Shown piece after piece: positions 1 through 64,000 of a stretch of DNA of 64,000 nucleotides (positions are counted from its first letter, which is position 1; each line of letters starts with the position of its first letter). The notes under the pieces were generated by a model, which did no database searches, had not been told where the DNA came from, and saw only the letters and a program-made list of their open reading frames with translations. Source of the DNA: a bacterium (GTDB taxonomy: Bacteria > SZUA-79 > Acidulodesulfobacterales > Acidulodesulfobacteraceae); contig JAKAOK010000005.1 of assembly GCA_021812245.1 (NCBI GenBank), positions 1 to 64,000 of the forward strand. Direction: 5' to 3'. A program made the position numbers and the translations under genes.

Positions 1-116
1 TTTGTTTTTCACCTGATGGGTGAATATAATTAGCAATAATTATATCACTGAAAGACAGATAAATAAAGGAGTTTTTTAGTTTTTAGCTAAGTTTCTATCG
101 GCAAATTAGGGTTCGT

Positions 117-266
117 CCCAAATCCCGATTTAGAAATTTATTTTCTGGCATTTCCATCCGTATCAAAGACATGCTTCGATAAACACGGATGGAAATATCG
201 CTTTCGCGGGAATCCAGTGTTATTTAGTATTAGAACTTATAAATATTTTCTAAATCGGGATTTGGG
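117..266. repeat. Family A MITE-like element (TIR CCCAAATCCCGATTTAGAAA)
   Basis: Inverted ends plus internal bulged hairpin ccatccgtatcaaagacatgcttcgataaacacggatgg. Confidence 0.92.
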
Positions 267-358
267 TTCGTTTCACTCGGAATGGCACTTTTACGTCATT
301 GCGAGCGTAGCGAAGCAATCTGTCTTGCGCATTTAAATAAAAATCAAAAGCTAATCCG

Positions 359-1189
359 TCAATAAACGTAAAAACCGGAAAGCTTGTAAATAAAAGTTCC
401 TATTATATTAAGCCTGTTTATAGTCCAGTAACGCGGAAAAGGATTATATCTCGCCGCATCATGTATTGCTTTAACAGCCGCCCTGTCTAAGATATTTTCC
501 CCTGAAGACCGTAAAATATGCACTCTGTAAATAGAACCGTTTTTATTAATCGAAAACTCTATTACAAGCAGTCCCGACAGCCCTTCTCTCCTTGCCTTAT
601 AAGGATATTCCCATACGTTTTCTATTTTGTTTTTAACATGCAGTAAATACGACGCATATTTTATCGTGGTAGTATTAAGATTTACCGTAGCCGATTTTAT
701 GCCGCGAGAGGGATTTTTTATTCCGGTTCCGGTCCGACTGGGCACGGCTTGATTAAAAAATTTTCCCATGGGGAAAAGATTGCTCAATCTTCGCCTGAGT
801 CTTGGCTGTGCAGACGCATTATTCGATACTATATGCGAATTACTTATAACCCTGCGCCTGTATTTATTTGCAAAACGCCTTTGAAAAGGAGCCGGAGGGG
901 TAAACGGAACCGGTGCGGAAGAAGAATTGCTTAAAGAAGGTGGAGCGTTCAGCCTTGTATTTTTTCGGGCGTAATGCGGCTTAACGCTTGCATATTTCGG
1001 ATTTTTTATTTTAAATTTTTCGAGATTTTTAATAAATTTGTAAGGCTCTACTAGAACGGGTTTTGTATATTTATGGTTTTTTTTAGACTTTTTATGTTCA
1101 TTATCGTACTTCAGTAAAAGCAAAATCAGCGCCGAATGTATTGCAATAGAAACGATAACCGCATATATAAGTACTTTATTGCTTTTCAT
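359..1189 (-). CDS. TonB-family protein (energy transducer, TonB C-terminal domain)
   Basis: N-terminal TM anchor, Pro/Lys/Arg-rich middle, C-terminal 'GLLVIEFSINKNGSIYRVHILRSSGENILDRAAVKAIHDAARYNPFP' typical of TonB_C. Confidence 0.85.
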   Translation of the reverse strand: MKSNKVLIYAVIVSIAIHSALILLLLKYDNEHKKSKKNHKYTKPVLVEPYKFIKNLEKFKIKNPKYASVKPHYARKNTRLNAPPSLSNSSSAPVPFTPPAPFQRRFANKYRRRVISNSHIVSNNASAQPRLRRRLSNLFPMGKFFNQAVPSRTGTGIKNPSRGIKSATVNLNTTTIKYASYLLHVKNKIENVWEYPYKARREGLSGLLVIEFSINKNGSIYRVHILRSSGENILDRAAVKAIHDAARYNPFPRYWTINRLNIIGTFIYKLSGFYVY

Positions 1190-1309
1190 GTTATGAATAA
1201 ATTTACAGTTATTTATTTATTTTACATTATTTTAAATTGATTTAAAATCATTTTAGATTTAAAATTATATTGATTTAATTAATTAATTTTATAAACATAG
1301 GAGGTGTTT

Positions 1310-2035
1310 ATGAAAGTTTCGGAAGAAAAAGGCTTTAAAAAAATTTATGAAGGCAAGGCTAAAATCCTTTATTTGTATGGCAAAGACGAAAGCAGGCTTG
1401 TAACCTACTTTAAAGACGATGCCACCGCATTTAACGGACAGAAAAAAGGAACTATTCTAAAAAAGGGGGGATTCAATAACGCCATATCCTCTTCCCTGTT
1501 TAAACTGTTAAAGAGCAAGGGCATAGAAAGCCATTTTATCGAAAAATTATCGGAAAGAGAAATGCTTGTTCATAATCTTAAAATGTTTCCGGTAGAGTTT
1601 GTAGTCAGAAACTATACCGCAGGAAGCCTCGCTAAAAAGATGGGCCTCGAAGAAGGAGTCAAACTGCTTTCCCCCGTCGTAGAACTGTATTTTAAAAGCG
1701 ACGAGCTCGGCGACCCTATGATTAACGAAACCTACGTAAAGGCATTCGACCTTGGAGAAACAAAAGATGTAGAAGAGGCTGAAAAAATCGCATTGAATAT
1801 AAACAAAATTCTAAAGGATTTCTTTGATAAAAACGGTCTTTTGCTCGTCGATTATAAACTGGAATTCGGAATTTTAAACGGAAAAGTTCTTTTGGCGGAC
1901 GAAATTACTCCCGATACTATGAGGCTGTGGGATAAGATAACGCTTGAAAAAGTCGATAAAGACAGATTCAGGCGCGACCTCGGCGGCGTAGAAGAAGCCT
2001 ATAAGCGCGTTTACGACATTACGTCTAATATATAA
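1310..2035 (+). CDS. purC: Phosphoribosylaminoimidazole-succinocarboxamide synthase
   Basis: YEGKAKILY, VEFVVRNYTAGSLAKKMG, LADEITPDTMRLWD motifs; AGGAGGTG Shine-Dalgarno directly upstream of the ATG at 1310, so the ORF-track start at 1304 is probably two codons too long. Confidence 0.95.
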   Translation: MKVSEEKGFKKIYEGKAKILYLYGKDESRLVTYFKDDATAFNGQKKGTILKKGGFNNAISSSLFKLLKSKGIESHFIEKLSEREMLVHNLKMFPVEFVVRNYTAGSLAKKMGLEEGVKLLSPVVELYFKSDELGDPMINETYVKAFDLGETKDVEEAEKIALNINKILKDFFDKNGLLLVDYKLEFGILNGKVLLADEITPDTMRLWDKITLEKVDKDRFRRDLGGVEEAYKRVYDITSNI

Positions 2036-2038
2036 CGA

Positions 2039-2211
2039 CAGATTGGTTAGCTGCGCTGGACTTCGTCCGCTTGCGCTCGTAATGACGGACGTAAAAGCGT
2101 CATTGCGAGCATATCTTTGACTGCATTTATAAAACCAACGGTTTTATGCCGGCAAAGATGGGACGGACGAAGTCCAGCGTGGCTAACTCCGGCGCAGCTA
2201 ACCAATCTGCT
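2039..2211. repeat. Family C composite palindromic repeat
   Basis: attggttagctgcgctggacttcgtccgc..cattgcgagcatatctttgactgcatttataaaaccaacggttttatgccggcaaagatg..ggctaaccaatct. Confidence 0.88.
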
Positions 2212-2215
2212 TTTT

Positions 2216-2839
2216 TTATTTCAACGCTTCGTAAACCTTGCCGACGACATCCGGTCCAGGCTTAATCGTTTTCCCGCCCTTATGCCATTTTGCCGGACAG
2301 ACTTCGTCGGGATGGGCGGATACGTATATATTAGCTTCCACCTTTCTGACAAGTTCGTCCGCATTCCTGCCGACGTTAAAGAAATTAACCTCAGAGGCGG
2401 TAAGGACGCCTTCCGGATTGATAATAAAAGTGCCTCTTAATGCAAGTCCGCTTTCTTCGTCATAAACGTCGAAAAGTCTTGAAACCTTTCCGGTAGGGTC
2501 TGCGCCCATAATAAACTTTACTTTTTCCAGAAGTTTCTCGTCTCTATGCCACGCCATATGAACAAAATGGGTATCGGTGCTTATAGAAACTATCTGCGCT
2601 CCCATTTTTTCCAGTTCATTCTGCTTTTCCGCATAATCGGCAAGCTCGGTCGGACATATAAACGTATAGTCTGCAGGATAAAATACCAGAATAGTCCATT
2701 TTTTATTTTTTTTAGCTTCTTCTAAGCTGAATTTTCCGAACCCATGGGTCTTCGGATCGTAGGTGTTAATCTCCCCGAAGGACGGAATCGGTTTACCGAT
2801 GGCCGCAATTTCAAATTCTTCATAACTTTCTTCGCACAT
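2216..2839 (-). CDS. ahpC: Peroxiredoxin (AhpC/2-Cys Prx family)
   Basis: FYPADYTFICPTEL peroxidatic Cys motif and C-terminal 'HPDEVCPAKWHKGGKTI'. Confidence 0.93.
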   Translation of the reverse strand: MCEESYEEFEIAAIGKPIPSFGEINTYDPKTHGFGKFSLEEAKKNKKWTILVFYPADYTFICPTELADYAEKQNELEKMGAQIVSISTDTHFVHMAWHRDEKLLEKVKFIMGADPTGKVSRLFDVYDEESGLALRGTFIINPEGVLTASEVNFFNVGRNADELVRKVEANIYVSAHPDEVCPAKWHKGGKTIKPGPDVVGKVYEALK

Positions 2840-2932
2840 AAAAATACCTCCTTTTTTATAGGAACAGATTAAATAGTAATAATTATCATTAAATATATAT
2901 TATTTTTTTTAGTATGTCAAGATAATTTATTA

Positions 2933-3085
2933 CCCTAAAATTGCCGACAGAAACCCTTGAAACTGCTATAAAGTTAAATAAATTCTGGATTCCCGCTTTA
3001 GCGATATTTCCGTCCAAGTTTATCAAAACATGTCTTTGATGCAGGCGGGAATCCATAATTAAAATTTTCTACCGGCAATTTTGGG
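2933..3085. repeat. Family A-like element with variant TIR (CCCTAAAATTGCCG / CGGCAATTTTGGG)
   Basis: Same internal module (cgctttagcgatatttccgtcc..gtttatcaaaacatgtctttgat) within different inverted ends. Confidence 0.8.
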
Positions 3086-3229
3086 ATTACCGACGGTCAT
3101 AGTTTAATTATATCGCATAATAGGAGTTTTTCTTGATGAAGAGATAAACTTAAAAGGCAAAGAGAAGGCTTGCGTCCGCCATTAATCTTAATATGTAAGA
3201 TGATTAAGAGGATTGGGCGGGCGGCTTAT

Positions 3230-3865
3230 TTAATCGACCTTAATAATATAGGGCTTTACTTTGAATTTCTTTGATATAATATTTTCTATGGATTTAGCTC
3301 CTTTAGCCGTAGAAAATTTTCCGACCCTGACCTGCTGGTAAACAGCTTTTGCAGTCTTACCGGAAACGCTGATAGGAACTATATATGCAAAAAATCCCAT
3401 AGAATTAAGCTTGTCCGCCAGAGTTTTAGCCTGCGCATAATTTTTAAGAGCAGCCACTTGAATAGTATAATAAATTTTAGAATTAAAAGTCTTTTTTGTT
3501 ATATATTTATATACGTACACAGGTTTTTTTACGTAAACTATTTTAGTTTTTACTTCAGGTTTTGCAGCAGGTTTATTTTCGGGTTTTCTAACAATTTCCG
3601 TTTTTCCCTCTTTTATTTTACCTTTTTTTAAAGAGGCTAATTTTGAAATGGGAGCAAATTTTATATTATCTGCGGAAACGGGGTTTTGTTCTTCGGAGTT
3701 TTGTCCGGTCTTCGGCGTATTTTTATTTTTTAAGGCAGATTCTTTTATCGTTCCTTCTTTTGAGTTTTTAGGAGACAATTTTTTGCCTATAAAGAGCCCG
3801 AATACAAAAACTATAAATATTATTACCAGAAATACGGCAACGGCGGTAATCTTATCTTTTTTCAA
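3230..3865 (-). CDS. SPOR-domain protein with N-terminal TM helix
   Basis: TM helix then low-complexity linker, then 'YYTIQVAALKNYAQAKTLADKLNSMGFFAYIVPI'. Confidence 0.85.
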   Translation of the reverse strand: MKKDKITAVAVFLVIIFIVFVFGLFIGKKLSPKNSKEGTIKESALKNKNTPKTGQNSEEQNPVSADNIKFAPISKLASLKKGKIKEGKTEIVRKPENKPAAKPEVKTKIVYVKKPVYVYKYITKKTFNSKIYYTIQVAALKNYAQAKTLADKLNSMGFFAYIVPISVSGKTAKAVYQQVRVGKFSTAKGAKSIENIISKKFKVKPYIIKVD

Positions 3866-3866
3866 A

Positions 3867-4052
3867 TTAGTTTATCCTGTCGCTTTTAAAATTATTTATA
3901 AAGTGCATAAGTTCTTCAATGCCGGATATAGTAATCGAAACGTCTCTGGAAAAATCCGGACAATTGAAAATCTCGATTCCGGAAATGCTGTACTTTTTTT
4001 TGCAGACGCCCCTCCAACTGCATACAGCGCACAAAACCACATTCTCATCCAT
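3867..4052 (-). CDS. Small Cys-rich conserved hypothetical protein (61 aa)
   Basis: CAVCSWRGVCKKKYSISG..NCPDFSRDV; abuts the SPOR gene on the same strand. Confidence 0.65.
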   Translation of the reverse strand: MDENVVLCAVCSWRGVCKKKYSISGIEIFNCPDFSRDVSITISGIEELMHFINNFKSDRIN

Positions 4053-4273
4053 ATAATTTTATATCCTCTTTCCCGAATATTATTTAATATTAAAAATAAT
4101 TAAAAAATTTTAACTTTATTATACCATATACATTAATAAAAATAAATCCAAATAATATACCCTAATCCCGATTTAGAAATTTATATATTATATATCTGCA
4201 TAAAAATTTAAAAACTTAACTTATTTATTTTATATTGTTTAGTGTGGTAAAATAATACTGACGAAAAACAATA

Positions 4274-4297
4274 AGCCGCAGTTTAAATATTGCGGCT
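4274..4297 (+). promoter_or_regulatory. 5'-leader hairpin of rng
   Basis: AGCCGCA-GTTTAAATAT-TGCGGCT, perfect 7-bp stem 19 nt upstream of the TTG start. Confidence 0.4.
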
Positions 4298-4316
4298 ATA
4301 CTTGCGGGGAAGATAA

Positions 4317-5882
4317 TTGACTAAAGAACTTATCATAAATAAAGATGATTTTGAAACGCGTATTGCATTAATAGAGGACGGCAAATTAGCCGAAATTTTT
4401 ATCGAACGCGACGAAAGTACTCCTAAGCACGGAAACATTTATAAAGGGAAGGTGATGCAGGTTCTTCCGGGCATTCAGGCTTCCTTCATCGACATAGGAT
4501 GGGAAAAATCGGCATTTTTATATGCCGGGGATTTTTTTGAGATAGAAGGTTCGGATTACGATTTTTTTGAATCTGGAGCCGAAGAATCCGAAAACGGAGA
4601 AAATTGCACAAGCGAAACAGAAACGGGGCGGGGCAGCAAACCAGACTTAAAACGCAAAAAACCTAAAAGGAATAGAAAAGGTCTGCCTAATATAGACCAA
4701 CTCGTCAAAAAAAATCAGGAAATTCTCGTGCAGATTGCCAAGGAGCCGGTAAAGACCAAAGGCGCCCGGGTTACAAGTCATATATCCCTTCCAGGCAGGT
4801 TCCTCGTATATATGCCGACCTCTTCGTCTATCGGAATATCAAGAAAAATAAGAAGCGACGCGGAGAAAAAAAGGCTTAAAAACATAGTCCTGAAATATAG
4901 GAGCGAGGGCACCGGTTTTATAATAAGAACCGCCGCCGAGAATGCCTCCGAAATAGACATCGAAAGAGACATCAAATTTCTTACGAGTTTATGGAACAAT
5001 ATATATAACGAACAGCTTAAAGCAAAAGCCCCTGAACTTATCTTCAGGGACATCGGTCTGTCTTTAAGAGTTTTAAGGGACTTTCTTAATAAAAAAATCG
5101 ATAAAATTATAATAGACGAAAAAGAAGAATACAAAAAGATTACCGAATTTCTTTCTATCCAGTCCCCCGAATACATTAACATCGTCGAGTTATACAAGGG
5201 CAAGGGCGGGGCTTCCTTGTTCGACCGCTTCAGCCTCGAAAAAGAAATTTCTAAGTCGCTGAACAAAAAAGTCTGGCTTAAATCGGGAGGCTATATAGTA
5301 ATAGACCACGCGGAGGCGCTTACGGCGATAGACGTTAATACCGGCAAGTTCGTCGGAAAGAGAAATTTTGAAGACACTATACTTAAAACAAATCTTGAAG
5401 CCGCAAAAGAAATAGCGTTTCAATTAAGACTCAGGAATATAGGCGGAATTATAGTAATCGACTTTATCGATATGGCTAAGGAAGACTCTAAAGAAAAAGT
5501 TTACAGAACTCTGGAAGAGTCGCTTAAAAACGACAGAGTCAAAACTACCATTAACAGAATAACGGAACTGGGGCTTGTCGAAATGACCAGAAAGAGGACG
5601 GGAAACAGTCTCGCAGCCGTGTTTTTGGAGCAATGCCCTATGTGCGAAGGCTCCGGTATGATAAAATCGACTCAGACCATCTGCTTTGAAATATTAAGAG
5701 CGGTTTCCCGCCATGCAAAAAGGACGAGGGCAAAAAAAATTACGGCTACCGTTCACCCGGGCGTTATGAATAAGCTGTATGAAAACGAAAAAATAATAAA
5801 AGCACTTGAAGAAAAAATAAATAAAACGATAAATATTAAAATGCAGGACGGTTTTTATCCGGAATATTTTGAAATTTCCTGA
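4317..5882 (+). CDS. rng: Ribonuclease E/G family (RNase G)
   Basis: S1-like N-terminus, 'DVNTGKFVG', 'IGGIIVIDFIDM', 'TRKRTGNSL', 'CPMCEGSG'; TTG start. Confidence 0.93.
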   Translation: MTKELIINKDDFETRIALIEDGKLAEIFIERDESTPKHGNIYKGKVMQVLPGIQASFIDIGWEKSAFLYAGDFFEIEGSDYDFFESGAEESENGENCTSETETGRGSKPDLKRKKPKRNRKGLPNIDQLVKKNQEILVQIAKEPVKTKGARVTSHISLPGRFLVYMPTSSSIGISRKIRSDAEKKRLKNIVLKYRSEGTGFIIRTAAENASEIDIERDIKFLTSLWNNIYNEQLKAKAPELIFRDIGLSLRVLRDFLNKKIDKIIIDEKEEYKKITEFLSIQSPEYINIVELYKGKGGASLFDRFSLEKEISKSLNKKVWLKSGGYIVIDHAEALTAIDVNTGKFVGKRNFEDTILKTNLEAAKEIAFQLRLRNIGGIIVIDFIDMAKEDSKEKVYRTLEESLKNDRVKTTINRITELGLVEMTRKRTGNSLAAVFLEQCPMCEGSGMIKSTQTICFEILRAVSRHAKRTRAKKITATVHPGVMNKLYENEKIIKALEEKINKTINIKMQDGFYPEYFEIS

Positions 5883-5892
5883 ATTATTATTA

Positions 5893-6073
5893 CCCTAATC
5901 CTTCATTAGAAAATATTTAATAAATTGCGAGAACCCGTCATTGCGAGCGCACTATTCCGTCATTGCGAGCGCAGCGAAGCAATCTAAAGCGAGATTGCTT
6001 CGCTGCGCTCGCAATGACATTATTAAGTGATTCAGGCAATTCATATATAAAAATTTCTAAATCGGGTTTGGGG
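5893..6073. repeat. Family A end sequences enclosing family C (cattgcgagcgcagcgaagcaatct) palindrome
   Basis: ccctaatccttcattagaaa ... aagcgagattgcttcgctgcgctcgcaatgac ... tttctaaatcgggtttgggg. Confidence 0.85.
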
Positions 6074-6116
6074 TATATTCAAATAATTGCAATAGTTTCT
6101 AAGGCGATTTAAGGTA

Positions 6117-6440
6117 TTATTTTTTCTTTGCCTTCTTATTTTTGTTTTTGCCGATAAATTTGAATACTATCTCGCCGGGCTTTATCATATTAAGTTTTTC
6201 CCTTGCCAGATTAGCGATATATTGTTTGTTATAAGTCAGTTCATAAATCTGACTGCTTATTTTTTTATTGCTTTTTTGAATTCCGGCAATATCTTTATCC
6301 ATACCTTGCTGTTCCGCCCTTAACCTATACACTTTGACCACGCCCTTAAGGCTGAAGAATATGATTAAGGCAAATAAAAAAACGAAAACGGTGCCTAATG
6401 TAAACTTAATATTAAGACTTTTTTCCTTGTTTGATTTCAT
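6117..6440 (-). CDS. FtsB/DivIC-family septum formation initiator
   Basis: Single TM plus coiled coil, then 'LAREKLNMIKPGEIVF'. Confidence 0.85.
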   Translation of the reverse strand: MKSNKEKSLNIKFTLGTVFVFLFALIIFFSLKGVVKVYRLRAEQQGMDKDIAGIQKSNKKISSQIYELTYNKQYIANLAREKLNMIKPGEIVFKFIGKNKNKKAKKK

Positions 6441-7710
6441 ATCTGAAATATTTTTTCACCCTTAACGGAGCGCAAAATTCCCCACACATACTGCATCCCG
6501 CCGTTTCATCGTTATTTTTAGACTTAAAAACCGCCCTTGAATAATCTGGGTCTATCGAATATCTGAACTGGCTTTCCCAGTCTATATCCCTTCTCGCTTT
6601 CGATATATTCAAATCGTCGCCCGTTTTCTTCAATTTTATCATGTCTCCTATATGGGCGGCAATCTTTGCCGATTTAACGCCTGTTTCCACGTCCTCTTCG
6701 GAAGGAAGGCCCAGATGTTCCGCCGGAGTCACGTAGCACAGAAAATCCGCTCCGAAAGAAGATGACAAAGCCCCGCCTATCGCCGAAGATATATGGTCGT
6801 AGCCTGCCGCAACGTCCGTAACGAGAGGCCCCAAAACATAAAACGGAGCATCGTTAGACATTTTCTTTTGAATTTTAACGTTGGCTTCTATCTCGTCTAT
6901 CGGAATATGTCCCGGACCTTCGACGATAGCCTGAACTCCATAATCTCTCGCAATATCGCAAAGCTCGCAGTTGATGATAAGTTCCTGCATATAAGCCCTA
7001 TCGAAAGAGTCCGCCGTAGCGCCAGCTCTTAAACCGTTTCCAAGACTCAATACCGTATCGTATTTTTTTAAAATTTTAAGCACGTCTTCAAACCTTTCGT
7101 ATAAAGGGTTTTCTTTATTGTTTTCTATCATCCACGCTATCATATACGCTCCCCCCTTGGAAACGAGACCGGCGTACCTGTAGGACTGCTTTTTCAATCT
7201 CTCCAAAGACATCATATTTAAACCGGAGTGTATCGCCATAAAAGAAACGCCGTCGGCGCACTGTTTTTCGATAACGTCTAAAACCAACTCATCCGGCATT
7301 TTTACGGGATTTTTATATATATCTATAGCTTCCCTGAATGCCTGATAAAGAGGAACGGTTCCGACCGGCAGAGAAGTATTGTTTAAAACTTCCTTTCTTA
7401 TAAGGTCTAAATCCCCTCCCACGCTAAGTTCCATTAACGTATCGGCTCCGGATTTTTCCGCGATAGCCGCCTTTCTTATTTCTTCGTCCAAATCTATATG
7501 ATTTGTGGAAGTCCCTATGCTTGCGTTTATTTTTGTAGTTAAATCTTTTCCTATCCCGACAAATTTGTCCCTGTTTTTATTGTGCAGGATAACGGCTTTG
7601 CCGCTTATTATGTTTTCTTTGAGCCTTTCTAATCCGACATTTTCTTTAGCCGAAACATATTTCATTCCGGCGGTGCATATATCTTTAAGCGCGTTTTCTT
7701 TTTCCGTCAT
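6412..7710 (-). CDS. ThiC-family radical SAM enzyme: phosphomethylpyrimidine synthase or 5-hydroxybenzimidazole synthase (BzaF-like)
   Basis: EGPGHIPIDEIEANV, PFYVLGPLVTDVAAGYDHISSAIGG, LCYVTPAEHLGLP, C-terminal CSMCGEFC; directly downstream of cobU-cobT-cobS-cbiA on the same strand. Confidence 0.9.
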   Translation of the reverse strand: MTEKENALKDICTAGMKYVSAKENVGLERLKENIISGKAVILHNKNRDKFVGIGKDLTTKINASIGTSTNHIDLDEEIRKAAIAEKSGADTLMELSVGGDLDLIRKEVLNNTSLPVGTVPLYQAFREAIDIYKNPVKMPDELVLDVIEKQCADGVSFMAIHSGLNMMSLERLKKQSYRYAGLVSKGGAYMIAWMIENNKENPLYERFEDVLKILKKYDTVLSLGNGLRAGATADSFDRAYMQELIINCELCDIARDYGVQAIVEGPGHIPIDEIEANVKIQKKMSNDAPFYVLGPLVTDVAAGYDHISSAIGGALSSSFGADFLCYVTPAEHLGLPSEEDVETGVKSAKIAAHIGDMIKLKKTGDDLNISKARRDIDWESQFRYSIDPDYSRAVFKSKNNDETAGCSMCGEFCAPLRVKKYFRYEIKQGKKS

Positions 7711-7754
7711 ATATTTATTTCTCCTTGCGGCTATATCTATTTTTTAGTTTTAAA

Positions 7755-9320
7755 TTAATTTTTTGCGTTTTCTACGATATTTTTAGCTATTAATTTATTG
7801 GAATAAAACGATAAGTGGATATAACTGCCTACCGTATTTAAAATATTATACCCTTCCGGCTTAAATATACCCGGAGCGCTTATGCTTTCGTATTCCATTA
7901 CGTTTATGCAATCGTTAAGACCGCCGTAATAATTGCGGCTGACGTCGGAAGCGTCCTTATTATCCGCGCCGCCGCATCCGTTTCCGTTTATGGCGGTTCC
8001 GATAAGTTTGGAATAATGAAACTCGTGCCCGTTAGCCGTCAAACCGGCTTCGCCCAGAAACGTTTTTTCTTTGAGCCTGACGGTTCTATATCCCAGGGAA
8101 AGCCCGCCTTTATCCATAGAAGCGCGGAACGGAAAAATACCGGCGGCGGCGAAACTTTGCCGCTTATAAGTAATTTTTTCGCACAGATACATCAAACCGC
8201 CGCATTCAGCATATATTATACCATTATTTTTGAAGAATTCATAAATTTCTTTCCTGATAGGCGCATTTTCGGCAAGAGCGCCCGCATAAATTTCGGGATA
8301 ACCGCCGCCGATATAAACCGCCCGCGTCCGCTTAGGCAGAGATTTATCCCTTAAGGGACTGAAAAAAACTATTTCCGCGCCGAAACTTTTTAAAATTTCA
8401 AAATTAAAATTATAATAAAAAAAGAATGCTTTATCCAAAGCGACGGCGATTTTAGTTTTAGTTTTTTTAGGCTTATTAATCTTATTAATCTCTGCCGTTG
8501 CGTTCTTGCTCTCCGCACGGCTTTTTTTAAACAATTCATTAAAATCTTGGGAATTTTCTTTTAAGGTTTTTACCAGCAGGTTAAAATCTACGTTTTTAAA
8601 TACGGCATCTTTTATGCCTGAAACTGTTTTATCGAATGTTTTTTTGCCGCGCTTGCTTTCAAGGGAGGGAGCCGCCAATCCGAGATGTCTTTCTTTTATC
8701 GAAAAAACCGCTTCGTTATTTAAAACGTAGCCGAAAACCTCTATATCGGCAATGTTGCCTTTAATTTCTTTTAAGATTATCTCATAATGCCTTGTGGATG
8801 AAATATTATTTAAAATTACCCCGCAGACGTTTACGCCTCTTTTGTAATTTTTCAGTCCGTAAACCAACGAAGCCATAGTCGATGAAATTCTTTTGCAATC
8901 CATAACCAGAACGACCGGAAATTTAAATTTTTTTGCTATTGCGTATGAATTTCCATCGTAAAGCCCCATAGCGCTTTCTACGACAAACGCCTTTTCCCCG
9001 CAAATGTCATTCCCGCGTAGGCGGGAATCCAGTCTTTTTGCGCTTTCTTTTTTAGAAGGTTCGGTCATTACGGCGGCGCTTTTGCCCCCCGCGAAAAACC
9101 ATTCCGTTAACTGTTTGTCCGGTATCAGAAAAGGGTCTAAATTTTTTACGCAGACATCCGAATTTAAAGCCTCGGATAATATTACGGGGTCGATAAAATC
9201 CGGTCCCGCTTTATAAACGCTTAACGAGTAGCCCGCATCCTTCAGCGCCCTTGAAAAAGCTAGGGTTACGGTTGATTTACCAGAAGAAGACCTATCCGAT
9301 GCAAAATAAACGGCAAACAT
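7755..9320 (-). CDS. cbiA: Cobyrinate a,c-diamide synthase (CbiA/CobB), containing an in-frame repeat insertion
   Basis: N-terminal P-loop 'SDRSSSGKSTVTLA', amidotransferase 'YIGGGYPEIYAGALAEN' and 'YAECGGLMYL', 'NGHEFHYSK'. Confidence 0.93.
   Translation of the reverse strand: MFAVYFASDRSSSGKSTVTLAFSRALKDAGYSLSVYKAGPDFIDPVILSEALNSDVCVKNLDPFLIPDKQLTEWFFAGGKSAAVMTEPSKKESAKRLDSRLRGNDICGEKAFVVESAMGLYDGNSYAIAKKFKFPVVLVMDCKRISSTMASLVYGLKNYKRGVNVCGVILNNISSTRHYEIILKEIKGNIADIEVFGYVLNNEAVFSIKERHLGLAAPSLESKRGKKTFDKTVSGIKDAVFKNVDFNLLVKTLKENSQDFNELFKKSRAESKNATAEINKINKPKKTKTKIAVALDKAFFFYYNFNFEILKSFGAEIVFFSPLRDKSLPKRTRAVYIGGGYPEIYAGALAENAPIRKEIYEFFKNNGIIYAECGGLMYLCEKITYKRQSFAAAGIFPFRASMDKGGLSLGYRTVRLKEKTFLGEAGLTANGHEFHYSKLIGTAINGNGCGGADNKDASDVSRNYYGGLNDCINVMEYESISAPGIFKPEGYNILNTVGSYIHLSFYSNKLIAKNIVENAKN
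9005..9033. repeat. Family A-type core palindrome inside cbiA
   Basis: gtcattcccgcgtaggcgggaatccagtc, translated in frame as LDSRLRGND. Confidence 0.88.
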
Positions 9321-9352
9321 AATTAAACCCGCCTAATTTAATAAATATTAAA

Positions 9353-10168
9353 TTAATAAAGTATTCCGTGAAAACCGATTAAAGCCGCCGTAAAGACAAC
9401 CTCCGATAGTTTTACTGTAAATCCTAGCATATCTCCGTTTACGCCTCCGAATCTTCTTCCGAAATAAAATGCGGCAAAAAGAACGGTAAAAACCGTAACA
9501 AGCAAAGAAAAAATACCGGCAAGTTTTAAAAAAAAATAGATTATTATCAGGGTAAAAACAGAGGCGGTTATAAGCGAGGCAGCATTCGTTCCTTCGGTAA
9601 ATATAGTTCCCGTTCCTTTAAAATTATCGGGCGTATCCGAAAAATAAGACATAACGACTATAGAATATCTTCCGGCGACGGGAAAAGTCAGCAGGACAAG
9701 ATACATAAAATTAAAATTAAGATTAAAGCCCTCATTTACTAAATTAAAACTTTTAACCGGTTCAGCCGATGTTATCAGCGACCACATTATCAAAACGTAA
9801 AAAATTACCGCCAGATTTCCGGCAGTTCCCGTATAGACATCTTTCATCGCCTTATAAAACCTGTTTTTATCCCCGCTTTTAAGATAGGCGAAAAAGCCGT
9901 CCGAAGTATCCGAAAGACCGTCAAAATGAAGCCCTCCGGTGATAATATACAGAAAAAAAATGGCTACTAAAATTGCGGGCTGGACGGACAAAAATTTATT
10001 AAAAACATAGAAAACTGCCGCCAATATTAGTCCTATCAATAATCCGGCAAAAGGAAAATATTTAATAGATTTTTTCAGGCTGTCTGGGTATAAAGCTCGG
10101 CTTTTTCCTTTCAATTTGAATACCGTTAAAAAATTTACGGCTTCGGATAATCCGCTCAATATAAACAT
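9353..10168 (-). CDS. cobS: Adenosylcobinamide-GDP ribazoletransferase (cobalamin synthase)
   Basis: Polytopic protein with 'GGLHFDGLSDTSDGFFA' motif. Confidence 0.93.
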   Translation of the reverse strand: MFILSGLSEAVNFLTVFKLKGKSRALYPDSLKKSIKYFPFAGLLIGLILAAVFYVFNKFLSVQPAILVAIFFLYIITGGLHFDGLSDTSDGFFAYLKSGDKNRFYKAMKDVYTGTAGNLAVIFYVLIMWSLITSAEPVKSFNLVNEGFNLNFNFMYLVLLTFPVAGRYSIVVMSYFSDTPDNFKGTGTIFTEGTNAASLITASVFTLIIIYFFLKLAGIFSLLVTVFTVLFAAFYFGRRFGGVNGDMLGFTVKLSEVVFTAALIGFHGILY

Positions 10169-10229
10169 ATTTTGTATTGTATTTAAAGGTTAAGTAAAGA
10201 TTGGTTAGCTGCGCTCGCAATGACAAAAT

Positions 10230-11351
10230 TTAACGGTTAAGTTTTGAAGCGATAACTCCGGCTTCGTCAAACGTCAGCATATTATTATACATATTCAGCG
10301 CCGTTTCTATTATCTTCATTGCGATAACCGCCCCCGTTCCTTCGCCGAGCCTCATCGATAAATCCAGTACTGGAGTTTTGCCGATAAGTTTGACGGCGGC
10401 TTTATGCCCCTTTTCCTTGGAAAGATGCCCAAGAAACATATAATCGGAAACACGGGGATTAATGTTTAAAGCGATTAGGGCGCCGGCGGTAGAAATAAAA
10501 CCGTCCACGACGACCGGGAGCCTGTTAATAGCGCATCCCAGTATAAATCCCGCTATCGCGCCTATCTCCAATCCGCCGACTCCGGCAAGGACATCGACGG
10601 CATCCCCGTTTCCGCCGTTCCGTATATTATATTTAATCGCCTTTTCAATAATTTCCGCTTTTTTTTTAATTACGTCCGAATTTACTCCCGTCCCTCTGCC
10701 GCAGACGAGTTCGGGTGGTTTTTTTGAATAAAAACAGGTGATTGCGGACGCCGGAGTCGTATTGCCTATTCCCATATCGCCGGTGGCGCAGATTTCGGCA
10801 CCTTTTTCCTTTACTATGCCCGCTATTTCTATCCCTTTAAGGATTGATTTAACCGCTTCTCCGGCGGTCATAGCCGGACCATTATTTATATTAAACGTTC
10901 CTTTTCTGACCTTGCAGTTTATAAAATTTGAAGACAAAGCCGCTCCAATGCCACCCATATCGGCATTTATCCCGACGTCCGCTACAAGAACGTTTGCGCC
11001 TGCCGAATCCGCTATGGTATTGATAGCCGCTCCTCCGTTCAGAAAATTTCTCACCATTTGGACGGTAACGTCCTGTTTGAACAGGCTGACGCCTTCTTCG
11101 ACTACGCCGTGGTCTCCGGCAAAAACACATACGAATTTATTGTTTAACTTGTTATTCGATATAGGTCTTTCTTCTTCCGTGATAGCGACGACGTCTTTTG
11201 CGAATTCTTCCAACCTGCCTAAGCTCCCTTTAGGCTTTATCAGCCTGTTGAGCCTGTTTTCAGCAATTTTATAAAACTTCCGCTTATCCACCGGTTTTAT
11301 TCCTCCGGTAAGAGAAAAAAGCTCGTCTCTGTCTTTCATATCGGCATCCAT
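10230..11351 (-). CDS. cobT: Nicotinate-nucleotide-dimethylbenzimidazole phosphoribosyltransferase
   Basis: 'RLIKPKGSLGRLEEFA', 'VFAGDHGVVEEGVSLF', 'MGIGNTTPASAI', 'LRLGEGTGAVIA'-type C-terminus. Confidence 0.95.
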   Translation of the reverse strand: MDADMKDRDELFSLTGGIKPVDKRKFYKIAENRLNRLIKPKGSLGRLEEFAKDVVAITEEERPISNNKLNNKFVCVFAGDHGVVEEGVSLFKQDVTVQMVRNFLNGGAAINTIADSAGANVLVADVGINADMGGIGAALSSNFINCKVRKGTFNINNGPAMTAGEAVKSILKGIEIAGIVKEKGAEICATGDMGIGNTTPASAITCFYSKKPPELVCGRGTGVNSDVIKKKAEIIEKAIKYNIRNGGNGDAVDVLAGVGGLEIGAIAGFILGCAINRLPVVVDGFISTAGALIALNINPRVSDYMFLGHLSKEKGHKAAVKLIGKTPVLDLSMRLGEGTGAVIAMKIIETALNMYNNMLTFDEAGVIASKLNR

Positions 11352-11390
11352 AAAGAAATTATTTTTATTTATTATAAATTAGATTGATTT

Positions 11391-11990
11391 TTACTTTAAC
11401 GCCACCGGGTTTCCTGCAATAACGCAGTAAGCCTTATCGGAAAGGGCGGAAAGCTCCTGTTCCATTAAGCCGTTTAATTCGATAAATTTCCTGACGTACG
11501 CATCGACCGGCACAATATTGAAACCGAGGGAATCCGCGACGGTAACGACTGAACATTCGACTTTTGAAAGATATCTGAAAAATTTTATGACGTATTCGAG
11601 GGCGGAATCGTAACCTGATATATCTTTAAAAATAGACGAAAGCCATAATGTCATAGAATCTATAAGGATTACGCCGCTTTCCGGGGCGGGTTCGTAAGAT
11701 AAAAATTTGCTGATGCCGTCGATTTCCGCAGACAAATCTTCAAAATTTTCGTGAACGATAAAAGCCTTATCTCTCTTATCTTTGTGTTTTTTAATTTTTA
11801 AAGCCATCTCTTCGTCTTCGTATTTTCTTTGCCGTGCCGTCGCAATAAAATGAAGCGGACTGCGGCTTTTTTCGGTTAAATCCTGATGCCCGCCCGCGGC
11901 GATAGACGATTTATATAACGAAATAGCCGTTTCTTCTGCAAATCTTGATTTCCCCGAAGAAATCCCGCCGGTAATAAAAATTTTTGCCAT
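11391..11990 (-). CDS. cobU: Adenosylcobinamide kinase / adenosylcobinamide-phosphate guanylyltransferase
   Basis: 'ITGGISSGKSRFAEE' P-loop, 'LIDSMTLWLS'. Confidence 0.92.
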   Translation of the reverse strand: MAKIFITGGISSGKSRFAEETAISLYKSSIAAGGHQDLTEKSRSPLHFIATARQRKYEDEEMALKIKKHKDKRDKAFIVHENFEDLSAEIDGISKFLSYEPAPESGVILIDSMTLWLSSIFKDISGYDSALEYVIKFFRYLSKVECSVVTVADSLGFNIVPVDAYVRKFIELNGLMEQELSALSDKAYCVIAGNPVALK

Positions 11991-11994
11991 ATTT

Positions 11995-14589
11995 TCAATT
12001 TTCCAAAAGTTTCTCGAATTTTGTTTCCTCTAACGGTTTGGATAATAAAAATCCCTGAATATAGTCGCATCCAAGCTCTTTTAGTAATTTAAATTGTTCC
12101 TCCGTTTCCACGCCCTCGGCAATAGATTTCATATTCAGCTTTTTTGAAAGATAAATTATCGTTTCGACTATATATCTGGAGTGTTTATCGGAAAGCATTT
12201 TTCTAACGAACGAAATATCTATCTTAAGAATATCGAACGGAAGGTCTGCCAGATACGACAAAGAAGAATAACCCGTTCCGAAATCGTCTATCGAAAGCCC
12301 GAGCCCGCTTTCTTTGAAATAACTCAAAAGCTTTCTCGAATATTCCAAATTATCGATAAAGGTTCTTTCTACTATATCGAGATTGAATAAATCAGATTTT
12401 ATGCCGTTTTTGTCTAGCGCCGCCTTGATGTTGTCTTTTATGTGCGGGTCGCCGAAACTTGCCGGAGAGATATTTACCGAAACGGGAACGACGTTGAACC
12501 CCTTGTCCGACCATATTTTCATCTTGGAAGCTACCTCGCCTAATATCCAGTTTTCAACCTTTGTAATCATTCCGCTTTGTTCCAGAAACGGTATGAATTC
12601 CATCGGCGGCGTCAGCCTGCCGTTTCTCTGCCACCTCAGAAGAGCCTCCGCACCTTTTATCGAACCTGTTTTTATATCGAAATAAGGCTGGTAATGCAGG
12701 ACGAATTGATTTTTTGCCATAGCCTCGTTAAGCCCGTTCCTTAGTTCCACCTTTTTCCTTGCGGATTCTTCGAACTCTTTTTTAAAAAATCCGACCGTAT
12801 TTTCGCCTTTTGATCTTGAATTAAGAAGGGCAGATTCGGCTTTATCGAACATATCCTGCGACGCGCCGGCGTCTTTAGGATAAAGAGATATTCCGGCGTT
12901 AAAAGATATATTTATCTTTTTGCCGTCCGGCATATAAGGTTCGTTAAGAGCATTTAAAATCCTGTTGACGATATTCAGAGCGTCTTCGTCGAATTTTAAT
13001 CGTTTTAAAAATACCGCAAATTTATCCGCCTCCCATCTTGCCGGAATATCGTAGCTTTTTATAATATTTTTTATCTTATTGGACATTTCTATCATTATTT
13101 TATTGCCTGTTTCAAAACCGAAAGTATGGTTTATCAAAGAAAAATTTACAGGGTTTATTATTGCAAGGGCGCAGGAGGGAGGCGCGCCCGGATAACCGGC
13201 ATCTTTTATAAATCCGTCTATCTTTTCTTTAAGCATTTTTTTGTTGGGAAGACCCGTGAGCGAATCGAAATGCATTAACTGCTCCATAGTTTCTTCGGCT
13301 TTTATCTCGCCGGTAATATCTTTTCCGGTCATTATAAAATATTCTATATCGCCGCCCGTACCGCCCGCATTAAAAGGCGTAATCGTCGTATAGCAATATA
13401 TATCGTCCCCGCCTCTCGTTTTATACGTGAATATATCGGTTAAGATTTTGCCGGAAGTAATAGTGCCAAGAAATTTTTCGGCAAACTCTTTTTTTCCGGA
13501 ACCGCCTTCGAATATTTTCGAGTAATGCTCGCCCGCAAGTTCGCTTGGAGGGTAGCCGAATATTTTATATGCGCTTTCGTTTACGTATAATATGTTAAAA
13601 TATTTATCTGCAATAATCGCGAAATCGGAACCTGAATCCAACGCAACCCGAATCATGGAGTGCCATTTTTCGTCTTCTATTTTGTCGAGCGCATAGTTTA
13701 TATCCATCATCATCTCTTTCAACAAATTATACGTATCTTTTTTAAAGAATCCGCTTTCGGCGGCATATAAAGAAAAGACGCCTATCGTTTTGCCCTTTTT
13801 TATGAGCGGCACGGCGGCGCTCGACAAATAGCCTCTTTTTACCTGTTCCTCTCTCCACGGCAGCATTAAAGGATTTTTTAAAGTATCGTTATTAATTACT
13901 ATTTTTGATTTCAGAAAAGATGTAATCAGCGGTCCCTTTTTTGCTTCAGGCGTATTTAAGCGCTGTTTTAAATAATCGACATAATCGTTTTTTTCATAAG
14001 AGAAGGAAAGTTTTATATTGATGTTGGAGTCAAAAAGCAGGATAAAAGAATTTACGAATAATCCTCTTTGCACTATTCTATTGCATATATCGGAAAATAA
14101 AGAATTTTCGTCTTTTGTCCTGACTATCAGCTGGTTTACTTCGGAAAGCGTGGCATACATCGTTTGAAGAGATATGAAAGAAAGAAATAAGCCGTCGTAC
14201 ATTTTCTGCTTCGAAACGTCAAGCACGAGAACCAGGCCGGCGGGCTTGCCGTTATAAGATATAGTGTATGCAAAAATAACGGAAGGCTTAAAAACGCCTT
14301 CTTTTGTTATATGCATATGGGTTATTTGTTCGGTGGCGAAAACTTCCCCTTTTATTCTTCTTTCCGCAAGTTTTTTTACCGCAGACTTGTATTCGTCGGC
14401 TATTATATCGTAAGGAGTTAAGAGGCTTAGCTCCTCTTCCGAATAGCCTATAAATTCCCTGAATGTTTTATTTGAACGAACAATCCTGCAGTCATCCTGA
14501 TAAATAAAGACCCCTATCGTCTTTGAACCGAACATGGCATCAACTAATCCGTCAAGGCTTTTAACATTAAAATCTTCCATTATTTTCAT
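11995..14589 (-). CDS. PAS-GAF-PAS-GGDEF(degenerate)-EAL cyclic-di-GMP signalling protein
   Basis: PAS N-terminus; GGDEF position reads 'RWEADKFAV'; EAL signatures 'AEALLRWQ', 'IDDFGTGYSSLSYL', 'AEGVETEEQ' intact. Confidence 0.92.
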   Translation of the reverse strand: MKIMEDFNVKSLDGLVDAMFGSKTIGVFIYQDDCRIVRSNKTFREFIGYSEEELSLLTPYDIIADEYKSAVKKLAERRIKGEVFATEQITHMHITKEGVFKPSVIFAYTISYNGKPAGLVLVLDVSKQKMYDGLFLSFISLQTMYATLSEVNQLIVRTKDENSLFSDICNRIVQRGLFVNSFILLFDSNINIKLSFSYEKNDYVDYLKQRLNTPEAKKGPLITSFLKSKIVINNDTLKNPLMLPWREEQVKRGYLSSAAVPLIKKGKTIGVFSLYAAESGFFKKDTYNLLKEMMMDINYALDKIEDEKWHSMIRVALDSGSDFAIIADKYFNILYVNESAYKIFGYPPSELAGEHYSKIFEGGSGKKEFAEKFLGTITSGKILTDIFTYKTRGGDDIYCYTTITPFNAGGTGGDIEYFIMTGKDITGEIKAEETMEQLMHFDSLTGLPNKKMLKEKIDGFIKDAGYPGAPPSCALAIINPVNFSLINHTFGFETGNKIMIEMSNKIKNIIKSYDIPARWEADKFAVFLKRLKFDEDALNIVNRILNALNEPYMPDGKKINISFNAGISLYPKDAGASQDMFDKAESALLNSRSKGENTVGFFKKEFEESARKKVELRNGLNEAMAKNQFVLHYQPYFDIKTGSIKGAEALLRWQRNGRLTPPMEFIPFLEQSGMITKVENWILGEVASKMKIWSDKGFNVVPVSVNISPASFGDPHIKDNIKAALDKNGIKSDLFNLDIVERTFIDNLEYSRKLLSYFKESGLGLSIDDFGTGYSSLSYLADLPFDILKIDISFVRKMLSDKHSRYIVETIIYLSKKLNMKSIAEGVETEEQFKLLKELGCDYIQGFLLSKPLEETKFEKLLEN

Positions 14590-14740
14590 AAATTACGGTA
14601 AATTTACGCTATAATTTTATTATTTTTTTATTATTATATCATTAATGCGTGCTTTTATTAATAGGCTGGGTTATTTTTTTCGGTATTTGGATGTTTTGGT
14701 GAAGAATTTTGCGGTCGGGCTATTTGCCAGCCGTTTTGGC

Positions 14741-14815
14741 TGGTGGGCGCGGACGGTCTCGAACCGCCGGCTTCCACCGTGTGAAGGTGGCACTCTACCC
14801 CTGAGTTACGCGCCC
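14741..14815 (-). tRNA. tRNA-Val (anticodon CAC)
   Basis: Minus strand GGGCGCG..CCACC-TTCACAC-GGTGG..GGCGG-TTCGAGA-CCGTC-CGCGCCC-A-CCA; complete cloverleaf, CCA encoded. Confidence 0.93.
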
Positions 14816-14863
14816 TTTTAAAATTTATTATATAATTTAATATTTATTAATTCAAGTGCGGAT

Positions 14864-15013
14864 CCCAAATCCCGATTTAGAAATTTATTTTCTGGCATTT
14901 CCATCCGTATCAAAGACATGCTTCGATAAACACGGATGGAAATATCGCTTTCGCGGGAATCCAGCGTTATTTAGCATTAGAACTTATAAATATTTTCTAA
15001 ATCGGGATTTGGG
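14864..15013. repeat. Family A element, near-identical to 117-266
   Basis: 150 bp; only two differences seen by eye versus 117-266 (ccagcgtt/tagcatt vs ccagtgtt/tagtatt). Confidence 0.93.
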
Positions 15014-15024
15014 CGGATATAAGA

Positions 15025-15534
15025 TTATTTTAAACCGTTCAGAGCTTTCAGCACGTCTTCGTAATCCGGTTCGTTCGTTATTTCGGGAACCAGCTGTTTA
15101 TAAATAATTTTGCCTTCTTTGTCCGCGATAAAAACGGCTCTTGCGGTGAGCCCTTTTAATGCGCCTTCGCCGATAATAACGCCGTATTTTTCCATATCTT
15201 TGTACCTGAAATCGGACGCCGCGGTAATATTTTTTATGCCGTAGCTTTCGCAGAACCTGTCCTGCGCAAAAGGCATGTCCATAGATATGACGTTGACATC
15301 TATATTGGTATATTTAGCAAGCATCTCGTTAAATTTTTTGGTTTCCATTTCGCAGACCGAAGTATCGAGAGAAGGCAGGGTAATTATTAACTGGATTTTT
15401 TCTTTTTTGCCGCCGACTTTTTTTTCTTTTAAATCCTTAGCGACTACTATGGCTTCCGGAGCGGTGTCTCCCAAGTTCAGCGCCGGTCCCGTCAAAGATG
15501 CGGAATTTCCTTTTATTAAAATAGTTTCAGCCAT
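15025..15534 (-). CDS. tpx: Thiol peroxidase
   Basis: 'SLDTSVCEMETKKFNE', 'DMPFAQDRFCESYGI'. Confidence 0.93.
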   Translation of the reverse strand: MAETILIKGNSASLTGPALNLGDTAPEAIVVAKDLKEKKVGGKKEKIQLIITLPSLDTSVCEMETKKFNEMLAKYTNIDVNVISMDMPFAQDRFCESYGIKNITAASDFRYKDMEKYGVIIGEGALKGLTARAVFIADKEGKIIYKQLVPEITNEPDYEDVLKALNGLK

Positions 15535-15566
15535 TTTAATCCTCCTCTTTAATAATTTATTTATTT

Positions 15567-16751
15567 TTATTTTTTATTTCTTTTCATAACTTCTTCGTAG
15601 AGAGGGGACATCTCCCTCAATTTTTTAACTACGGCCGGAAGTTCTTTGACAAAATATTCCGCATCGTCGAGCGAGTTGTCTTCGCCGAGCGATATCAGCA
15701 GCGAACCCTGCGCAAGCGCCGGGTCAACTCCTATCGCGTTTAATACGTGAGACGACTTTAATATTTTAGACGTGCAGGCAGAGCCGCTTGCAACCATAAT
15801 TCCAATATTGTTAAGCCACATAAGCATAGACTCCCCCTCGATGTATTTTACGACAAAGTTAAGATTGTTGGGGAGCCTCTTTTCAGGATGTCCGTTTAAA
15901 TAAACCTCGTCGAGACCGCCAAGCACTCCGTCGGTAATCGCTTTTTGAATAGGCAGAAGATGCGCCGTCCTGTCTTTCAATTCTTTTTTGGCAAGTTCGC
16001 AGGCAACACCCGCTCCGGCTATCGCCGGAATGTTTTCCGTCCCGGCCCTTCTTCCGAACTCCTGAATACCGCCGTCGATAAGGGGCATTATGCGTATCCC
16101 TTTTTTAAGGTAAAAAAGCCCTACGCCTTTTGGGCCGTAAAACCTGTGCGGAGCGGCGGAAAGCATATCGACCCCAAGTTCTTTGACGTCCGTTTCTATG
16201 AAGCCGCAGGACGTGTTTGCATCCGTATGCATATAAGCCGCCGAATTTTCATGGACGATTTTTGAAATTTCTTTAATATCCTGAATAGTGCCGATTTCGT
16301 TTGAAGCCTGAGTAATGCTGGCGAGTATGGTATCTTTTCTTAAAGCGTTTTTAACGTCCTGCGGGTCAACCGAACCGTATTTATCGACGGGAACCTCGCT
16401 GAATTCAAAACCCAGTTTCGCTAAAGATTTAACGGAATTTAAAACGCTGAAATGCTCTATTTTAGAAACGATGATATGCCTGCCTTTGTCCATTCTCGCA
16501 AAAGCCGTTCCTTTTATCGCAATGTTGTTTGCTTCCGAACCGCTTCCCGTAAATATAACTTCCGTGCTCGCCGCATTTAAAAGCTCAGCCGCCCGAAGTC
16601 TGGCTTTGTCCAAGGCTTCCCTCGGTTCGTCGCCGAGCGTATGAATGCTTTGAGGATTTCCGTATTCCGCTATAAAATAAGGCTCCATGGCGTCTTTTAC
16701 TTCCCGCCTCATCTTCGTCGCCGCAAAGTGGTCGAAATTAATTATTTTCAA
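15567..16751 (-). CDS. Cysteine desulfurase (NifS/IscS family)
   Basis: 'NFDHFAATKM', 'FTGSGSEANNIAIKG', 'SAAPHRFYGPKGVG', 'SGSACTS'. Confidence 0.95.
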   Translation of the reverse strand: MKIINFDHFAATKMRREVKDAMEPYFIAEYGNPQSIHTLGDEPREALDKARLRAAELLNAASTEVIFTGSGSEANNIAIKGTAFARMDKGRHIIVSKIEHFSVLNSVKSLAKLGFEFSEVPVDKYGSVDPQDVKNALRKDTILASITQASNEIGTIQDIKEISKIVHENSAAYMHTDANTSCGFIETDVKELGVDMLSAAPHRFYGPKGVGLFYLKKGIRIMPLIDGGIQEFGRRAGTENIPAIAGAGVACELAKKELKDRTAHLLPIQKAITDGVLGGLDEVYLNGHPEKRLPNNLNFVVKYIEGESMLMWLNNIGIMVASGSACTSKILKSSHVLNAIGVDPALAQGSLLISLGEDNSLDDAEYFVKELPAVVKKLREMSPLYEEVMKRNKK

Positions 16752-16772
16752 TTTTGCCTCCCGATATTATTA

Positions 16773-16858
16773 CCTTAATTGTCATTCCCGCGAAAGCGAT
16801 ATTTCCGTCCACGGCTTATCGAAGCACGCCTTCGATGTGGACGGAAATGCCAGTATTT
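16773..16858. repeat. Family A-type internal hairpin module with covarying stem
   Basis: cattcccgcgaaagcgatatttccgtccacggcttatcgaagcacgccttcgatgtggacggaaat. Confidence 0.8.
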
Positions 16859-16896
16859 ATTATGTGTTGAAACAATTTTAACAATCTCTAATTTTC

Positions 16897-17121
16897 TTAT
16901 TTTTTCACGTAAACTATGTATTCGGGCAGATTTATTTCATAAGACATAAATTCATGTCCGGTTTTTTTGCAGTAGCTTTTTAAATCTTCTACGATGCCCT
17001 CGTCAGATGCCGTTACTTTTAATACCGAGCCGTCCGGAATTTTTTTAAATTCTTCCGCAACTTCCATTATCGGCATAGGACAAGATAATCCAAAAGTATC
17101 GAGTTCGTAATCGTAATTCAT
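16897..17121 (-). CDS. tusA: TusA/SirA-family sulfurtransferase
   Basis: 'DTFGLSCPMPIMEVAEEFKKIPDGSVLKVTASDEGIVEDLKSYCKKTGHE'. Confidence 0.93.
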   Translation of the reverse strand: MNYDYELDTFGLSCPMPIMEVAEEFKKIPDGSVLKVTASDEGIVEDLKSYCKKTGHEFMSYEINLPEYIVYVKK

Positions 17122-17200
17122 ATTTTTGACCGCCTTGGCGCCGCCGTTTCGTTAGAGGCGGATGGACCATACCCGTCATTGCATATGTTTTAAATTTTAA

Positions 17201-17647
17201 TTAAGCATGCTCCAGCAAATCATGTTCGTCTTCGTCGTGTTCCGGTGTTTCCACCCTGCCTATGGGACCTTTGCCCGCTTTTCTCGCCCTGTAATCTTCA
17301 ATGGCAAGATGAAGGGCGTCGGCGGCAAGGTTAGAACAGTGCATCTTTACCGGAGGCAGTCCGTCTAAAGCCTCGGCGACCACCCCGTTAGAAACTTTTT
17401 CCGCTTCTTCGAGGGTCTTCCCTTTGACGAGTTCGGTTACCATGGAGCTTGTGGCTATAGCGGCGCCGCAGCCGAATGTTTTAAACTTTACGTCTTCGAT
17501 TTTATCGTCTTTAACTTTGATATATATTTTCATTATATCGCCGCAGGTCGGGTTTCCTAGTTCTCCTACCCCGTCCGCGTTTTCTATCTCACCCACATTC
17601 CTTGGATGCTGAAAGTGGTCCATTACTTTTTCCGAATATACCGGCAT
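17201..17647 (-). CDS. iscU: Fe-S cluster scaffold protein IscU/NifU-like
   Basis: 'MDHFQHPRNVGEIENADGVGELGNPTCGDIM', 'KFKTFGCGAAIATSSM', 'KMHCSNLAADAL'. Confidence 0.95.
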   Translation of the reverse strand: MPVYSEKVMDHFQHPRNVGEIENADGVGELGNPTCGDIMKIYIKVKDDKIEDVKFKTFGCGAAIATSSMVTELVKGKTLEEAEKVSNGVVAEALDGLPPVKMHCSNLAADALHLAIEDYRARKAGKGPIGRVETPEHDEDEHDLLEHA

Positions 17648-17767
17648 AATATTACCTCCCGATTTACATTTAAATTTGTTTTATGTAATTAATTTAGTTT
17701 ATAATAAATTAAAACATACTTTACTAAATTAGTCAAGTATTAGTGAAAAAAAAATTATGGGGCGGGT

Positions 17768-17841
17768 TGTCATTGCAAGCATATCTTTGGCTGTGATTAT
17801 AAAACCAACGGTTTTATGCAGGCAAAGATGCGAAGCAATCT
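17768..17841. repeat. Family C repeat with internal bulged hairpin
   Basis: tgtcattgcaagcatatctttggctgtgattataaaaccaacggttttatgcaggcaaagatgcgaagcaatct. Confidence 0.88.
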
Positions 17842-17867
17842 ATGCGAAAGTATATAGCAGGGGGGGG

Positions 17868-18686
17868 TTATTTATAAAGTCCGAGCCTTAGCTTTATTAC
17901 TCCGAAGAAAGCCTCGAAAATAATACCGTTGGACATTTTAGATTTTCCCATCGTTCTTTCGTAAAATATTATGGGATACTCTTTAAAACCGCATCCCGCC
18001 TCCTTAAAGACTCTGTATTTCATCTCTATCTGAAATGCGTATCCTCTTGAACTTATGCCGCCGAGATTTATCTTTTTAAGGCAGTTTACGTCGTACATAT
18101 TGAAGCCGCCGGTTAAATCGCTTATTTTAATGCCGGTAACTAATTTTGCGTAAATATTTGCAAAGTAGGAAATCAAAAGCCGCTTCATACTCCAGTTTAT
18201 TATTCGTATTCCGCCGGAATAGCGGGAGCCGACAATCATTCCGCATTTTTCGGCTTCCATAAGGCTGACGAAGCCGGCAATCTCTTCGGGATTATGAGAA
18301 AAATCGCAGTCCATAGTCAATACGTAATCGTAGCCTTTTTCGACGGCAAAATTAAATGCGCCGGTATAAGCCGTTCCGAGTCCAAGTTTCTTTTCCCTTT
18401 CGATTAGAAAAAGATTTCTGCCTTCGCCGTCATTGTCATTGCGAGCGTTAGCGAAGCAATCTCCGCCTTTTACTCCGTTTCCGGCATCCCTGTTTTTTTG
18501 CTTTTTTATAAATTCCTTGACTATTTGGCCGGTGCCGTCCGGCGAATTGTCGTCTATTATTAAGAGGCTTATGGAATGGTTCGATTTTTTTACGGCTTCG
18601 GACTCGTTAAGGCTTAAAACGGAATTTGTCATCCGCCCTATATTGTCTTTTTCGTTATAAGTGGGTATTGCGACGAGTATTTTCAT
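17868..18686 (-). CDS. GT2 polyprenol-phosphate mannosyltransferase-like glycosyltransferase, containing an in-frame repeat insertion
   Basis: 'VAIPTYNEKDNI', 'IIDDNSPDGTGQI', 'TMDCDFSHNPEEI', 'GSRYSGG', 'DLTGGFNMY'; peptide 'DCFANARNDND' is repeat-derived. Confidence 0.9.
   Translation of the reverse strand: MKILVAIPTYNEKDNIGRMTNSVLSLNESEAVKKSNHSISLLIIDDNSPDGTGQIVKEFIKKQKNRDAGNGVKGGDCFANARNDNDGEGRNLFLIEREKKLGLGTAYTGAFNFAVEKGYDYVLTMDCDFSHNPEEIAGFVSLMEAEKCGMIVGSRYSGGIRIINWSMKRLLISYFANIYAKLVTGIKISDLTGGFNMYDVNCLKKINLGGISSRGYAFQIEMKYRVFKEAGCGFKEYPIIFYERTMGKSKMSNGIIFEAFFGVIKLRLGLYK
18433..18463. repeat. Family C core inside GT2 gene
   Basis: tgtcattgcgagcgttagcgaagcaatctcc, translated in frame as DCFANARND. 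Confidence 0.88.
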
Positions 18687-18729
18687 TTAATTACTTATAT
18701 AATAAATAAATCTGATACCTTTTTTTTGC

Positions 18730-18942
18730 TTACGCAACGACTAATTCAATAGGTAAAGACGTATCTACACCGACAGTTTTACTGACATATAATTTTTCAA
18801 TGCCGATTGTTGCGCCGAATTTATTTTTTTTCAATATAATACCTTCGCCTGCTTCTTCGGACATTGCTTCGTCCTCTGGATTTCCGAACCATATATCCAT
18901 AGTATCGGAATCTTTATTATAATAAACTTTTACTTTTCCCAT
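18730..18942 (-). CDS. DUF2283 family protein
   Basis: 'KVYYNKDSDTMDIWFGNPEDEAMSEEAGEGIILKKNKFGATIGIEKLYVSK'. Confidence 0.85.
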   Translation of the reverse strand: MGKVKVYYNKDSDTMDIWFGNPEDEAMSEEAGEGIILKKNKFGATIGIEKLYVSKTVGVDTSLPIELVVA

Positions 18943-19257
18943 ATTGAATCCCCTTCTTTTATTTTATCCGTTGGATATGCCGTTATTAAAAAGCCTAGTG
19001 ACTTTGTATGTTTTGCCGCAATACAATATAGTTTATCGAATTTTTTATAATAAAGAAAAATTTCTTTGTCTATCTTACTCTGTCTTATTTCGTCAGGAAT
19101 TTTTAATGTATTTTTATAAATCCTCTTTATTTTTCATTACCGGGTGTTTTATATCGATAAGATATTGCCAATAATCGATTGTTGTTCTGACTTCAACATT
19201 TAATGGGGTTATTATCTTAAAAAATATCTTATCAATGTTTATAAAGCCATTTTCCAT
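18930..19257 (-). pseudogene. Frameshifted small ORF upstream of DUF2283 (probable former TA-like partner)
   Basis: Minus-strand reading gives MENGFINIDKIFFKIITPLNVEVRTTIDYWQYLIDIKHPVMKNKEDL* (stop at 19114-19116), continuing in another frame as KNTLKIPDEIRQSKIDKEIFLYYKKFDKLYCIAAKHTKSLGFLITAYPTDKIKEGDSI, running into the DUF2283 start. Confidence 0.7.
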
Positions 19258-19289
19258 ATTGGTTTACTTATACGATACATCAATTTTAT

Positions 19290-19487
19290 AAAATAATCAA
19301 ATTGACATAACGGCAAATTATTAAAAAACGGTAAATGCAAGCGGGAGTGGAATACGGAGGCAGACGATTTTAAAAATAGGCGGGCAGGGGTTTATGAAAG
19401 TATAAAAGCATTGCTTTTATGGCTTTTAAGTCTGCCAAAATGGCTTTTAAGTCTGCCGAAGTGAAATAAATCTGACACCTTTATTTT
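19290..19487 (-). repeat. Cassette-type 3' repeat (downstream of pseudogene cassette/RAYT boundary)
   Basis: aataatcaaattgacataacggcaaatt..aacggtaaatgcaagcgggagtgg..ggcagacgattttaaaaata..aaagcattgcttttatggcttttaagtctgcc..aaataaatctgacaccttt. Confidence 0.8.
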
Positions 19488-19490
19488 TTA

Positions 19491-20222
19491 TTAAAATAAT
19501 GTGGTTGGCATTGTTACTTTAACAGGTCGCCCTTTTCCCCGTTTTTCTATTCTTCTTCCGATTATCTGCTCTACAGAATCAGTAAAATAGCTGTTTCCCG
19601 TAAGCTGGCCTCGATTTAAAACTCCTCTCAGAAAATCTAATTCGCCCGATGGTATATTTTCCTGAAGGAACTTTGAGTATTTTTCGCGCCTTATTTCTTC
19701 CTTTTCGCTCAAACCAAGAAACATTGGATCTAAATCTATATCCATATCCCTGTCGGACTGCTCTTTTACTTTGTCGCTGCTCATTCTTGTAATATAACTT
19801 GACCACCTATAATCCGACGGTTTTTCTACAATATTTGCCCGAACTGGATTTAATTCGATATAACGGCAACAGGCTAATAAATATTGGTCTCTTTGCACAG
19901 GGCTTGATTTATACCTGCTTTCCCACAATGTTCCGCTTCTGCCTTCTAATATATTAAAATAACGGGTGGTTCGTCCGGCAAGTGTTTTCATAAATACCCA
20001 CAGATTTGAAACTTCATCTCCGGGCTGTAGAAGTAAATGAATATGATTAGTCATAAGGCAATAAGCAAATACTTTTATTTCAAATTTAATTTTTAATTCC
20101 TGTATATTTTTAAGATAATTATTAAAATCTTCGTCTTGCGCAAATATTACCTGCCTGTTATGTCCTCGTTGAACTATGTGGTGAGGGCAATTTGGCAGCA
20201 GGATTCTTTTAGTTCTCGGCAT
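19491..20222 (-). mobile_element. REP-associated tyrosine transposase (RAYT; Y1/IS200-like HUH)
   Basis: 'MPRTKRILLPNCPHHIVQRGHNRQVIF', 'YCLMTNHIHLLLQP' (HUH), 'GRSGTLWESRYKSSPVQ', 'CCRYIELNPVRANIV', 'DYRWSSY'. Confidence 0.93.
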
Positions 20223-20394
20223 ATTTAATTATTCCGTCAATTATTCCGCAAAATTATTATGCTTTTGATTATTATTATTTAATTTAAATTTTTAATTCTA
20301 ATTTTTTATTATTATAATAAACGAAAGTTAAAATATTATGATGGAAATGTTAAAGAAATGTTAAATTTTTGTTGCAGAATGATTACAATGAACC

Positions 20395-20453
20395 GGCAAA
20401 CGCAGGCGGGAGTAGAGGAATAAATAAGGAATAAATAAATCTGTCCCCTTTAT
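20395..20453 (-). repeat. Cassette-type 3' repeat (short form)
   Basis: ggcaaacgcaggcgggagtagagg..aaataaatctgtccccttt immediately 3' of DUF2283. Confidence 0.8.
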
Positions 20454-20455
20454 TC

Positions 20456-20677
20456 TTATACGGCTATCTTTTCTAAGGGTATATTTTCTATAGAGATGTT
20501 TGAAAGTTCGGCGGGATTAAGTTTTTCGCTTGCATCGAGAATCTCGATTCCAACTATATGTCCTTTTTCATCAATATCTACCGTTACCCCTTTTTCCACA
20601 TCCATCGAATCGACTATTTTTGCATCTCTAATTTTAATATATAGTGCATCCACATCTTTACTGTACTCGATTTTCAT
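20456..20677 (-). CDS. DUF2283 family protein
   Basis: 'MKIEYSKDVDALYIKIRDAKIVDSMDVEKGVTVDIDEKGHIVGIEILDAS'. Confidence 0.9.
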   Translation of the reverse strand: MKIEYSKDVDALYIKIRDAKIVDSMDVEKGVTVDIDEKGHIVGIEILDASEKLNPAELSNISIENIPLEKIAV

Positions 20678-20688
20678 AAAATTAACCT

Positions 20689-20928
20689 CTAAAAAGATTT
20701 AAAAGATTTTTTTCTAATAGTCACGGTTATAATCAAAATATTATCATTTTCTTCCTTAAATGTGACCCTTATAAACCTATTGCCTATATATTTATAAGCA
20801 TTTTTTCTGTCTTTAGCGTCAAATTCTATATAATCGGCTCGATTCACAACAGAACTAATCTCTTCTTCCGAGACATTCCTGTCTTTCATTCTTTTTCTTG
20901 CATGTCTGCAATAATTTATAGGTTTCAT
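20689..20928 (-). CDS. DUF4258 family protein (putative toxin-like partner)
   Basis: 'CRHARKRMKDRNVSEEEISSVVNRADYIEFD..NRFIRVTFKEENDNILIITVTI'. Confidence 0.85.
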   Translation of the reverse strand: MKPINYCRHARKRMKDRNVSEEEISSVVNRADYIEFDAKDRKNAYKYIGNRFIRVTFKEENDNILIITVTIRKKSFKSF

Positions 20929-20984
20929 TCGTCCTTTTTATAATTTAACATAAAAAATATTATCCGTCTATTTATTTTTTCACT

Positions 20985-21175
20985 AAAAAAATAAAATAAT
21001 TAAGCTAATCTAAAGTTAAGTTGGCATAATTGGAAATTACGGCAAATGCAGGCGGAAGTAGGATACGGAGGCAGACGATTTTAAAAATATGCGGGTAGGG
21101 GTTGTGAAAGTATAAAAGCATTGCTTTTATGGCTTTTAAGTCTGCCGGAGTGAAATAAATCAGATACCTTTACTT
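20985..21175 (-). repeat. Cassette-type 3' repeat (long form, near-copy of 19290-19487)
   Basis: acggcaaatgcaggcggaagtaggatacggaggcagacgattttaaaaatatgcggg..aaagcattgcttttatggcttttaagtctgcc..aaataaatcagatacctt. Confidence 0.85.
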
Positions 21176-21190
21176 CTATTCTGATCTCGC

Positions 21191-21418
21191 TTATGCCGTC
21201 TTTTCAATTTCGTATTGCAAAGGGAAAAGCTTGTCGAGAGCAACATGCTTTGACGCATCTATTATCTCTATTCCGACAATTTTATCATGTTCGCCTATAT
21301 CTAAAACCACGTCTTCGGAAACCCGCCTATTAATCAAATCTTGTTTTATCTCGTCTAACCTGATATATAAAAGGTCGGTTTTATCGCTGTAAAAAATATT
21401 CATAAAATATTCTCCCAT
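21191..21418 (-). CDS. DUF2283 family protein
   Basis: 'MNIFYSDKTDLLYIRLDEIKQDLINRRVSEDVVLDIGEHDKIVGIEIIDASKHV'. Confidence 0.9.
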   Translation of the reverse strand: MGEYFMNIFYSDKTDLLYIRLDEIKQDLINRRVSEDVVLDIGEHDKIVGIEIIDASKHVALDKLFPLQYEIEKTA

Positions 21419-21669
21419 TTGCCGTAAAAAACATATACTGTTACGGTAATTATTTTTTCTTTTTCGATAATAAAAAATACTTCTATTCTTTTCTGCTCAT
21501 AGAAATTGTTAAGGCGCTTTTTCTTAAATTCGTAAACCTTAGCTTTCCCGATTCGCCCGTATTTTGCCTCAATCGAAAAACCGCTCAGTATGACGTCTTT
21601 AATCTCAATCTCGTTAGCTCCTCTTTCTTGCGCCCGCTCCAGCGTGTGCCGGTCTATTTGTATTTCCAT
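21400..21669 (-). CDS. DUF4258 family protein (putative toxin-like partner)
   Basis: 'DRHTLERAQERGANEIEIKDVILSGFSIEAKYGRIGKAKVYEF..IEVFFIIEKEKIITVTVYVFYGKW'. Confidence 0.8.
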   Translation of the reverse strand: MEIQIDRHTLERAQERGANEIEIKDVILSGFSIEAKYGRIGKAKVYEFKKKRLNNFYEQKRIEVFFIIEKEKIITVTVYVFYGKWENIL

Positions 21670-21697
21670 ATGTTTTACTTATACTATAAATGAATTT

Positions 21698-21865
21698 ATA
21701 AAAATAATCAAGTTGACGCAACGGAAAATTCTAAAAATAAAAATAAGGGAAAGGGAATAAAATACGGCAAACGCAGGGCGGGAGTGGGGAAATAAATAAA
21801 TCTGTCCCCTTTATTTCCCTCCCCTTTATTTCCCTCCCCTTTATTTCCCTCCCCTTTATTTCCTT
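21698..21865 (-). repeat. Cassette-type 3' repeat plus tandem (cccctttatttccct)n expansion
   Basis: aataatcaagttgacgcaacgg..acggcaaacgcagggcgggagtggggaaataaataaatctgtcccctttatttccctcccctttatttccctcccctttatttccctccccttt. Confidence 0.85.
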
Positions 21866-21877
21866 TATTAAATAATC

Positions 21878-22074
21878 AAGTTAACATAATGGAATTTTAT
21901 GGCGGCGGGGAATAAAAACCTGCTGCGCAGATTCAAGCGGGAGTGGGGAAATAAATAAATCTGTCCCCTTTATTTTAAGTTAACATAATGGAATTTTATG
22001 GCGGCGGGGAATAAAAACCTGCTGCGCAGATTCAAGCGGGAGTGGGGAAATAAATAAATCTGTCCCCTTTATTT
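21878..22074. repeat. Perfect ~99-bp tandem duplication of the cassette repeat
   Basis: 21878-21975 and 21977-22074 read identically (aagttaacataatgg...aaataaatctgtcccctttattt). Confidence 0.92.
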
Positions 22075-22144
22075 CCCTCCCCTTTATTTCCTTTATTAGT
22101 CCCCTTTATTTAATAACATAAATTTTAAAGATATGAAAAACAGA

Positions 22145-22237
22145 AAATAAATCAAGTTGACATAACGGCAAATTATGAGAAAATACGGCAAACGCAGGTG
22201 GGAGTAAGGAAATAAATAAATCTGTCCCCTTTATTAA
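22145..22237 (-). repeat. Cassette-type 3' repeat (right-most copy)
   Basis: aaatcaagttgacataacggcaaattatgagaaaatacggcaaacgcaggtgggagtaaggaaataaataaatctgtccccttt. Confidence 0.85.
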
Positions 22238-22245
22238 GAAAGAAA

Positions 22246-22276
22246 AAAGCGGAAAGGCTGGAAAGCCTTTCCGCTT
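22246..22276 (-). terminator. Strong bidirectional intrinsic terminator of the 22317-23714 gene
   Basis: GCGGAAAGGCT-GGAA-AGCCTTTCCGC perfect hairpin with T-runs on both sides. Confidence 0.85.
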
Positions 22277-22316
22277 TAGTTTTTTTAGTTTTTATTATAA
22301 TACTGCGTTAGCAGGA

Positions 22317-23714
22317 TTAGAACGCGAAGTCAAGACCTGTGCCGAGCAAATTGGCTTCTGTTTTATTTGTAATTGTATAACCAAGATAAAGATGCGCATT
22401 ATAGGCTAAATTAATAGTGGCCTGAAGGGCAAGGGCGTCTTTTATGCCTTCGTCACAAACACCAGTCGGTTCATTGCTGTAAGCACTGCCGTATAAACCA
22501 GAATTTGGACAAGCAGATGTTCCATTGACGGATTCTTGCAAGTTTTTATGTGTCCAAGAATACGTTGCATAATCAGCCGAAAGCATAATTCCATTATTCA
22601 TTATAGGTAATATATAACGCCCATAAACTTCAAAAGTGCTATATCCATTGCTTGAATTAGTATTGCCGACAACGCTGCCGTTTAAATAAATATTGGTTGA
22701 TGCTAACGACGGATTCCCATACGGATGATTGTCGCTCTGGACCATATAGGTCAAGCCAAGCTCGTAAACGTCGTTTGCAAGGTCAACATCGACGCCGTTA
22801 ATCGTAACGCGGTTGGTCCACGACGCCGCTCCACCTATAGGTTCTGCAACGGTCGCGCCGTAGTAACCCAATTCTAACTGACCCATCGGAATCGGTGCAT
22901 ATTCTTTTAACTGGTAGGAATATTCCATTGCATTTGAAACTTGAGAGTTAAGAGGTGCAGCCTCTCCTACAGTGGTGCCTGCATCATTCGTAACCGATAC
23001 TTTATACCATAAATGATAACCCGGCGTTCCGTAAAGAGCAAAACCGGCGTTTCTCGCATGGATCAAAGCGCCTTTTTCGCCGTCTACGCCGACGTTCAAA
23101 TACTGTCCGTTTGCTACTGGACCCGAAGGAAGATAGAAGGGTGCCTGCCTGTAGAAATACGGGCTTGCGGTTGTTACCTGACCTAATTTTAAGTTAAACA
23201 GATGAGGAGCTACTCCTAATCCGCTGCCAAGACCGTTGATTGATGCGAATATCTGTTTGCCGGTAAGACTTTGGCCTGCGTTAAATTTGTAATGCACATA
23301 GAAAGAAATTGAATCTGCAAGCGGGGTGTAAAGCTTAAATGCGCCCGCATCGACGATATCGGCAGATGCTCCAAACGCATCTGTTGATGCGATTACATTT
23401 TCATTAGTCGTGTGTTGATAGCTGATAATCGGCTCCACCATTACCGGAATCGGCCATGGGTTCGGAAGGCTTAAGCCTTCGGTAATCTGCGTTGCGTCCG
23501 CAGGGGTTCCGTTTGTGCCCGGAAGCCTGAAGCCGTTTCTCCAGAACGCTCTTCCGAACGGGTTAAGGTTTGGGAAAACCGTGTGGCAAACTGCGCATGA
23601 AAAATGATACTTTTGTGCAAAGCTCGGGATTGCGTTTGCTTTTTTCGGCACTAATGCGAACGAAAGCGCCAAAACAAACAAGGCAACCATAGTTACCGCT
23701 AATTTTCTTTTCAT
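22317..23714 (-). CDS. Monohaem cytochrome fused to predicted outer-membrane beta-barrel (Cyc2-like porin-cytochrome superfamily)
   Basis: Signal peptide ending ANA, then mature 'IPSFAQKYHFSCAVCHTVFPNLNPFGRAFWRNGF'; only one CxxCH; ~390 aa of alternating polar/hydrophobic strands ending in ...LDFAF (C-terminal Phe). Confidence 0.75.
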   Translation of the reverse strand: MKRKLAVTMVALFVLALSFALVPKKANAIPSFAQKYHFSCAVCHTVFPNLNPFGRAFWRNGFRLPGTNGTPADATQITEGLSLPNPWPIPVMVEPIISYQHTTNENVIASTDAFGASADIVDAGAFKLYTPLADSISFYVHYKFNAGQSLTGKQIFASINGLGSGLGVAPHLFNLKLGQVTTASPYFYRQAPFYLPSGPVANGQYLNVGVDGEKGALIHARNAGFALYGTPGYHLWYKVSVTNDAGTTVGEAAPLNSQVSNAMEYSYQLKEYAPIPMGQLELGYYGATVAEPIGGAASWTNRVTINGVDVDLANDVYELGLTYMVQSDNHPYGNPSLASTNIYLNGSVVGNTNSSNGYSTFEVYGRYILPIMNNGIMLSADYATYSWTHKNLQESVNGTSACPNSGLYGSAYSNEPTGVCDEGIKDALALQATINLAYNAHLYLGYTITNKTEANLLGTGLDFAF

Positions 23715-24005
23715 AACTTTCCTCTCTATTAAAGTTAAAGTTAAAGTTAAAAATTAAATTAAATTAAATTTAGAACTTGATTTTCTACTGCAATTTTTTA
23801 ATCTTTCTCAGTCTTTCTCCTCCGCCACCTCCTTAAAAGATTTTATATATAGATATTTATATATCTAAAATTACCGTTTGTCAAACTTTTTGTTTGAACC
23901 GATAATCATAATATATATCGTCCGCCTAAGCTAATACTTTAACATTGATTTAATTATAATACCTATATTTTATATGTCAAGACCTTTTTTGACTTTTTTT
24001 ACCCT

Positions 24006-24395
24006 TTATTTTAACGAGTCAAGATAAGACGCAAGCTCGAAAAGTTCTTTTTTAGAAAGCATTTTGTGGTCGGGCATAATAGCCATATAAGACTTTCCGT
24101 CTATTTTTACGGTAGAGCCGGGTTTAAAATTCTTGGACGGCGTAGCTATCTGAACTTCAAGCCATTTAATAGAATGTTTTAATGCGGCTTCTTTTGAAAG
24201 ATTCGGCCCTACGCTTCCGCCTTTTTTACCTATTTTATGGCAGGCAAAACAGTCTATACCTTTTTTGTTGGAATGGATAAGCTGTTTGCCGAGCTGGGCA
24301 GCGGATAACTTGACGGGGGCGTTAAGAGCATGAACCGCTATGTAGCCGAGAACAATAACGATAACTATAAATATTACGGTTAGACCTTTTTTCAT
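24006..24395 (-). CDS. Small periplasmic monohaem cytochrome c
   Basis: Signal anchor, CFACH haem site, 'SVGPNLS', 'AIMPDHKMLSKKELFELASYLDSL' with distal Met. Confidence 0.9.
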   Translation of the reverse strand: MKKGLTVIFIVIVIVLGYIAVHALNAPVKLSAAQLGKQLIHSNKKGIDCFACHKIGKKGGSVGPNLSKEAALKHSIKWLEVQIATPSKNFKPGSTVKIDGKSYMAIMPDHKMLSKKELFELASYLDSLK

Positions 24396-24473
24396 AAAAC
24401 CCCTCTTAAAAGATGTTGAATTAAAAATTTATTAAACAGATTGTTTCGCTAACGCTCGCAATGACGACATAAG

Positions 24474-24992
24474 TTAATAATCGAATTTCATTAAAGCGTT
24501 TACCGTATGAGGTTTGAGTTTGTCCGCCCCGTTTAGAAACGAAAGCTCCGCGAGAAACGCCGTATCTACGACTTCCGCACCGAAACTTTCGACCAGTCCT
24601 AGCGTCGCGAGAGCCGTTCCTCCGGTCGCAAGGACGTCGTCTGCGATAATAACCCTGTCGCCCGCCTTTAACGCATCTTTATGAATTTCCAGCGTTGCGC
24701 TTCCGTATTCGAGGTCGTAGCTTAAAGAGGAACATTCGTAAGGAAGCTTGCCGGGTTTTCTGACCATTATGACGCCTGCGCCGAGCCTGTATGCAACCGG
24801 AGCGCCGACGACGAAGCCTCTTGCTTCTATGCAGACGACGTAATCGATTTTTTTGGAACTATAAGAATCCGTCAACGAATCTACTGCATAGGCAAACGCC
24901 TTTGCATCTGCAAGAAGCGGCGTAATATCTTTAAAGTTAATTCCTTTTTTGGGGAAATCGGGGATTTCCCTGATAAATTGTTTTAAGTCCAT
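24474..24992 (-). CDS. apt: Adenine phosphoribosyltransferase
   Basis: 'IREIPDFPKKGINFKDITPLL', 'VCIEARGFVVGAPVAYRLGAG', 'VIIADDVLATGGTA'. Confidence 0.95.
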   Translation of the reverse strand: MDLKQFIREIPDFPKKGINFKDITPLLADAKAFAYAVDSLTDSYSSKKIDYVVCIEARGFVVGAPVAYRLGAGVIMVRKPGKLPYECSSLSYDLEYGSATLEIHKDALKAGDRVIIADDVLATGGTALATLGLVESFGAEVVDTAFLAELSFLNGADKLKPHTVNALMKFDY

Positions 24993-25015
24993 TTATAAAG
25001 CTCCGATATTCTTAA

Positions 25016-25041
25016 GGGGAACAGATTTGAAATCTGTTCCC
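25016..25041. repeat. Family B palindrome GGGGAACAGATTTGAAATCTGTTCCC (intergenic)
   Basis: Near-perfect palindrome. Confidence 0.9.
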
Positions 25042-25113
25042 GGTCAAGAATAATTATATATTTCCGAAAGCTAATTGTCAATACCGGAAAGCTGAATTTT
25101 TTTCATAAATCGG

Positions 25114-27003
25114 TCAATACATCCTGTAATTGCCGAAGCGACGTTCGGCGGCGGAAGCGTTAAAATCTTTCATCAGATACAGATAATACGTTCTTACCGG
25201 TTTAAATTTAACGTAAATATCGAGCCTGCCTATTTTTTTTACCGATTTAAAAAACGGCGCATATTTTTGGACGGGATTCAGCATATATTTGTTATCCATA
25301 ACAAACAGGGCATTTTCTCCGTTTATTTTGTTCAGGTTCTGCCGGAGGTCGTACTGGTTTAAAAAACCGGATATATTATAAATATTTACGGCAGGCTTGT
25401 ATCCGCCGTAATAGACGAGTTCGTCGGCAATGGCATAGTGGTGCGTAAGGATAAAGAGCGGACGGTAAGCCGCCTTATAGCCTTTATAAACGATTCCTAT
25501 ATACTTTGCGCCGTGCCGCCAACCGAAAAGGTCGTTCGTTATGTCGGCGGTGGAAGGTTTGCCCGGAATATGCGGGATGAGCGAAAACACCCCGCCCTTT
25601 CTAAGCCGCTTTTCTTTGTCGATATAACGTATTATTTTACCTACCGGTATGGAATTATAATAAATCTGGTTATATACGACAAGGGACAAAAAGAAACCGG
25701 AAAAGAGGGCGAAATAGACGTAATATTTGAGGAAAAAGAAAAAGGGGACAGATTTATTTATTCCCAAGTTGCTGCTTGACTTTGCCGAACTGTTCGTTTG
25801 AGAATAAAAAATATCTGTCCCCTTTTTCTTTTCTTGTTTCCGCGTAAACAGGTCGGCGGAATAACCCATAACTGGAAATACGGCGAGATAACCTATGTCC
25901 GGCCAGTGGACGAGAATTCTGTGGGAATAGCCGTTTATAACGAAAAATAATAGAATAGGAATAGACAAACAGACGGAAAACAGCAAAGATTCACGGACGC
26001 CGCCGGTGGAAAAGGGGACGGATTTTAAATCTGTCCCCTTTTCTTCTTTGTCGAACCGCCCCGTCGGCCGAAGGCCGACACCCCTCCTTTTAAGTAGGGG
26101 AGCTATATAGAAAAAAACTCCTATTAAAAATATATATATAAACGGCGTAATAACCAGAACCTGTCCGAACCAGCCGGCGGCCAAAAGGGGAAAACCCGGC
26201 TTGGGGTGCGAAAAACCGTGCGAAAGCTGAAACTTAAACGATATAAAATTATGCGTAAAATTCCAGTATATTACCGGCGAAAAAACAAGAAGCGCTACGG
26301 CAAGAGCCATATAAGGATAAAATGTTTTTAAAAAACGTCTGTTTCGTCCGGAAACAAGCAGATACAGAAGAACGGCGGGCGGGATGAGCGCGGCGGTGTA
26401 TTTGCTTAAAAACGCAAAGCCGAGGGAGATACCGGCGAGGAGCCAGTAAGAAGAAAAAAAAGAAAAAAAGGGGACAGATTTATTTTTTGCTTTGCAAAAA
26501 AAAAGATCTGTCCCCTTTTTTTCTTTCATCGTCTTATTCCCCTCTGCCGCTTTATAAAAAAATATAAAAAAACAGAGAGTAAAAAACAACAGGGGGGCAT
26601 CGGGAAGCGCCATAACGGAAAGAATCATTCCAAAAATAACGGCGGACAGAAAAAATAAAAACGAGAAAAAAGCCGCCCGTTTGTTTTTAAATAAAATATA
26701 AGAAAGGTAATATACTAAAAATCCGTCTAAGAAAGAAAAGATAACTGCGCCGAGCCTGACCGAAAGCTGGCTTTTGCCGAAAATACCGTCAAAAACGTAT
26801 ATAATCCAGCCGATAAGAGGGGCGTCGTCGAGATAGCCTAAAGACGGTTTCAACGACCATACATAATAATGCGCTTCGTCGTTGCCGAGGTTAAGAGTGG
26901 AAGCAAGATGAATATGGATGATAAGCGCAACCAGAGAAATGAGAATTAAATAAATCTCATATTGAAATTTACCGATATACAAACTCAATTTTTGCCTGCT
27001 CAA
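25114..27003 (-). CDS. GT39/ArnT-like membrane glycosyltransferase with four in-frame repeat insertions
   Basis: 'LGNDEAHYYVWSLKPSLGYLDDAPLIGWIIY', PMT-type TM pattern; interrupted by KKGTD..KSVPFF and RRGVGLRPTG peptides. Confidence 0.88.
   Translation of the reverse strand: MSRQKLSLYIGKFQYEIYLILISLVALIIHIHLASTLNLGNDEAHYYVWSLKPSLGYLDDAPLIGWIIYVFDGIFGKSQLSVRLGAVIFSFLDGFLVYYLSYILFKNKRAAFFSFLFFLSAVIFGMILSVMALPDAPLLFFTLCFFIFFYKAAEGNKTMKEKKGTDLFFCKAKNKSVPFFSFFSSYWLLAGISLGFAFLSKYTAALIPPAVLLYLLVSGRNRRFLKTFYPYMALAVALLVFSPVIYWNFTHNFISFKFQLSHGFSHPKPGFPLLAAGWFGQVLVITPFIYIFLIGVFFYIAPLLKRRGVGLRPTGRFDKEEKGTDLKSVPFSTGGVRESLLFSVCLSIPILLFFVINGYSHRILVHWPDIGYLAVFPVMGYSADLFTRKQEKKKGTDIFYSQTNSSAKSSSNLGINKSVPFFFFLKYYVYFALFSGFFLSLVVYNQIYYNSIPVGKIIRYIDKEKRLRKGGVFSLIPHIPGKPSTADITNDLFGWRHGAKYIGIVYKGYKAAYRPLFILTHHYAIADELVYYGGYKPAVNIYNISGFLNQYDLRQNLNKINGENALFVMDNKYMLNPVQKYAPFFKSVKKIGRLDIYVKFKPVRTYYLYLMKDFNASAAERRFGNYRMY
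25740..25827. repeat. Family B element inside GT39 gene (long loop)
   Basis: aaaaggggacagattta...atatctgtcccctttt. Confidence 0.9.
26010..26042. repeat. Family B element inside GT39 gene
   Basis: aaaaggggacggattttaaatctgtcccctttt. Confidence 0.92.
26054..26103. repeat. Family D element inside GT39 gene
   Basis: aaccgccccgtcggccgaaggccgacacccctccttttaagtaggggagc. Confidence 0.8.
26464..26522. repeat. Family B element inside GT39 gene
   Basis: aaaaaggggacagatttatttttt..aaaaagatctgtcccctttt. Confidence 0.9.
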
Positions 27004-27008
27004 ATTTA

Positions 27009-28814
27009 TTATAAAGCGCCTGCTATAATTATAGTTTTCATTAATCCGTTAAATCTGTCTTTCAGTTCCAAAGCGGCATCGATTTGCGCAAATAAGGCAG
27101 TGTCGCTGCCGACGGCGGTCAACGGCTCTAATTCTTTTTCCGAAGGCTCCTCAAAATATTCCTTCTGGTTAAAATAAACCGCGGCATCTGCTTCGGAATA
27201 ATCGTTTAAACCGGCGGCGGCTGAATCGGCGTTTGCGCCGCCGACGCCGAACCTGTCCGCAAGCCTTTTTAATATAATTTCTTCTTTTTCTTTTTCGTCA
27301 TATATTTTAGAATATACGAATATAAAAATACAGTCTTTTTTATTAAAACTATTAATTATTTTTTCGCGGTGGGCGTGCTTTAAGAATGTAGCGTCGAATA
27401 TTACGCTGCCGCCGTTTCCCTGCCGCCCGCCGTTTTCAAATTCTTTAAGTCCTTCTTCGAGCATGGTTTCGTAAACCTTTACGTTTGCGTCAGCCGAATA
27501 TTTGACGGACTTATCCGCCCCGCCGAATAAGTTCTGCCTTATTTCGTCCGTGGAAACGATTCGCGCGTAAAACCACTCGGAAAGCAGGCGGGAAAGCGAA
27601 GACTTGCCGCTGCCGGAAAGACCGCAATTAAGAATAACGACCCGTTTTTTTGCCAGGGCAAGATAAAAAGCCGCCAGATTGAAATATTTAAGGGCTTTTG
27701 CGGGCGCGTCTCCTCCGGGGGAAAGCATGGAAATCTTAGTTCTGACTATCGCCCTGTAGGCTTTAAAAAAAGGTATCACGAAAGGTTCGTATTTCTCGAA
27801 CGGGGCAATGGATTTTAAATAGTTAAAACAGTTTTTATAATAGCCGAAAAACAGGACGGATTCATAAAAATAGCCGTTAAATTCAAAATCCATAAGTAAA
27901 AAGGCAATGTCTAAATATATATCCTGGCATCTGTATCTTTCGTCAAATTCGACGCAGTCCATAAGACAGGTTCCGTTAACGCGGCGAGGGTCTAAAACAG
28001 CTATATGCTCCATTCTTAAATCCCCGTGAACGTCCCTGACGAAGCCGCCTTCGGCGCGGAGGCGGATAAATTCGGAGAAAATAGAAGACTCAAGGAAAGA
28101 ACTGTAAGCAGAGCGGAAGGAAGAGCAAGAAAGGGATAGAATGGAAAAAAAGGGGGCAAATATTTTTTTTTCGGTTTTTTGAAAAAATAAATCTGTCCCC
28201 TTTTTTTCATTGCCCTTTTTTTCATTCTTTTCTTCTATTATTTTATAATTGTCGTCCCAGTTTGCCTTATAAACATCGTAACCGCCGAATTTAGAAATTC
28301 TTTTCGCGGTTCGGGCGGTCTTATGAAACAGGTATATTCTTTTCGCGGTTTTTTTTAGAATATCGTTTATTTTTATTGCGGAAACCGTCTGATTACTTTT
28401 CAAGATATTATTTAAAAAACAGTCGGAATTTACCCTTCTCATCCTGACAAAGACGTCTATGAGCCTACCACCCTTAAATCCGGTGAACTGCTTGTCCTTT
28501 TTCTGCCTGAGTTCTACCAAATCAAGATAAATACCGGAGCAGGCTCTTCTGTTTAAAGACAGTTCGCGTTTTGCGAAAAAAATTCTCTTTTTGAGGGTCG
28601 TATAATCGACGAAGCCGAAATTTACCGGTTTTTTTTGCTTGTAGGCGAACTTAGGGGTTAAATAAACCCGCGATATATGGGTTTCGATAACTGCCGCCCC
28701 GCCAGAACCGCCCCGCCCTGACGAACCCCCCTCCTCGGCATTAAAAGAAAAGGGGACGGATTTGAAATCCGTCCCCTTTTCTTTCCATTCTTCCTTCTTT
28801 TCTTCATCGCGCAT
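27009..28814 (-). CDS. Aminoglycoside phosphotransferase-like / P-loop kinase fusion protein with in-frame repeat insertions
   Basis: 'ETHISRVYLTPKFAYKQKKPVNFGFVDYTTL', 'VHGDLRMEHIAV', 'DCVEFDERYRCQDIYLDIAFLLMDFEF', then 'NCGLSGSGKSSLSRLL'. Confidence 0.88.
   Translation of the reverse strand: MRDEEKKEEWKEKGTDFKSVPFSFNAEEGGSSGRGGSGGAAVIETHISRVYLTPKFAYKQKKPVNFGFVDYTTLKKRIFFAKRELSLNRRACSGIYLDLVELRQKKDKQFTGFKGGRLIDVFVRMRRVNSDCFLNNILKSNQTVSAIKINDILKKTAKRIYLFHKTARTAKRISKFGGYDVYKANWDDNYKIIEEKNEKKGNEKKGTDLFFQKTEKKIFAPFFSILSLSCSSFRSAYSSFLESSIFSEFIRLRAEGGFVRDVHGDLRMEHIAVLDPRRVNGTCLMDCVEFDERYRCQDIYLDIAFLLMDFEFNGYFYESVLFFGYYKNCFNYLKSIAPFEKYEPFVIPFFKAYRAIVRTKISMLSPGGDAPAKALKYFNLAAFYLALAKKRVVILNCGLSGSGKSSLSRLLSEWFYARIVSTDEIRQNLFGGADKSVKYSADANVKVYETMLEEGLKEFENGGRQGNGGSVIFDATFLKHAHREKIINSFNKKDCIFIFVYSKIYDEKEKEEIILKRLADRFGVGGANADSAAAGLNDYSEADAAVYFNQKEYFEEPSEKELEPLTAVGSDTALFAQIDAALELKDRFNGLMKTIIIAGAL
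28145..28207. repeat. Family B element (degenerate arm) inside APH/kinase gene
   Basis: aaaaaaagggggcaaatattt..aaataaatctgtcccctttttt. Confidence 0.8.
28748..28780. repeat. Family B element inside APH/kinase gene (5' end)
   Basis: aaaaggggacggatttgaaatccgtcccctttt. Confidence 0.92.
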
Positions 28815-28826
28815 CGGCGTTTACCC

Positions 28827-29747
28827 TTACAGACCGGCGTCCGCCGCCATTTTTCTGAGTTTTTTTAAGGATTTGACTTCTATCTGCCTTATGCGTTCTT
28901 TGGTAAGGCCGAAAACAAGCCCTACTTCGTTAAGCGTCCACGGTTTTTCGTAATTAAGCCCGTACCTTAAAATTATAACTTTTCTTTCTATGTCGGCAAG
29001 ATTAAACAGCCATTTATTGAGGAGATTCAAAGTTTCGATTCTGTCGAGTATATCGAAAGGCGACGTAGCGTTCTCGTCGGCTCTAATTAAATTGGAAAAG
29101 GACATATTTCCGTCGTCTTCGTCGTTATTCTGCGAATAAGGCGCATCTAAAGAGTAAATATTGCCGATTAAACCTAAAATCTTTTCCAGCTTTTTTTCTT
29201 TAATGCCCATATGACCGGCTACTTCGCTGAAATTGGGCTCTCTTTTAATTTCGCCCGTAACTTCCCTTATCGCTCTCGTATATTTATAAAGATTTTCGGA
29301 TATGTGGATAGGGAGCCTCACGACCCTGCCGGAATTCAGTATTCCCCGTTCGATAGTCTGCCTTATCCACCATATGGCATACGTAGAAAATCTGAAGCCT
29401 TTTTTCGGCTTGAATCTTTCCACTGCTTTTATAAGTCCGATATTTCCTTCCATAATTAGGTCGTCGAAGGACAGCCCCCTGCCGAGAAACCTTTTTGCCA
29501 CGCTGATTACAAGTCCAAGATTGGATTTTATCATCAAATCCCTTGCCTGTTCGTCTCCTTCGCTTATCTTAAGCGCAAGTTCGTATTCCTGTTCTTTGGT
29601 AAGAAGCGAATATTTTTTCAGGTATTTAAGATACCGGCTCGAAATTACGTTATCTTCCGACTTTACATACTTGCCGCCGAAATCGTTTTCGGCAATATCC
29701 GATACGGGTTCGTCAGAACCCGCACCGTTGAGGCGTTTGCGCTTCAT
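28827..29747 (-). CDS. RNA polymerase sigma factor (RpoS/RpoD-like sigma-70)
   Basis: 'NLGLVISVAKRFLGRGLSFDDLIMEGNIGLIKAVERFKPKKGFRFSTYAIWWIRQTIER', 'LNEVGLVFGLTKERIRQIEVKSLKKLR'. Confidence 0.95.
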   Translation of the reverse strand: MKRKRLNGAGSDEPVSDIAENDFGGKYVKSEDNVISSRYLKYLKKYSLLTKEQEYELALKISEGDEQARDLMIKSNLGLVISVAKRFLGRGLSFDDLIMEGNIGLIKAVERFKPKKGFRFSTYAIWWIRQTIERGILNSGRVVRLPIHISENLYKYTRAIREVTGEIKREPNFSEVAGHMGIKEKKLEKILGLIGNIYSLDAPYSQNNDEDDGNMSFSNLIRADENATSPFDILDRIETLNLLNKWLFNLADIERKVIILRYGLNYEKPWTLNEVGLVFGLTKERIRQIEVKSLKKLRKMAADAGL

Positions 29748-30366
29748 ATCCGTTTTTCCCTATAAGTTTGACAAAATTTGCTGGGGCTATTTCCTTCGAA
29801 AACATAGTCCCGTTTTTCTTTTCTATTACGCAGATATTTTGAGAGCCGTTCCTTTCTACGGGCGCAACCATAATCCCTCCTTCGCCGAGCTGGTTAAACA
29901 AGGCCGGAGGAATATCCGGCGAACAGGCTGTTATAAGTATCCTATCGTAAGGGGCGTATTCGCCGAAACCTATCGACCCGTCGCCCATAATAAAAGTTAC
30001 GGTATGTATGTTTAACGCTTCTATAACGCTTCTCGCCTTTAAAGACAAATCTCTTATGCGCTCTATAGTGAAAACCGAAGCGCAGAGCTGTGAGAGGACG
30101 GCGGCTTGATAGCCCGAACCAGTTCCTATCTCTAAAACTTTATGATTTTTATTTAAGGCAAGCGCCTGCGTCATAAGCGCTACGGTGTAAACGCTGGAAA
30201 TAGTCTGGTTATGCCCGATAGGGAGCGGGGATTCTCCCCAGCACATATCTGCGGTCCTGAAAGGCTGTTCTACAAACCTCTCACGCGGAATTTTCCCGAG
30301 AGCGTCAAGGACGGCGGCAGAAGTTATGCCTTTAGAAGTCAGACTATCGATTATTTTTGCGTTCAT
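29713..30366 (-). CDS. pcm: Protein-L-isoaspartate O-methyltransferase
   Basis: 'PRERFVEQPFRTADMCWGESPLPIGHNQTIS', 'VLEIGTGSGYQAAVLSQL'. Confidence 0.95.
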   Translation of the reverse strand: MNAKIIDSLTSKGITSAAVLDALGKIPRERFVEQPFRTADMCWGESPLPIGHNQTISSVYTVALMTQALALNKNHKVLEIGTGSGYQAAVLSQLCASVFTIERIRDLSLKARSVIEALNIHTVTFIMGDGSIGFGEYAPYDRILITACSPDIPPALFNQLGEGGIMVAPVERNGSQNICVIEKKNGTMFSKEIAPANFVKLIGKNGYEAQTPQRCGF

Positions 30367-30416
30367 ATCATAATATTAACTTAAATCACCGTTAAAGACT
30401 ATTTAAATCTCTATAT

Positions 30417-30528
30417 GGATTCCTGCTTTCGCAGATATTCCCGTCTGCATCAAAGACATGCTTTGATAAACGCAGACGGGAATATCTGCGAAAGCAGGAA
30501 ACGAAGTACAGCGAAGCTCATCCAGAAA
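30417..30528. repeat. Family A internal module (hairpin plus gaaacgaagtacagcgaagctcatccag)
   Basis: attcccgtctgcatcaaagacatgctttgataaacgcagacgggaat between pcm and surE. Confidence 0.88.
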
Positions 30529-30535
30529 AGGTATT

Positions 30536-31345
30536 TTAAATTTCATTTAAAGATAAATCGACGTTTTTTAATTTTTCTATAGCTTTATAATTCGTCATAT
30601 CGAGATGAATCGGCGTAATAGAAATAAGCCCGTTATGCACGGCTTCGTAATCGCTTCCCTCAATATCGTCGAACCTTATATTCTTGCCCCATATCCAGTA
30701 ATATTTTCTTCCCCTCGGGTCCATTTTTTCGACTACGAAGTCTTCGAAATAACGCTTGCCCTGTTTAGTAATGCGGTATTCAAAAGGATTCTTTTCTTTT
30801 TTAATTATAGTCTGTGGGATATTCACGTTTAAAAGGGTATTCTCCGAAAAACCGCTTTTATTAAAGATGGACGCAAGATTAGATACGAACATGGCCGCTT
30901 TTCTAAAAGAGGCTTCGAGGTCTTCCTCAAGCGATGCGTCTTTAGGCAGATAGCCGCCCCCTTTATTTACTACTAAAGAAACGGCGATTGATTTTATCCC
31001 CATAACTGCCCCCTCCATAGCGGCGGAAACCGTTCCCGAATAGATAACGTCGTCGCAGATATTGCCGCCGTAGTTGATTCCGGAAATAACAAGGTCTGGT
31101 TTTGTTTTTAAAATGGAGTGAACGGCGATATTGACCGCATCGGTGGGCGTGCCGTCAACCGAATATATATTCGGTTTTATCTCGTTAACCCTTAAAGGCC
31201 TGTCTATAGTCAGGGAGTGGGAGCTTGCGCTTCTTTCTCTGTCGGGAGCAACGATAACGACGTCCGCAGATTTTTTAAGCTCTTCGAATAAAATATTTAT
31301 TCCCGTCGCATAAACTCCGTCGTCGTTTGAAAGAAGAATATTCAA
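30536..31345 (-). CDS. surE: 5'-nucleotidase SurE
   Basis: 'MNILLSNDDGVYATGI', 'VIVAPDRERSASSHSLT', 'DLVISGINYGGNICDDVIYSGTVSAAMEG'. Confidence 0.96.
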   Translation of the reverse strand: MNILLSNDDGVYATGINILFEELKKSADVVIVAPDRERSASSHSLTIDRPLRVNEIKPNIYSVDGTPTDAVNIAVHSILKTKPDLVISGINYGGNICDDVIYSGTVSAAMEGAVMGIKSIAVSLVVNKGGGYLPKDASLEEDLEASFRKAAMFVSNLASIFNKSGFSENTLLNVNIPQTIIKKEKNPFEYRITKQGKRYFEDFVVEKMDPRGRKYYWIWGKNIRFDDIEGSDYEAVHNGLISITPIHLDMTNYKAIEKLKNVDLSLNEI

Positions 31346-31704
31346 TTTTGTTTCCCTGTTTTTCTTGACGACAAAAGGGATTTAATGGAGTTAAGCTCGT
31401 CTTTGACGCCTTTCAGCAGCGATGAACCGCCGCTTTCGGACGCATTTGAATTATTTGACCTTATAGCTTTTTTTGCCCCTTCTATCGTAAATTTTTTATC
31501 GTATAAATAATCTTTTACAAGCAGCAGCTTTTCGATGTCCGACTTGGAATAAAGCCTATGGCTGCTTTTAGACTTATAAGGCCTTAAAAAAGAAAATTCG
31601 GTTTCCCAATATCTGATGACGTAAGGTTCTACGCCGATTTTCTTAGCGGCTTCGCCGATTTTATAATAATATTTTTCATTTATCTCGTCTGCCTTCGGTT
31701 CCAT
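31342..31704 (-). CDS. MerR-family transcriptional regulator
   Basis: 'YYKIGEAAKKIGVEPYVIRYWETEFSFLRPYKSKSSHRLYSKSDIEKL'. Confidence 0.93.
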   Translation of the reverse strand: MEPKADEINEKYYYKIGEAAKKIGVEPYVIRYWETEFSFLRPYKSKSSHRLYSKSDIEKLLLVKDYLYDKKFTIEGAKKAIRSNNSNASESGGSSLLKGVKDELNSIKSLLSSRKTGKQN

Positions 31705-31993
31705 TTTTATATTTTTTATTTATTTCCGATTTAAAAACAACGGAAGGCTTGAATTTTACGACCTTTCTTTCGCTTATAATAATGGCTTCTCCCGTCTGAG
31801 GATTTCTTCCTTTTCTCGCTTTCTTTTCTTTAACGGTAAAATTTCCGAAACCGTTAAACTTTATGGTTCCCGCCTCTTCGGCTTCCGCTTTTATAAGGTC
31901 GAAAAAAGAGGCGACGTAAGCCATAGATTCGGCGGTAGATAGTCCGACTTTGGAGCGGACTTTAGCCGCTAAATCTGCTCTTGTTAACGCCAT
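31676..31993 (-). CDS. ihfA: Integration host factor alpha (HU/IHF family)
   Basis: 'MALTRADLAAKVRSKVGLS', 'IKFNGFGNFTVKEKKARKGRNPQTGEAI'. Confidence 0.93.
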   Translation of the reverse strand: MALTRADLAAKVRSKVGLSTAESMAYVASFFDLIKAEAEEAGTIKFNGFGNFTVKEKKARKGRNPQTGEAIIISERKVVKFKPSVVFKSEINKKYKNGTEGRRDK

Positions 31994-32078
31994 AATTTAT
32001 AAAACTCCATGATATAAGATAATATTATGAACCGCCCGTCAGGCTGACATTAATTTTTAATTTAGATTTAGGCGGAAA

Positions 32079-32272
32079 CCCAAATACCGATTTAGAAAGT
32101 ATTTAATAAATTCCAATATTCCGTCATTGCGAGAACCAGTCATTGCGAGCGTAGCGAAACAATCTAAAGCGAGATTGTTTCGCTACGCTCGCAATGACGG
32201 AATAGTGCGCTCACAATGACGTTATTAAGTAATTCAGGTAATTCATATATAAAAATTCCCAAATCGGGATTT
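32079..32272. repeat. Family A ends enclosing family C palindrome, abutting the rplT stop
   Basis: cccaaataccgatttagaaa..gcgagattgtttcgctacgctcgcaatgac..cccaaatcgggattta. Confidence 0.88.
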
Positions 32273-32621
32273 ATGCCGCGAGGGCTTCCTTGACGATGCC
32301 CGAAAAAGCGGCAGAATCGGAAAGAGCTATTTCCGATAAAACCTTCCGGTTTAAGCCGATTCCCTTCTTGTTTAGCGCATCCATAAATTTGGAATAGGAA
32401 ATGCCGTTTTCTCTGCATGCGGCGTTAATTCTCACAATCCACATACCCCTGAACTCTCTTTTTTTGACTTTTCTATCTCTGTAAGCATAATTAAGTCCTT
32501 TATTGACGGCTTCCTGCGCCGACTTGAAGAGCCTGCTTCTTGCGCCGTAATATCCTTTCGCCGCTTTCAACACTCTCTTATGTCTTTTTTTGGTTAAAAT
32601 ACCTCTTTTTACCCTTGGCAT
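32271..32621 (-). CDS. rplT: 50S ribosomal protein L20
   Basis: 'MPRVKRGILTKKRHKRVLKAAKGYYGARSRLFKSAQEAV'. Confidence 0.98.
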   Translation of the reverse strand: MPRVKRGILTKKRHKRVLKAAKGYYGARSRLFKSAQEAVNKGLNYAYRDRKVKKREFRGMWIVRINAACRENGISYSKFMDALNKKGIGLNRKVLSEIALSDSAAFSGIVKEALAA

Positions 32622-32667
32622 TATCTTTGCTCCTTATTATCTAAATATTTTTTTTATATATACCATA

Positions 32668-32871
32668 TTATAAATACGGAATAAGCTTTTTTACGTTTAG
32701 CGAATCTACCGAATTAACTACGGAGGATTTTTTCAGCCTGTTCTTTCTGCCGCGTTTTTTTGAAGTTAATATATGGCTTTTATTGGCTTTATGATGAACG
32801 ACAAGTCCGTTTGCCGTAACTTTAAATCTTTTTTTCGCTCCTTTTTTAGTCTTTATTTTTATCTTTGCCAT
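32668..32871 (-). CDS. rpmI: 50S ribosomal protein L35
   Basis: 'KIKIKTKKGAKKRFKVTANGLVVHHKANKSHIL'. Confidence 0.97.
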   Translation of the reverse strand: MAKIKIKTKKGAKKRFKVTANGLVVHHKANKSHILTSKKRGRKNRLKKSSVVNSVDSLNVKKLIPYL

Positions 32872-32906
32872 TTTTACTCCTTTTATTTATATATCTTAAT
32901 TTTACT

Positions 32907-33509
32907 TTATATTTTTTCAGCGGTACACTCTTCAGCTTTAACCGCTCCTTTGGATTTTTCTTTTCCGGCGTCCTTCTCCGCCGGTTTTTTCGTCTTTACC
33001 GGAACTAAGACCGTACTGAATGTTCTTTTTACGTCGGGCTTAATAGGAAACTCGGGAATGCCGAATTCTTTAACGTCTTCGATGACTCTTAATATTACTT
33101 TAATGCCGAGTTCCGTATGCGCAAGCTCCCTGCCTTTAAACGTAACGGTCAATTTTACTTTATTGCCGTCTTTAAGGAAAGAAATCGCATTTTTTAATTT
33201 AAATTGATAGTCGTGTTCGTCGGTGTTGGGTCTGAATTTGACTTCTTTTATGTGTATTACGACCTGTTTTTTCTTTGCTTCCTGAGCTTTCTTGTTCTGC
33301 TCGTATTTAAATTTACCGAAATCCATTATCCTGCAAACCGGCGGTTTTGCATCTTCCGAAACTTCCACCAGGTCTAAAAATTTTTCCTTCGCAAGTTTAA
33401 TAGCTTCGTATAAAGGCATTATGCCCGCCTGTTTCCCTTCTTCGTCGATAACCCTGACTTCTTTCGCCCTGATATTTTCGTTTATATATGTTTTGTTATT
33501 CTTTTGTAT
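32907..33509 (-). CDS. infC: Translation initiation factor IF-3, likely starting at a non-canonical AUA codon
   Basis: '[28 protein letters not shown]' extends in frame upstream of the ORF-track start (33419); GGAGAGG SD lies 5 nt before ATA at 33507-33509. Confidence 0.88.
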
Positions 33510-33577
33510 ATTAACCTCTCCTTTATTTTTATATTTTTTTATTTAGCATTAAATTATTACATAATTTGCAACGGGTG

Positions 33578-34327
33578 TCAACTTGAAAAATAGGAAGGAT
33601 ATTTTGTTTTAAGGATACCCATATAATGGGCTTCCATTTTTTTATTGCCGGTATTTTTGTAACAGACGGCAAGATAATAAAGAGTCTTTGGGATAACCGG
33701 CACGTTTTTGGAACCGTACTGGCTCAAAACGGTTTTAAACATATATATAGCGGGTTTCCAAAGACTTGCGTTGTAATAATACAGCCCCGTGAAAAAAGTG
33801 TTTTCCGACAATTTTATATCTATGAACCTTATATACTTAAACGCTTTTTTTGAATATTTAGAATAAGGGTACTTGGATATAAGTTTCTCGAACGTCGTCT
33901 TCGCGCTTCTCAGGGGACTCTGGCTTCTTCCGACCGCCTCTTTTCTTTTGTAAAAAGACATCGCTTCGTAAAACATGGCAAAAGGAGCATATTTAGAGCG
34001 GGGGTGCAAGTGGATGAAGTCTAAATAAGCGCCCTGTGCCTCGATATATTTGCCTTCAAGATAATATGCGTCTCCGAGTTTCAGTTCCGCTTTCTTAGTA
34101 TTGCGGTATGAAGGATAATTTTCGATAAGCGCCCTAAAATTTTTGGCAGCTCCGCTATAATTCTTGTTTTGCGAATCATGCAGGGCTTTTTGATAATAAA
34201 CGTCCGGCGGCAGTATGTTTTTCTTGACGTTTTTGCCGCAGCCGGAAAGCATAACGGAAAAAGCCGATGTTATAGCTGCTGCGGTTAAAAATAAAATTAA
34301 ACTGCTGTTTCTTTTTGTCTTATTCAT
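33578..34327 (-). CDS. bamD: Outer-membrane assembly lipoprotein BamD
   Basis: Lipobox 'LSGCGK', TPR-like 'YYQKALHDSQNKNYSGAAKNFRALIENYPSYRNTKKAELKLGDAYYLEGKYIEAQGAYLDFIHLHPRSKYAPFAMF'. Confidence 0.9.
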   Translation of the reverse strand: MNKTKRNSSLILFLTAAAITSAFSVMLSGCGKNVKKNILPPDVYYQKALHDSQNKNYSGAAKNFRALIENYPSYRNTKKAELKLGDAYYLEGKYIEAQGAYLDFIHLHPRSKYAPFAMFYEAMSFYKRKEAVGRSQSPLRSAKTTFEKLISKYPYSKYSKKAFKYIRFIDIKLSENTFFTGLYYYNASLWKPAIYMFKTVLSQYGSKNVPVIPKTLYYLAVCYKNTGNKKMEAHYMGILKTKYPSYFSS

Positions 34328-34340
34328 ATTTACTTATGAG

Positions 34341-34365
34341 GGGGACAGATTTAAAATCTGTCCCC
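34341..34365. repeat. Family B palindrome GGGGACAGATTTAAAATCTGTCCCC (intergenic)
   Basis: Perfect palindromic arms. Confidence 0.92.
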
Positions 34366-34370
34366 GATAA

Positions 34371-35153
34371 TTATTGAATTATTTTACTTCCCTTAGAAAG
34401 CACGACTTTTATTTTAACATTATATAAATAATCGTCAACATATATTTTCAACGGCACCATGCTTCCGCCTTTTAACATATAGTCTTTGAAGCGGACGGTT
34501 TCGGTAGTTTTTTTATGCGCGACCGCCGTTATTTTGCGGATAAGATAGTTTTTGCCGACGCAGATATAATAGCTGTCCGCCGTTTTATCGGAGAGCGGGC
34601 GGTAGTCGAAGAAAAAACCTCTGTTCGTATTATAAAACAAGTCCGCTTTTTTAATTTTATCTAAACTGTCCATATTTAAGAATATTTTAAAAACCCCTAA
34701 TAATCTCTGGTACGTTAACATCTTCCCTTTATATTTTTTATCGAAGTCTATGGATTCAAGCCTGCCGTGTTTCGGGTCTGAAAAAACGGCCATATTTCCG
34801 GCTTTAGATATTTTTGCATAAAAAAGCACGTTCCCGTACATATCGAGAATAGTAAACTGCATATATTTTCCGCCGACGTACTTATAAAGCCCCGCCTGCT
34901 CGAAAGAGAAATGGGCGCTTCCGGCGGATATTTCAAGTCTTCCCGACAACCCTTTGAACCGTCCATAATTTTTATAGAGTCCGGCTAAAACTTCGCTTCT
35001 GCTTTTATAATGCGATACGGCGGCTTTGCCTGAGGGTAGGGAAGCCGTCTTAACGTAAGACGCGCATCCGCTCAAACCTAAGGATATAAATAATGCTGAT
35101 ATAAAAAATACGGATATTAACGGCGTTAAACGTCTAAACTTAAGCTTTTGCAA
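34371..35153 (-). CDS. Lipoprotein, LolB/DUF4292-like
   Basis: Lipobox 'LGLSGCAS', 'LSGRLEISAGSAHFSFEQAGLYKYVGGKYMQFTILDMYGNVLFYAKI'. Confidence 0.7.
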   Translation of the reverse strand: MQKLKFRRLTPLISVFFISALFISLGLSGCASYVKTASLPSGKAAVSHYKSRSEVLAGLYKNYGRFKGLSGRLEISAGSAHFSFEQAGLYKYVGGKYMQFTILDMYGNVLFYAKISKAGNMAVFSDPKHGRLESIDFDKKYKGKMLTYQRLLGVFKIFLNMDSLDKIKKADLFYNTNRGFFFDYRPLSDKTADSYYICVGKNYLIRKITAVAHKKTTETVRFKDYMLKGGSMVPLKIYVDDYLYNVKIKVVLSKGSKIIQ

Positions 35154-37833
35154 CCAAGCCCTCCGCCATTATATTTTCGACGATATTTTCTATATCGCCG
35201 AATTTTGAAACTTCTATGCCGCCGCCCTGCGAAAAGTCTTTTTTGCCGCCTCCTTTTCCGCCGACTTCCGCATTTATAAGTTTTATTATTTTAGAAGCGT
35301 CGGCGTTCCCTTCGGCAGAAACTATATAGACTAATTTTTCGTCGTTAAGGTTAGAAACGAAAATAACGGCGCTGTCTCCGGAAGGAAAATCGTTCCTTGA
35401 TTTAAGTGCATTAATAAGGTCTTTCAGCTCTTCGCCCGAAATGTTTTTAAATTTGGATATTAAATATTTAATGCCTCCCGTTTCGGCGGTTTTAAACGAT
35501 TCGATAAGACGTCCGGCTTCAAAATTATTTAATTTTAATTTAAGCTCTTCGTTGGCTTTTTCCAAAAATTCGTAATCGTAGAACAGTTTGATTATTTTAT
35601 TATATACGTCCGCTCTGGAGGAATTTAGTAGCTTAGCTATGTTAGTTATGTTGTCTTCCTCGACGTATAAATAGTTCAGATAATTCAAACCGGTTACGGC
35701 TTCGATTCGCCTGATGCCCGAAGCTATCGAAGATTCTCCCAAAATTTTAAAGAATCCTATCTCCCCCGTTCTCGAAACATGGGTTCCCCCGCAAAATTCT
35801 TTTGAAACGCCGCCCATAGACACTACCCTGACTTTTTCTTCGTATTTATCGTCGAAAAAGTGAAGCGCTCCCAAATTTAAAGCGGTTTTTACGTCGAGTT
35901 CTTCGACTTTGACATCCATATCCGCAAAAATATATTCGTTGACCGAAGTTTCTATGTTTCGGATTTCATCGTCCGTAAGCGGTTTTCCATATGAGAAATC
36001 AAACCTGAGCCTTTCCGAATCCACATAGGAACCCTGCTGTGAAACATGGCTTCCGAGAATTTTCCTCAGCGAAGCCTGTAAAAGGTGGACGGCACTGTGG
36101 TTGGAGGCGGTTTTATCTCTGGTTTCTTTATCTACCGAAAATTTTGCTTCTGCCGGAAAAACAGGGGCGGACTGTATAGATTCGGATACCGCCGCGCCGC
36201 CTGTAAAAATTCTTCCGTAATGCAGTATTATGCCGTTTTTGGTTTTGTAGGCGCCGGATACCAATGCCGAAAACGAACGGTTTCCGTCAGTCCATTTTAT
36301 ATCGCCCTTATCGCCGGTCTGTCCGCCGCCTTCAGGATAAAACGGGGTTGAATCGGCCGCAATATAATAAAAACCGCCGTCCTCTATCGTCGGGGCAGGT
36401 TCTCCGTTTTCGCCGAATATGCCGGTAATATTTGCGGCGGTTTCAATATTTGCGTATCCCATAAAATTTGTTTTGGGAATTCCGGATATTATGTCGGGAA
36501 TACCCTGCTTTTCCTTTTTTTGCTTTGAACCTTTTTTCTGAATATCCATTAATTTGCCGAATGTTTTTAAATCGATGGATAAACCGTTTTCTCCCGCTAT
36601 ATCTATTGCAATATCTACCGGAAACCCCTTTTCGTCGTATAGTTTAAATATAAAATCGCCGGGCACCGTTTTTTCTTTTTTATTTTTCAATTCCGAAATT
36701 TTTTCGTCCAATAGCTTAATACCCTGTCCTACGGTATCGGTAAACTTATCGTACTCTTCAGAAATTATTTTCTCGAAAACGGCCAGACCGTCCCTGACCT
36801 CAGGATAAAACCCGCCCATAACGATTACTGCGGTATTGCCGAGATAAATTAAGTTTTCAAGTCCGATATTAAGTTTTAAAGCATACCTTATCAGCCTCCT
36901 TAAAATCCTTCTGAATACATATCCTCTGCCCTCGTTTGAAGGAAACACCGATTCCGCGGATAAAAAAACGGATGTCCTTATATGGTCGCTTATGACTCTA
37001 GCGGCGGTATCGTAGGCTTCGTCGCCGCTGTTGTAGCGCCTGCCGGCGATAGCGTCTATTTCGTTTATGTAAGGAATAAAAACGTCGGTATCGTAGTTGG
37101 ATTTAACTTTCTGCAAAACCCTTAATATTCTTTCGAGCCCCATACCGGTATCTATAGACGGCTTTGGAAGTTTTGAAACGGCGCCTGCGTGGTTTTTGTT
37201 AAATTCCATAAAAACAAGATTCCATATTTCCAAATATCTTCCGCAGTCGCAGTTTATATCGCAGCCTTTATGACCCGTCTCCGAATATCCGGTATCGAAA
37301 AATATCTCGCTCGAATAGCCGCAGGGGCCGGTTTCTCCCATCTGCCAAAAATTTGTTTCGTCGCCGAGTTTAAAAATCTTTTTTTCGTCGAAGCCGACAA
37401 CGTCTTTCCATATGGAATAACCTTCGTCGTCCTTAGCGTTCACGGTAACGTATATTTTATCCATATCTATTTCGATAACGTCTTTTAAAAATTCGTACGC
37501 TAACAGAACGGCTTCCTTTTTGAAATAGTCGCCGAACGAAAAATTTCCGAGCATTTCAAAGAACGTATGGTGGCGCGATGTTTTCCCTACGTTTTCTAGG
37601 TCGTTATGTTTGCCTCCGGCTCTCATGCATTTCTGAACGGTTACCGCACGGGGCATAGGGGCGGGGGCGGCTCCGGTAAAATAGTCTTTAAACTGAACCA
37701 TTCCGGCATTGGTAAACATAATGGAATCGTCGCCTGCCGGAATTAAAGACGAGCCCTGAACTAATATATGTCCTTTTTCCGTAAAAAATTTAATAAATAT
37801 TTCTCTTAATTCGTTTGATAATAAATTTTTCAT
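35140..37833 (-). CDS. alaS: Alanyl-tRNA synthetase
   Basis: 'RHHTFFEMLGNFSFGDYFKKEA', 'CGGTHVSRTGEIG'. Confidence 0.97.
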   Translation of the reverse strand: MKNLLSNELREIFIKFFTEKGHILVQGSSLIPAGDDSIMFTNAGMVQFKDYFTGAAPAPMPRAVTVQKCMRAGGKHNDLENVGKTSRHHTFFEMLGNFSFGDYFKKEAVLLAYEFLKDVIEIDMDKIYVTVNAKDDEGYSIWKDVVGFDEKKIFKLGDETNFWQMGETGPCGYSSEIFFDTGYSETGHKGCDINCDCGRYLEIWNLVFMEFNKNHAGAVSKLPKPSIDTGMGLERILRVLQKVKSNYDTDVFIPYINEIDAIAGRRYNSGDEAYDTAARVISDHIRTSVFLSAESVFPSNEGRGYVFRRILRRLIRYALKLNIGLENLIYLGNTAVIVMGGFYPEVRDGLAVFEKIISEEYDKFTDTVGQGIKLLDEKISELKNKKEKTVPGDFIFKLYDEKGFPVDIAIDIAGENGLSIDLKTFGKLMDIQKKGSKQKKEKQGIPDIISGIPKTNFMGYANIETAANITGIFGENGEPAPTIEDGGFYYIAADSTPFYPEGGGQTGDKGDIKWTDGNRSFSALVSGAYKTKNGIILHYGRIFTGGAAVSESIQSAPVFPAEAKFSVDKETRDKTASNHSAVHLLQASLRKILGSHVSQQGSYVDSERLRFDFSYGKPLTDDEIRNIETSVNEYIFADMDVKVEELDVKTALNLGALHFFDDKYEEKVRVVSMGGVSKEFCGGTHVSRTGEIGFFKILGESSIASGIRRIEAVTGLNYLNYLYVEEDNITNIAKLLNSSRADVYNKIIKLFYDYEFLEKANEELKLKLNNFEAGRLIESFKTAETGGIKYLISKFKNISGEELKDLINALKSRNDFPSGDSAVIFVSNLNDEKLVYIVSAEGNADASKIIKLINAEVGGKGGGKKDFSQGGGIEVSKFGDIENIVENIMAEGLVAKA

Positions 37834-37837
37834 ATAT

Positions 37838-38332
37838 TCAAATTTTATTTAATATATCTTCGATTATTCCGGAAGAAAAACCCCTGCTCTGTAAAAAATC
37901 ATATAGTTTTTTTTTAAATATCAGCTCGTTTTCCCTGTATTTTATCAGCGATACTTTCTTTTTGTCCATAGCTTTAAGCGCCGCAACCCGTTCCTCGTCC
38001 TCGGCATAGAACTTTTCCATAAGTTCGTCTATAATGCTCTTATTGACCCCTTTTTTGTATAATTCGTAACTTAATTTTATCCTTCCGATGAGTCTTCGTT
38101 TACCGTTTTCTATAAGTCGTCCGGCAAACGCCTCATCGTTTAAATATCCGTATTCTTTTAATTTTTTAACCGCCCTGCCGGTATCCTCGGTCGAAAATCC
38201 TTTTTTTATAAGCTTTTCGGCAATCTGTTTTTCGGAAAAAGGTCTTGCGGAAATAAGCCGGAGCGAATAATCCTGCGCCGTTCCAATGGCTTTAGACTTT
38301 CTTTTAGAAATATTTTCCTGCGATACTTTCAA
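37838..38332 (-). CDS. recX: Regulatory protein RecX
   Basis: 'ALRLISARPFSEKQIAEKL'-type and 'YGYLNDEAFAGRLIENGKRR'. Confidence 0.9.
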   Translation of the reverse strand: MKVSQENISKRKSKAIGTAQDYSLRLISARPFSEKQIAEKLIKKGFSTEDTGRAVKKLKEYGYLNDEAFAGRLIENGKRRLIGRIKLSYELYKKGVNKSIIDELMEKFYAEDEERVAALKAMDKKKVSLIKYRENELIFKKKLYDFLQSRGFSSGIIEDILNKI

Positions 38333-38359
38333 ATTAAGCGCTCCGCCCGGGTTAACCTT

Positions 38360-39646
38360 TTAAGTGGTCCAGTAAGAACTTGAACCGCCGGAAGCGGAAC
38401 CTGCGCCTGCCGCAGCTGAACCTGAGACCGGCTCCGAAGACTGGGCCTGCGGCCGGTCGGAAACGCGGGCATGCTCTTCGCCCGAACCCGAACCCATACC
38501 TTGGTTTATGCCTTCGCTTGAAGAATTGACCCCCGATATCAACAGGGCAAGGTCGTTGGGGGATGTGGATTCGGCTAAAGCATCTTCGTAGGTTATCAAA
38601 CCAGCCTTATAAAAATTATAAAGCGACTGGTCGAACGTCTGCATTCCGTATTGAATATTTCCGCTCTTTATGTAATCCCTTATGCTTGCTGTTTTATCTT
38701 CGTTCGAGATACATTCTTTTATCGTCTCGGTGCCTATCATTATTTCTATGGATGGAAGACGTCCTTTTTTATCGGCTCTGATTATGAGCCTTTGGGATAT
38801 TACGGCGGAAATAACGGAAGCAAGCTGTATTCTTATCTGTTTTTGCTGGTAAGGTGGAAAAACCGCTATAATTCGGTTAATAGTTTCCTGTGCATCCAAG
38901 GTATGAAGCGTGCTCATAACGAGATGCCCCGTTTCGGCGGCGGTTATGGCGGTTTCTATGGTTTCGAGGTCGCGCATTTCGCCGACTAAAATAACGTCTG
39001 GGTCCTGCCTCAGCGCTTCTCTTAGTCCGTGGGAAAAAGAATAAACGTCCACCCCGAGTTCCCGCTGATTTATTGCGGCTTTTATATCTTTATGAAGATA
39101 TTCTATAGGGTCTTCCACCGTTATAATGTTAACCGGCTTGTTATTATTGATATAATCTATCATAGAAGCAAGCGTAGTCGATTTTCCGCTTCCGGTAATG
39201 CCGGTAACGAGTATAAGTCCTCTTTCCTTAAGGGCGATGGATTTGATTATTTCCGGAAGATTAAGCGAGTCGAAAGCCGGAATATTAAACGGGATATATC
39301 TCATCGCAATGCTTAACGAGTTTCTCTGCGAATATATATTTACCCTGAATCTGCCAACGCCGGACAGGCTGTAGGCAAGATCGACATCCCTGTTCTCCTG
39401 AAATACTTTAAGCTGATGCTTATCCATCATACTTCCGGCTATTTTTTCGATTACTTCCTTGGACATTACGCCGAAACTTTCCTGCCGGTAAATATCGCCG
39501 TCTATTCTAAAAATGGGGTAAGTATTTACCTTTAGATGAATGTCCGACGCCCCTTTATCTACCGCAGTTTTTAAGATAGTTTCTACAAGGGACGGCTGTC
39601 CGCCGGACTGATAAGATTGATTAGATTGAACAATTGTTTCGTTCAT
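38360..39646 (-). CDS. pilT: Twitching motility ATPase PilT
   Basis: 'ASDIHLKVNTYPIFRIDGDI', 'VTGITGSGKSTTLASMIDYIN', 'RQDPDVILVGEMRDLETIETAITAAETGHLVMSTLHT'; Gly/Ser-rich tail. Confidence 0.95.
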   Translation of the reverse strand: MNETIVQSNQSYQSGGQPSLVETILKTAVDKGASDIHLKVNTYPIFRIDGDIYRQESFGVMSKEVIEKIAGSMMDKHQLKVFQENRDVDLAYSLSGVGRFRVNIYSQRNSLSIAMRYIPFNIPAFDSLNLPEIIKSIALKERGLILVTGITGSGKSTTLASMIDYINNNKPVNIITVEDPIEYLHKDIKAAINQRELGVDVYSFSHGLREALRQDPDVILVGEMRDLETIETAITAAETGHLVMSTLHTLDAQETINRIIAVFPPYQQKQIRIQLASVISAVISQRLIIRADKKGRLPSIEIMIGTETIKECISNEDKTASIRDYIKSGNIQYGMQTFDQSLYNFYKAGLITYEDALAESTSPNDLALLISGVNSSSEGINQGMGSGSGEEHARVSDRPQAQSSEPVSGSAAAGAGSASGGSSSYWTT

Positions 39647-39684
39647 TTTATCGATACTTATTTAAGTTATATTTAGTATAAAAT

Positions 39685-39735
39685 AACCGCCCCGTCAGGC
39701 TAACGCCTGCCTCACCTCCTTAAAAAGGAGGCGAG
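39685..39735. repeat. Family D element (intergenic pilT/recA)
   Basis: aaccgccccgtcaggctaacgcctgcctcacctccttaaaaaggaggcgag. Confidence 0.8.
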
Positions 39736-39751
39736 TTAAAGTTTAATTAAT

Positions 39752-40822
39752 TTATACCTTAAGATTAAATTTGTCTAAAATTTTGGAATATATCTCGTCG
39801 CGGAGCGCCGGATTGTTTTTAAGCGTTTCTTTGGCGGCTTCCCTTCCCTGCCCCAATCTTTCTTTGCCGTAACTGAACCATGTTCCCGATTTTTCTATTA
39901 TACCGTTGTCGGAACCGAGGTCCACTATGTCGCCTTCCAAAGATATTCCACTATCGTAAATTATGTCGAACTCCGCCTCTTTAAAGGGCGGCGCAACTTT
40001 ATTTTTGACGATTCTCGCTTTCGTGCGCGAACCTACGATCTCGTCGCCTTTTTTAATTGAACCGATTCTTCTTATGTCGATTCTGACGGAAGCATAAAAT
40101 TTAAGGGCGTTGCCTCCCGTCGTGGTTTCGGGAGAACCGAACATAACGCCGATTTTCATTCTTATCTGATTGATAAATATTACGGAAGTATTTGATTTTG
40201 CTATTGCGGAAGTAAGCTTTCTCAGCGCCTGCGACATAAGACGGGCTTGAAGCCCCATATGCGCATCCCCCATATCCCCTTCTATTTCTGCCTTTGGAAC
40301 AAGAGCGGCGACCGAATCTATAACTAAAACGTCGATGGAACCGGACCTCACAAGAGAATCCGCAATCTCCAAGGCTTCTTCGCCGGTGCCGGGCTGAGAG
40401 ATTACGAGTTCGTCAACGTTTACACCTATTTTTTTTGCGTATTTTAAATCGAGGGCATGTTCGGCATCGATAAATGCCGCAATACCGCCTTTTTTTTGAG
40501 CCTGAGCGACGATTTGAAGGGTAAGCGTGGTTTTCCCCGAGGATTCGGGACCGAATATCTCTATGACCCTTCCTTTCGGTATTCCGCCGATGCCAAGGGC
40601 GATATCTAAAGACAGTGAACCGGTAGGGATAGACTGAATATCTTCTGCCGGCGGTTTTCCACCGAGTTTCATTACCGCTCCGACTCCGAACTGCTTTTCT
40701 ATTTGGGCTATGGCAAGGTCCAACGCTTTTATCTTCTGCTCCTGCATAGGCTGTTCCTTAACTTTATTTTCTGATGGGAACGCACTCAAGTCCACTTTAT
40801 TGCCGCCGGATTTTAACGCCAT
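39752..40822 (-). CDS. recA: Recombinase RecA
   Basis: '[35 protein letters not shown]', '[34 protein letters not shown]'. Confidence 0.98.
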
Positions 40823-40905
40823 AATTATTCCTTCCTTTTCTTATTTTATTTTTTTTATTTAAAAGTTATATCTTAAAAAAGAAATATTATCAAGTTAAAT
40901 TATTG

Positions 40906-42183
40906 TTACGTCTTTATTAAAGACTGCGGCATCCCGCTTATAAGGCGGTAAATCCAGAACAACGCCATTTTTGCGGTATATGCTTTAACGTCCAAGCGGG
41001 AACCGGAAAACGAATATTTTCTCGACTCTTTTACTTTAGGACTGGAAAGGGCTATAAAAACCGTTCCCACTGGATAATTATCGTATTCGGTTTTAGGTCC
41101 GGCAAAACCTGTAACGGCAATGCCTATGTCCGCCTTTGCATTTTCTCTTGCTTTTTCCGCCATTTCTATGGCGCATTTATCCGATACCGCGCCCTCTTTT
41201 TCTATAACCGCTTTATCTACTCCGAGAATATCGGTTTTTGCGTAATTTGAATACACCACGCCGCCGTAAACAAAATAAGCGGAAGCTCCCGGTAAATCCG
41301 TAAGCTTATTGGAAATATAGCCGCCGGTAAGCGATTCCGCAACCGCAATCTTAATCCCGTTTTCTTTAAGAAGATACGAGCATACTATATGAAGTTCGTC
41401 GTCGTCGAAACCGTAAAGATAATCTTTAAAAATTTCGCCGACTTTATTATCGATTAATTTTATATTTTCGTTAAGTTTCTGGGTAGAAACGCCGTTAACG
41501 GCGGCGGATATAATGAATTCGCCGTATGAAAATTCATAATTTAGACTGCATTCCGCCGTTTTTTTTAATTTTTCGAAAAGAATCTCGAATTCTTTTTCCT
41601 TTAAACCGAAGAGCTTATATTTTCTTAATCTGACAAAATAATTGATGCCGAGCTTGCCGAGCATTTTTCCGAGTATATGGTTTTTAAACATATTTACGGC
41701 ATTTTTAGGTTCAAGCGGCATAGCCGCAAAAAATACGGGTTCGGTCAGATAAAAGCCGGAAATCCCTGAATTCTGGTTCGGAACGATAAAAGAATGTTCG
41801 GGAAAATAGCAGGCTTTTTCGTTAAAAGGATTAAAAGCCTTTTTATCGGATTCATAGACAAGCGCCATTAAATCTGCGGCATCTTTGCTTCTGACCAGTT
41901 CTCTCTTAAAGACCGAGGAAGCGGTATCGTGGGTTAAAAAAAGGTCTTCCTTCATACCGCCGCACACTATAACGAAAGAATCGCCTGACGCCATATAAGA
42001 CATTACTTTATATATGGCATCTCTCTGGCTTTCCGGCATTATTACGGCTTCTTTAAACCCCAAACCGTAATTCGAAAGTACGTCGGAAAGCTCCCGTATA
42101 ATTTCTCCAGCTTCCGCAAAATTATAATTATCGGCTATGACAAGAATTTTAATATCTTTAACGTCTTTGTCTTTAGTTTCCAT
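40906..42183 (-). CDS. cinA: CinA-family protein (nicotinamide-nucleotide amidase C-terminal domain)
   Basis: 'KIAVAESLTGGYISNKLTDLPGASAYFVYGGVVYSNYAKTDILGV', 'DIGIAVTGFAGP'; divergent MoCF-like N-terminus. Confidence 0.88.
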   Translation of the reverse strand: METKDKDVKDIKILVIADNYNFAEAGEIIRELSDVLSNYGLGFKEAVIMPESQRDAIYKVMSYMASGDSFVIVCGGMKEDLFLTHDTASSVFKRELVRSKDAADLMALVYESDKKAFNPFNEKACYFPEHSFIVPNQNSGISGFYLTEPVFFAAMPLEPKNAVNMFKNHILGKMLGKLGINYFVRLRKYKLFGLKEKEFEILFEKLKKTAECSLNYEFSYGEFIISAAVNGVSTQKLNENIKLIDNKVGEIFKDYLYGFDDDELHIVCSYLLKENGIKIAVAESLTGGYISNKLTDLPGASAYFVYGGVVYSNYAKTDILGVDKAVIEKEGAVSDKCAIEMAEKARENAKADIGIAVTGFAGPKTEYDNYPVGTVFIALSSPKVKESRKYSFSGSRLDVKAYTAKMALFWIYRLISGMPQSLIKT

Positions 42184-42259
42184 TTTTAAGATTTAGTTTA
42201 AATAATTTTAGCATATTATTTTAACATTTTAACATTTTTTTAGAAAACTTTTTCTTATT

Positions 42260-42487
42260 CCCGAATCCCGATTTAGAAATTTATTTTCTGGATGAGCTTC
42301 GCTGTACTTCGTTTCCTGCTTTCGCAGATATTCCCGTCTGCGTTTATCAAAGCATGTCTTTGATGCAGACGGGAATGACAATTCCGGAATTTAAGATTTC
42401 ACCCAACGGGTGTCATTCCCGCGGAAGCGGGAATCCAGTGTTATTTAGTATTAGAACTTATAAATATTTTCTAAATCGGGATTTGGG
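42260..42487. repeat. Family A composite element (228 bp)
   Basis: TIRs plus modules gatgagcttcgctgtacttcg, cccgtctgcgtttatcaaagcatgtctttgatgcagacggg, cacccaacgggtgtc. Confidence 0.92.
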
Positions 42488-42491
42488 GTTA

Positions 42492-42998
42492 TTAAAATCC
42501 TGCGATAACGACTATTATAAACCGCAAGACTATTAAAGAGAAAACGGCGGCGGCGAGGTCGTCGAGCATAATGCCGAACCCGCCCGGGACTTTTTTGTCG
42601 ATTATTCCGATAGGAAAAGGCTTTAATATATCGAAGAAACGAAATAAAATAAGACCGAGCATGGCATATAAAACTGCGTTAAACGCCGAAAAATGCACCC
42701 ATAAAATCCCCGCCATAGTTGCCAGATATCCCAGCACTTCATCTATTACGACGAAAGGCGGGTCGGCGATGCCGGATATTTTTTCCGCCTTGGACGAAAA
42801 ATAAACCCCCAAAATAAATATAAACAGGCAGAGCGCTATATAATAAAGCGGATTTAAAAACCTTATGAACAATATATATAATAGAAATGCGGCAACGGAA
42901 CCAGCCGTACCCGGACCGTACGGAAAAAATCCGACGTAAAAAAACGAAGATATAAAAATCGATATATTAAAATTACTGAATCCTTTAAATTTATCCAT
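42492..42998 (-). CDS. pgpA: Phosphatidylglycerophosphatase A
   Basis: 'GFFPYGPGTAGSVAA', 'DPPFVVIDEVLGYLATM', 'LILFRFFDILKPFPIG'. Confidence 0.93.
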   Translation of the reverse strand: MDKFKGFSNFNISIFISSFFYVGFFPYGPGTAGSVAAFLLYILFIRFLNPLYYIALCLFIFILGVYFSSKAEKISGIADPPFVVIDEVLGYLATMAGILWVHFSAFNAVLYAMLGLILFRFFDILKPFPIGIIDKKVPGGFGIMLDDLAAAVFSLIVLRFIIVVIAGF

Positions 42999-43018
42999 AA
43001 AACTGACTCCTTTTACTT

Positions 43019-43200
43019 ATCATTGCGAGCGCATGAGATTGCTTCGCTGTGCTGGAGTTAGCTTCGCTGGACTTCGTCCGCTTCGCTCGCAATGACGGCA
43101 CAGTGTTATCGCGAGCATATCTTTGACTGCGTTTATAAAACCAACGGTTTTATGCAGGCAAAGATGGGACGGATGAAGTCCGGCGAAGCTAACCAATCTG
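43019..43200. repeat. Family C composite palindromic repeat
   Basis: cattgcgagcgcatgagattgcttcgctg..atctttgactgcgtttataaaaccaacggttttatgcaggcaaagat..gctaaccaatct. Confidence 0.88.
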
Positions 43201-43210
43201 TTTTTATTTT

Positions 43211-44323
43211 TTACGACTGAAATTTATATCTTCTCATCGAAATATTCAAAAGTATAGCCGCCGCCGACATATCGACCACGAGCGACGTCCCTCCATAGCT
43301 GAAAAATGGAAGCGGAACCCCGACGACCGGCAAAAGCCCGACGGTCATAAACATATTTATTACCGCGTGAAAGGTGATAATGCCGAGGGCGCCGCCGCCG
43401 AGAAGAAATCCCTGCAATTTTTTTGCCCTGTAAACTATTTTAAAACCCTTTATTATAACGATAAAATATAACGATATAAGAACCAGTCCGCCGAAAAAAC
43501 CAAACTGCTGCATAAACGTGGAAAATATAAAATCGGTGTGTTTCGCGGGCAAAAAATCTAAAGTGCTCTGCGAACCGTTTCCGAACCCGTTTCCGAAAAA
43601 CCTGCCCGCCCCCACCGCTATTTCCGATTGTATAATATTGTATCCCGCCCCAAGATAATCTTTAGCAGGGTGCAGAAATATAAGTATTCTGCTTTTTTGA
43701 TAAGATTTTAACCTGAACCACAAAAGCGGACCTACGACCAGCGCAATTCCCGTAAGAATCGTCATCGAACTTTTTTTGATTCCGGCAAGAAAAATCATAA
43801 TAAAACCGATAAACAAAACGATAAGCGCTGTCCCTAGGTCAGGCTCTTTTGCTATCAATAGCGCGGGCAATAAGATTATTATAAACGGAATTATGAGTCC
43901 TTTGATAGAATAGCCTTTTTTATTTTCATACGATGTAAAATACTTGACAAGAGCAAATATTAAGCCTATTTTCATAAGCTCCGACGGCTGAAACGAAAAC
44001 ATGCCCAGTGAAATCCACCTTGAAGCCCCGTGGGTAATTCTGCCTTTTAACAGGACGACCGTAATAAATATTAAAATAAAACCGTAAATATAATAGGCGG
44101 ATTCTATAAGCGTATTATAATCTATACTTATCATTAAGAACATTATAAAGAAGGCTATTATAAACCAGATAATCTGTTTTATTACATAGGGGTCTAAGAA
44201 ATCCTTATGGTTTGCGCTTAAAGAACCGTAAAGATTTATAATGCCTATAACGGAGATTAGAATAACCGTGAAAAACATTATAAAATCAAAATTTTTAGCG
44301 TACTGGTTATCCAATATTTTCAT
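43211..44323 (-). CDS. rodA: Rod shape-determining protein RodA (SEDS)
   Basis: 'ASRWISLGMFSFQPSELMKIGLIFAL', 'KEPDLGTALIVLFIG', 'FFSYGGTSLVVDM'. Confidence 0.95.
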   Translation of the reverse strand: MKILDNQYAKNFDFIMFFTVILISVIGIINLYGSLSANHKDFLDPYVIKQIIWFIIAFFIMFLMISIDYNTLIESAYYIYGFILIFITVVLLKGRITHGASRWISLGMFSFQPSELMKIGLIFALVKYFTSYENKKGYSIKGLIIPFIIILLPALLIAKEPDLGTALIVLFIGFIMIFLAGIKKSSMTILTGIALVVGPLLWFRLKSYQKSRILIFLHPAKDYLGAGYNIIQSEIAVGAGRFFGNGFGNGSQSTLDFLPAKHTDFIFSTFMQQFGFFGGLVLISLYFIVIIKGFKIVYRAKKLQGFLLGGGALGIITFHAVINMFMTVGLLPVVGVPLPFFSYGGTSLVVDMSAAAILLNISMRRYKFQS

Positions 44324-44324
44324 A

Positions 44325-46232
44325 TTAAAAACTCGTATATATGAAGCTCGGCAGTTTGCTTTTGCCTTTTTTGCCGTTCTTGGTTTTTTTATGCAAAGAC
44401 GGTTTCCATAAGCCTTTTTGCTCTAAATATTTTTCTACTATCTTTTTGGCAATAACCGCAGCATTAGCTCCGAGAAATCTGGCGTGCATATCTAATACCA
44501 CGACGGCTATTTTAGGATCGTCCAAAGGGGCAAATCCGACAAACCATGCGTTATCGCGGTATTTTCTCGGTATATATTTTATATCGTAAATAGAATATGT
44601 TTTTGAAATAATCTGGGCGGTTCCGGTTTTCCCGCAAAACTTTATGCCTTTTATTCTGGCGTTTATTGCCGTTCCGTAATTTTTGCTTACGACTTCGCAA
44701 AGACCTTTTTTAACGGCGTTAAGGTATTTTTGCTTTATATTTATGCGCCGAACGAATTTAGGCTTCATTTCTTTTAATATCTTTCCGTTCCAAGATACTA
44801 TCTTTTTTAACAGAAACGGTCTGTAAAGATTTCCCCCGTTGGCGATAGCGCTGTATGCCATTAAAAGCTGAATAGGAGAAACAAGGTCGTAACTCTGTCC
44901 TATGATGGCGGAAAGAGTAGAACCTTTATACCACCGGCTGTGATATTTTTGATAAACAAGCCGCCTTGTCGGTATAAATCCAGGATTTTCGTCGGGAAGG
45001 TCTATTCCGGTTTTTTCTCCCAGACCTAATCTGCGGGCGTAATCTGCCAGTTGGTCTATGCCTATCCTGACACCTATGGAATAAAAATACGTATCGACCG
45101 ACTCCGCAATCGCTCTGTATAAGTTTACTTTAGAATTTTGATATGGATTCCAGTTATAAAATACTGCATCGCCCAGTTTAAAAGTCGGACCGGAATAAAT
45201 CTTTTCTTTGGGGGTAACCAAATGCAAAGAAAGAGCGGCGATAGATGCAACCGCTTTAAAAGTCGAACCTGGAGCAAGAGCGTTTTGAATACCTTTGTTC
45301 TGTAAAGGATGTTCATCGTTGTTTATAATTGCGTCCCAGTGCTTGCCGCTAATACCCTCCGAAAAATAAAAAGGATTAAAAGACGGCGTTGATACCATAG
45401 CCAGAATTTTTCCGTTGTCGGGATTCACTGCGATTACCGCGCCCTCTCTTTTTTTCATAAGCTTGTATGCAAGTTTTTGCAGGGAAAAATCAAGCGTGGT
45501 ATATATATTAGCGCCCATAACCGGCTTTTTAATAACTATATTGCCTATAGGTTCGCCCTTGGAATTCACCACTATTCTCTTCTCTCCGTCTTTGCCATGC
45601 AGATATTTTTGATAGTAATATTCGAGTCCGGTTTCTCCTATAATATCGGATGAGTTGAGATAGCCGTATTTTTTTTCTTTTAACTCCGATGAAGATACCG
45701 GACCGACGTAGCCGAAAATCTGGGCACCCATTTTTCCGTAAGGATAATGCCTTATGGGAATTTTTGCTATAAAAAAGCCTTTCAGAAAGAGCTTGTTTAC
45801 CTCAAACTTAGACAGTTCTTTAACAGAAATATTGCGGATTAAAATAATAGGTTCGTAGGGGGGCAAAAATTCTTCTTTTTTTACTTTTTGTAAAATTTTT
45901 CTATAGCTTTTATGCATCAAACCCGCAAGAAACTTGAACTCCGTTTTCTTTTTTTTTACCCGGGACAAAGTAACGGCAATATTAAACGAAGATTCGTTAT
46001 TTACGAAGATTTTGCCGCCTCTCGAAAGTATATCGCCTCTCGGAGCCGTAAGATACATTACTCTTGTGGCATTATCTTTTGCCAGTTTATAATAGTAGCC
46101 GCCTTTTACGATCTGCAGATAAAAAAGCCTGACGATTAAGATTAAAAGCAGTATCGTAACGATAATCGCAAGTAAATTAATCCTGTTTTTCTGCCCTTTT
46201 AATATTCCGTTTTCGTTATATAGCGACGACAT
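44325..46232 (-). CDS. mrdA: Penicillin-binding protein 2
   Basis: 'PRGDILSRGGKIFVNN', 'ALAPGSTFKAVASIAAL', 'FCGKTGTAQI'. Confidence 0.95.
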   Translation of the reverse strand: MSSLYNENGILKGQKNRINLLAIIVTILLLILIVRLFYLQIVKGGYYYKLAKDNATRVMYLTAPRGDILSRGGKIFVNNESSFNIAVTLSRVKKKKTEFKFLAGLMHKSYRKILQKVKKEEFLPPYEPIILIRNISVKELSKFEVNKLFLKGFFIAKIPIRHYPYGKMGAQIFGYVGPVSSSELKEKKYGYLNSSDIIGETGLEYYYQKYLHGKDGEKRIVVNSKGEPIGNIVIKKPVMGANIYTTLDFSLQKLAYKLMKKREGAVIAVNPDNGKILAMVSTPSFNPFYFSEGISGKHWDAIINNDEHPLQNKGIQNALAPGSTFKAVASIAALSLHLVTPKEKIYSGPTFKLGDAVFYNWNPYQNSKVNLYRAIAESVDTYFYSIGVRIGIDQLADYARRLGLGEKTGIDLPDENPGFIPTRRLVYQKYHSRWYKGSTLSAIIGQSYDLVSPIQLLMAYSAIANGGNLYRPFLLKKIVSWNGKILKEMKPKFVRRINIKQKYLNAVKKGLCEVVSKNYGTAINARIKGIKFCGKTGTAQIISKTYSIYDIKYIPRKYRDNAWFVGFAPLDDPKIAVVVLDMHARFLGANAAVIAKKIVEKYLEQKGLWKPSLHKKTKNGKKGKSKLPSFIYTSF

Positions 46233-46235
46233 ATT

Positions 46236-47018
46236 TCATTTGCATAAAATTTTCGACATTTCGTCATGGATTAAACCGTTGGAAGCAAGTATCCTTTTTT
46301 TATAAATATCCAGCGGCCTTTTGCAAAAATCAGTGACGATGCCTCCAGCCTCTTTTATTATTAAACTTCCCGAAGCCATATCCCATGGATTGAGATTAAG
46401 TTCCCAGTATCCGTCGAGAAATCCGGCGGCGGTATAACAGATATCTAAAACCGCCGAGCCGAGCCGCCTTATGCCTCTCACGTTAATGGAAATATCCCTG
46501 AAATGGTCAAAATTATTATCAGGATTAATTTTTTTATCGTACGGAAAACCGGTTGAAAGCAGGCTCCTCTCGAACGCCGCCGTTTTAGAAACGTTAATTT
46601 TTTTGCCGTTTAAATATGCCCCGCCGTTTTTAACGGCATAAAACATCTCTTTTAAAACCGGATTATACGCGCATCCCATAATTATTTCGGAATCTTTTTC
46701 CAACGCCGCCGAAAAACAAAAAATAGGAAGTCCATGGGCATAATTCGTCGTGCCGTCAAGCGGATCTATAATCCATTTGAATTTGGAATTATTAGAAATA
46801 TTAAGGTTATCTTCTTCGGCAAGAATAGAATGGGAAGGAAACGCTCTTTTAATGCTCAGGACGGCATAATTCTGGGAAGCCGCATCCGCTTCCGTAACTA
46901 TATCGACCGGACCCTTATATTTTACGGTATGGGTTTTTCTGAAAGTTTTAGAAATAATTTTTCCGCAGTCTTTAGCAAGTCCGACCGCAAAATCTAAATA
47001 ATTTTGTAAATCTTCCAT
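46236..47018 (-). CDS. suhB: Inositol-1-monophosphatase family protein
   Basis: 'DIVTEADAASQNYAVLSIKRAFPSHSILAEED', 'WIIDPLDGTTNYAHGLPIF', 'WELNLNPWDMASGSLIIKEAGG'; start placed at MEDLQNY because the upstream ORF extension is repeat-derived. Confidence 0.88.
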   Translation of the reverse strand: MEDLQNYLDFAVGLAKDCGKIISKTFRKTHTVKYKGPVDIVTEADAASQNYAVLSIKRAFPSHSILAEEDNLNISNNSKFKWIIDPLDGTTNYAHGLPIFCFSAALEKDSEIIMGCAYNPVLKEMFYAVKNGGAYLNGKKINVSKTAAFERSLLSTGFPYDKKINPDNNFDHFRDISINVRGIRRLGSAVLDICYTAAGFLDGYWELNLNPWDMASGSLIIKEAGGIVTDFCKRPLDIYKKRILASNGLIHDEMSKILCK

Positions 47019-47057
47019 ATTTAACTTCTTTACCATTAATTTTTCAATAATAGCGTC

Positions 47058-47237
47058 CGTCATTGCTAGCATATCTTTGACTGCGTTTATAAAACCAACG
47101 GTTTTATGCAGGCAAAGATGGGACGGATGAAGTCCGGCGCAGCTAACTCCAGCGCAACTAACCAATCTGCCCGTCATAAAACCTTTTTGCTCTTTACTTT
47201 TATGAGATTGCTTCGTCGCTGACGCTCCTCGTAATTA
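47058..47237. repeat. Family C composite palindromic repeat
   Basis: cattgctagcatatctttgactgcgtttataaaaccaacggttttatgcaggcaaagatggg..taaccaatctgc, plus gattgcttcgtcgctgacgctcctcg. Confidence 0.85.
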
Positions 47238-47259
47238 TACACTATTTTGTCAAATAAAA

Positions 47260-48306
47260 TTAATAGGGATGAAACGCCGATAAAGCATTTCTGTTGATTT
47301 TAACGTTTGATTTAGACTCTAAATAATCAACGTAATCATCGAGAAATTCCTGCTCTTTCTGAAAACCGTAAAGCTCTTTTTCTTTCAATAATGCTTCTCC
47401 GCCACCCTTAGTCTTTGGATTAGAAACATATTCGGGAAAATAAACCTTTAATATTTTAATTGCGGCATACCCCGATTTTACAGGGAAAACCGCCGCTACG
47501 ACCTCGCCTTGCCCTGTAGAAAATATCGATTTCAAGATGCTTCCGCTCATAGAATATTTTTTGAAATAAGGCGATTTTACCAGATTTATCTCCGAAAAAA
47601 GAGGAATTTCCTGCACCGCTCCTCCGTATTTTTTTGCCTGTACGCTAAAGTCTTTATTATACAACACCGCTTTCTTTAGAAAATCGTCCGCCCCGTTTTT
47701 TGAGCCAAAAGCGGCTATTTCAAAAGAAACGGATTTATTTTTAATTTTATAGTCGTTTAAAAATTGAATGTCGGCTACGCTGAAAGATTCGGCTATTATT
47801 CTTCTAATATAAGTTCTCGCTATTTCGGCTTTATATTTTTTTTCAAAACTTGCGGGAGTGGTATGGTTGGCAAGCAGAACGTCTTTAAATAATCTGCCGC
47901 TGAACTTTCCGCCTTTTTGGAACTCCTGAAAAGACGCGATATTACGCGCTATAAATCCGTTGGAAACATTTATTCCGAATACGTCTTTTCTCGATTCCAA
48001 AACTCTGTCGGCAATCAATGAGGAGAGAGCGGAACCGGTTAAATCCAGTTCGCTTAATTCCTTTTGCGTTAATTTTTTTCCGTAAAGTTTCTCGTATTCA
48101 TTTTCGAGCTTTCCGTAATACCTGCTTAACTCGTTTAGCGATATTCCCTTTCCGGCTACCGTGGCGGCATCCTGAGGCGAAACGCCCCTTCCGACGCCCA
48201 TGATATATGGAAGAAAACTAAAGCCGACGATAAATAAAAGTCCTACGAGTACGGTAATAATTTTACCGGCGGTATGGGCATAAAATCTTCTTAAAAAATC
48301 AAGCAT
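47260..48306 (-). CDS. SurA/PpiD-like N-terminal domain protein (membrane-anchored chaperone)
   Basis: 'MLDFLRRFYAHTAGKIITVLVGLLFIVGFSF', 'AATVAGKGISLNELSRYYGKLENEYEKLYGKKLTQKEL'. Confidence 0.75.
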   Translation of the reverse strand: MLDFLRRFYAHTAGKIITVLVGLLFIVGFSFLPYIMGVGRGVSPQDAATVAGKGISLNELSRYYGKLENEYEKLYGKKLTQKELSELDLTGSALSSLIADRVLESRKDVFGINVSNGFIARNIASFQEFQKGGKFSGRLFKDVLLANHTTPASFEKKYKAEIARTYIRRIIAESFSVADIQFLNDYKIKNKSVSFEIAAFGSKNGADDFLKKAVLYNKDFSVQAKKYGGAVQEIPLFSEINLVKSPYFKKYSMSGSILKSIFSTGQGEVVAAVFPVKSGYAAIKILKVYFPEYVSNPKTKGGGEALLKEKELYGFQKEQEFLDDYVDYLESKSNVKINRNALSAFHPY

Positions 48307-48400
48307 AATTGTTTAAAGCTCCTTAAAGAATTTTAATATTTTATTTCTATTGCATTATATTTTATATTCAGGCTGAAATTTATGCAAATATTTTCTTCTA

Positions 48401-48628
48401 CCCAAATCCCGATTTAGAAAATATTTATAAGTTCTAATACTAAATAACACTGGATTCCCGCTTTCGCGGGAATGACACCCGTTGGGTGAAATCTTAAATT
48501 CCGGAATTGTCATTCCCGTCTGCATCAAAGACATGCTTTGATAAACGCAGACGGGAATATCTGCGTAGGCAGGAAACGAAGTACAGCGAAGCTCATCCAG
48601 AAAATAAATTTCTAAATCGGGATTTGGG
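48401..48628. repeat. Family A composite element (228 bp), inverted orientation relative to 42260-42487
   Basis: Reverse complement of the same module order. Confidence 0.92.
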
Positions 48629-48635
48629 TTCTAAT

Positions 48636-49178
48636 TTATAAATATATTAATTTATTCTTTTTTAGAAAATTTTTATATCCTACTTTTTTAAACAAGAAAA
48701 ATACTGCGGGGGCAAAAAGAGCCGTCGAAACGGATACCGGGAAACCGTAGAAAAGGATAAAATTCCAGTATAAAAAATGCATGCCGTAGCAATAAAAAAC
48801 TATCAAGAAAAGCGTAAGATAATAAACCCATGAGGCGATAAACACCGTCAGTATCTCGGTCGCCGCATTATCGTAAGGAATTTTGCGCCATAAAATATAT
48901 GAAACTACATAAGATACCGTTCCTATGAATCCGAAAACGGCTGGATTTAAAGGCGTCATAGAACCGTATATATAAAATAATATATAAGACGTAAACCATC
49001 CCGGATATATGTCTAAATATGCCGATATATATGCTAAACCGGCTATGGCAAGATTGGGAAAGACATATAAACCGCCGGAACTAAAATTATCGTTAAAAAT
49101 GAGGGATAGCGTCATTAAAAACAAAAATAAACATATTATGTAAATATATTTGTAAAGATTATTTCTCGACGAGGACAT
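48636..49178 (-). CDS. mreD: Rod shape-determining protein MreD
   Basis: Polytopic 180-aa protein immediately downstream of mreC. Confidence 0.75.
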   Translation of the reverse strand: MSSSRNNLYKYIYIICLFLFLMTLSLIFNDNFSSGGLYVFPNLAIAGLAYISAYLDIYPGWFTSYILFYIYGSMTPLNPAVFGFIGTVSYVVSYILWRKIPYDNAATEILTVFIASWVYYLTLFLIVFYCYGMHFLYWNFILFYGFPVSVSTALFAPAVFFLFKKVGYKNFLKKNKLIYL

Positions 49179-49983
49179 ATTTGCCGTTAAATAAATTTTT
49201 ATATGGAATTATGGTTATCCGTTGAAATATGTTATAGCTCTTTTTCTTTATCAGGATTATCCTGCCTACGTATATGCCGGGGGTAAAAACGCCTCCGAGG
49301 CCGGACGTCAAAATTTTGTCCCCTTTATTGACCTTTTTGGAATTAAATACAAATCTCATTTTAAGATAACCGTTGCCTATTCCCTGCGCTATGCCCATAG
49401 TTCCGGTATCCGCATCTATTACGGAAAAAACGCATTTTGGATTGGTAATCGGAATTACTCTGGAACGGCTGCGCCCTGCATAAACGACGCGCCCTACCAC
49501 TCCGTCGTAAGAAATAACGCCGTCTCCGTTTTTAATTCCGTCTTTTGTGCCTTTATTTATATAGAGGCTGTAAAACCAGCCTTCTATCCCGTGAAACAGA
49601 ACGGCGGCGGGAACTGTTTTTTTGTCTATAGAGTTTTTTAAAAACAGGAGGGTTTTTAAACTCCTGTTTTCTATGCTGTAGTCCCTATAAAGGTTCAGCT
49701 TAAATTTTATCTTTTTTAATTCCGACTTAAGCTTTTTGTTTTGCTCTTTAACGGATAAGACGTCGATATAATTTTTATAAAGCTTTTCGGAAATACCGAC
49801 GGGATAATCTACGGCTTTATATATTGAATATACGGAATCGCTTATAAAATCAGAAAATAAACCGCCGAATTTAATTCCGTTTAAAGAAAGTATATAAATC
49901 GAAGCCGATATTATTATAATTACCAGAAGAACTAAGGCGTCCTTGTGTTTTTTTAGCTTTAATCTTTTAATAAATTTTCCCAC
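49159..49983 (-). CDS. mreC: Rod shape-determining protein MreC
   Basis: TM plus coiled coil, 'GVVGRVVYAGRSRSRVIPITNPKCVFSVIDADTGTMGIAQG'. Confidence 0.93.
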   Translation of the reverse strand: MGKFIKRLKLKKHKDALVLLVIIIISASIYILSLNGIKFGGLFSDFISDSVYSIYKAVDYPVGISEKLYKNYIDVLSVKEQNKKLKSELKKIKFKLNLYRDYSIENRSLKTLLFLKNSIDKKTVPAAVLFHGIEGWFYSLYINKGTKDGIKNGDGVISYDGVVGRVVYAGRSRSRVIPITNPKCVFSVIDADTGTMGIAQGIGNGYLKMRFVFNSKKVNKGDKILTSGLGGVFTPGIYVGRIILIKKKSYNIFQRITIIPYKNLFNGKYVLVEK

Positions 49984-50016
49984 AACGATTAATGGTTACA
50001 ATTACCGATTATCCGA

Positions 50017-51075
<1,059 letters not shown>

Positions 51076-51083
51076 TCATTCTA

Positions 51084-51156
51084 ACCTTAATTTTGCAATA
51101 GAAATTTATTTTCATATAAAAGAAACATTTAAATATTTCTATTGCAAAATTAAGGT
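51084..51156. repeat. Minimal MITE with perfect 22-bp TIRs (ACCTTAATTTTGCAATAGAAAT)
   Basis: Inverted ends are exact reverse complements; 73 bp; ~30 nt upstream of mreB ATG. Confidence 0.9.
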
Positions 51157-51231
51157 CTAAATAAAAACGGGTATTGCGACAAATATAAATGTTATAACAT
51201 ATTAATTATTTTAGCAACTAAAACTTTAATC

Positions 51232-51439
51232 CCCTAATCCCGATTTAGGAATTTATTTTCTGGCATTTCCATCCGTATCAAAGACATGCTTCGATAAACA
51301 CGGATGGAAATATCGCTTTCGCGGGAATGACAATATGGGGATTTAAGATTTCACCCAACGGGTGTCATTCCCGCGAAAGCGGGAATCCATTGTTATTCAG
51401 TATTAGAACTTATAAATATTTTCTAAATCGGGATTAGGG
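51232..51439. repeat. Family A composite element
   Basis: ccctaatcccgatttagg..taaatcgggattaggg with internal ccatccgt hairpin and cacccaacgggtgtc. Confidence 0.9.
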
Positions 51440-51444
51440 TTAAT

Positions 51445-51636
51445 CCCCAACCCCGATCTATAAATTTTTAATATATGAATTACCTGGATTACTTAATAAC
51501 GTCATTGCGAGCATATCTTTGACTGCATAAAACCGTTGGTTTTATAAACGCAGTCAAAGATATGCTCGCAATGACGGGTTCTTGGAATGACGGGTTCTCG
51601 CAATTTCTTTAAATAGCTTCTAAACCGGGATTTGGG
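51445..51636. repeat. Family A ends enclosing family C long hairpin (tandem with previous element)
   Basis: ttgcgagcatatctttgactgcataaaaccgttggttttataaacgcagtcaaagatatgctcgcaa. Confidence 0.9.
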
Positions 51637-51662
51637 TTAATTCCTCGTCACGCAGTTTAACT

Positions 51663-52646
51663 TCAGTCCTCCGCCGCGCCTGCGAAAAATATTTTAGAAT
51701 TAAGCATATATCTGTCTAACGGTTTTGAATACTGGCTCCATTGGGCGTTGTTATTATCCATAAAATCGGCAAACTGGTTTTCTTTTGAATCCATATTGTC
51801 TATATAATGCAGAAGAAAAGCCTCCAGCGTCTTAGGTCTTTTAGGGGAGCCGTATTCCAACTCTCCGTGATGCGATATTATAGAATGGAGCAGGAGCAAT
51901 TTTAAATTTTCGGGGAAACCCGGTATTTCGGCTATTTTTTTATTTACGGCATCTGCGCCGAGAACTATATGTCCGAGAAGCCTTCCTTCATCCGAATATT
52001 CCGTAACGTTGTTTTTAACTCTCAGCTCTTCGGTTTTTCCCGCATCGTGAAGAAATATCGAAGCCAAAAGAATATCTTTTATTACATACCGCATGTAGTG
52101 TTCGGAAAGAAAAACTCCTATTTTTATCATGCTGAGCGTGTGTTCGAGTAATCCGCCTACATATGCATGGTGGATTGATTTTGCGGCGGGCAGAGTTTTT
52201 AACAGTTTTATATAATTTTCGTCCCCAAAAAATTTGTCAGTAAGTTTTATGATATATTCATCGGTCAAGTTTTCTTTTAAAATAGATTTAAGTTCTTGAA
52301 ACATCGATTCAATATCATTTCTGGAAGATTTGAGGAACAACGCCATTGCTTCCGCATCAAGCAGGTCGTGCCCGACTTTTTCTATTTCCGAGATGCCGAG
52401 CTGTAATTCGTTCTGGAATACCGAGGTTTTAGATTTTACTCTGACGATGTCTCCGATATCGAACAGAGGAGCTAATTTTTCTGCGTTATCCCATATATAG
52501 CCCTTAATTTCCCCCGTTTTATCGGATAATTTCAAATAAACATAAGGTTTTCCGGTTTTTCCGGTAGCCTGCGATTTGCTTTTAACGAGAAATATCGAAT
52601 CTACTTTTTGATTTTCCTTTATATCCGAAACTAAAATTTTTTCCAT
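51663..52646 (-). CDS. OB-fold/HD-domain 3'-5' exoribonuclease (YhaM-like)
   Basis: 'YLKLSDKTGEIKGYIWDNAEKLAPLFDIGDIVRVK', 'SIHHAYVGGLLEHTLSMIKIG', 'ASIFLHDAGKTEEL'. Confidence 0.9.
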   Translation of the reverse strand: MEKILVSDIKENQKVDSIFLVKSKSQATGKTGKPYVYLKLSDKTGEIKGYIWDNAEKLAPLFDIGDIVRVKSKTSVFQNELQLGISEIEKVGHDLLDAEAMALFLKSSRNDIESMFQELKSILKENLTDEYIIKLTDKFFGDENYIKLLKTLPAAKSIHHAYVGGLLEHTLSMIKIGVFLSEHYMRYVIKDILLASIFLHDAGKTEELRVKNNVTEYSDEGRLLGHIVLGADAVNKKIAEIPGFPENLKLLLLHSIISHHGELEYGSPKRPKTLEAFLLHYIDNMDSKENQFADFMDNNNAQWSQYSKPLDRYMLNSKIFFAGAAED

Positions 52647-52713
52647 ATATGTTTTTTCCTATCGGTTTATATTAGCAAAACGGGGTTGAAAAATCAAACG
52701 GAATTACTATGGT

Positions 52714-53028
52714 CCAAATCCCGATTTAGAAAATATTTATAAGTTCTAATGCTGAATAACACTGGATTCCTGCTTTCGCAGGAATGACTATTCGGGAATT
52801 GAGGTTTTAACCCAAAGGGTGTCATTCCTGCGAAAGCAGGAATCCAGAATTTACATATAAAAGAAACATCTAAATATTTTCTAATGCAGGATTAAGGTAC
52901 ATGGTTCGAATCCCGATTTATAAATTTTTAATATATGAATTATCTGGATTACTTAATTCCGTCATTGCTGCGCTCGCAATGACGGAATATTAGAATTTAT
53001 TAAATATTTTCTAAATCGGGATTAGGTA
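52714..53028. repeat. Two adjacent family A elements (52714-52898; 52907-53028)
   Basis: Inverted ends; first uses gattcctgctttcgcaggaat, second encloses tcattgctgcgctcgcaatgac. Confidence 0.88.
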
Positions 53029-53037
53029 CCTGAGGGA

Positions 53038-54480
53038 TTATCCTACATCGTTATAATACCTCAACTTAAAATCGACTCCGAGGTTTTTTGCAAGCTCTTC
53101 TATATAGGCAATATCGACGTCCGGCAAATCTATTGCCGTAACGGCAACGTTTTTTATGTGCTTTTTAGATTCCTTGACAAACTCGAGAACCGAAGCATAG
53201 GCATCTATTCCTTTGACGGTGAGCTGCGGACCGCAAATAACATTATACAGAGCGCTATTCTGGGCATTAAGACTTATGCTTACGCTGTCTATAAGCCCTT
53301 CAAGCTCGGCGGCTATATTGCGTCCGTAAACGGCATTAGCAAGCCCGTCGGTATCGAGCCGGACTTTTATATCGCCCGCGATATTTTTTACGGCTTTAGC
53401 GGCTTCTTTAAGAATTTCTATCCTTAAGGTCGGCTCCCCCAGTCCGCAAAATACGATTTCGTTAAAATTATAATAGCGGAAAACGGATGAGACTACTTCG
53501 CCTGCCGACGGCTCTTTTTTCAATTCGAGATTATACCCTTTTACGCAAAAATTAGTTTTGCCGCCCTGATATTTAGGACAGAACGTGCATCTGTTAGTGC
53601 ATTTGTTAGTAAGGTTTACGTAAACCGAATTTCTAATTTTATAAGCGACCGCAGGGTAAAAACCGCCGACGCCTTCCAGCGAAAAAAGGTTAACTGTATT
53701 TTGGACGGTTAAATAGTCTAATTTTTCCCTTTCGACGCCTTTTTCTCCCGCTGCCGCTTCAAGAACAAAGCTAACGTACGACGGTTCGCTCCTTTTCCCT
53801 CTGAAGGATTGCGGGGCAAGATATGGACTGTCGGTTTCTATGAGTATCTTTTCGTCTGGAATTTCTCTAAGCGCAGCCCTTAATCCATCATTTTTTTTAT
53901 ACGTTATGTTTCCCGAAAAAGATATAAAAAAGCCCATTTTTAAAAATTCGTCCGCTATTCCCCGTTCGGCGGATGAAAAACAATGGATAACGCCGCCGAA
54001 AAAACTGTCGGGATTTTTTACGTATTCTTTTAAAATATCTACTGCGTCTTCGTAGGCGTCTCTTACGTGAACTATGACCGGAAGCCTGTTTGCCGAGGCA
54101 AGCCTAAGCTGAAACTTAAATAATTCTTTCTGTTTAATTTTAATTTTTTCAAAATCTTCTTTTGAAATGCCGGGTAAAAAATAATCTAACCCGATTTCTC
54201 CTACCGCAACAATCTTTTTTTTATTTTTTGAATAATATTTTTCGAACAGTTCCGATATGCCTTCAAGGTCTTTATAAGGGCTTTTAGGATGGACTCCGAG
54301 GGTGGTATAAATATTATCGTGCAAACCGGCTATCCCGATAGTTTTTTCAATCCTTTCGTTTTGGGCTAAAGAACCGATTGAAACGGCATGCGTCACGCCG
54401 TTTTCCGACATTCTCGCAAGAACGTCTTTAAGGTCGGAATCGAACTCCGGCATTTCAAGATGGCAGTGTGAATCAATCAT
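53038..54480 (-). CDS. TatD-family hydrolase fused to a TatD-associated radical SAM domain
   Basis: 'MIDSHCHLEMPEFDSDL', 'VAVGEIGLDYF', 'ILIETDSPYLAPQSFRGKRSEPSYV', then 'VYVNLTNKCTNRCTFCPKYQG' CxxxCxxC. Confidence 0.92.
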   Translation of the reverse strand: MIDSHCHLEMPEFDSDLKDVLARMSENGVTHAVSIGSLAQNERIEKTIGIAGLHDNIYTTLGVHPKSPYKDLEGISELFEKYYSKNKKKIVAVGEIGLDYFLPGISKEDFEKIKIKQKELFKFQLRLASANRLPVIVHVRDAYEDAVDILKEYVKNPDSFFGGVIHCFSSAERGIADEFLKMGFFISFSGNITYKKNDGLRAALREIPDEKILIETDSPYLAPQSFRGKRSEPSYVSFVLEAAAGEKGVEREKLDYLTVQNTVNLFSLEGVGGFYPAVAYKIRNSVYVNLTNKCTNRCTFCPKYQGGKTNFCVKGYNLELKKEPSAGEVVSSVFRYYNFNEIVFCGLGEPTLRIEILKEAAKAVKNIAGDIKVRLDTDGLANAVYGRNIAAELEGLIDSVSISLNAQNSALYNVICGPQLTVKGIDAYASVLEFVKESKKHIKNVAVTAIDLPDVDIAYIEELAKNLGVDFKLRYYNDVG

Positions 54481-54482
54481 TT

Positions 54483-56087
54483 TTATTCTTCAAATTTTAT
54501 TCTTGGAAACAGGATTTCGGTTTTTTCCGATATGCGGCATCCGTCTTTAAATAGTTTCCGGCAATTATCCGCCATATCTTCGGGGCGCGCCGAAAAACCC
54601 GCCGAATCGAATGGCTTGATATTTAATATGCCGTTAATTTTTCCCGACGTTTCCGGCATAAACGGGTAAATCAGATAAGATATATAATAAATAGAAACGG
54701 CGGCGGTCTTCAATATTTTCAATAAATTCGTTTTTTCTTCCGGGTCTTCCATATTTAATTTCCACGGCGCCGAATCGTTTATATATTTGTTCAGAGTGTT
54801 TATAAACCTGAATATATCTTCCAAAATCTTTGCAAAATCGTAATCGTCGTATCTGCCGTTTAAACCCTTTAAGATATCGTAAGCGGTTTTCAAAACCGCC
54901 CCGTCTTCGGAAACGCCGCCTCCCGGAACCATCCCACCCGTATATTTATTTAACATTGCAGCGGTTCTGGAAACTAAATTTCCAAGGTCGTTCGCAAGTC
55001 CCGAATTGTATCTCACGACAAAATTATCGATATTAAAGTCGCCGTCCAGACCGAGGGTGATTTCGCTTAAAAGATAATACCTGAGCGCATCAGGGCCGAA
55101 TTTATTAATCAACGATACCGGATCAACGACGTTTCCAAGGGACTTCGACATCTTTTTACCGTCTGTAAGCCACCAGCCGTGAGCCATTATGGTTTTAGGG
55201 GGTTCAAGTCCCAAAGCGAAAAGCATAATAGGCCAGTAAACGGCATGGAATTTAAGAATATCTTTCCCTACTATATGGTTGGCCGATTTAAAAAAGGAGG
55301 TAAAATCAGGATTTTTGCCGTCAATAAAATCTTCGTATCCCAAACCGGTCAGATAGTTTAAAAGAGCGTCAAACCAGACGTATATGATATGTTTATCGTC
55401 GCCCGGCACGGGAATTCCCCATTTAAAAGAAGTTCTTGATATGCTTAAATTTTTCAACCCTTCGTTTACGAAAGACAAAACCTCATTTTTCCTGAAATCC
55501 GGTTTTATAAAACCATAGTTGCGCGATATATAATCTAAAAGTTTTTTCTCATATTTGTCTAATTTTAAAAAATAGCTCTCTTCTTTGACTTTAACGGCCT
55601 GCCTTCCGCACTGCGGACATTTGCCTTCGATAAGAGATTTTTCCGTAAGGAAGGTTTCGCAGGGAGTGCAGTACCATCCTTCGTATTCGGACAAATACAC
55701 ATCGCCGTTTTCCAACAATTTTTCGAAAGCAATCCGGACGGTTTTTATATGGTCGGCATCGGTAGTTCTGATAAACCTGTCATACGATATATTAAGTTCC
55801 GAAAAAAGCTCTTTGAATTTAATATACACGGAATCGGCAAGGTCTTTAGGCGTCATGCCTCTTAAATTTGCTTCTTTTTCTATTTTCAATCCATGTTCGT
55901 CCGTTCCCGTAAGAAAAAAAACCATGTAACCGGAAAGCCTTTTAAATCTAGCGATAGAATCGGCTATCACCGTGGAATACGCATGTCCTATATGCGGCTT
56001 ATCGTTTACGTAATAAATAGGGGTCGTAACGTAAAAATAGCCGTTAATTTTACCGCTATCGCGATTATTGCTCGTCATAACCGTCAT
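54483..56087 (-). CDS. metG: Methionyl-tRNA synthetase
   Basis: 'TTPIYYVNDKPHIGHAYSTVIAD', 'GKKMSKSLGNVVDP', Zn motifs CTPC/CPQC. Confidence 0.97.
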   Translation of the reverse strand: MTVMTSNNRDSGKINGYFYVTTPIYYVNDKPHIGHAYSTVIADSIARFKRLSGYMVFFLTGTDEHGLKIEKEANLRGMTPKDLADSVYIKFKELFSELNISYDRFIRTTDADHIKTVRIAFEKLLENGDVYLSEYEGWYCTPCETFLTEKSLIEGKCPQCGRQAVKVKEESYFLKLDKYEKKLLDYISRNYGFIKPDFRKNEVLSFVNEGLKNLSISRTSFKWGIPVPGDDKHIIYVWFDALLNYLTGLGYEDFIDGKNPDFTSFFKSANHIVGKDILKFHAVYWPIMLFALGLEPPKTIMAHGWWLTDGKKMSKSLGNVVDPVSLINKFGPDALRYYLLSEITLGLDGDFNIDNFVVRYNSGLANDLGNLVSRTAAMLNKYTGGMVPGGGVSEDGAVLKTAYDILKGLNGRYDDYDFAKILEDIFRFINTLNKYINDSAPWKLNMEDPEEKTNLLKILKTAAVSIYYISYLIYPFMPETSGKINGILNIKPFDSAGFSARPEDMADNCRKLFKDGCRISEKTEILFPRIKFEE

Positions 56088-56853
56088 TCGTAAAGACGGC
56101 GGCAGGCGTTTCCTCTACCTCCATTCCGGCTTTCTCCGTTATTTTAGTTTCTGCAGGCGATTTTTCTTCGTTATGGTTATCGGCGGCATATTTATCCTTG
56201 CAGATGTCCTCGCCATACACAGGCGGGTCAAAAGCAAGACAGCATAAAAGCCTGCCGCAATAACCTACGAACTTGCTGGTATTCTGGCATTGCAGCTTGG
56301 TGATTTTAGAAGTTACCGCATTCATCTCGTTTACTATTGAAGTACAGCAGCAAACTCTTCCGCAAACACCTATTCCGCCCAAAATTTTGCATTCGTCGCG
56401 GATGTTAATCTGGCGCATTTCTATCCTTAAATGAAATCTCGCGGCAAGAATTTTCACAAGCTCTCTGAAATCGACCCTCTCTTCCGCGCTGTAATAAAAA
56501 ACAAGTTTATTTTCGGAGGGCATATACTTAACCCTTAACAATTTCATTATAAGTTTAAGTTCTTCCGCATTTTTTCTGCAGAAATCCAAACCTTCGTTCT
56601 CTATCCGATAATGTATATACTTCTCGCCGGTTTCAAAAGGAAAAAGTTTTCTGATTATCGAACAGGCGTGTTGCGAATGAGAGATATTGCCGCCGCCATC
56701 CTCAAAAATTTTGGCTTCTCTTGAAACTGTTCCTAAATAAATAATTTTATCCTGTTCGACAAGTACTCTGTCGTTCACGGAAAGTTCGGGAATTTTCGTA
56801 ACGCATTCTAATGTGTAACCCATTTCAATTATTTTTACTTCGGCTATTCTCAT
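56065..56853 (-). CDS. PSP1-domain protein (RicT/YaaT family)
   Basis: 'YYSAEERVDFRELVKILAARFHLRIEMRQINIRDECKILGGIGVCGRVCCCTS'. Confidence 0.93.
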   Translation of the reverse strand: MRIAEVKIIEMGYTLECVTKIPELSVNDRVLVEQDKIIYLGTVSREAKIFEDGGGNISHSQHACSIIRKLFPFETGEKYIHYRIENEGLDFCRKNAEELKLIMKLLRVKYMPSENKLVFYYSAEERVDFRELVKILAARFHLRIEMRQINIRDECKILGGIGVCGRVCCCTSIVNEMNAVTSKITKLQCQNTSKFVGYCGRLLCCLAFDPPVYGEDICKDKYAADNHNEEKSPAETKITEKAGMEVEETPAAVFTNDGYDEQ

Positions 56854-56887
56854 CTTTTAATATATTTTTTAAGTTTACGCAATGTTT

Positions 56888-58006
56888 TCATAAGGACAAA
56901 AGTTTCGAGAAATAAGAATCAGCCGCTATAGATTTGTTTAAATTATAGCTATTTATTTTTTCTATATGCTCCACGGTCGATTCTATCATATATCCGATAT
57001 CCTTTGAAGATACTGCCGAATCTAAGGCAAACCTTTTTATTTCGTCCGCAATATCTTCATTATATAATAATTTTTCACTTTTTGACATCTTATAAATATA
57101 AATATCCCTGAGAATGAATAAAATTAATTCAAATACGGCACTTTTATCCTCATTTTCTTCTGCCGAGACGGCGCACTTTTCTAAAACTTTTGCCTTACCT
57201 TTTTTTTCCATAGCATTAAATTTAGCTGATATTTCATAAGGGTTTTTATTAATGTTTTTATTTTTATATTCCTCAAATAATTCCTTAAAAATCGTATTAA
57301 TCAAAAAATTTCTCTTTTCTAAATATCTGCCTTCGACCAGCCCGCGAAAACCGGAGTAACTGCCTCTTGAGAGTTTAGAATAAAATTTTAACGTTTCACC
57401 CGGGATATCCGGGAATTCCGATTTAAAAACATCCGATAAGACTTCGCCAGGGACGGGACTGAACCCTAGCAGGAGGCATCTCGATATGACGGTCGGCAAA
57501 AGCATGCCTGCGTTAGAAGTTACGAGAATGAAGACGGTTTTTCCCCGCGGCTCTTCAAGCATTTTCAATAAAGCGTTTGCGGCGGACGCATTCATAGAAG
57601 AGGCTTCGTCGATAATAATAAACCTGTATCCGGGATAAGCGGGGGTCAAACTAAGAAATGAATCTATTTTATGAATGCTTTCTATTTTAACGGCGCTTCC
57701 GGATGGCTCTATAATCAGGAGATTCGGGCTTACGCCGTTTAAAAAGCTTAGGCAGGAAGGACATTTCCCGCAAAAATTCAAATTCAGGGAAGAACTACCG
57801 CCTTCACCGGAAAAAGCCCTGTAATCTCCGCATAAAACGGAGACGGCAAATGCGGTTGCCGTAAATTTTTTTCCGATGTTCTTCTGGCCGTAAAACAAAA
57901 GTCCTGAAGGCATTCTACCGCCGGCAAACAAACCGTTTAAAAACTCTAACTGCTTTTTATGTCCGGCAATATTAGAAATATCGTAATTTTTATAATCCGA
58001 ATCCAT
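56888..58006 (-). CDS. holB: DNA polymerase III delta' subunit
   Basis: 'GHKKQLEFLNGLFAGGRMPSGLLFYGQKNIGKKFTATAFA', 'IIDEASSMNASAANALLKMLEEPRG'. Confidence 0.93.
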   Translation of the reverse strand: MDSDYKNYDISNIAGHKKQLEFLNGLFAGGRMPSGLLFYGQKNIGKKFTATAFAVSVLCGDYRAFSGEGGSSSLNLNFCGKCPSCLSFLNGVSPNLLIIEPSGSAVKIESIHKIDSFLSLTPAYPGYRFIIIDEASSMNASAANALLKMLEEPRGKTVFILVTSNAGMLLPTVISRCLLLGFSPVPGEVLSDVFKSEFPDIPGETLKFYSKLSRGSYSGFRGLVEGRYLEKRNFLINTIFKELFEEYKNKNINKNPYEISAKFNAMEKKGKAKVLEKCAVSAEENEDKSAVFELILFILRDIYIYKMSKSEKLLYNEDIADEIKRFALDSAVSSKDIGYMIESTVEHIEKINSYNLNKSIAADSYFSKLLSL

Positions 58007-58087
58007 AAATTAATCCTTATTTATTTGTCATTGCTAGTGCATGAGGTTGCTTCGCTAACGCTCGCAATGACACCGTTTTGTCATTTT

Positions 58088-58750
58088 TTACGGTTTTCTT
58101 TTTTCTAACATTTTCAAAATATCCTCTCCGACCTCTCCGGCAATTTTTTCTATCGGCGCGGAAGCATCTATTAATTTAATCCGTTCCTTGTGCTTTTCCG
58201 AAAGGCACAGGTAATTTTTTCTAACAGAGTTAAAAAACTCCGGCGGACGGGAGTCGAAACCGTCTATTTTACACACTCTGCCGCTTAACCTGCCCAGTGC
58301 CGTTTCCGGTTTTAAATCAAATAAATATGTTCTATCGATAGAAAATTTTTTTTGCTTAAGAATAAATTCGCTTACATAAAATATAAAGTTTTTCAAATGT
58401 TTATCTTCCAGGGTATTATTAAGTCCCGCCGCCTGATACGCAAACGTGGAATCGATAAACCTGTCGCAGATTATAACGTCTAAACAGTTTAATTTTGCTT
58501 TGATTTCGTCTATATGGACTGTTCTATCGGCGGAAAAAAGGAACAGCGCAGTCAAGGCGCCAAGGGGGGCGGCGGTTTCCGTGCGTGAGCCGAGAATCTC
58601 GCCTCGTATAAATTTTCCGAGCGGCGTTTCGGTCGGTTCTTTTATAAGCATCGTTTTGTATCCGTCTTTCTCCAAGCGCGCCTTTAGAATTTTGGAAACG
58701 GTGGTCTTGCCGGAACCGTCTATTCCTTCAAGCGTTATAAAAATACCCAT
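58088..58750 (-). CDS. tmk: Thymidylate kinase
   Basis: 'ITLEGIDGSGKTTVSKILKARLE', 'DVIICDRFIDSTFAYQ'. Confidence 0.96.
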   Translation of the reverse strand: MGIFITLEGIDGSGKTTVSKILKARLEKDGYKTMLIKEPTETPLGKFIRGEILGSRTETAAPLGALTALFLFSADRTVHIDEIKAKLNCLDVIICDRFIDSTFAYQAAGLNNTLEDKHLKNFIFYVSEFILKQKKFSIDRTYLFDLKPETALGRLSGRVCKIDGFDSRPPEFFNSVRKNYLCLSEKHKERIKLIDASAPIEKIAGEVGEDILKMLEKRKP

Positions 58751-58865
58751 ATTAAATATACTAAAAAAATTTCAAAAAATAAATTTAGGTTTATTTTTTT
58801 ATTTTATCATAACTGCCGGAAAAGTTGTCGGGAAAACTGCAAATCCCTCCGGCAGTAAAGAATAA

Positions 58866-59118
58866 CCCTAATCCCGATTTAGAAAATATTTATAAGTTCT
58901 AATACTGAATAACAATGGATTCCCGCTTTCGCGATATTTCCGTCTGCGTTTATCAAAGCATGTCTTTGATGCAGACAGAAATGGACACCCGTTGGGTGAA
59001 ATCTTAAATCCCCATATTGTCATTCCCGCGAAAGCGATATTTCCATCCGTGTTTATCGAAGCATGTCTTTGATACGGATGGAAATGCCAGAAAATAAATT
59101 TCTAAATTGGGATTTGGG
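58866..59118. repeat. Family A composite with two bulged hairpins
   Basis: ccgtctgcgtttatcaaagcatgtctttgatgcagac and ccatccgtgtttatcgaagcatgtctttgatacggatgg in one element. Confidence 0.9.
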
Positions 59119-59171
59119 AATAAAATAAATCTGTCCCTTTTTAAAAAAGTTGTTATATAATATAAGCTTAT

Positions 59172-60263
59172 ATGAACATAGATTTATTCGATTATAAATT
59201 CGACGAAAAACAGATTGCGAAATATCCGGCGTTTGACCGTAGCGAGGCAAGACTGCTTGCCGTGGACGTCCAAAATTTTAAAATAGAACATAAAAAATTC
59301 TATGAAATAACGGAATACATAAATGAGGGCGACGTCGTAGCGGTTAACAACTCTTACGTAAAAAAAGCCAGAATATTCGGGAAAAGGGATTCTGGAGGCA
59401 AAGTAGAAATATTTATAACGGAATTTCCTATAAAAATATCCTTTCCTTTAAAACTGAAATCACTCTTGAAATCCCACAAAACCGTTAAGGAAGGTGAGGA
59501 AATTACCGTAAGCGGACAGGCGGATATTCAAAGCCGGCGGACGGTTTTCAAAACCGTCAAAGCGGTCAAAAACTTGGGAGAAGGAAATTACGAAATATTA
59601 ATAAAAACGAAGGAGGATTACGATTATATTTTCGGCAAATGTGCTCTAATTCCCCTTCCGCCTTACATAAAACGGGCGGCGGAAGAAGCCGACGATTTAT
59701 ATTACCAGACGGTTTACGCCGACGATTCGGCCGGATTTTCCGTAGCCGCTCCTACCGCCGGTTTACACTTTAACGATAAAACCATAAGCCGAATAAAAGA
59801 AAAAGGTGGAATTTTCACCTCGGTTTCTTTAAATATCGGACTCGGAACTTTCCTTCCGGTAAGAACCGCCGACATAAGGAAACATAACATACATAAAGAA
59901 ACCTACTCTATTTCTAAAGAAACGGCAGATACGATAAATAGCGCGGTAAAATCAGGCAATAAAATAATATTGACCGGAACTTCCACGGTCCGATGCATAG
60001 AATCTTCGGCGAAAGCAGATAGCGGCGTTATTAAAGCGGTCTACGGAGAAAATCTCGAAACTTCGCTTTATATTTATCCCGGATATAAATTTAAAATAAC
60101 TAAAAATCTCATTACGAACTTTCATCAGCCGAAATCGTCCCTTTATATTATGATTTGCGCCTTAATAGGCATAGAAAAAACAAGGTCGGTTTACGAAGAG
60201 GCCATAAAAAAGGGCTACTCGCTTTTCAGCTACGGCGACGCAATGTATCTGTATAATATATAA
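59172..60263 (+). CDS. queA: tRNA preQ1(34) S-adenosylmethionine ribosyltransferase-isomerase
   Basis: 'NIDLFDYKFDEKQIAKYPAFDRSEARLLA', 'VAAPTAGLHFNDKTI', 'TNFHQPKSSLYIM'. Confidence 0.96.
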   Translation: MNIDLFDYKFDEKQIAKYPAFDRSEARLLAVDVQNFKIEHKKFYEITEYINEGDVVAVNNSYVKKARIFGKRDSGGKVEIFITEFPIKISFPLKLKSLLKSHKTVKEGEEITVSGQADIQSRRTVFKTVKAVKNLGEGNYEILIKTKEDYDYIFGKCALIPLPPYIKRAAEEADDLYYQTVYADDSAGFSVAAPTAGLHFNDKTISRIKEKGGIFTSVSLNIGLGTFLPVRTADIRKHNIHKETYSISKETADTINSAVKSGNKIILTGTSTVRCIESSAKADSGVIKAVYGENLETSLYIYPGYKFKITKNLITNFHQPKSSLYIMICALIGIEKTRSVYEEAIKKGYSLFSYGDAMYLYNI

Positions 60264-60290
60264 TATATAATATATATATAAAGTTAGCAT

Positions 60291-61403
60291 ATGGCATTTA
60301 AAATAATTAAAAAAGATGGGCGCACCGCCGCAAGAACGGGCATACTCGAAACAAAAAACGGAACGATAGAAACGCCGGTTTTTATGCCGGTCGGGACCAT
60401 AGGCACGGTAAAATCGCTGTCGCCCTTCGAAATATACGATGAAGGTTTCAGAATTATGCTGTCCAACACCTATCATCTTTTTTTAAGGCCGGGAACGGAA
60501 GTAATCCAAAAATTCGGCTCCCTGAGAAACTTTACCGGATATAAAGGCTCTATACTGACCGATTCCGGCGGGTTTCAAATTTTCAGCCTTGCAAAGTTCG
60601 CAAAGATTAAAGACGAGGGCGTAGAGTTTATGTCCCATATAGACGGAGAAACCCATTTTTTCACCCCCGAACGCGTAATAGAAATCCAACAGGCTTTGGA
60701 TTCCGATATAATGATGCAGTTGGACGTTTTTTCCGGACCCGGAGCAAAAAGAGAAAAAGCGGAAAAAGATTTAGATACGACTTTAAAATGGGCGGAAAAA
60801 TCTATTAAAGCTAAAAACGGAACTGCATCGGCAATTCCGAAAAATATGCTCTTCCTCATAACGCAGGGCAACTTTTTTGAAGATCTGAGGGAAAAATCCG
60901 CCCGCATAATGACCGGAATGGATGCCGACGGTTATGCGGTAGGAGGGCTCGCCGTGGGCGAAACAAAAGAAATTATGCTGAGAATGCTTGAAATTTCCGC
61001 GTCCAATCTTCCGGAAAACAAACCCCGCTATCTTATGGGCGTCGGAACTCCTTCCGATATAGTCAACGCCGTATCTCTGGGAATAGATATGTTCGACTGC
61101 GTCCTGCCGACGAGAAACGCAAGGAACGGCTTTGTTTTTACATCTCGGGGAACGGTCAACATAAAAAATTCTTCGTATAAATCCGAAACTTTGCCTATCG
61201 ACCCCGAATGCGATTGCTTTTGCTGTAAAAATTTCAGCGCCGCATACGTCCGGCATGCTTTTATGAGCAGGGAAATATTTGCGCAGAGGCTTTTGACTAT
61301 TCATAATCTACATTTCTATCAAAATTTGATTTTATGTATAAGGCGGTCTATCGGCGACGGCAGTTTTTATGATTTTTCCAAAAATTATTCATCTTTATTT
61401 TGA
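60291..61403 (+). CDS. tgt: tRNA-guanine transglycosylase
   Basis: 'TPVFMPVGTIGTVKSLSP', 'LTDSGGFQIFSLAKF', 'FDCVLPTRNARNG'. Confidence 0.97.
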   Translation: MAFKIIKKDGRTAARTGILETKNGTIETPVFMPVGTIGTVKSLSPFEIYDEGFRIMLSNTYHLFLRPGTEVIQKFGSLRNFTGYKGSILTDSGGFQIFSLAKFAKIKDEGVEFMSHIDGETHFFTPERVIEIQQALDSDIMMQLDVFSGPGAKREKAEKDLDTTLKWAEKSIKAKNGTASAIPKNMLFLITQGNFFEDLREKSARIMTGMDADGYAVGGLAVGETKEIMLRMLEISASNLPENKPRYLMGVGTPSDIVNAVSLGIDMFDCVLPTRNARNGFVFTSRGTVNIKNSSYKSETLPIDPECDCFCCKNFSAAYVRHAFMSREIFAQRLLTIHNLHFYQNLILCIRRSIGDGSFYDFSKNYSSLF

Positions 61404-61481
61404 CTTTCTTTAAATATAAATATAATATAATAAAATTCCCGAATTAATAAAATAATAAATTTAATAGAAAAAGGAGCAAGT

Positions 61482-61832
61482 ATGAAAATTTTATCTGTTT
61501 TATTTAGTCAGTTCTCGGTTAAAAACGCCTATGCCGCTTCAGGCGCAGCGTCCGCTTCAGGAGGCTGGGAATCGACTTTAATGAATTTTGCGCCGCTTAT
61601 CGCTATCGTGGCCATCTTTTACCTTTTGGTAATACTTCCCCAGCAAAAAAGAACTAAAGAGCATAAAAAAATGATAGAATCTCTTAAGGTCGGAGACGAA
61701 GTTCTGACTACCGGAGGCATATTCGGCATTATTACCGGAATAGCCGACCAGCTTTTTACTATAGAAATAGCAAAAGACGTTAAAATCAAAATTACCAAAA
61801 GCGCCATTGCGACGAAAACCGTAAAACAGTAA
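61482..61832 (+). CDS. yajC: Preprotein translocase subunit YajC
   Basis: 'FAPLIAIVAIFYLLVILPQQKRTKEHKKMIESLKVGDEVLTTGGIFGIIT'. Confidence 0.95.
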   Translation: MKILSVLFSQFSVKNAYAASGAASASGGWESTLMNFAPLIAIVAIFYLLVILPQQKRTKEHKKMIESLKVGDEVLTTGGIFGIITGIADQLFTIEIAKDVKIKITKSAIATKTVKQ

Positions 61833-61893
61833 AAACGGTAGAATTTAAAATATTTTATAATTTAACAAGTATAATTTTCTTTTATGGTGGAGC

Positions 61894-63474
61894 TTGATGA
61901 AACCGGTTAAAACTCGAGTAATTTTAATAGCCGTATTTATTTTTATATCTTTTTTTTCGATAATCCCTTCCATCTACCCAAATACACCGGCATGGTGGAA
62001 AGCCGTAATAGGAAATGCAGAAATGCATCTAGGACTGGACCTTCAGGGCGGCGTCTATCTCGTCGAAAAAGTCGAGGCCGATAAGGCCGTAAAAGAAAAA
62101 TTATATAAAGACTACTCCGATATAAAATCTTTCATAAAAACTAAAAACATCGGCAAGGGCAAAGATTTAACATTTAGAGACGATTACATAGTTTTGAGCG
62201 GAAGCCTCTTGAAAAATAAACCGGCGGTTTCCAGCCTTAAAAATTATCTGAAAAACCATCATATTTCTTTGCGGTTATCCGGCGATACGATAAATTTTAA
62301 ACCGTCGGCTCTTGCTTTATATAAAAAAGAAGCCGTGGGGGGGGCCGTCGAAGTAATGAGGAACAGGATAGACCAGTTCGGACTCGTGGCTCCAAAAATC
62401 GCCCGCCAGGGAAAAGATTTAATAGTGGTAGAAATGCCGGGGGTAAAAAACGTCAAACAAGCCATCAAACTCATAGGAAAAACCGCAAGGCTTACTTTTA
62501 AGCTTGTGGACGACAAACATAATCTGATGAATGCATTAAACGGAAATGTTCCGAAAGGCGACGAAATTCTATACCACGCTACATACAATAAATATACGCA
62601 TAAAACGGCAAAAAGACCTTATCTTATACAAAAAGCGGTGTTGATGGACGGAGCCGCTATTTCAAGCGCAAACGTTCAGATGAACCGCTATAATCAGCCC
62701 GTCGTTGGGGTTTCTTTGAACTCGGCCGGAGCAAAACAGTTTGGAAATATCACTACAAAATATACCGGCGAAAGACTGGCTATTATACTCGATAACAACG
62801 TTATTTCCGCTCCGGTTATAGAAGAGCCTATACTCGGCGGAAACGCGTCTATTTCCGGACGCTTTACCATGGCGCAGGCAAACAATCTCGCAATCGCTCT
62901 CCGTTCCGGCGCATTGCCGGCTCCCGTAAAAATAATACAGAATAATACGGTAGGTCCTACCCTTGGAGCAGACTCGATACACGACGGAATACTTGCCGCA
63001 ATAGTAGGCACTATTCTCGTTATCGGTTTTATGATATTTTATTACAAACTTTCCGGTTTAATCGCGGATTTCGCCCTCATAGAAAACGTCCTGTTCCTTA
63101 TGGCGGCGCTTTCACTGTTCGGAGCAACGCTCACGCTACCGGGCATTGCCGGAATTATTTTGACCATAGGTATGTCCGTTGACTCCAATGTCCTTATTTT
63201 TGAAAGAATACGGGAGGAACTCAGAGAAGGAAAGCCTGTCGTAATAGCCGTAGAAAACGGATACAATAAAGCCTTTTTTACTATTTTGGATTCACACGTT
63301 ACGGCTCTTATTACCGCGGCGGTTCTTTTTTATTTCGGTTCAGGACCCGTAAAGGGTTTTGCCGTAACGCTGTCTTTGGGCATAATGATTAACCTGTTCA
63401 CTTCTTTAGTCGGCACAAAGGTTATATTCGATATGATATCAAACAAAAAAGAACTTAATAAATTAAGTATTTAA
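61894..63474 (+). CDS. secD: Protein translocase subunit SecD
   Basis: 'LGLDLQGGVYLVEKVEAD', 'GMSVDSNVLIFERIREELREGK'. Confidence 0.96.
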   Translation: MMKPVKTRVILIAVFIFISFFSIIPSIYPNTPAWWKAVIGNAEMHLGLDLQGGVYLVEKVEADKAVKEKLYKDYSDIKSFIKTKNIGKGKDLTFRDDYIVLSGSLLKNKPAVSSLKNYLKNHHISLRLSGDTINFKPSALALYKKEAVGGAVEVMRNRIDQFGLVAPKIARQGKDLIVVEMPGVKNVKQAIKLIGKTARLTFKLVDDKHNLMNALNGNVPKGDEILYHATYNKYTHKTAKRPYLIQKAVLMDGAAISSANVQMNRYNQPVVGVSLNSAGAKQFGNITTKYTGERLAIILDNNVISAPVIEEPILGGNASISGRFTMAQANNLAIALRSGALPAPVKIIQNNTVGPTLGADSIHDGILAAIVGTILVIGFMIFYYKLSGLIADFALIENVLFLMAALSLFGATLTLPGIAGIILTIGMSVDSNVLIFERIREELREGKPVVIAVENGYNKAFFTILDSHVTALITAAVLFYFGSGPVKGFAVTLSLGIMINLFTSLVGTKVIFDMISNKKELNKLSI

Positions 63475-63492
63475 TAAATACGGAGTCGAAAA

Positions 63493-64000
63493 TTGGAATT
63501 CATTAAAAACACGCATTATGATTTTATAGCTAAAAGAAAATATTCGTTCGTCTTATCGTCCATTCTGGTAATATTCGGTATAATCGAAATTATAACGATG
63601 ATAGCCGGAGCGGCTAAGATAGGAATAGATTTTACCGGCGGACTGTCTATGGAACTGGCGTTTAAACATAAAATTTCTATATCTTCCGTCCGAAAAATAC
63701 TGATACCCGCGGGATTCAAAGACGTAAAATTAGTTAAAATCAAGGGCAAAAACGATATTATAATCCAAACCAAAGCGGCGGCGAAAGATTTGAACGCTTA
63801 TACCGCAGAAATTAAGCAGGTCGTTAAAAAATCCTTCGAAAAAAACCCGCCCAAAGTGGTCAGCAGTGAAATGATAGGGCCGTCCGTAGGAAAAAAACTT
63901 TCGAGAGACGCCGTTATCGCTATTATCATATCTATTATTGCAATAATATTGTATATCACATGGCGGTTCGAATTCAGATTCGGCCTTGCGGCGGCCATAG
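63493..64000 (+). CDS. secF: Protein translocase subunit SecF (partial, runs off window; TTG start)
   Basis: TTG GAA TTC.. reads MEFIKNTHYDFIAKRKYSFVLSSILVIFGIIEI..IGIDFTGGLSMELAFKHKIS, directly after secD. Confidence 0.9.
   Translation, partial: MEFIKNTHYDFIAKRKYSFVLSSILVIFGIIEIITMIAGAAKIGIDFTGGLSMELAFKHKISISSVRKILIPAGFKDVKLVKIKGKNDIIIQTKAAAKDLNAYTAEIKQVVKKSFEKNPPKVVSSEMIGPSVGKKLSRDAVIAIIISIIAIILYITWRFEFRFGLAAAI

Follow-up and report, generated by a model that had tools for sequence, protein, structure and literature searches.

A Cyc2-like monohaem porin-cytochrome gene conserved in Candidatus Acidulodesulfobacterales, a candidate conduit between cytochrome c and extracellular iron

The window analysed here is a stretch of 64,000 nucleotides on contig C25; the assembly to which it belongs amounts to 1.78 Mb and is 87% complete. 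The window carries a gene for a protein that is probably an outer-membrane monohaem porin-cytochrome, and probably a highly expressed one. Our main reading, to which we give a probability of about 0.55, is that this protein is a reversible or outward conduit for electrons between cytochrome c and dissolved extracellular iron. The host genome belongs to Candidatus Acidulodesulfobacterales, acidophilic and uncultured sulfate reducers of acid mine drainage, since the named orthologs come from mine-drainage MAGs, among them Candidatus Acididesulfobacter diazotrophicus AP1 (L052), whose ortholog is 66% identical.

The gene and its product

The gene and the parts of its product are the following:

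22317..23714, minus strand: Cyc2-like monohaem porin-cytochrome gene, 465 aa, ATG start (ORF, relatives, purifying selection, barrel model)
23631..23714, minus strand: signal peptide, residues 1-28 (MKRKL...KKANA), likely Sec, cleaved between ANA and IP (read by eye; hydrophobic core kept in 23 relatives)
23520..23630, minus strand: haem c domain, residues 29-65, IPSFAQKYHFSCAVCHTVFPNLNPFGRAFWRNGFRLP (near-invariance; homology to the Cyc2 haem domain)
23583-23597, minus strand: CxxCH, residues 40-44 (sequence)
22320..23441, minus strand: beta-barrel, residues 92-465, 16 predicted strands, C-terminal Phe (AlphaFold model and Foldseek)

The N-terminus reads MKRKLAVTMVALFVLALSFALVPKKANA before the putative cleavage site and IPSFAQKYHFSCAVCHTVFPNLNPFGRAFWRNGF after it, and the C-terminus reads GTGLDFAF. 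An earlier note on this DNA had described a signal peptide, a sole CxxCH at the mature N-terminus and a barrel-like remainder ending in Phe, and these features were borne out: the signal peptide is readable by eye (KKANA/IPSF); the one CxxCH lies in IPSFAQKYHFSCAVCHTVFPNLNPFGRAFWRNGF, within a near-invariant domain, where we infer the attachment of a haem; and the remainder is modelled with 16 strands, matches 16-strand porins and closes with DFAF. The haem site is followed by PxL about four residues past CxxCH (CAVCHTVFPNL), as in Cyc2, and the length of 465 aa exceeds the Cyc2 minimum of 365 aa. No Pfam or NCBIfam model matched the protein, and a sequence search of the PDB returned nothing credible, only a chance match around CxxCH.

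The gene is real and is conserved under purifying selection. Across 23 relatives, residues 28-65 hardly vary, with 0-1 amino acid changes against 6-20 nucleotide changes over these 38 codons; the barrel evolves faster, with dN of about 0.2-0.3 against dS above 1. H37, H101, H171, and M377, candidate distal ligands, are invariant in these relatives. Two readings were discarded: a chance ORF, by the conservation and the dN/dS values, and a multihaem conduit, by the presence of a single CxxCH.

In the AlphaFold model (mean pLDDT 65, pTM 0.64), 16 long strands occupy residues 92-464, and long loops follow the fifth and the thirteenth. In the PDB, the best Foldseek matches were all 16-strand general porins (OmpF, OmpC, PhoE, PorB, and OmpU), OmpF being the top one (E 9.5e-12); we infer a location in the outer membrane. 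The earlier note had proposed to look for a 16-strand barrel with an N-terminal plug; the strands appeared in the model, but the haem domain (residues 21-89) was poorly modelled, with pLDDT below 50. A control model of a Cyc2-type protein from a Thiogranum MAG (L064; pLDDT 75) also had 16 strands, with long loops at the same two places, and again matched this class of porins in the PDB. Since strand count, loops and porin class coincide, the overall build predicted for the window protein is that of Cyc2.

Genomic context

The genes and signals around the porin-cytochrome gene are the following:

24006..24395, minus strand: monohaem class I cytochrome c, 129 aa, with an N-terminal hydrophobic segment (Pfam PF00034, 2.1e-7; synteny)
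24474..24992, minus strand: adenine phosphoribosyltransferase-like gene, syntenic anchor (sequence and synteny)
17201..17647, minus strand: IscU-like scaffold gene, syntenic neighbour (synteny)
16897..17121, minus strand: TusA/SirA-like gene, 74 aa, syntenic neighbour (synteny)
15567..16751, minus strand: IscS-like cysteine desulfurase gene, syntenic neighbour (synteny)
23953..23980, minus strand: consensus sigma-70-type promoter, TTGACA-16-TATAAT (12/12), about 238 nt before the start codon (sequence scan)
22246..22277, minus strand: bidirectional intrinsic terminator-like hairpin, 14 pairs, just past the gene (sequence)

The gene for the 129-aa cytochrome c (cytochrome c129) lies directly upstream of the porin-cytochrome gene in the window, and it is kept as a neighbour in all 17 core-ortholog loci with enough sequence; it is adjacent in ten of them, and iscS, iscU, and tusA-like genes stand between the two in the other seven. 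Cytochrome c129 is likely the periplasmic electron partner of the porin-cytochrome. We do not regard the adenine phosphoribosyltransferase-like gene as belonging to the mechanism.

The 12/12 promoter match is found upstream of 11 of 20 core orthologs, including that of the window, and it appeared in 10 of 20,000 shuffles of the window leader. A ribosome-binding site, GAGAGAGGAAAGTT, stands beside the ATG. In the 5′ leader of about 240 nt (minus strand; region 23720-23850) there is also a conserved AAGGAGGTG, which lies a long way before the start and is not followed by a start codon of its own; it is possibly a ribosome standby site. An Rfam search around the gene gave nothing above the gathering threshold.

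The repeat GGGGAAATAAATAAATCTGTCCCC occurs in five copies, at 21786-22229 and 25744-25767, when up to 3 mismatches are allowed; by chance no copy would be expected. Four copies separate the porin-cytochrome gene from an IS200-like (Y1_Tnp) transposase ORF (19491-20222). These copies are possibly REP/MITE elements mobilised by the transposase.

Distribution and paralogs

Relatives of the porin-cytochrome were found in 28 of the 30 genomes of the host's family, its own included; the two genomes lacking one are 86% and 59% complete. Elsewhere in the family there are up to six matches per genome, some of which are fragments. A second copy in the host genome (C1:104445-105893, 55% identity) is surrounded by genes for tri- to heptahaem proteins; some 5 kb downstream of it, the contig carries Rieske and cytochrome b genes and, after these, ATP synthase subunit-like genes. 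Around this copy on C1 (L158:4225-14663 and L203:518-3667) there are multihaem lipoprotein-like cytochromes, before Rieske and cytochrome b; after these two lies an ORF of 499 aa that resembles a membrane protein, contains one CxxCH and matched neither Pfam nor NCBIfam, perhaps a novel counterpart of cytochrome c1.

The c-type cytochromes are close to most of the paralog loci examined. Another paralog type adjoins cydAB and a DsbD-like gene (genomes G019 and G022); in G019 (L159:753-6842) a nitrous oxide reductase-like gene (nos_propeller, cupredoxin) was also observed near a 555-aa paralog, beside cydAB. A further paralog has an altered haem site, CAVCHINGYGGGASLNPFGRA, lacks PxL and is followed by a 112-aa cytochrome c (L161:6720-8120 and L163:1109-2509).

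Relationship to Cyc2

The motif before the haem site of Cyc2 has been described as AxPxFAR[Q/K][T/Y], the arginine being defining (Keffer et al. 2021, PMC8406198). The window protein reads AIPSFAQKY and departs from this motif by Gln (residue 34) in place of Arg. The replacement, by Gln or Glu, is found in 31 of 31 sampled sequences of the window family, whose variants are FAQKY or FAEKY, with FSQKY in a few, against mostly FARQT or FARQV in the Cyc2-type proteins of the sample. At the sequence level the haem domain is nonetheless homologous to that of Cyc2, with an hhalign probability of 99.3% (E 1.7e-20 over 100 columns).

The reference sequences came from named plasmids (Caballeronia, Methylocystis, Paraburkholderia, and Ideonella) and from a genome scan. 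In addition, 28 of 41 genomes in the family of a Sideroxydans MAG supplied the cluster-1-type FARQTGMACSSCHYMKFPVLNGFGRAFKAAGY; we assign these to cluster 1 because the Gallionellaceae Cyc2 fall there (PMC8406198). Genome family f20 (Cyc2-type proteins L032 and L118) was considered as a source of Leptospirillum Cyt572 and dropped, for no cytochrome579 match was found in it. A plasmid search with a protein of the broad FARKY family, described next, gave no named member.

The caveat of the earlier note that a broader IPxFA..CxxCH family has similar features proved apt. The window family shows the features of this family, namely the KY haem motif and FPxLNxFG...FxxNG[FY], with Q at the position of R, and both barrel profiles and trees group the two. 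In barrel-only hhalign comparisons, the window family reached 96.6% (E 5.7e-10) against the FARKY set, 5.1% against the Cyc2-type set and 1.1% against the Gallionellaceae cluster-1-type set, whereas the last two sets matched each other at 99.9%. Subsamples of 12 rows gave 31-92% against FARKY and 0.4-2.5% against the Cyc2 sets, and reversed-sequence controls 0.2-0.5% (0.3-0.4% against FARKY). Since comparisons of single sequences presented no preference for FARKY over Cyc2 (p 0.39), the FARKY profile, being the more diverse one, may account for part of this difference, and the barrel argument is made from profiles, with the reversed-sequence and equal-row controls.

Two trees were built, one for the haem domain and one for the full-length protein, from a sample without A. 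ferrooxidans Cyc2 and Leptospirillum Cyt572. Both grouped the window family with FARKY, apart from the sampled Cyc2 clade (SH-aLRT 98 and 97). AU tests on the same sample did not reject a position inside Cyc2 (p 0.12, 0.29, and 0.36). On this sample, the phylogeny against clusters 1-3 proposed as a check in the earlier note gave a placement outside the sampled clade with nesting still compatible. The AU result, the latitude of the Keffer motif, which permits K and Y as in the window protein, and the sampling of the trees leave some room for a divergent true Cyc2, of cluster 3 or of an unsampled cluster, in which the arginine was merely lost. We consider this improbable, given the clade support, the consistent replacement of the arginine and a barrel profile at 0.4-5% against Cyc2 sets and 31-97% against FARKY sets.

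The Cyc2 reading of the earlier note is then only partly supported: architecture, haem-domain homology and redox context agree with it, but the motif arginine and the barrel profile do not, and the trees place the family outside the sampled clade. The note had also held that placement in a non-Cyc2 clade lacking a redox association would refute it; at most half of this was observed, as a redox association is present. As judged from sequence, the protein would be a Cyc2-like variant that is not Cyc2 by the published motif, and we propose that its family is a separate FA[Q/E]KY lineage.

Iron is the likely substrate, a view that draws on the homology of about 100 residues and on the habitat. FARKY relatives occur in many unrelated families with no common partner, a CxxCH ORF lying within 2 kb in 10 of 22 FARKY loci (for Cyc2-type loci, in 26 of 47), and near the window gene there are the sulfur-transfer genes iscS, iscU, and tusA; such a pattern could fit a small-solute porin, a sensory or structural haem, or electron exchange with sulfur compounds or oxygen species in place of iron. 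The invariant haem domain, the constant pairing with cytochrome c and the location of paralogs among cytochromes and oxidases argue against such roles, which we regard as very unlikely.

Respiratory chain and direction of electron flow

In the host genome there are one bd oxidase and one cytochrome b, and no match to haem-copper oxidase subunit I was found in its assembly, from which, at 87% completeness, the gene could be missing. Across the family, a bd oxidase is present in 25 of 30 genomes and a cytochrome b also in 25 (18 of 19 among the good genomes), while a CcoN-like cbb3-type oxidase occurs in only three, with a CcoO-like neighbour in G019 and G022 (NCBIfam check done for G019). About ten genomes have a haem-copper protein of 760-766 aa, to which NCBIfam gave no name and which is probably a nitric oxide reductase. 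A conserved ORF of 141-152 aa in most family genomes (for example, G016:C1:644331-644621) matches the COX1 Pfam model only at positions of about 300-400.

In our main reading, a 16-strand barrel would span the outer membrane, and the haem domain at the mature N-terminus would plug it or sit inside it on the periplasmic side. The haem would exchange electrons with the neighbouring cytochrome c129, and the pore would admit dissolved iron to it, a working mode like that of Cyc2. The periplasmic cytochrome c pool would be tied to the cytochrome b/Rieske complex in a lineage where cytochrome c oxidase is mostly missing. The likeliest chain, reversible or outward, would run from quinol through cytochrome b/Rieske, cytochrome c and the porin-cytochrome to dissolved Fe(III) at low pH. 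This direction is favoured since cytochrome b/Rieske is present and cytochrome c oxidase mostly missing: flow from quinol through cytochrome b/Rieske and cytochrome c to Fe(III) is downhill, and Fe(II) electrons at low pH would have no visible downhill route to oxygen without a cytochrome c oxidase. There is also a precedent, as the Cyc2 of A. ferrooxidans has been proposed as a terminal Fe(III) reductase via bc1 and c cytochromes (PMC8790237, PMC7735108).

The opposite direction has been put forward for this order. According to Tan et al. (2019, PMC6776010), the abundance of Ca. Acidulodesulfobacterales in mine drainage correlates with ferrous iron; the top 20 transcripts include a cyt572-like gene, alongside iscS, nifU, and sirA; and Fe(II) oxidation was deduced from this gene by similarity, with Fe(III) respiration also listed as possible. 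That cyt572-like gene is probably of the window type, because the conserved block described here has iscS, nifU-type, and sirA-type genes. In an inward Fe(II) oxidase with cyt572, cyt579, and cyc1, as Tan et al. proposed, electrons would pass from Fe(II) to the porin haem, to cytochrome c and to oxygen or, uphill, to NAD. The haem-domain homology to Cyc2, the correlation and transcript rank just cited and the cbb3-type oxidase of a few genomes are consistent with it. However, the CcoN-like cytochrome c oxidase subunit I is restricted to those few genomes; the bd oxidase draws on quinol, which Fe(II), with a potential near +0.66 V at pH 2 (PMC7735108), reaches only via proton-motive force; the host genome gave no match to cytochrome579; and the family branches outside the Cyc2 clade as sampled. 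We take this inward oxidase to be a rather unlikely explanation. Fe(II) oxidation is no more plausible than outward flow to Fe(III), and the composition of the respiratory chain slightly favours the latter.

Significance

Cyc2-like matches serve as a marker gene for microbial iron oxidation. The family described here is a widespread relative with a strong promoter. Read loosely, it would pass for Cyc2 (single CxxCH, porin, more than 365 aa), but it does not have the defining arginine, falls outside the Cyc2 clade as sampled, and occurs in hosts mostly devoid of the oxidase needed for Fe(II) oxidation. If the flow is outward, marker-gene surveys of acid mine drainage would give an abundant group the wrong direction, and a single haem would suffice for extracellular Fe(III) respiration at low pH. 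The fuller proposal is a tentative one, which we hold possible at less than even odds. In it, these single-haem porin-cytochromes form a lineage of their own, present almost throughout an order of acidophilic sulfate reducers, and serve chiefly to reduce Fe(III) outside the cell with electrons from cytochrome b/Rieske and a dedicated cytochrome c129. If true, they would do with one haem what the Mtr-type conduits do with many, which the solubility of Fe(III) at low pH would make feasible.

Comparison with known systems

The window protein shares with Cyc2 of Mariprofundus ferrooxydans PV-1 and Acidithiobacillus ferrooxidans (PMC8406198) the signal peptide, a single N-terminal CxxCH with PxL after it, a homologous haem domain and a 16-strand porin of more than 365 aa with one haem, the porin being predicted here. 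On the other hand, the window family has Gln or Glu for the motif arginine; its barrel sequence is not detectably related to the Cyc2 sets, and it stands outside the sampled Cyc2 clade; the partner is a 129-aa monohaem cytochrome in place of Cyc1/rusticyanin; and the hosts are sulfate-reducing acidophiles mostly lacking cytochrome c oxidase.

With the broad IPxFARKY...CxxCH...FPxLNxFG family of single-haem barrels, the window family shares the KY motif, FxxNGF/Y, the barrel profile and the tree grouping, but it has Q for R, FGR for FGE/FGD and a long branch of its own.

The cyt572-like gene, as presented by Tan et al. (PMC6776010), comes from the same order, and AP1, one of their genomes, carries an ortholog of the window gene. 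The neighbours iscS, nifU, and sirA, highly transcribed there, are shared as well, the identity of the two genes being deduced from them; theirs was assigned to Fe(II) oxidation by similarity, whereas we favour a reversible or outward conduit.

Follow-up and report, generated by a model that had tools for sequence, protein, structure and literature searches.

How does a single bacterial gene come to hold several mobile palindromes and still encode a protein? The question is raised by a GT39/ArnT-fold glycosyltransferase gene in the window, by which we mean the whole 64,000-nucleotide stretch of DNA analyzed here, part of the genome denoted G000. An earlier note, made from the sequence alone, described four in-frame palindromic inserts in this gene, three of family B and one of family D, and all four are indeed found (Table 1). 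The ORF encodes 629 amino acids from a TTG start and contains no internal stops. The three B copies are read in the same phase, KGTD..KSVP, as the note had observed, because their core lengths of 25, 46 and 79 nt are all 1 modulo 3. A common phase does not hold as a general rule: B copies inside genes occur in other phases too, such as RGQISNLSPF (GT39 of G008 and G015), RGQILNLSP (lysS) and GDRFKSVP (an aldolase-like gene), and the KGTD phase is merely the commonest. The peptide RRGVGLRPTGR, attributed in the note to the D element, does derive from it, although the full D peptide is longer, PLLKRRGVGLRPTGRF.

Table 1. Features of the window that bear on the palindromic inserts
Feature	Position	Strand	Remarks
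GT39/ArnT-fold glycosyltransferase gene, host of inserts	25114-27003	-	PMT_2 1.6e-29; fold matches ArnT 5f15/5ezm; core dN/dS ~0.1
Loop 1 insert, aa 160-180, KEKKGTDLFFCKAKNKSVPFF	26464-26526	-	B palindrome core 26470-26515 (46 nt)
Loop 2 family D element, aa 301-317, APLLKRRGVGLRPTGRF, two hairpins	26053-26103	-	
Loop 2 family B palindrome, aa 318-331, DKEEKGTDLKSVPF	26011-26052	-	Core 26014-26038 (25 nt)
Loop 3 insert, aa 392-422, KKKGTDIFYSQTNSSAKSSSNLGINKSVPFF, long B element	25738-25830	-	Core 25744-25822 (79 nt)
Adjacent kinase-like gene (AAA_33), second target	27009-28814	-	B palindrome 28752-28776 near N-terminus; degenerate one at ~28120-28232
Y1 (IS200-like, RAYT-like) transposase gene, candidate B mover	19491-20222	-	Only Y1 gene detected in G000
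Five single B half-sites in repeat array beside Y1 gene	20430-22237		At 20439, 21800, 21959, 22058, 22220
Variant palindrome GGGAACAGATTT..AAATCTGTTCCC between apt and GT39 3' end	25017-25041		
Intact B palindrome, no long ORF across	34341-34365		

The host protein has a PMT_2 domain and a GT-C fold, and its predicted structure matches ArnT best among solved structures (Foldseek 2e-7; VIA-align Z 27.3), followed by other GT-C enzymes. We do not assign it to ArnT proper, which transfers aminoarabinose to lipid A, since it scores 42.9 bits against the equivalog NF009784, for which the cut-off is 567. A sequence search of solved structures gave no match, and a search of a plasmid collection gave distant matches only. 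In an AlphaFold2 model built from 23 sequences (mean pLDDT 67), the inserts coincide with low-pLDDT stretches at residues 158–180, 310–333 and 391–416, three loops that are each flanked by predicted TM helices. Low confidence alone is unspecific for these loops, because four further stretches of the protein are likewise low. Counting helices from a cytoplasmic N-terminus places the three insert loops probably in the cytoplasm, and their K+R counts agree (6–7, versus 0–2 in the other long loops of the protein). A position opposite the acidic catalytic loop would explain why the protein tolerates inserts there.

To see how these loops vary, we drew on 22 close relatives from a scan of genome contigs and on more from a whole-genome search. 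The relatives are acid-mine MAGs of the Acidulodesulfobacterales type, one of them titled Candidatus Acididesulfobacter; Ca. Acidulodesulfobacterales is a described order (PMC6776010). We collected 28 GT39 ORFs including that of the window, with a few longer stretches added; at least two are partial, and none of the 28 has an internal stop. In the alignment the core is conserved and the three loops, which differ greatly in length and content, are the most strongly length-variable parts; no homologue has conserved non-repeat sequence at the insert positions. Estimates of dN/dS across the relatives are 0.07–0.16 for the core and roughly 0.3–0.9 for the loops, the latter values being rough because the loops align poorly. 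By this measure the core is under strong purifying selection. The two outcomes that the note named as refuting its reading, conserved non-repeat sequence at these positions and a decaying pseudogene in all strains, are thus not seen among these relatives.

The content of each loop depends on the species. In loop 1 the insert is a B element of 25 or 46 nt, a D element or both together; G011 and G013 have short native stretches there, of 8 and 11 aa. Loop 2 holds B, D, a GGGGTCTGAT variant (G019, G022 and L024) or half-sites. Loop 3 contains B in two genomes, G000 and G012, and a different palindrome in G015, and is short and palindrome-free in all clade B species. Counted by hand, the pattern requires about a dozen insertions. 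That different elements occupy the same loops across the family indicates a hotspot rather than a one-off event. The loops also appear to have moved as units: loop 1 of G010 is 93.5% identical to that of G007b over 123 nt, versus about 75% in the flanking core (P 2e-7), and the loop 2 sequences of G011 and G010 are alike (86% versus 74–81%), which suggests that loop cassettes have been exchanged between lineages via recombination. G001 and G007 each have two versions of the operon, which may reflect paralogy or mixed bins.

Family B consists of inverted half-sites that form a hairpin and is repeated in the genome, with spacers ranging from 4–5 nt up to that of the 79-nt core; B cores span 24–79 nt, and D is a two-hairpin unit. 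The motif GGGGACRGAT, with at most one mismatch, occurs 21 times in the window versus 4.6 expected, a number reached in none of 100 shuffles. Genome-wide, G000 contains 12 intact B palindromes with spacers of up to 30, and the same search with a reversed control pattern returned none. Perfect inverted repeats of further families (GTCATTGCGAGCG.., CTGGATTCCTGCTTTCGCAGG..) are also seen in the window, at 5959-6018, 32139-32198, 51500-51576 and 52762-52847. Relatives carry related palindrome families with other arms, namely GGGGTCAGAATT, GGTGTCAGAATT, GGTATCGGATTT, GGTGCCAGAATT and GGGACGGATTT (L184:2534, L179:1727, L203:2090, L183:825), as if the arm sequence drifts while palindromy stays. A literature search for the B motif and peptide returned only papers whose titles look unrelated, none of them about the motif.

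Several other genes contain B elements, and these bear on both mobility and translation. Two of the GT39 elements have near-identical counterparts in the kinase gene of another species: the 79-nt element of loop 3 shares 73 of 79 positions with one located at the N-terminus in G008, and the 46-nt element of loop 1 shares 45 of 46 with one in the interior of the gene in G007. This shows that the elements are mobile. In lysS of G000, an in-frame B copy amounts to a net insertion of 24 nt relative to 12 relatives. In-frame copies are also present in dnaE of G000 and aroK of G007 (the aroK of G003 carries another palindrome), in the AmmeMemoRadiSam B gene of G000 and in the aldolase-like gene of G022. 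LysS and DnaE are essential in bacteria generally, and inserts in them are thus presumably translated without harm. Maintenance of frame in GT39, as in lysS, dnaE and aroK, suggests that the GT39 inserts are likewise translated; the peptides they add most likely have no function. Empty sites for two of the copies proved elusive: the flanks of the L118 copy match separate places in relatives, leaving no usable empty site, and at the site of the aldolase-like gene (L100) relatives have a similar, perhaps decayed KFKSSPL, so that no clean empty site is available. In a NuoB-like gene, a B palindrome is seen at the same C-terminal site in two genera (G012, G019; L122:1573-2397, L098:735-1589); it is either old and kept perfect, or was inserted twice.

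How unusual is the GT39 gene as a target? Across the 16 genomes of the genus we count 49 non-overlapping intact B palindromes, of which GT39 accounts for 10 and the kinase gene for 4; of the 20 intact D copies, 8 are likewise in GT39. About 0.06 B and 0.02 D copies would be expected there, giving an over-representation of roughly 180- to 360-fold. When shared copies are collapsed by hand into events, GT39 retains 8 of 47 for B and 3 of 15 for D; were targets uniform, P would be about 8e-16 and 6e-7, respectively. The GT39 loops and the kinase gene are hit far beyond what uniform targeting predicts, which makes it probable that tolerance is joined by a proximity or target effect.

A candidate for the source of such an effect lies 4.9 kb downstream of GT39. 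This Y1 transposase gene matches PF01797 at 51 bits, and its HxH and catalytic Tyr motifs read HIHLLLQP and YIELNPVRA; against NCBIfam NF047646 it scores 75.3 bits, below the cut-off of 80. In G000, 14 of the 30 AGGGGACRGAT sites fall at 20.4–28.8 kb, and a half-site beside the Y1 gene, AATAAATAAATCTGTCCCCTTTATT, is the same as one end of the 79-nt element. In G002 and G008, too, a Y1 gene lies on the downstream side of this operon. The nearby RAYT-like transposase is therefore the likely mover of B, in our judgment. B half-sites lie on one side of the Y1 gene in G000 and on both sides, in the same orientation, in G003; inverted flanking repeats were not found at the gene in either genome. We considered whether half-sites might flank the Y1 gene in every genome, and the genomes examined do not bear this out: none were seen near the Y1 genes of G002, G004, G008 and G014. 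B is also present in G007, G012 and G019 with no Y1 gene detected, some of these assemblies being incomplete. Nor can proximity to the Y1 gene be the whole cause, because D is over-represented at the same loops and nothing links D to that transposase.

The surroundings of the Y1 gene have features of their own. The region at 19300-22240 is a cassette-like array with two DUF2283+DUF4258 pairs (20456-20928 and 21191-21669) and, several times over, a repeat of ~80 bp that has a single B half-site at its end; similar units occur elsewhere in the genome (C6, C10, C11). In G004 and G014 (L084, L078), the kinase gene is out of the operon and adjoins a Y1 transposase gene.

The explanation we favor, and regard as probable overall, is that short mobile palindromes insert widely and survive in tolerant in-frame sites, such as the three GT39 loops, with a probable proximity or target effect in addition, for which the Y1 transposase is the likeliest agent in the case of B. 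On this model, B and D would be short mobile palindromes inserting in many places; within genes, their survival would require an uninterrupted frame and a protein that can accommodate additional residues. GT39 would offer three tolerant loops, probably cytoplasmic, on the membrane face opposite the periplasmic active site. For B, the local effect would most likely come from the RAYT-like Y1 transposase close by, which would carry elements into neighboring DNA. The earlier note's phrase for the locus, repeat-mediated protein expansion in extramembrane loops, is apt as a description; as a cause, tolerated insertion reads better.

It is possible, if on the whole unlikely, that tolerance alone suffices. 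Insertion would then be random and purged except in permissive proteins, and GT39 would simply have three permissive loops, with no target or proximity effect. In keeping with this idea, the GT39 loops of other genera vary in length also by non-element sequence, and the dnaE and aroK inserts sit in loops that are variable in relatives anyway. The difficulty is one of numbers: a few hundred loop bases hold the 10 B and 8 D copies counted above, and permissive intergenic DNA, compared here without a full gene map, holds only the remainder. One can also envision a bolder scheme in which unrelated short palindromes dock in the GT39 loops and in the linked kinase gene, and loop cassettes are swapped between lineages; mobile hairpins, together with a linked Y1 transposase, would then supply a system of naturally shuffled protein loops. 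We view this scheme as speculative and rather unlikely.

Template switching at quasipalindromes, described as a known route (PMC7202029, PMC3820800), might instead make or perfect palindromes in place, with little true transposition. In 21 of 56 B copies the arms run at least 6 complementary bases into the flank, versus about 1 expected when flanks are re-paired, and this extension suggests that template switching occurs. In loop 1 of G012 the extension is 14 nt, and its left side aligns with conserved host codons, copied inverted. However, unrelated genes have the core in common, as they do the 79-nt and 46-nt elements with their spacers, and one 41-nt palindrome is common to loops 1 and 2 of G004. 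As the main origin of the inserts, template switching is quite unlikely, but it may reshape copies after insertion.

Alternatively, the hairpins or their K/R-rich peptides may have been domesticated, for example if the mRNA hairpins made translation pause between TM helices or if the inserts acted as topology-fixing spacers. It would fit that the three loops hold two families unrelated to each other, and that loops which are probably cytoplasmic carry positively charged peptides. Yet several relatives have short palindrome-free loops (loop 3 throughout clade B, loop 1 in G011 and G013), and loop dN/dS is relaxed; we consider selection for the inserts improbable. Skipping of the inserts by ribosomal bypassing or RNA removal has a precedent in the hairpin 'byp' elements of yeast mitochondria, and the inserts are hairpin-shaped and inside genes, but all GT39 inserts examined keep frame and lack stops over many events, constraints that skipping would relax, making this very improbable. 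Equally so, several repeats within one gene could mark a pseudogene in decay, a reading of GT39 that is ruled out by the open ORFs of the relatives, the core dN/dS of ~0.1 and the conserved operon.

This kind of phenomenon is already known, and the present case behaves as RPEs and intragenic REPs do. Rickettsia palindromic elements (RPEs; Ogata et al. 2000, 2002) are outlined in PMC10969869 and PMC3733652 as several palindromic families that lie in frame in unrelated genes which stay functional, those of the first report being about 150 bp long and found in intracellular Rickettsia. Here too, palindromic elements are in frame in unrelated genes (GT39, the kinase gene, lysS, dnaE and aroK). Compared by description only, the present elements differ in that their cores are 24–79 nt, their hosts are free-living acid-mine bacteria, and one gene is filled repeatedly at the same three loops. 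Intragenic REPs of the GTAG and CGTC super-families are short palindromes within genes of several species, many of them located in genes for replication and repair; some genes are hit twice, and some REP families are tied to Y1 transposases (PMC3733652). B resembles them as a short palindrome inside genes, but inspection of the flanks of 56 B copies revealed no GTAG or CGTC tag, B is low in copy number, and here two unrelated families are concentrated in one gene. REPINs, in turn, have two inverted half-sites forming a hairpin and are reported as extragenic, and RAYT genes as flanked by inverted REPs (PMC3116915, PMC2817692). B shares with them the inverted half-sites, the spacers of variable length and a Y1 transposase gene with half-sites nearby; it differs in that genes harbor many of its copies and in that the half-sites next to the Y1 gene all point one way. 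Strict B copies number 0 to 15 per genome, versus often over 100 for REP/REPIN, and at least 14 of the 49 lie in just two genes, so that B is not mainly extragenic. Because it differs in tag, copy number, location and transposase flanks, we do not file B as a REP or REPIN, and we do not place it among the RPEs either. Finally, mitochondrial protein genes of Nematomorpha are described, in the outline given by PMC6649704, as containing perfect inverted repeats of up to 284 bp with both arms translated. The likeness lies in inverted repeats inside protein-coding genes; the elements here are shorter and are not in animal mitochondria. What is new is the lineage, the elements, and a hotspot common to unrelated families.

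These findings extend the concept of selfish DNA inside genes, known from Rickettsia and from REP repeats, to a new lineage, in which one gene is an unusually hot target and the GT39 protein presumably gains floppy loops. Gene-dwelling palindromes like RPEs are thus not peculiar to intracellular Rickettsia. A local excess this large makes the target choice of such elements testable. Moreover, the more than 20 orthologues form a natural series in which the same loops gain, lose and exchange mobile DNA while the gene stays open throughout, so that one can trace, stage by stage, how a selfish insert becomes a protein loop.
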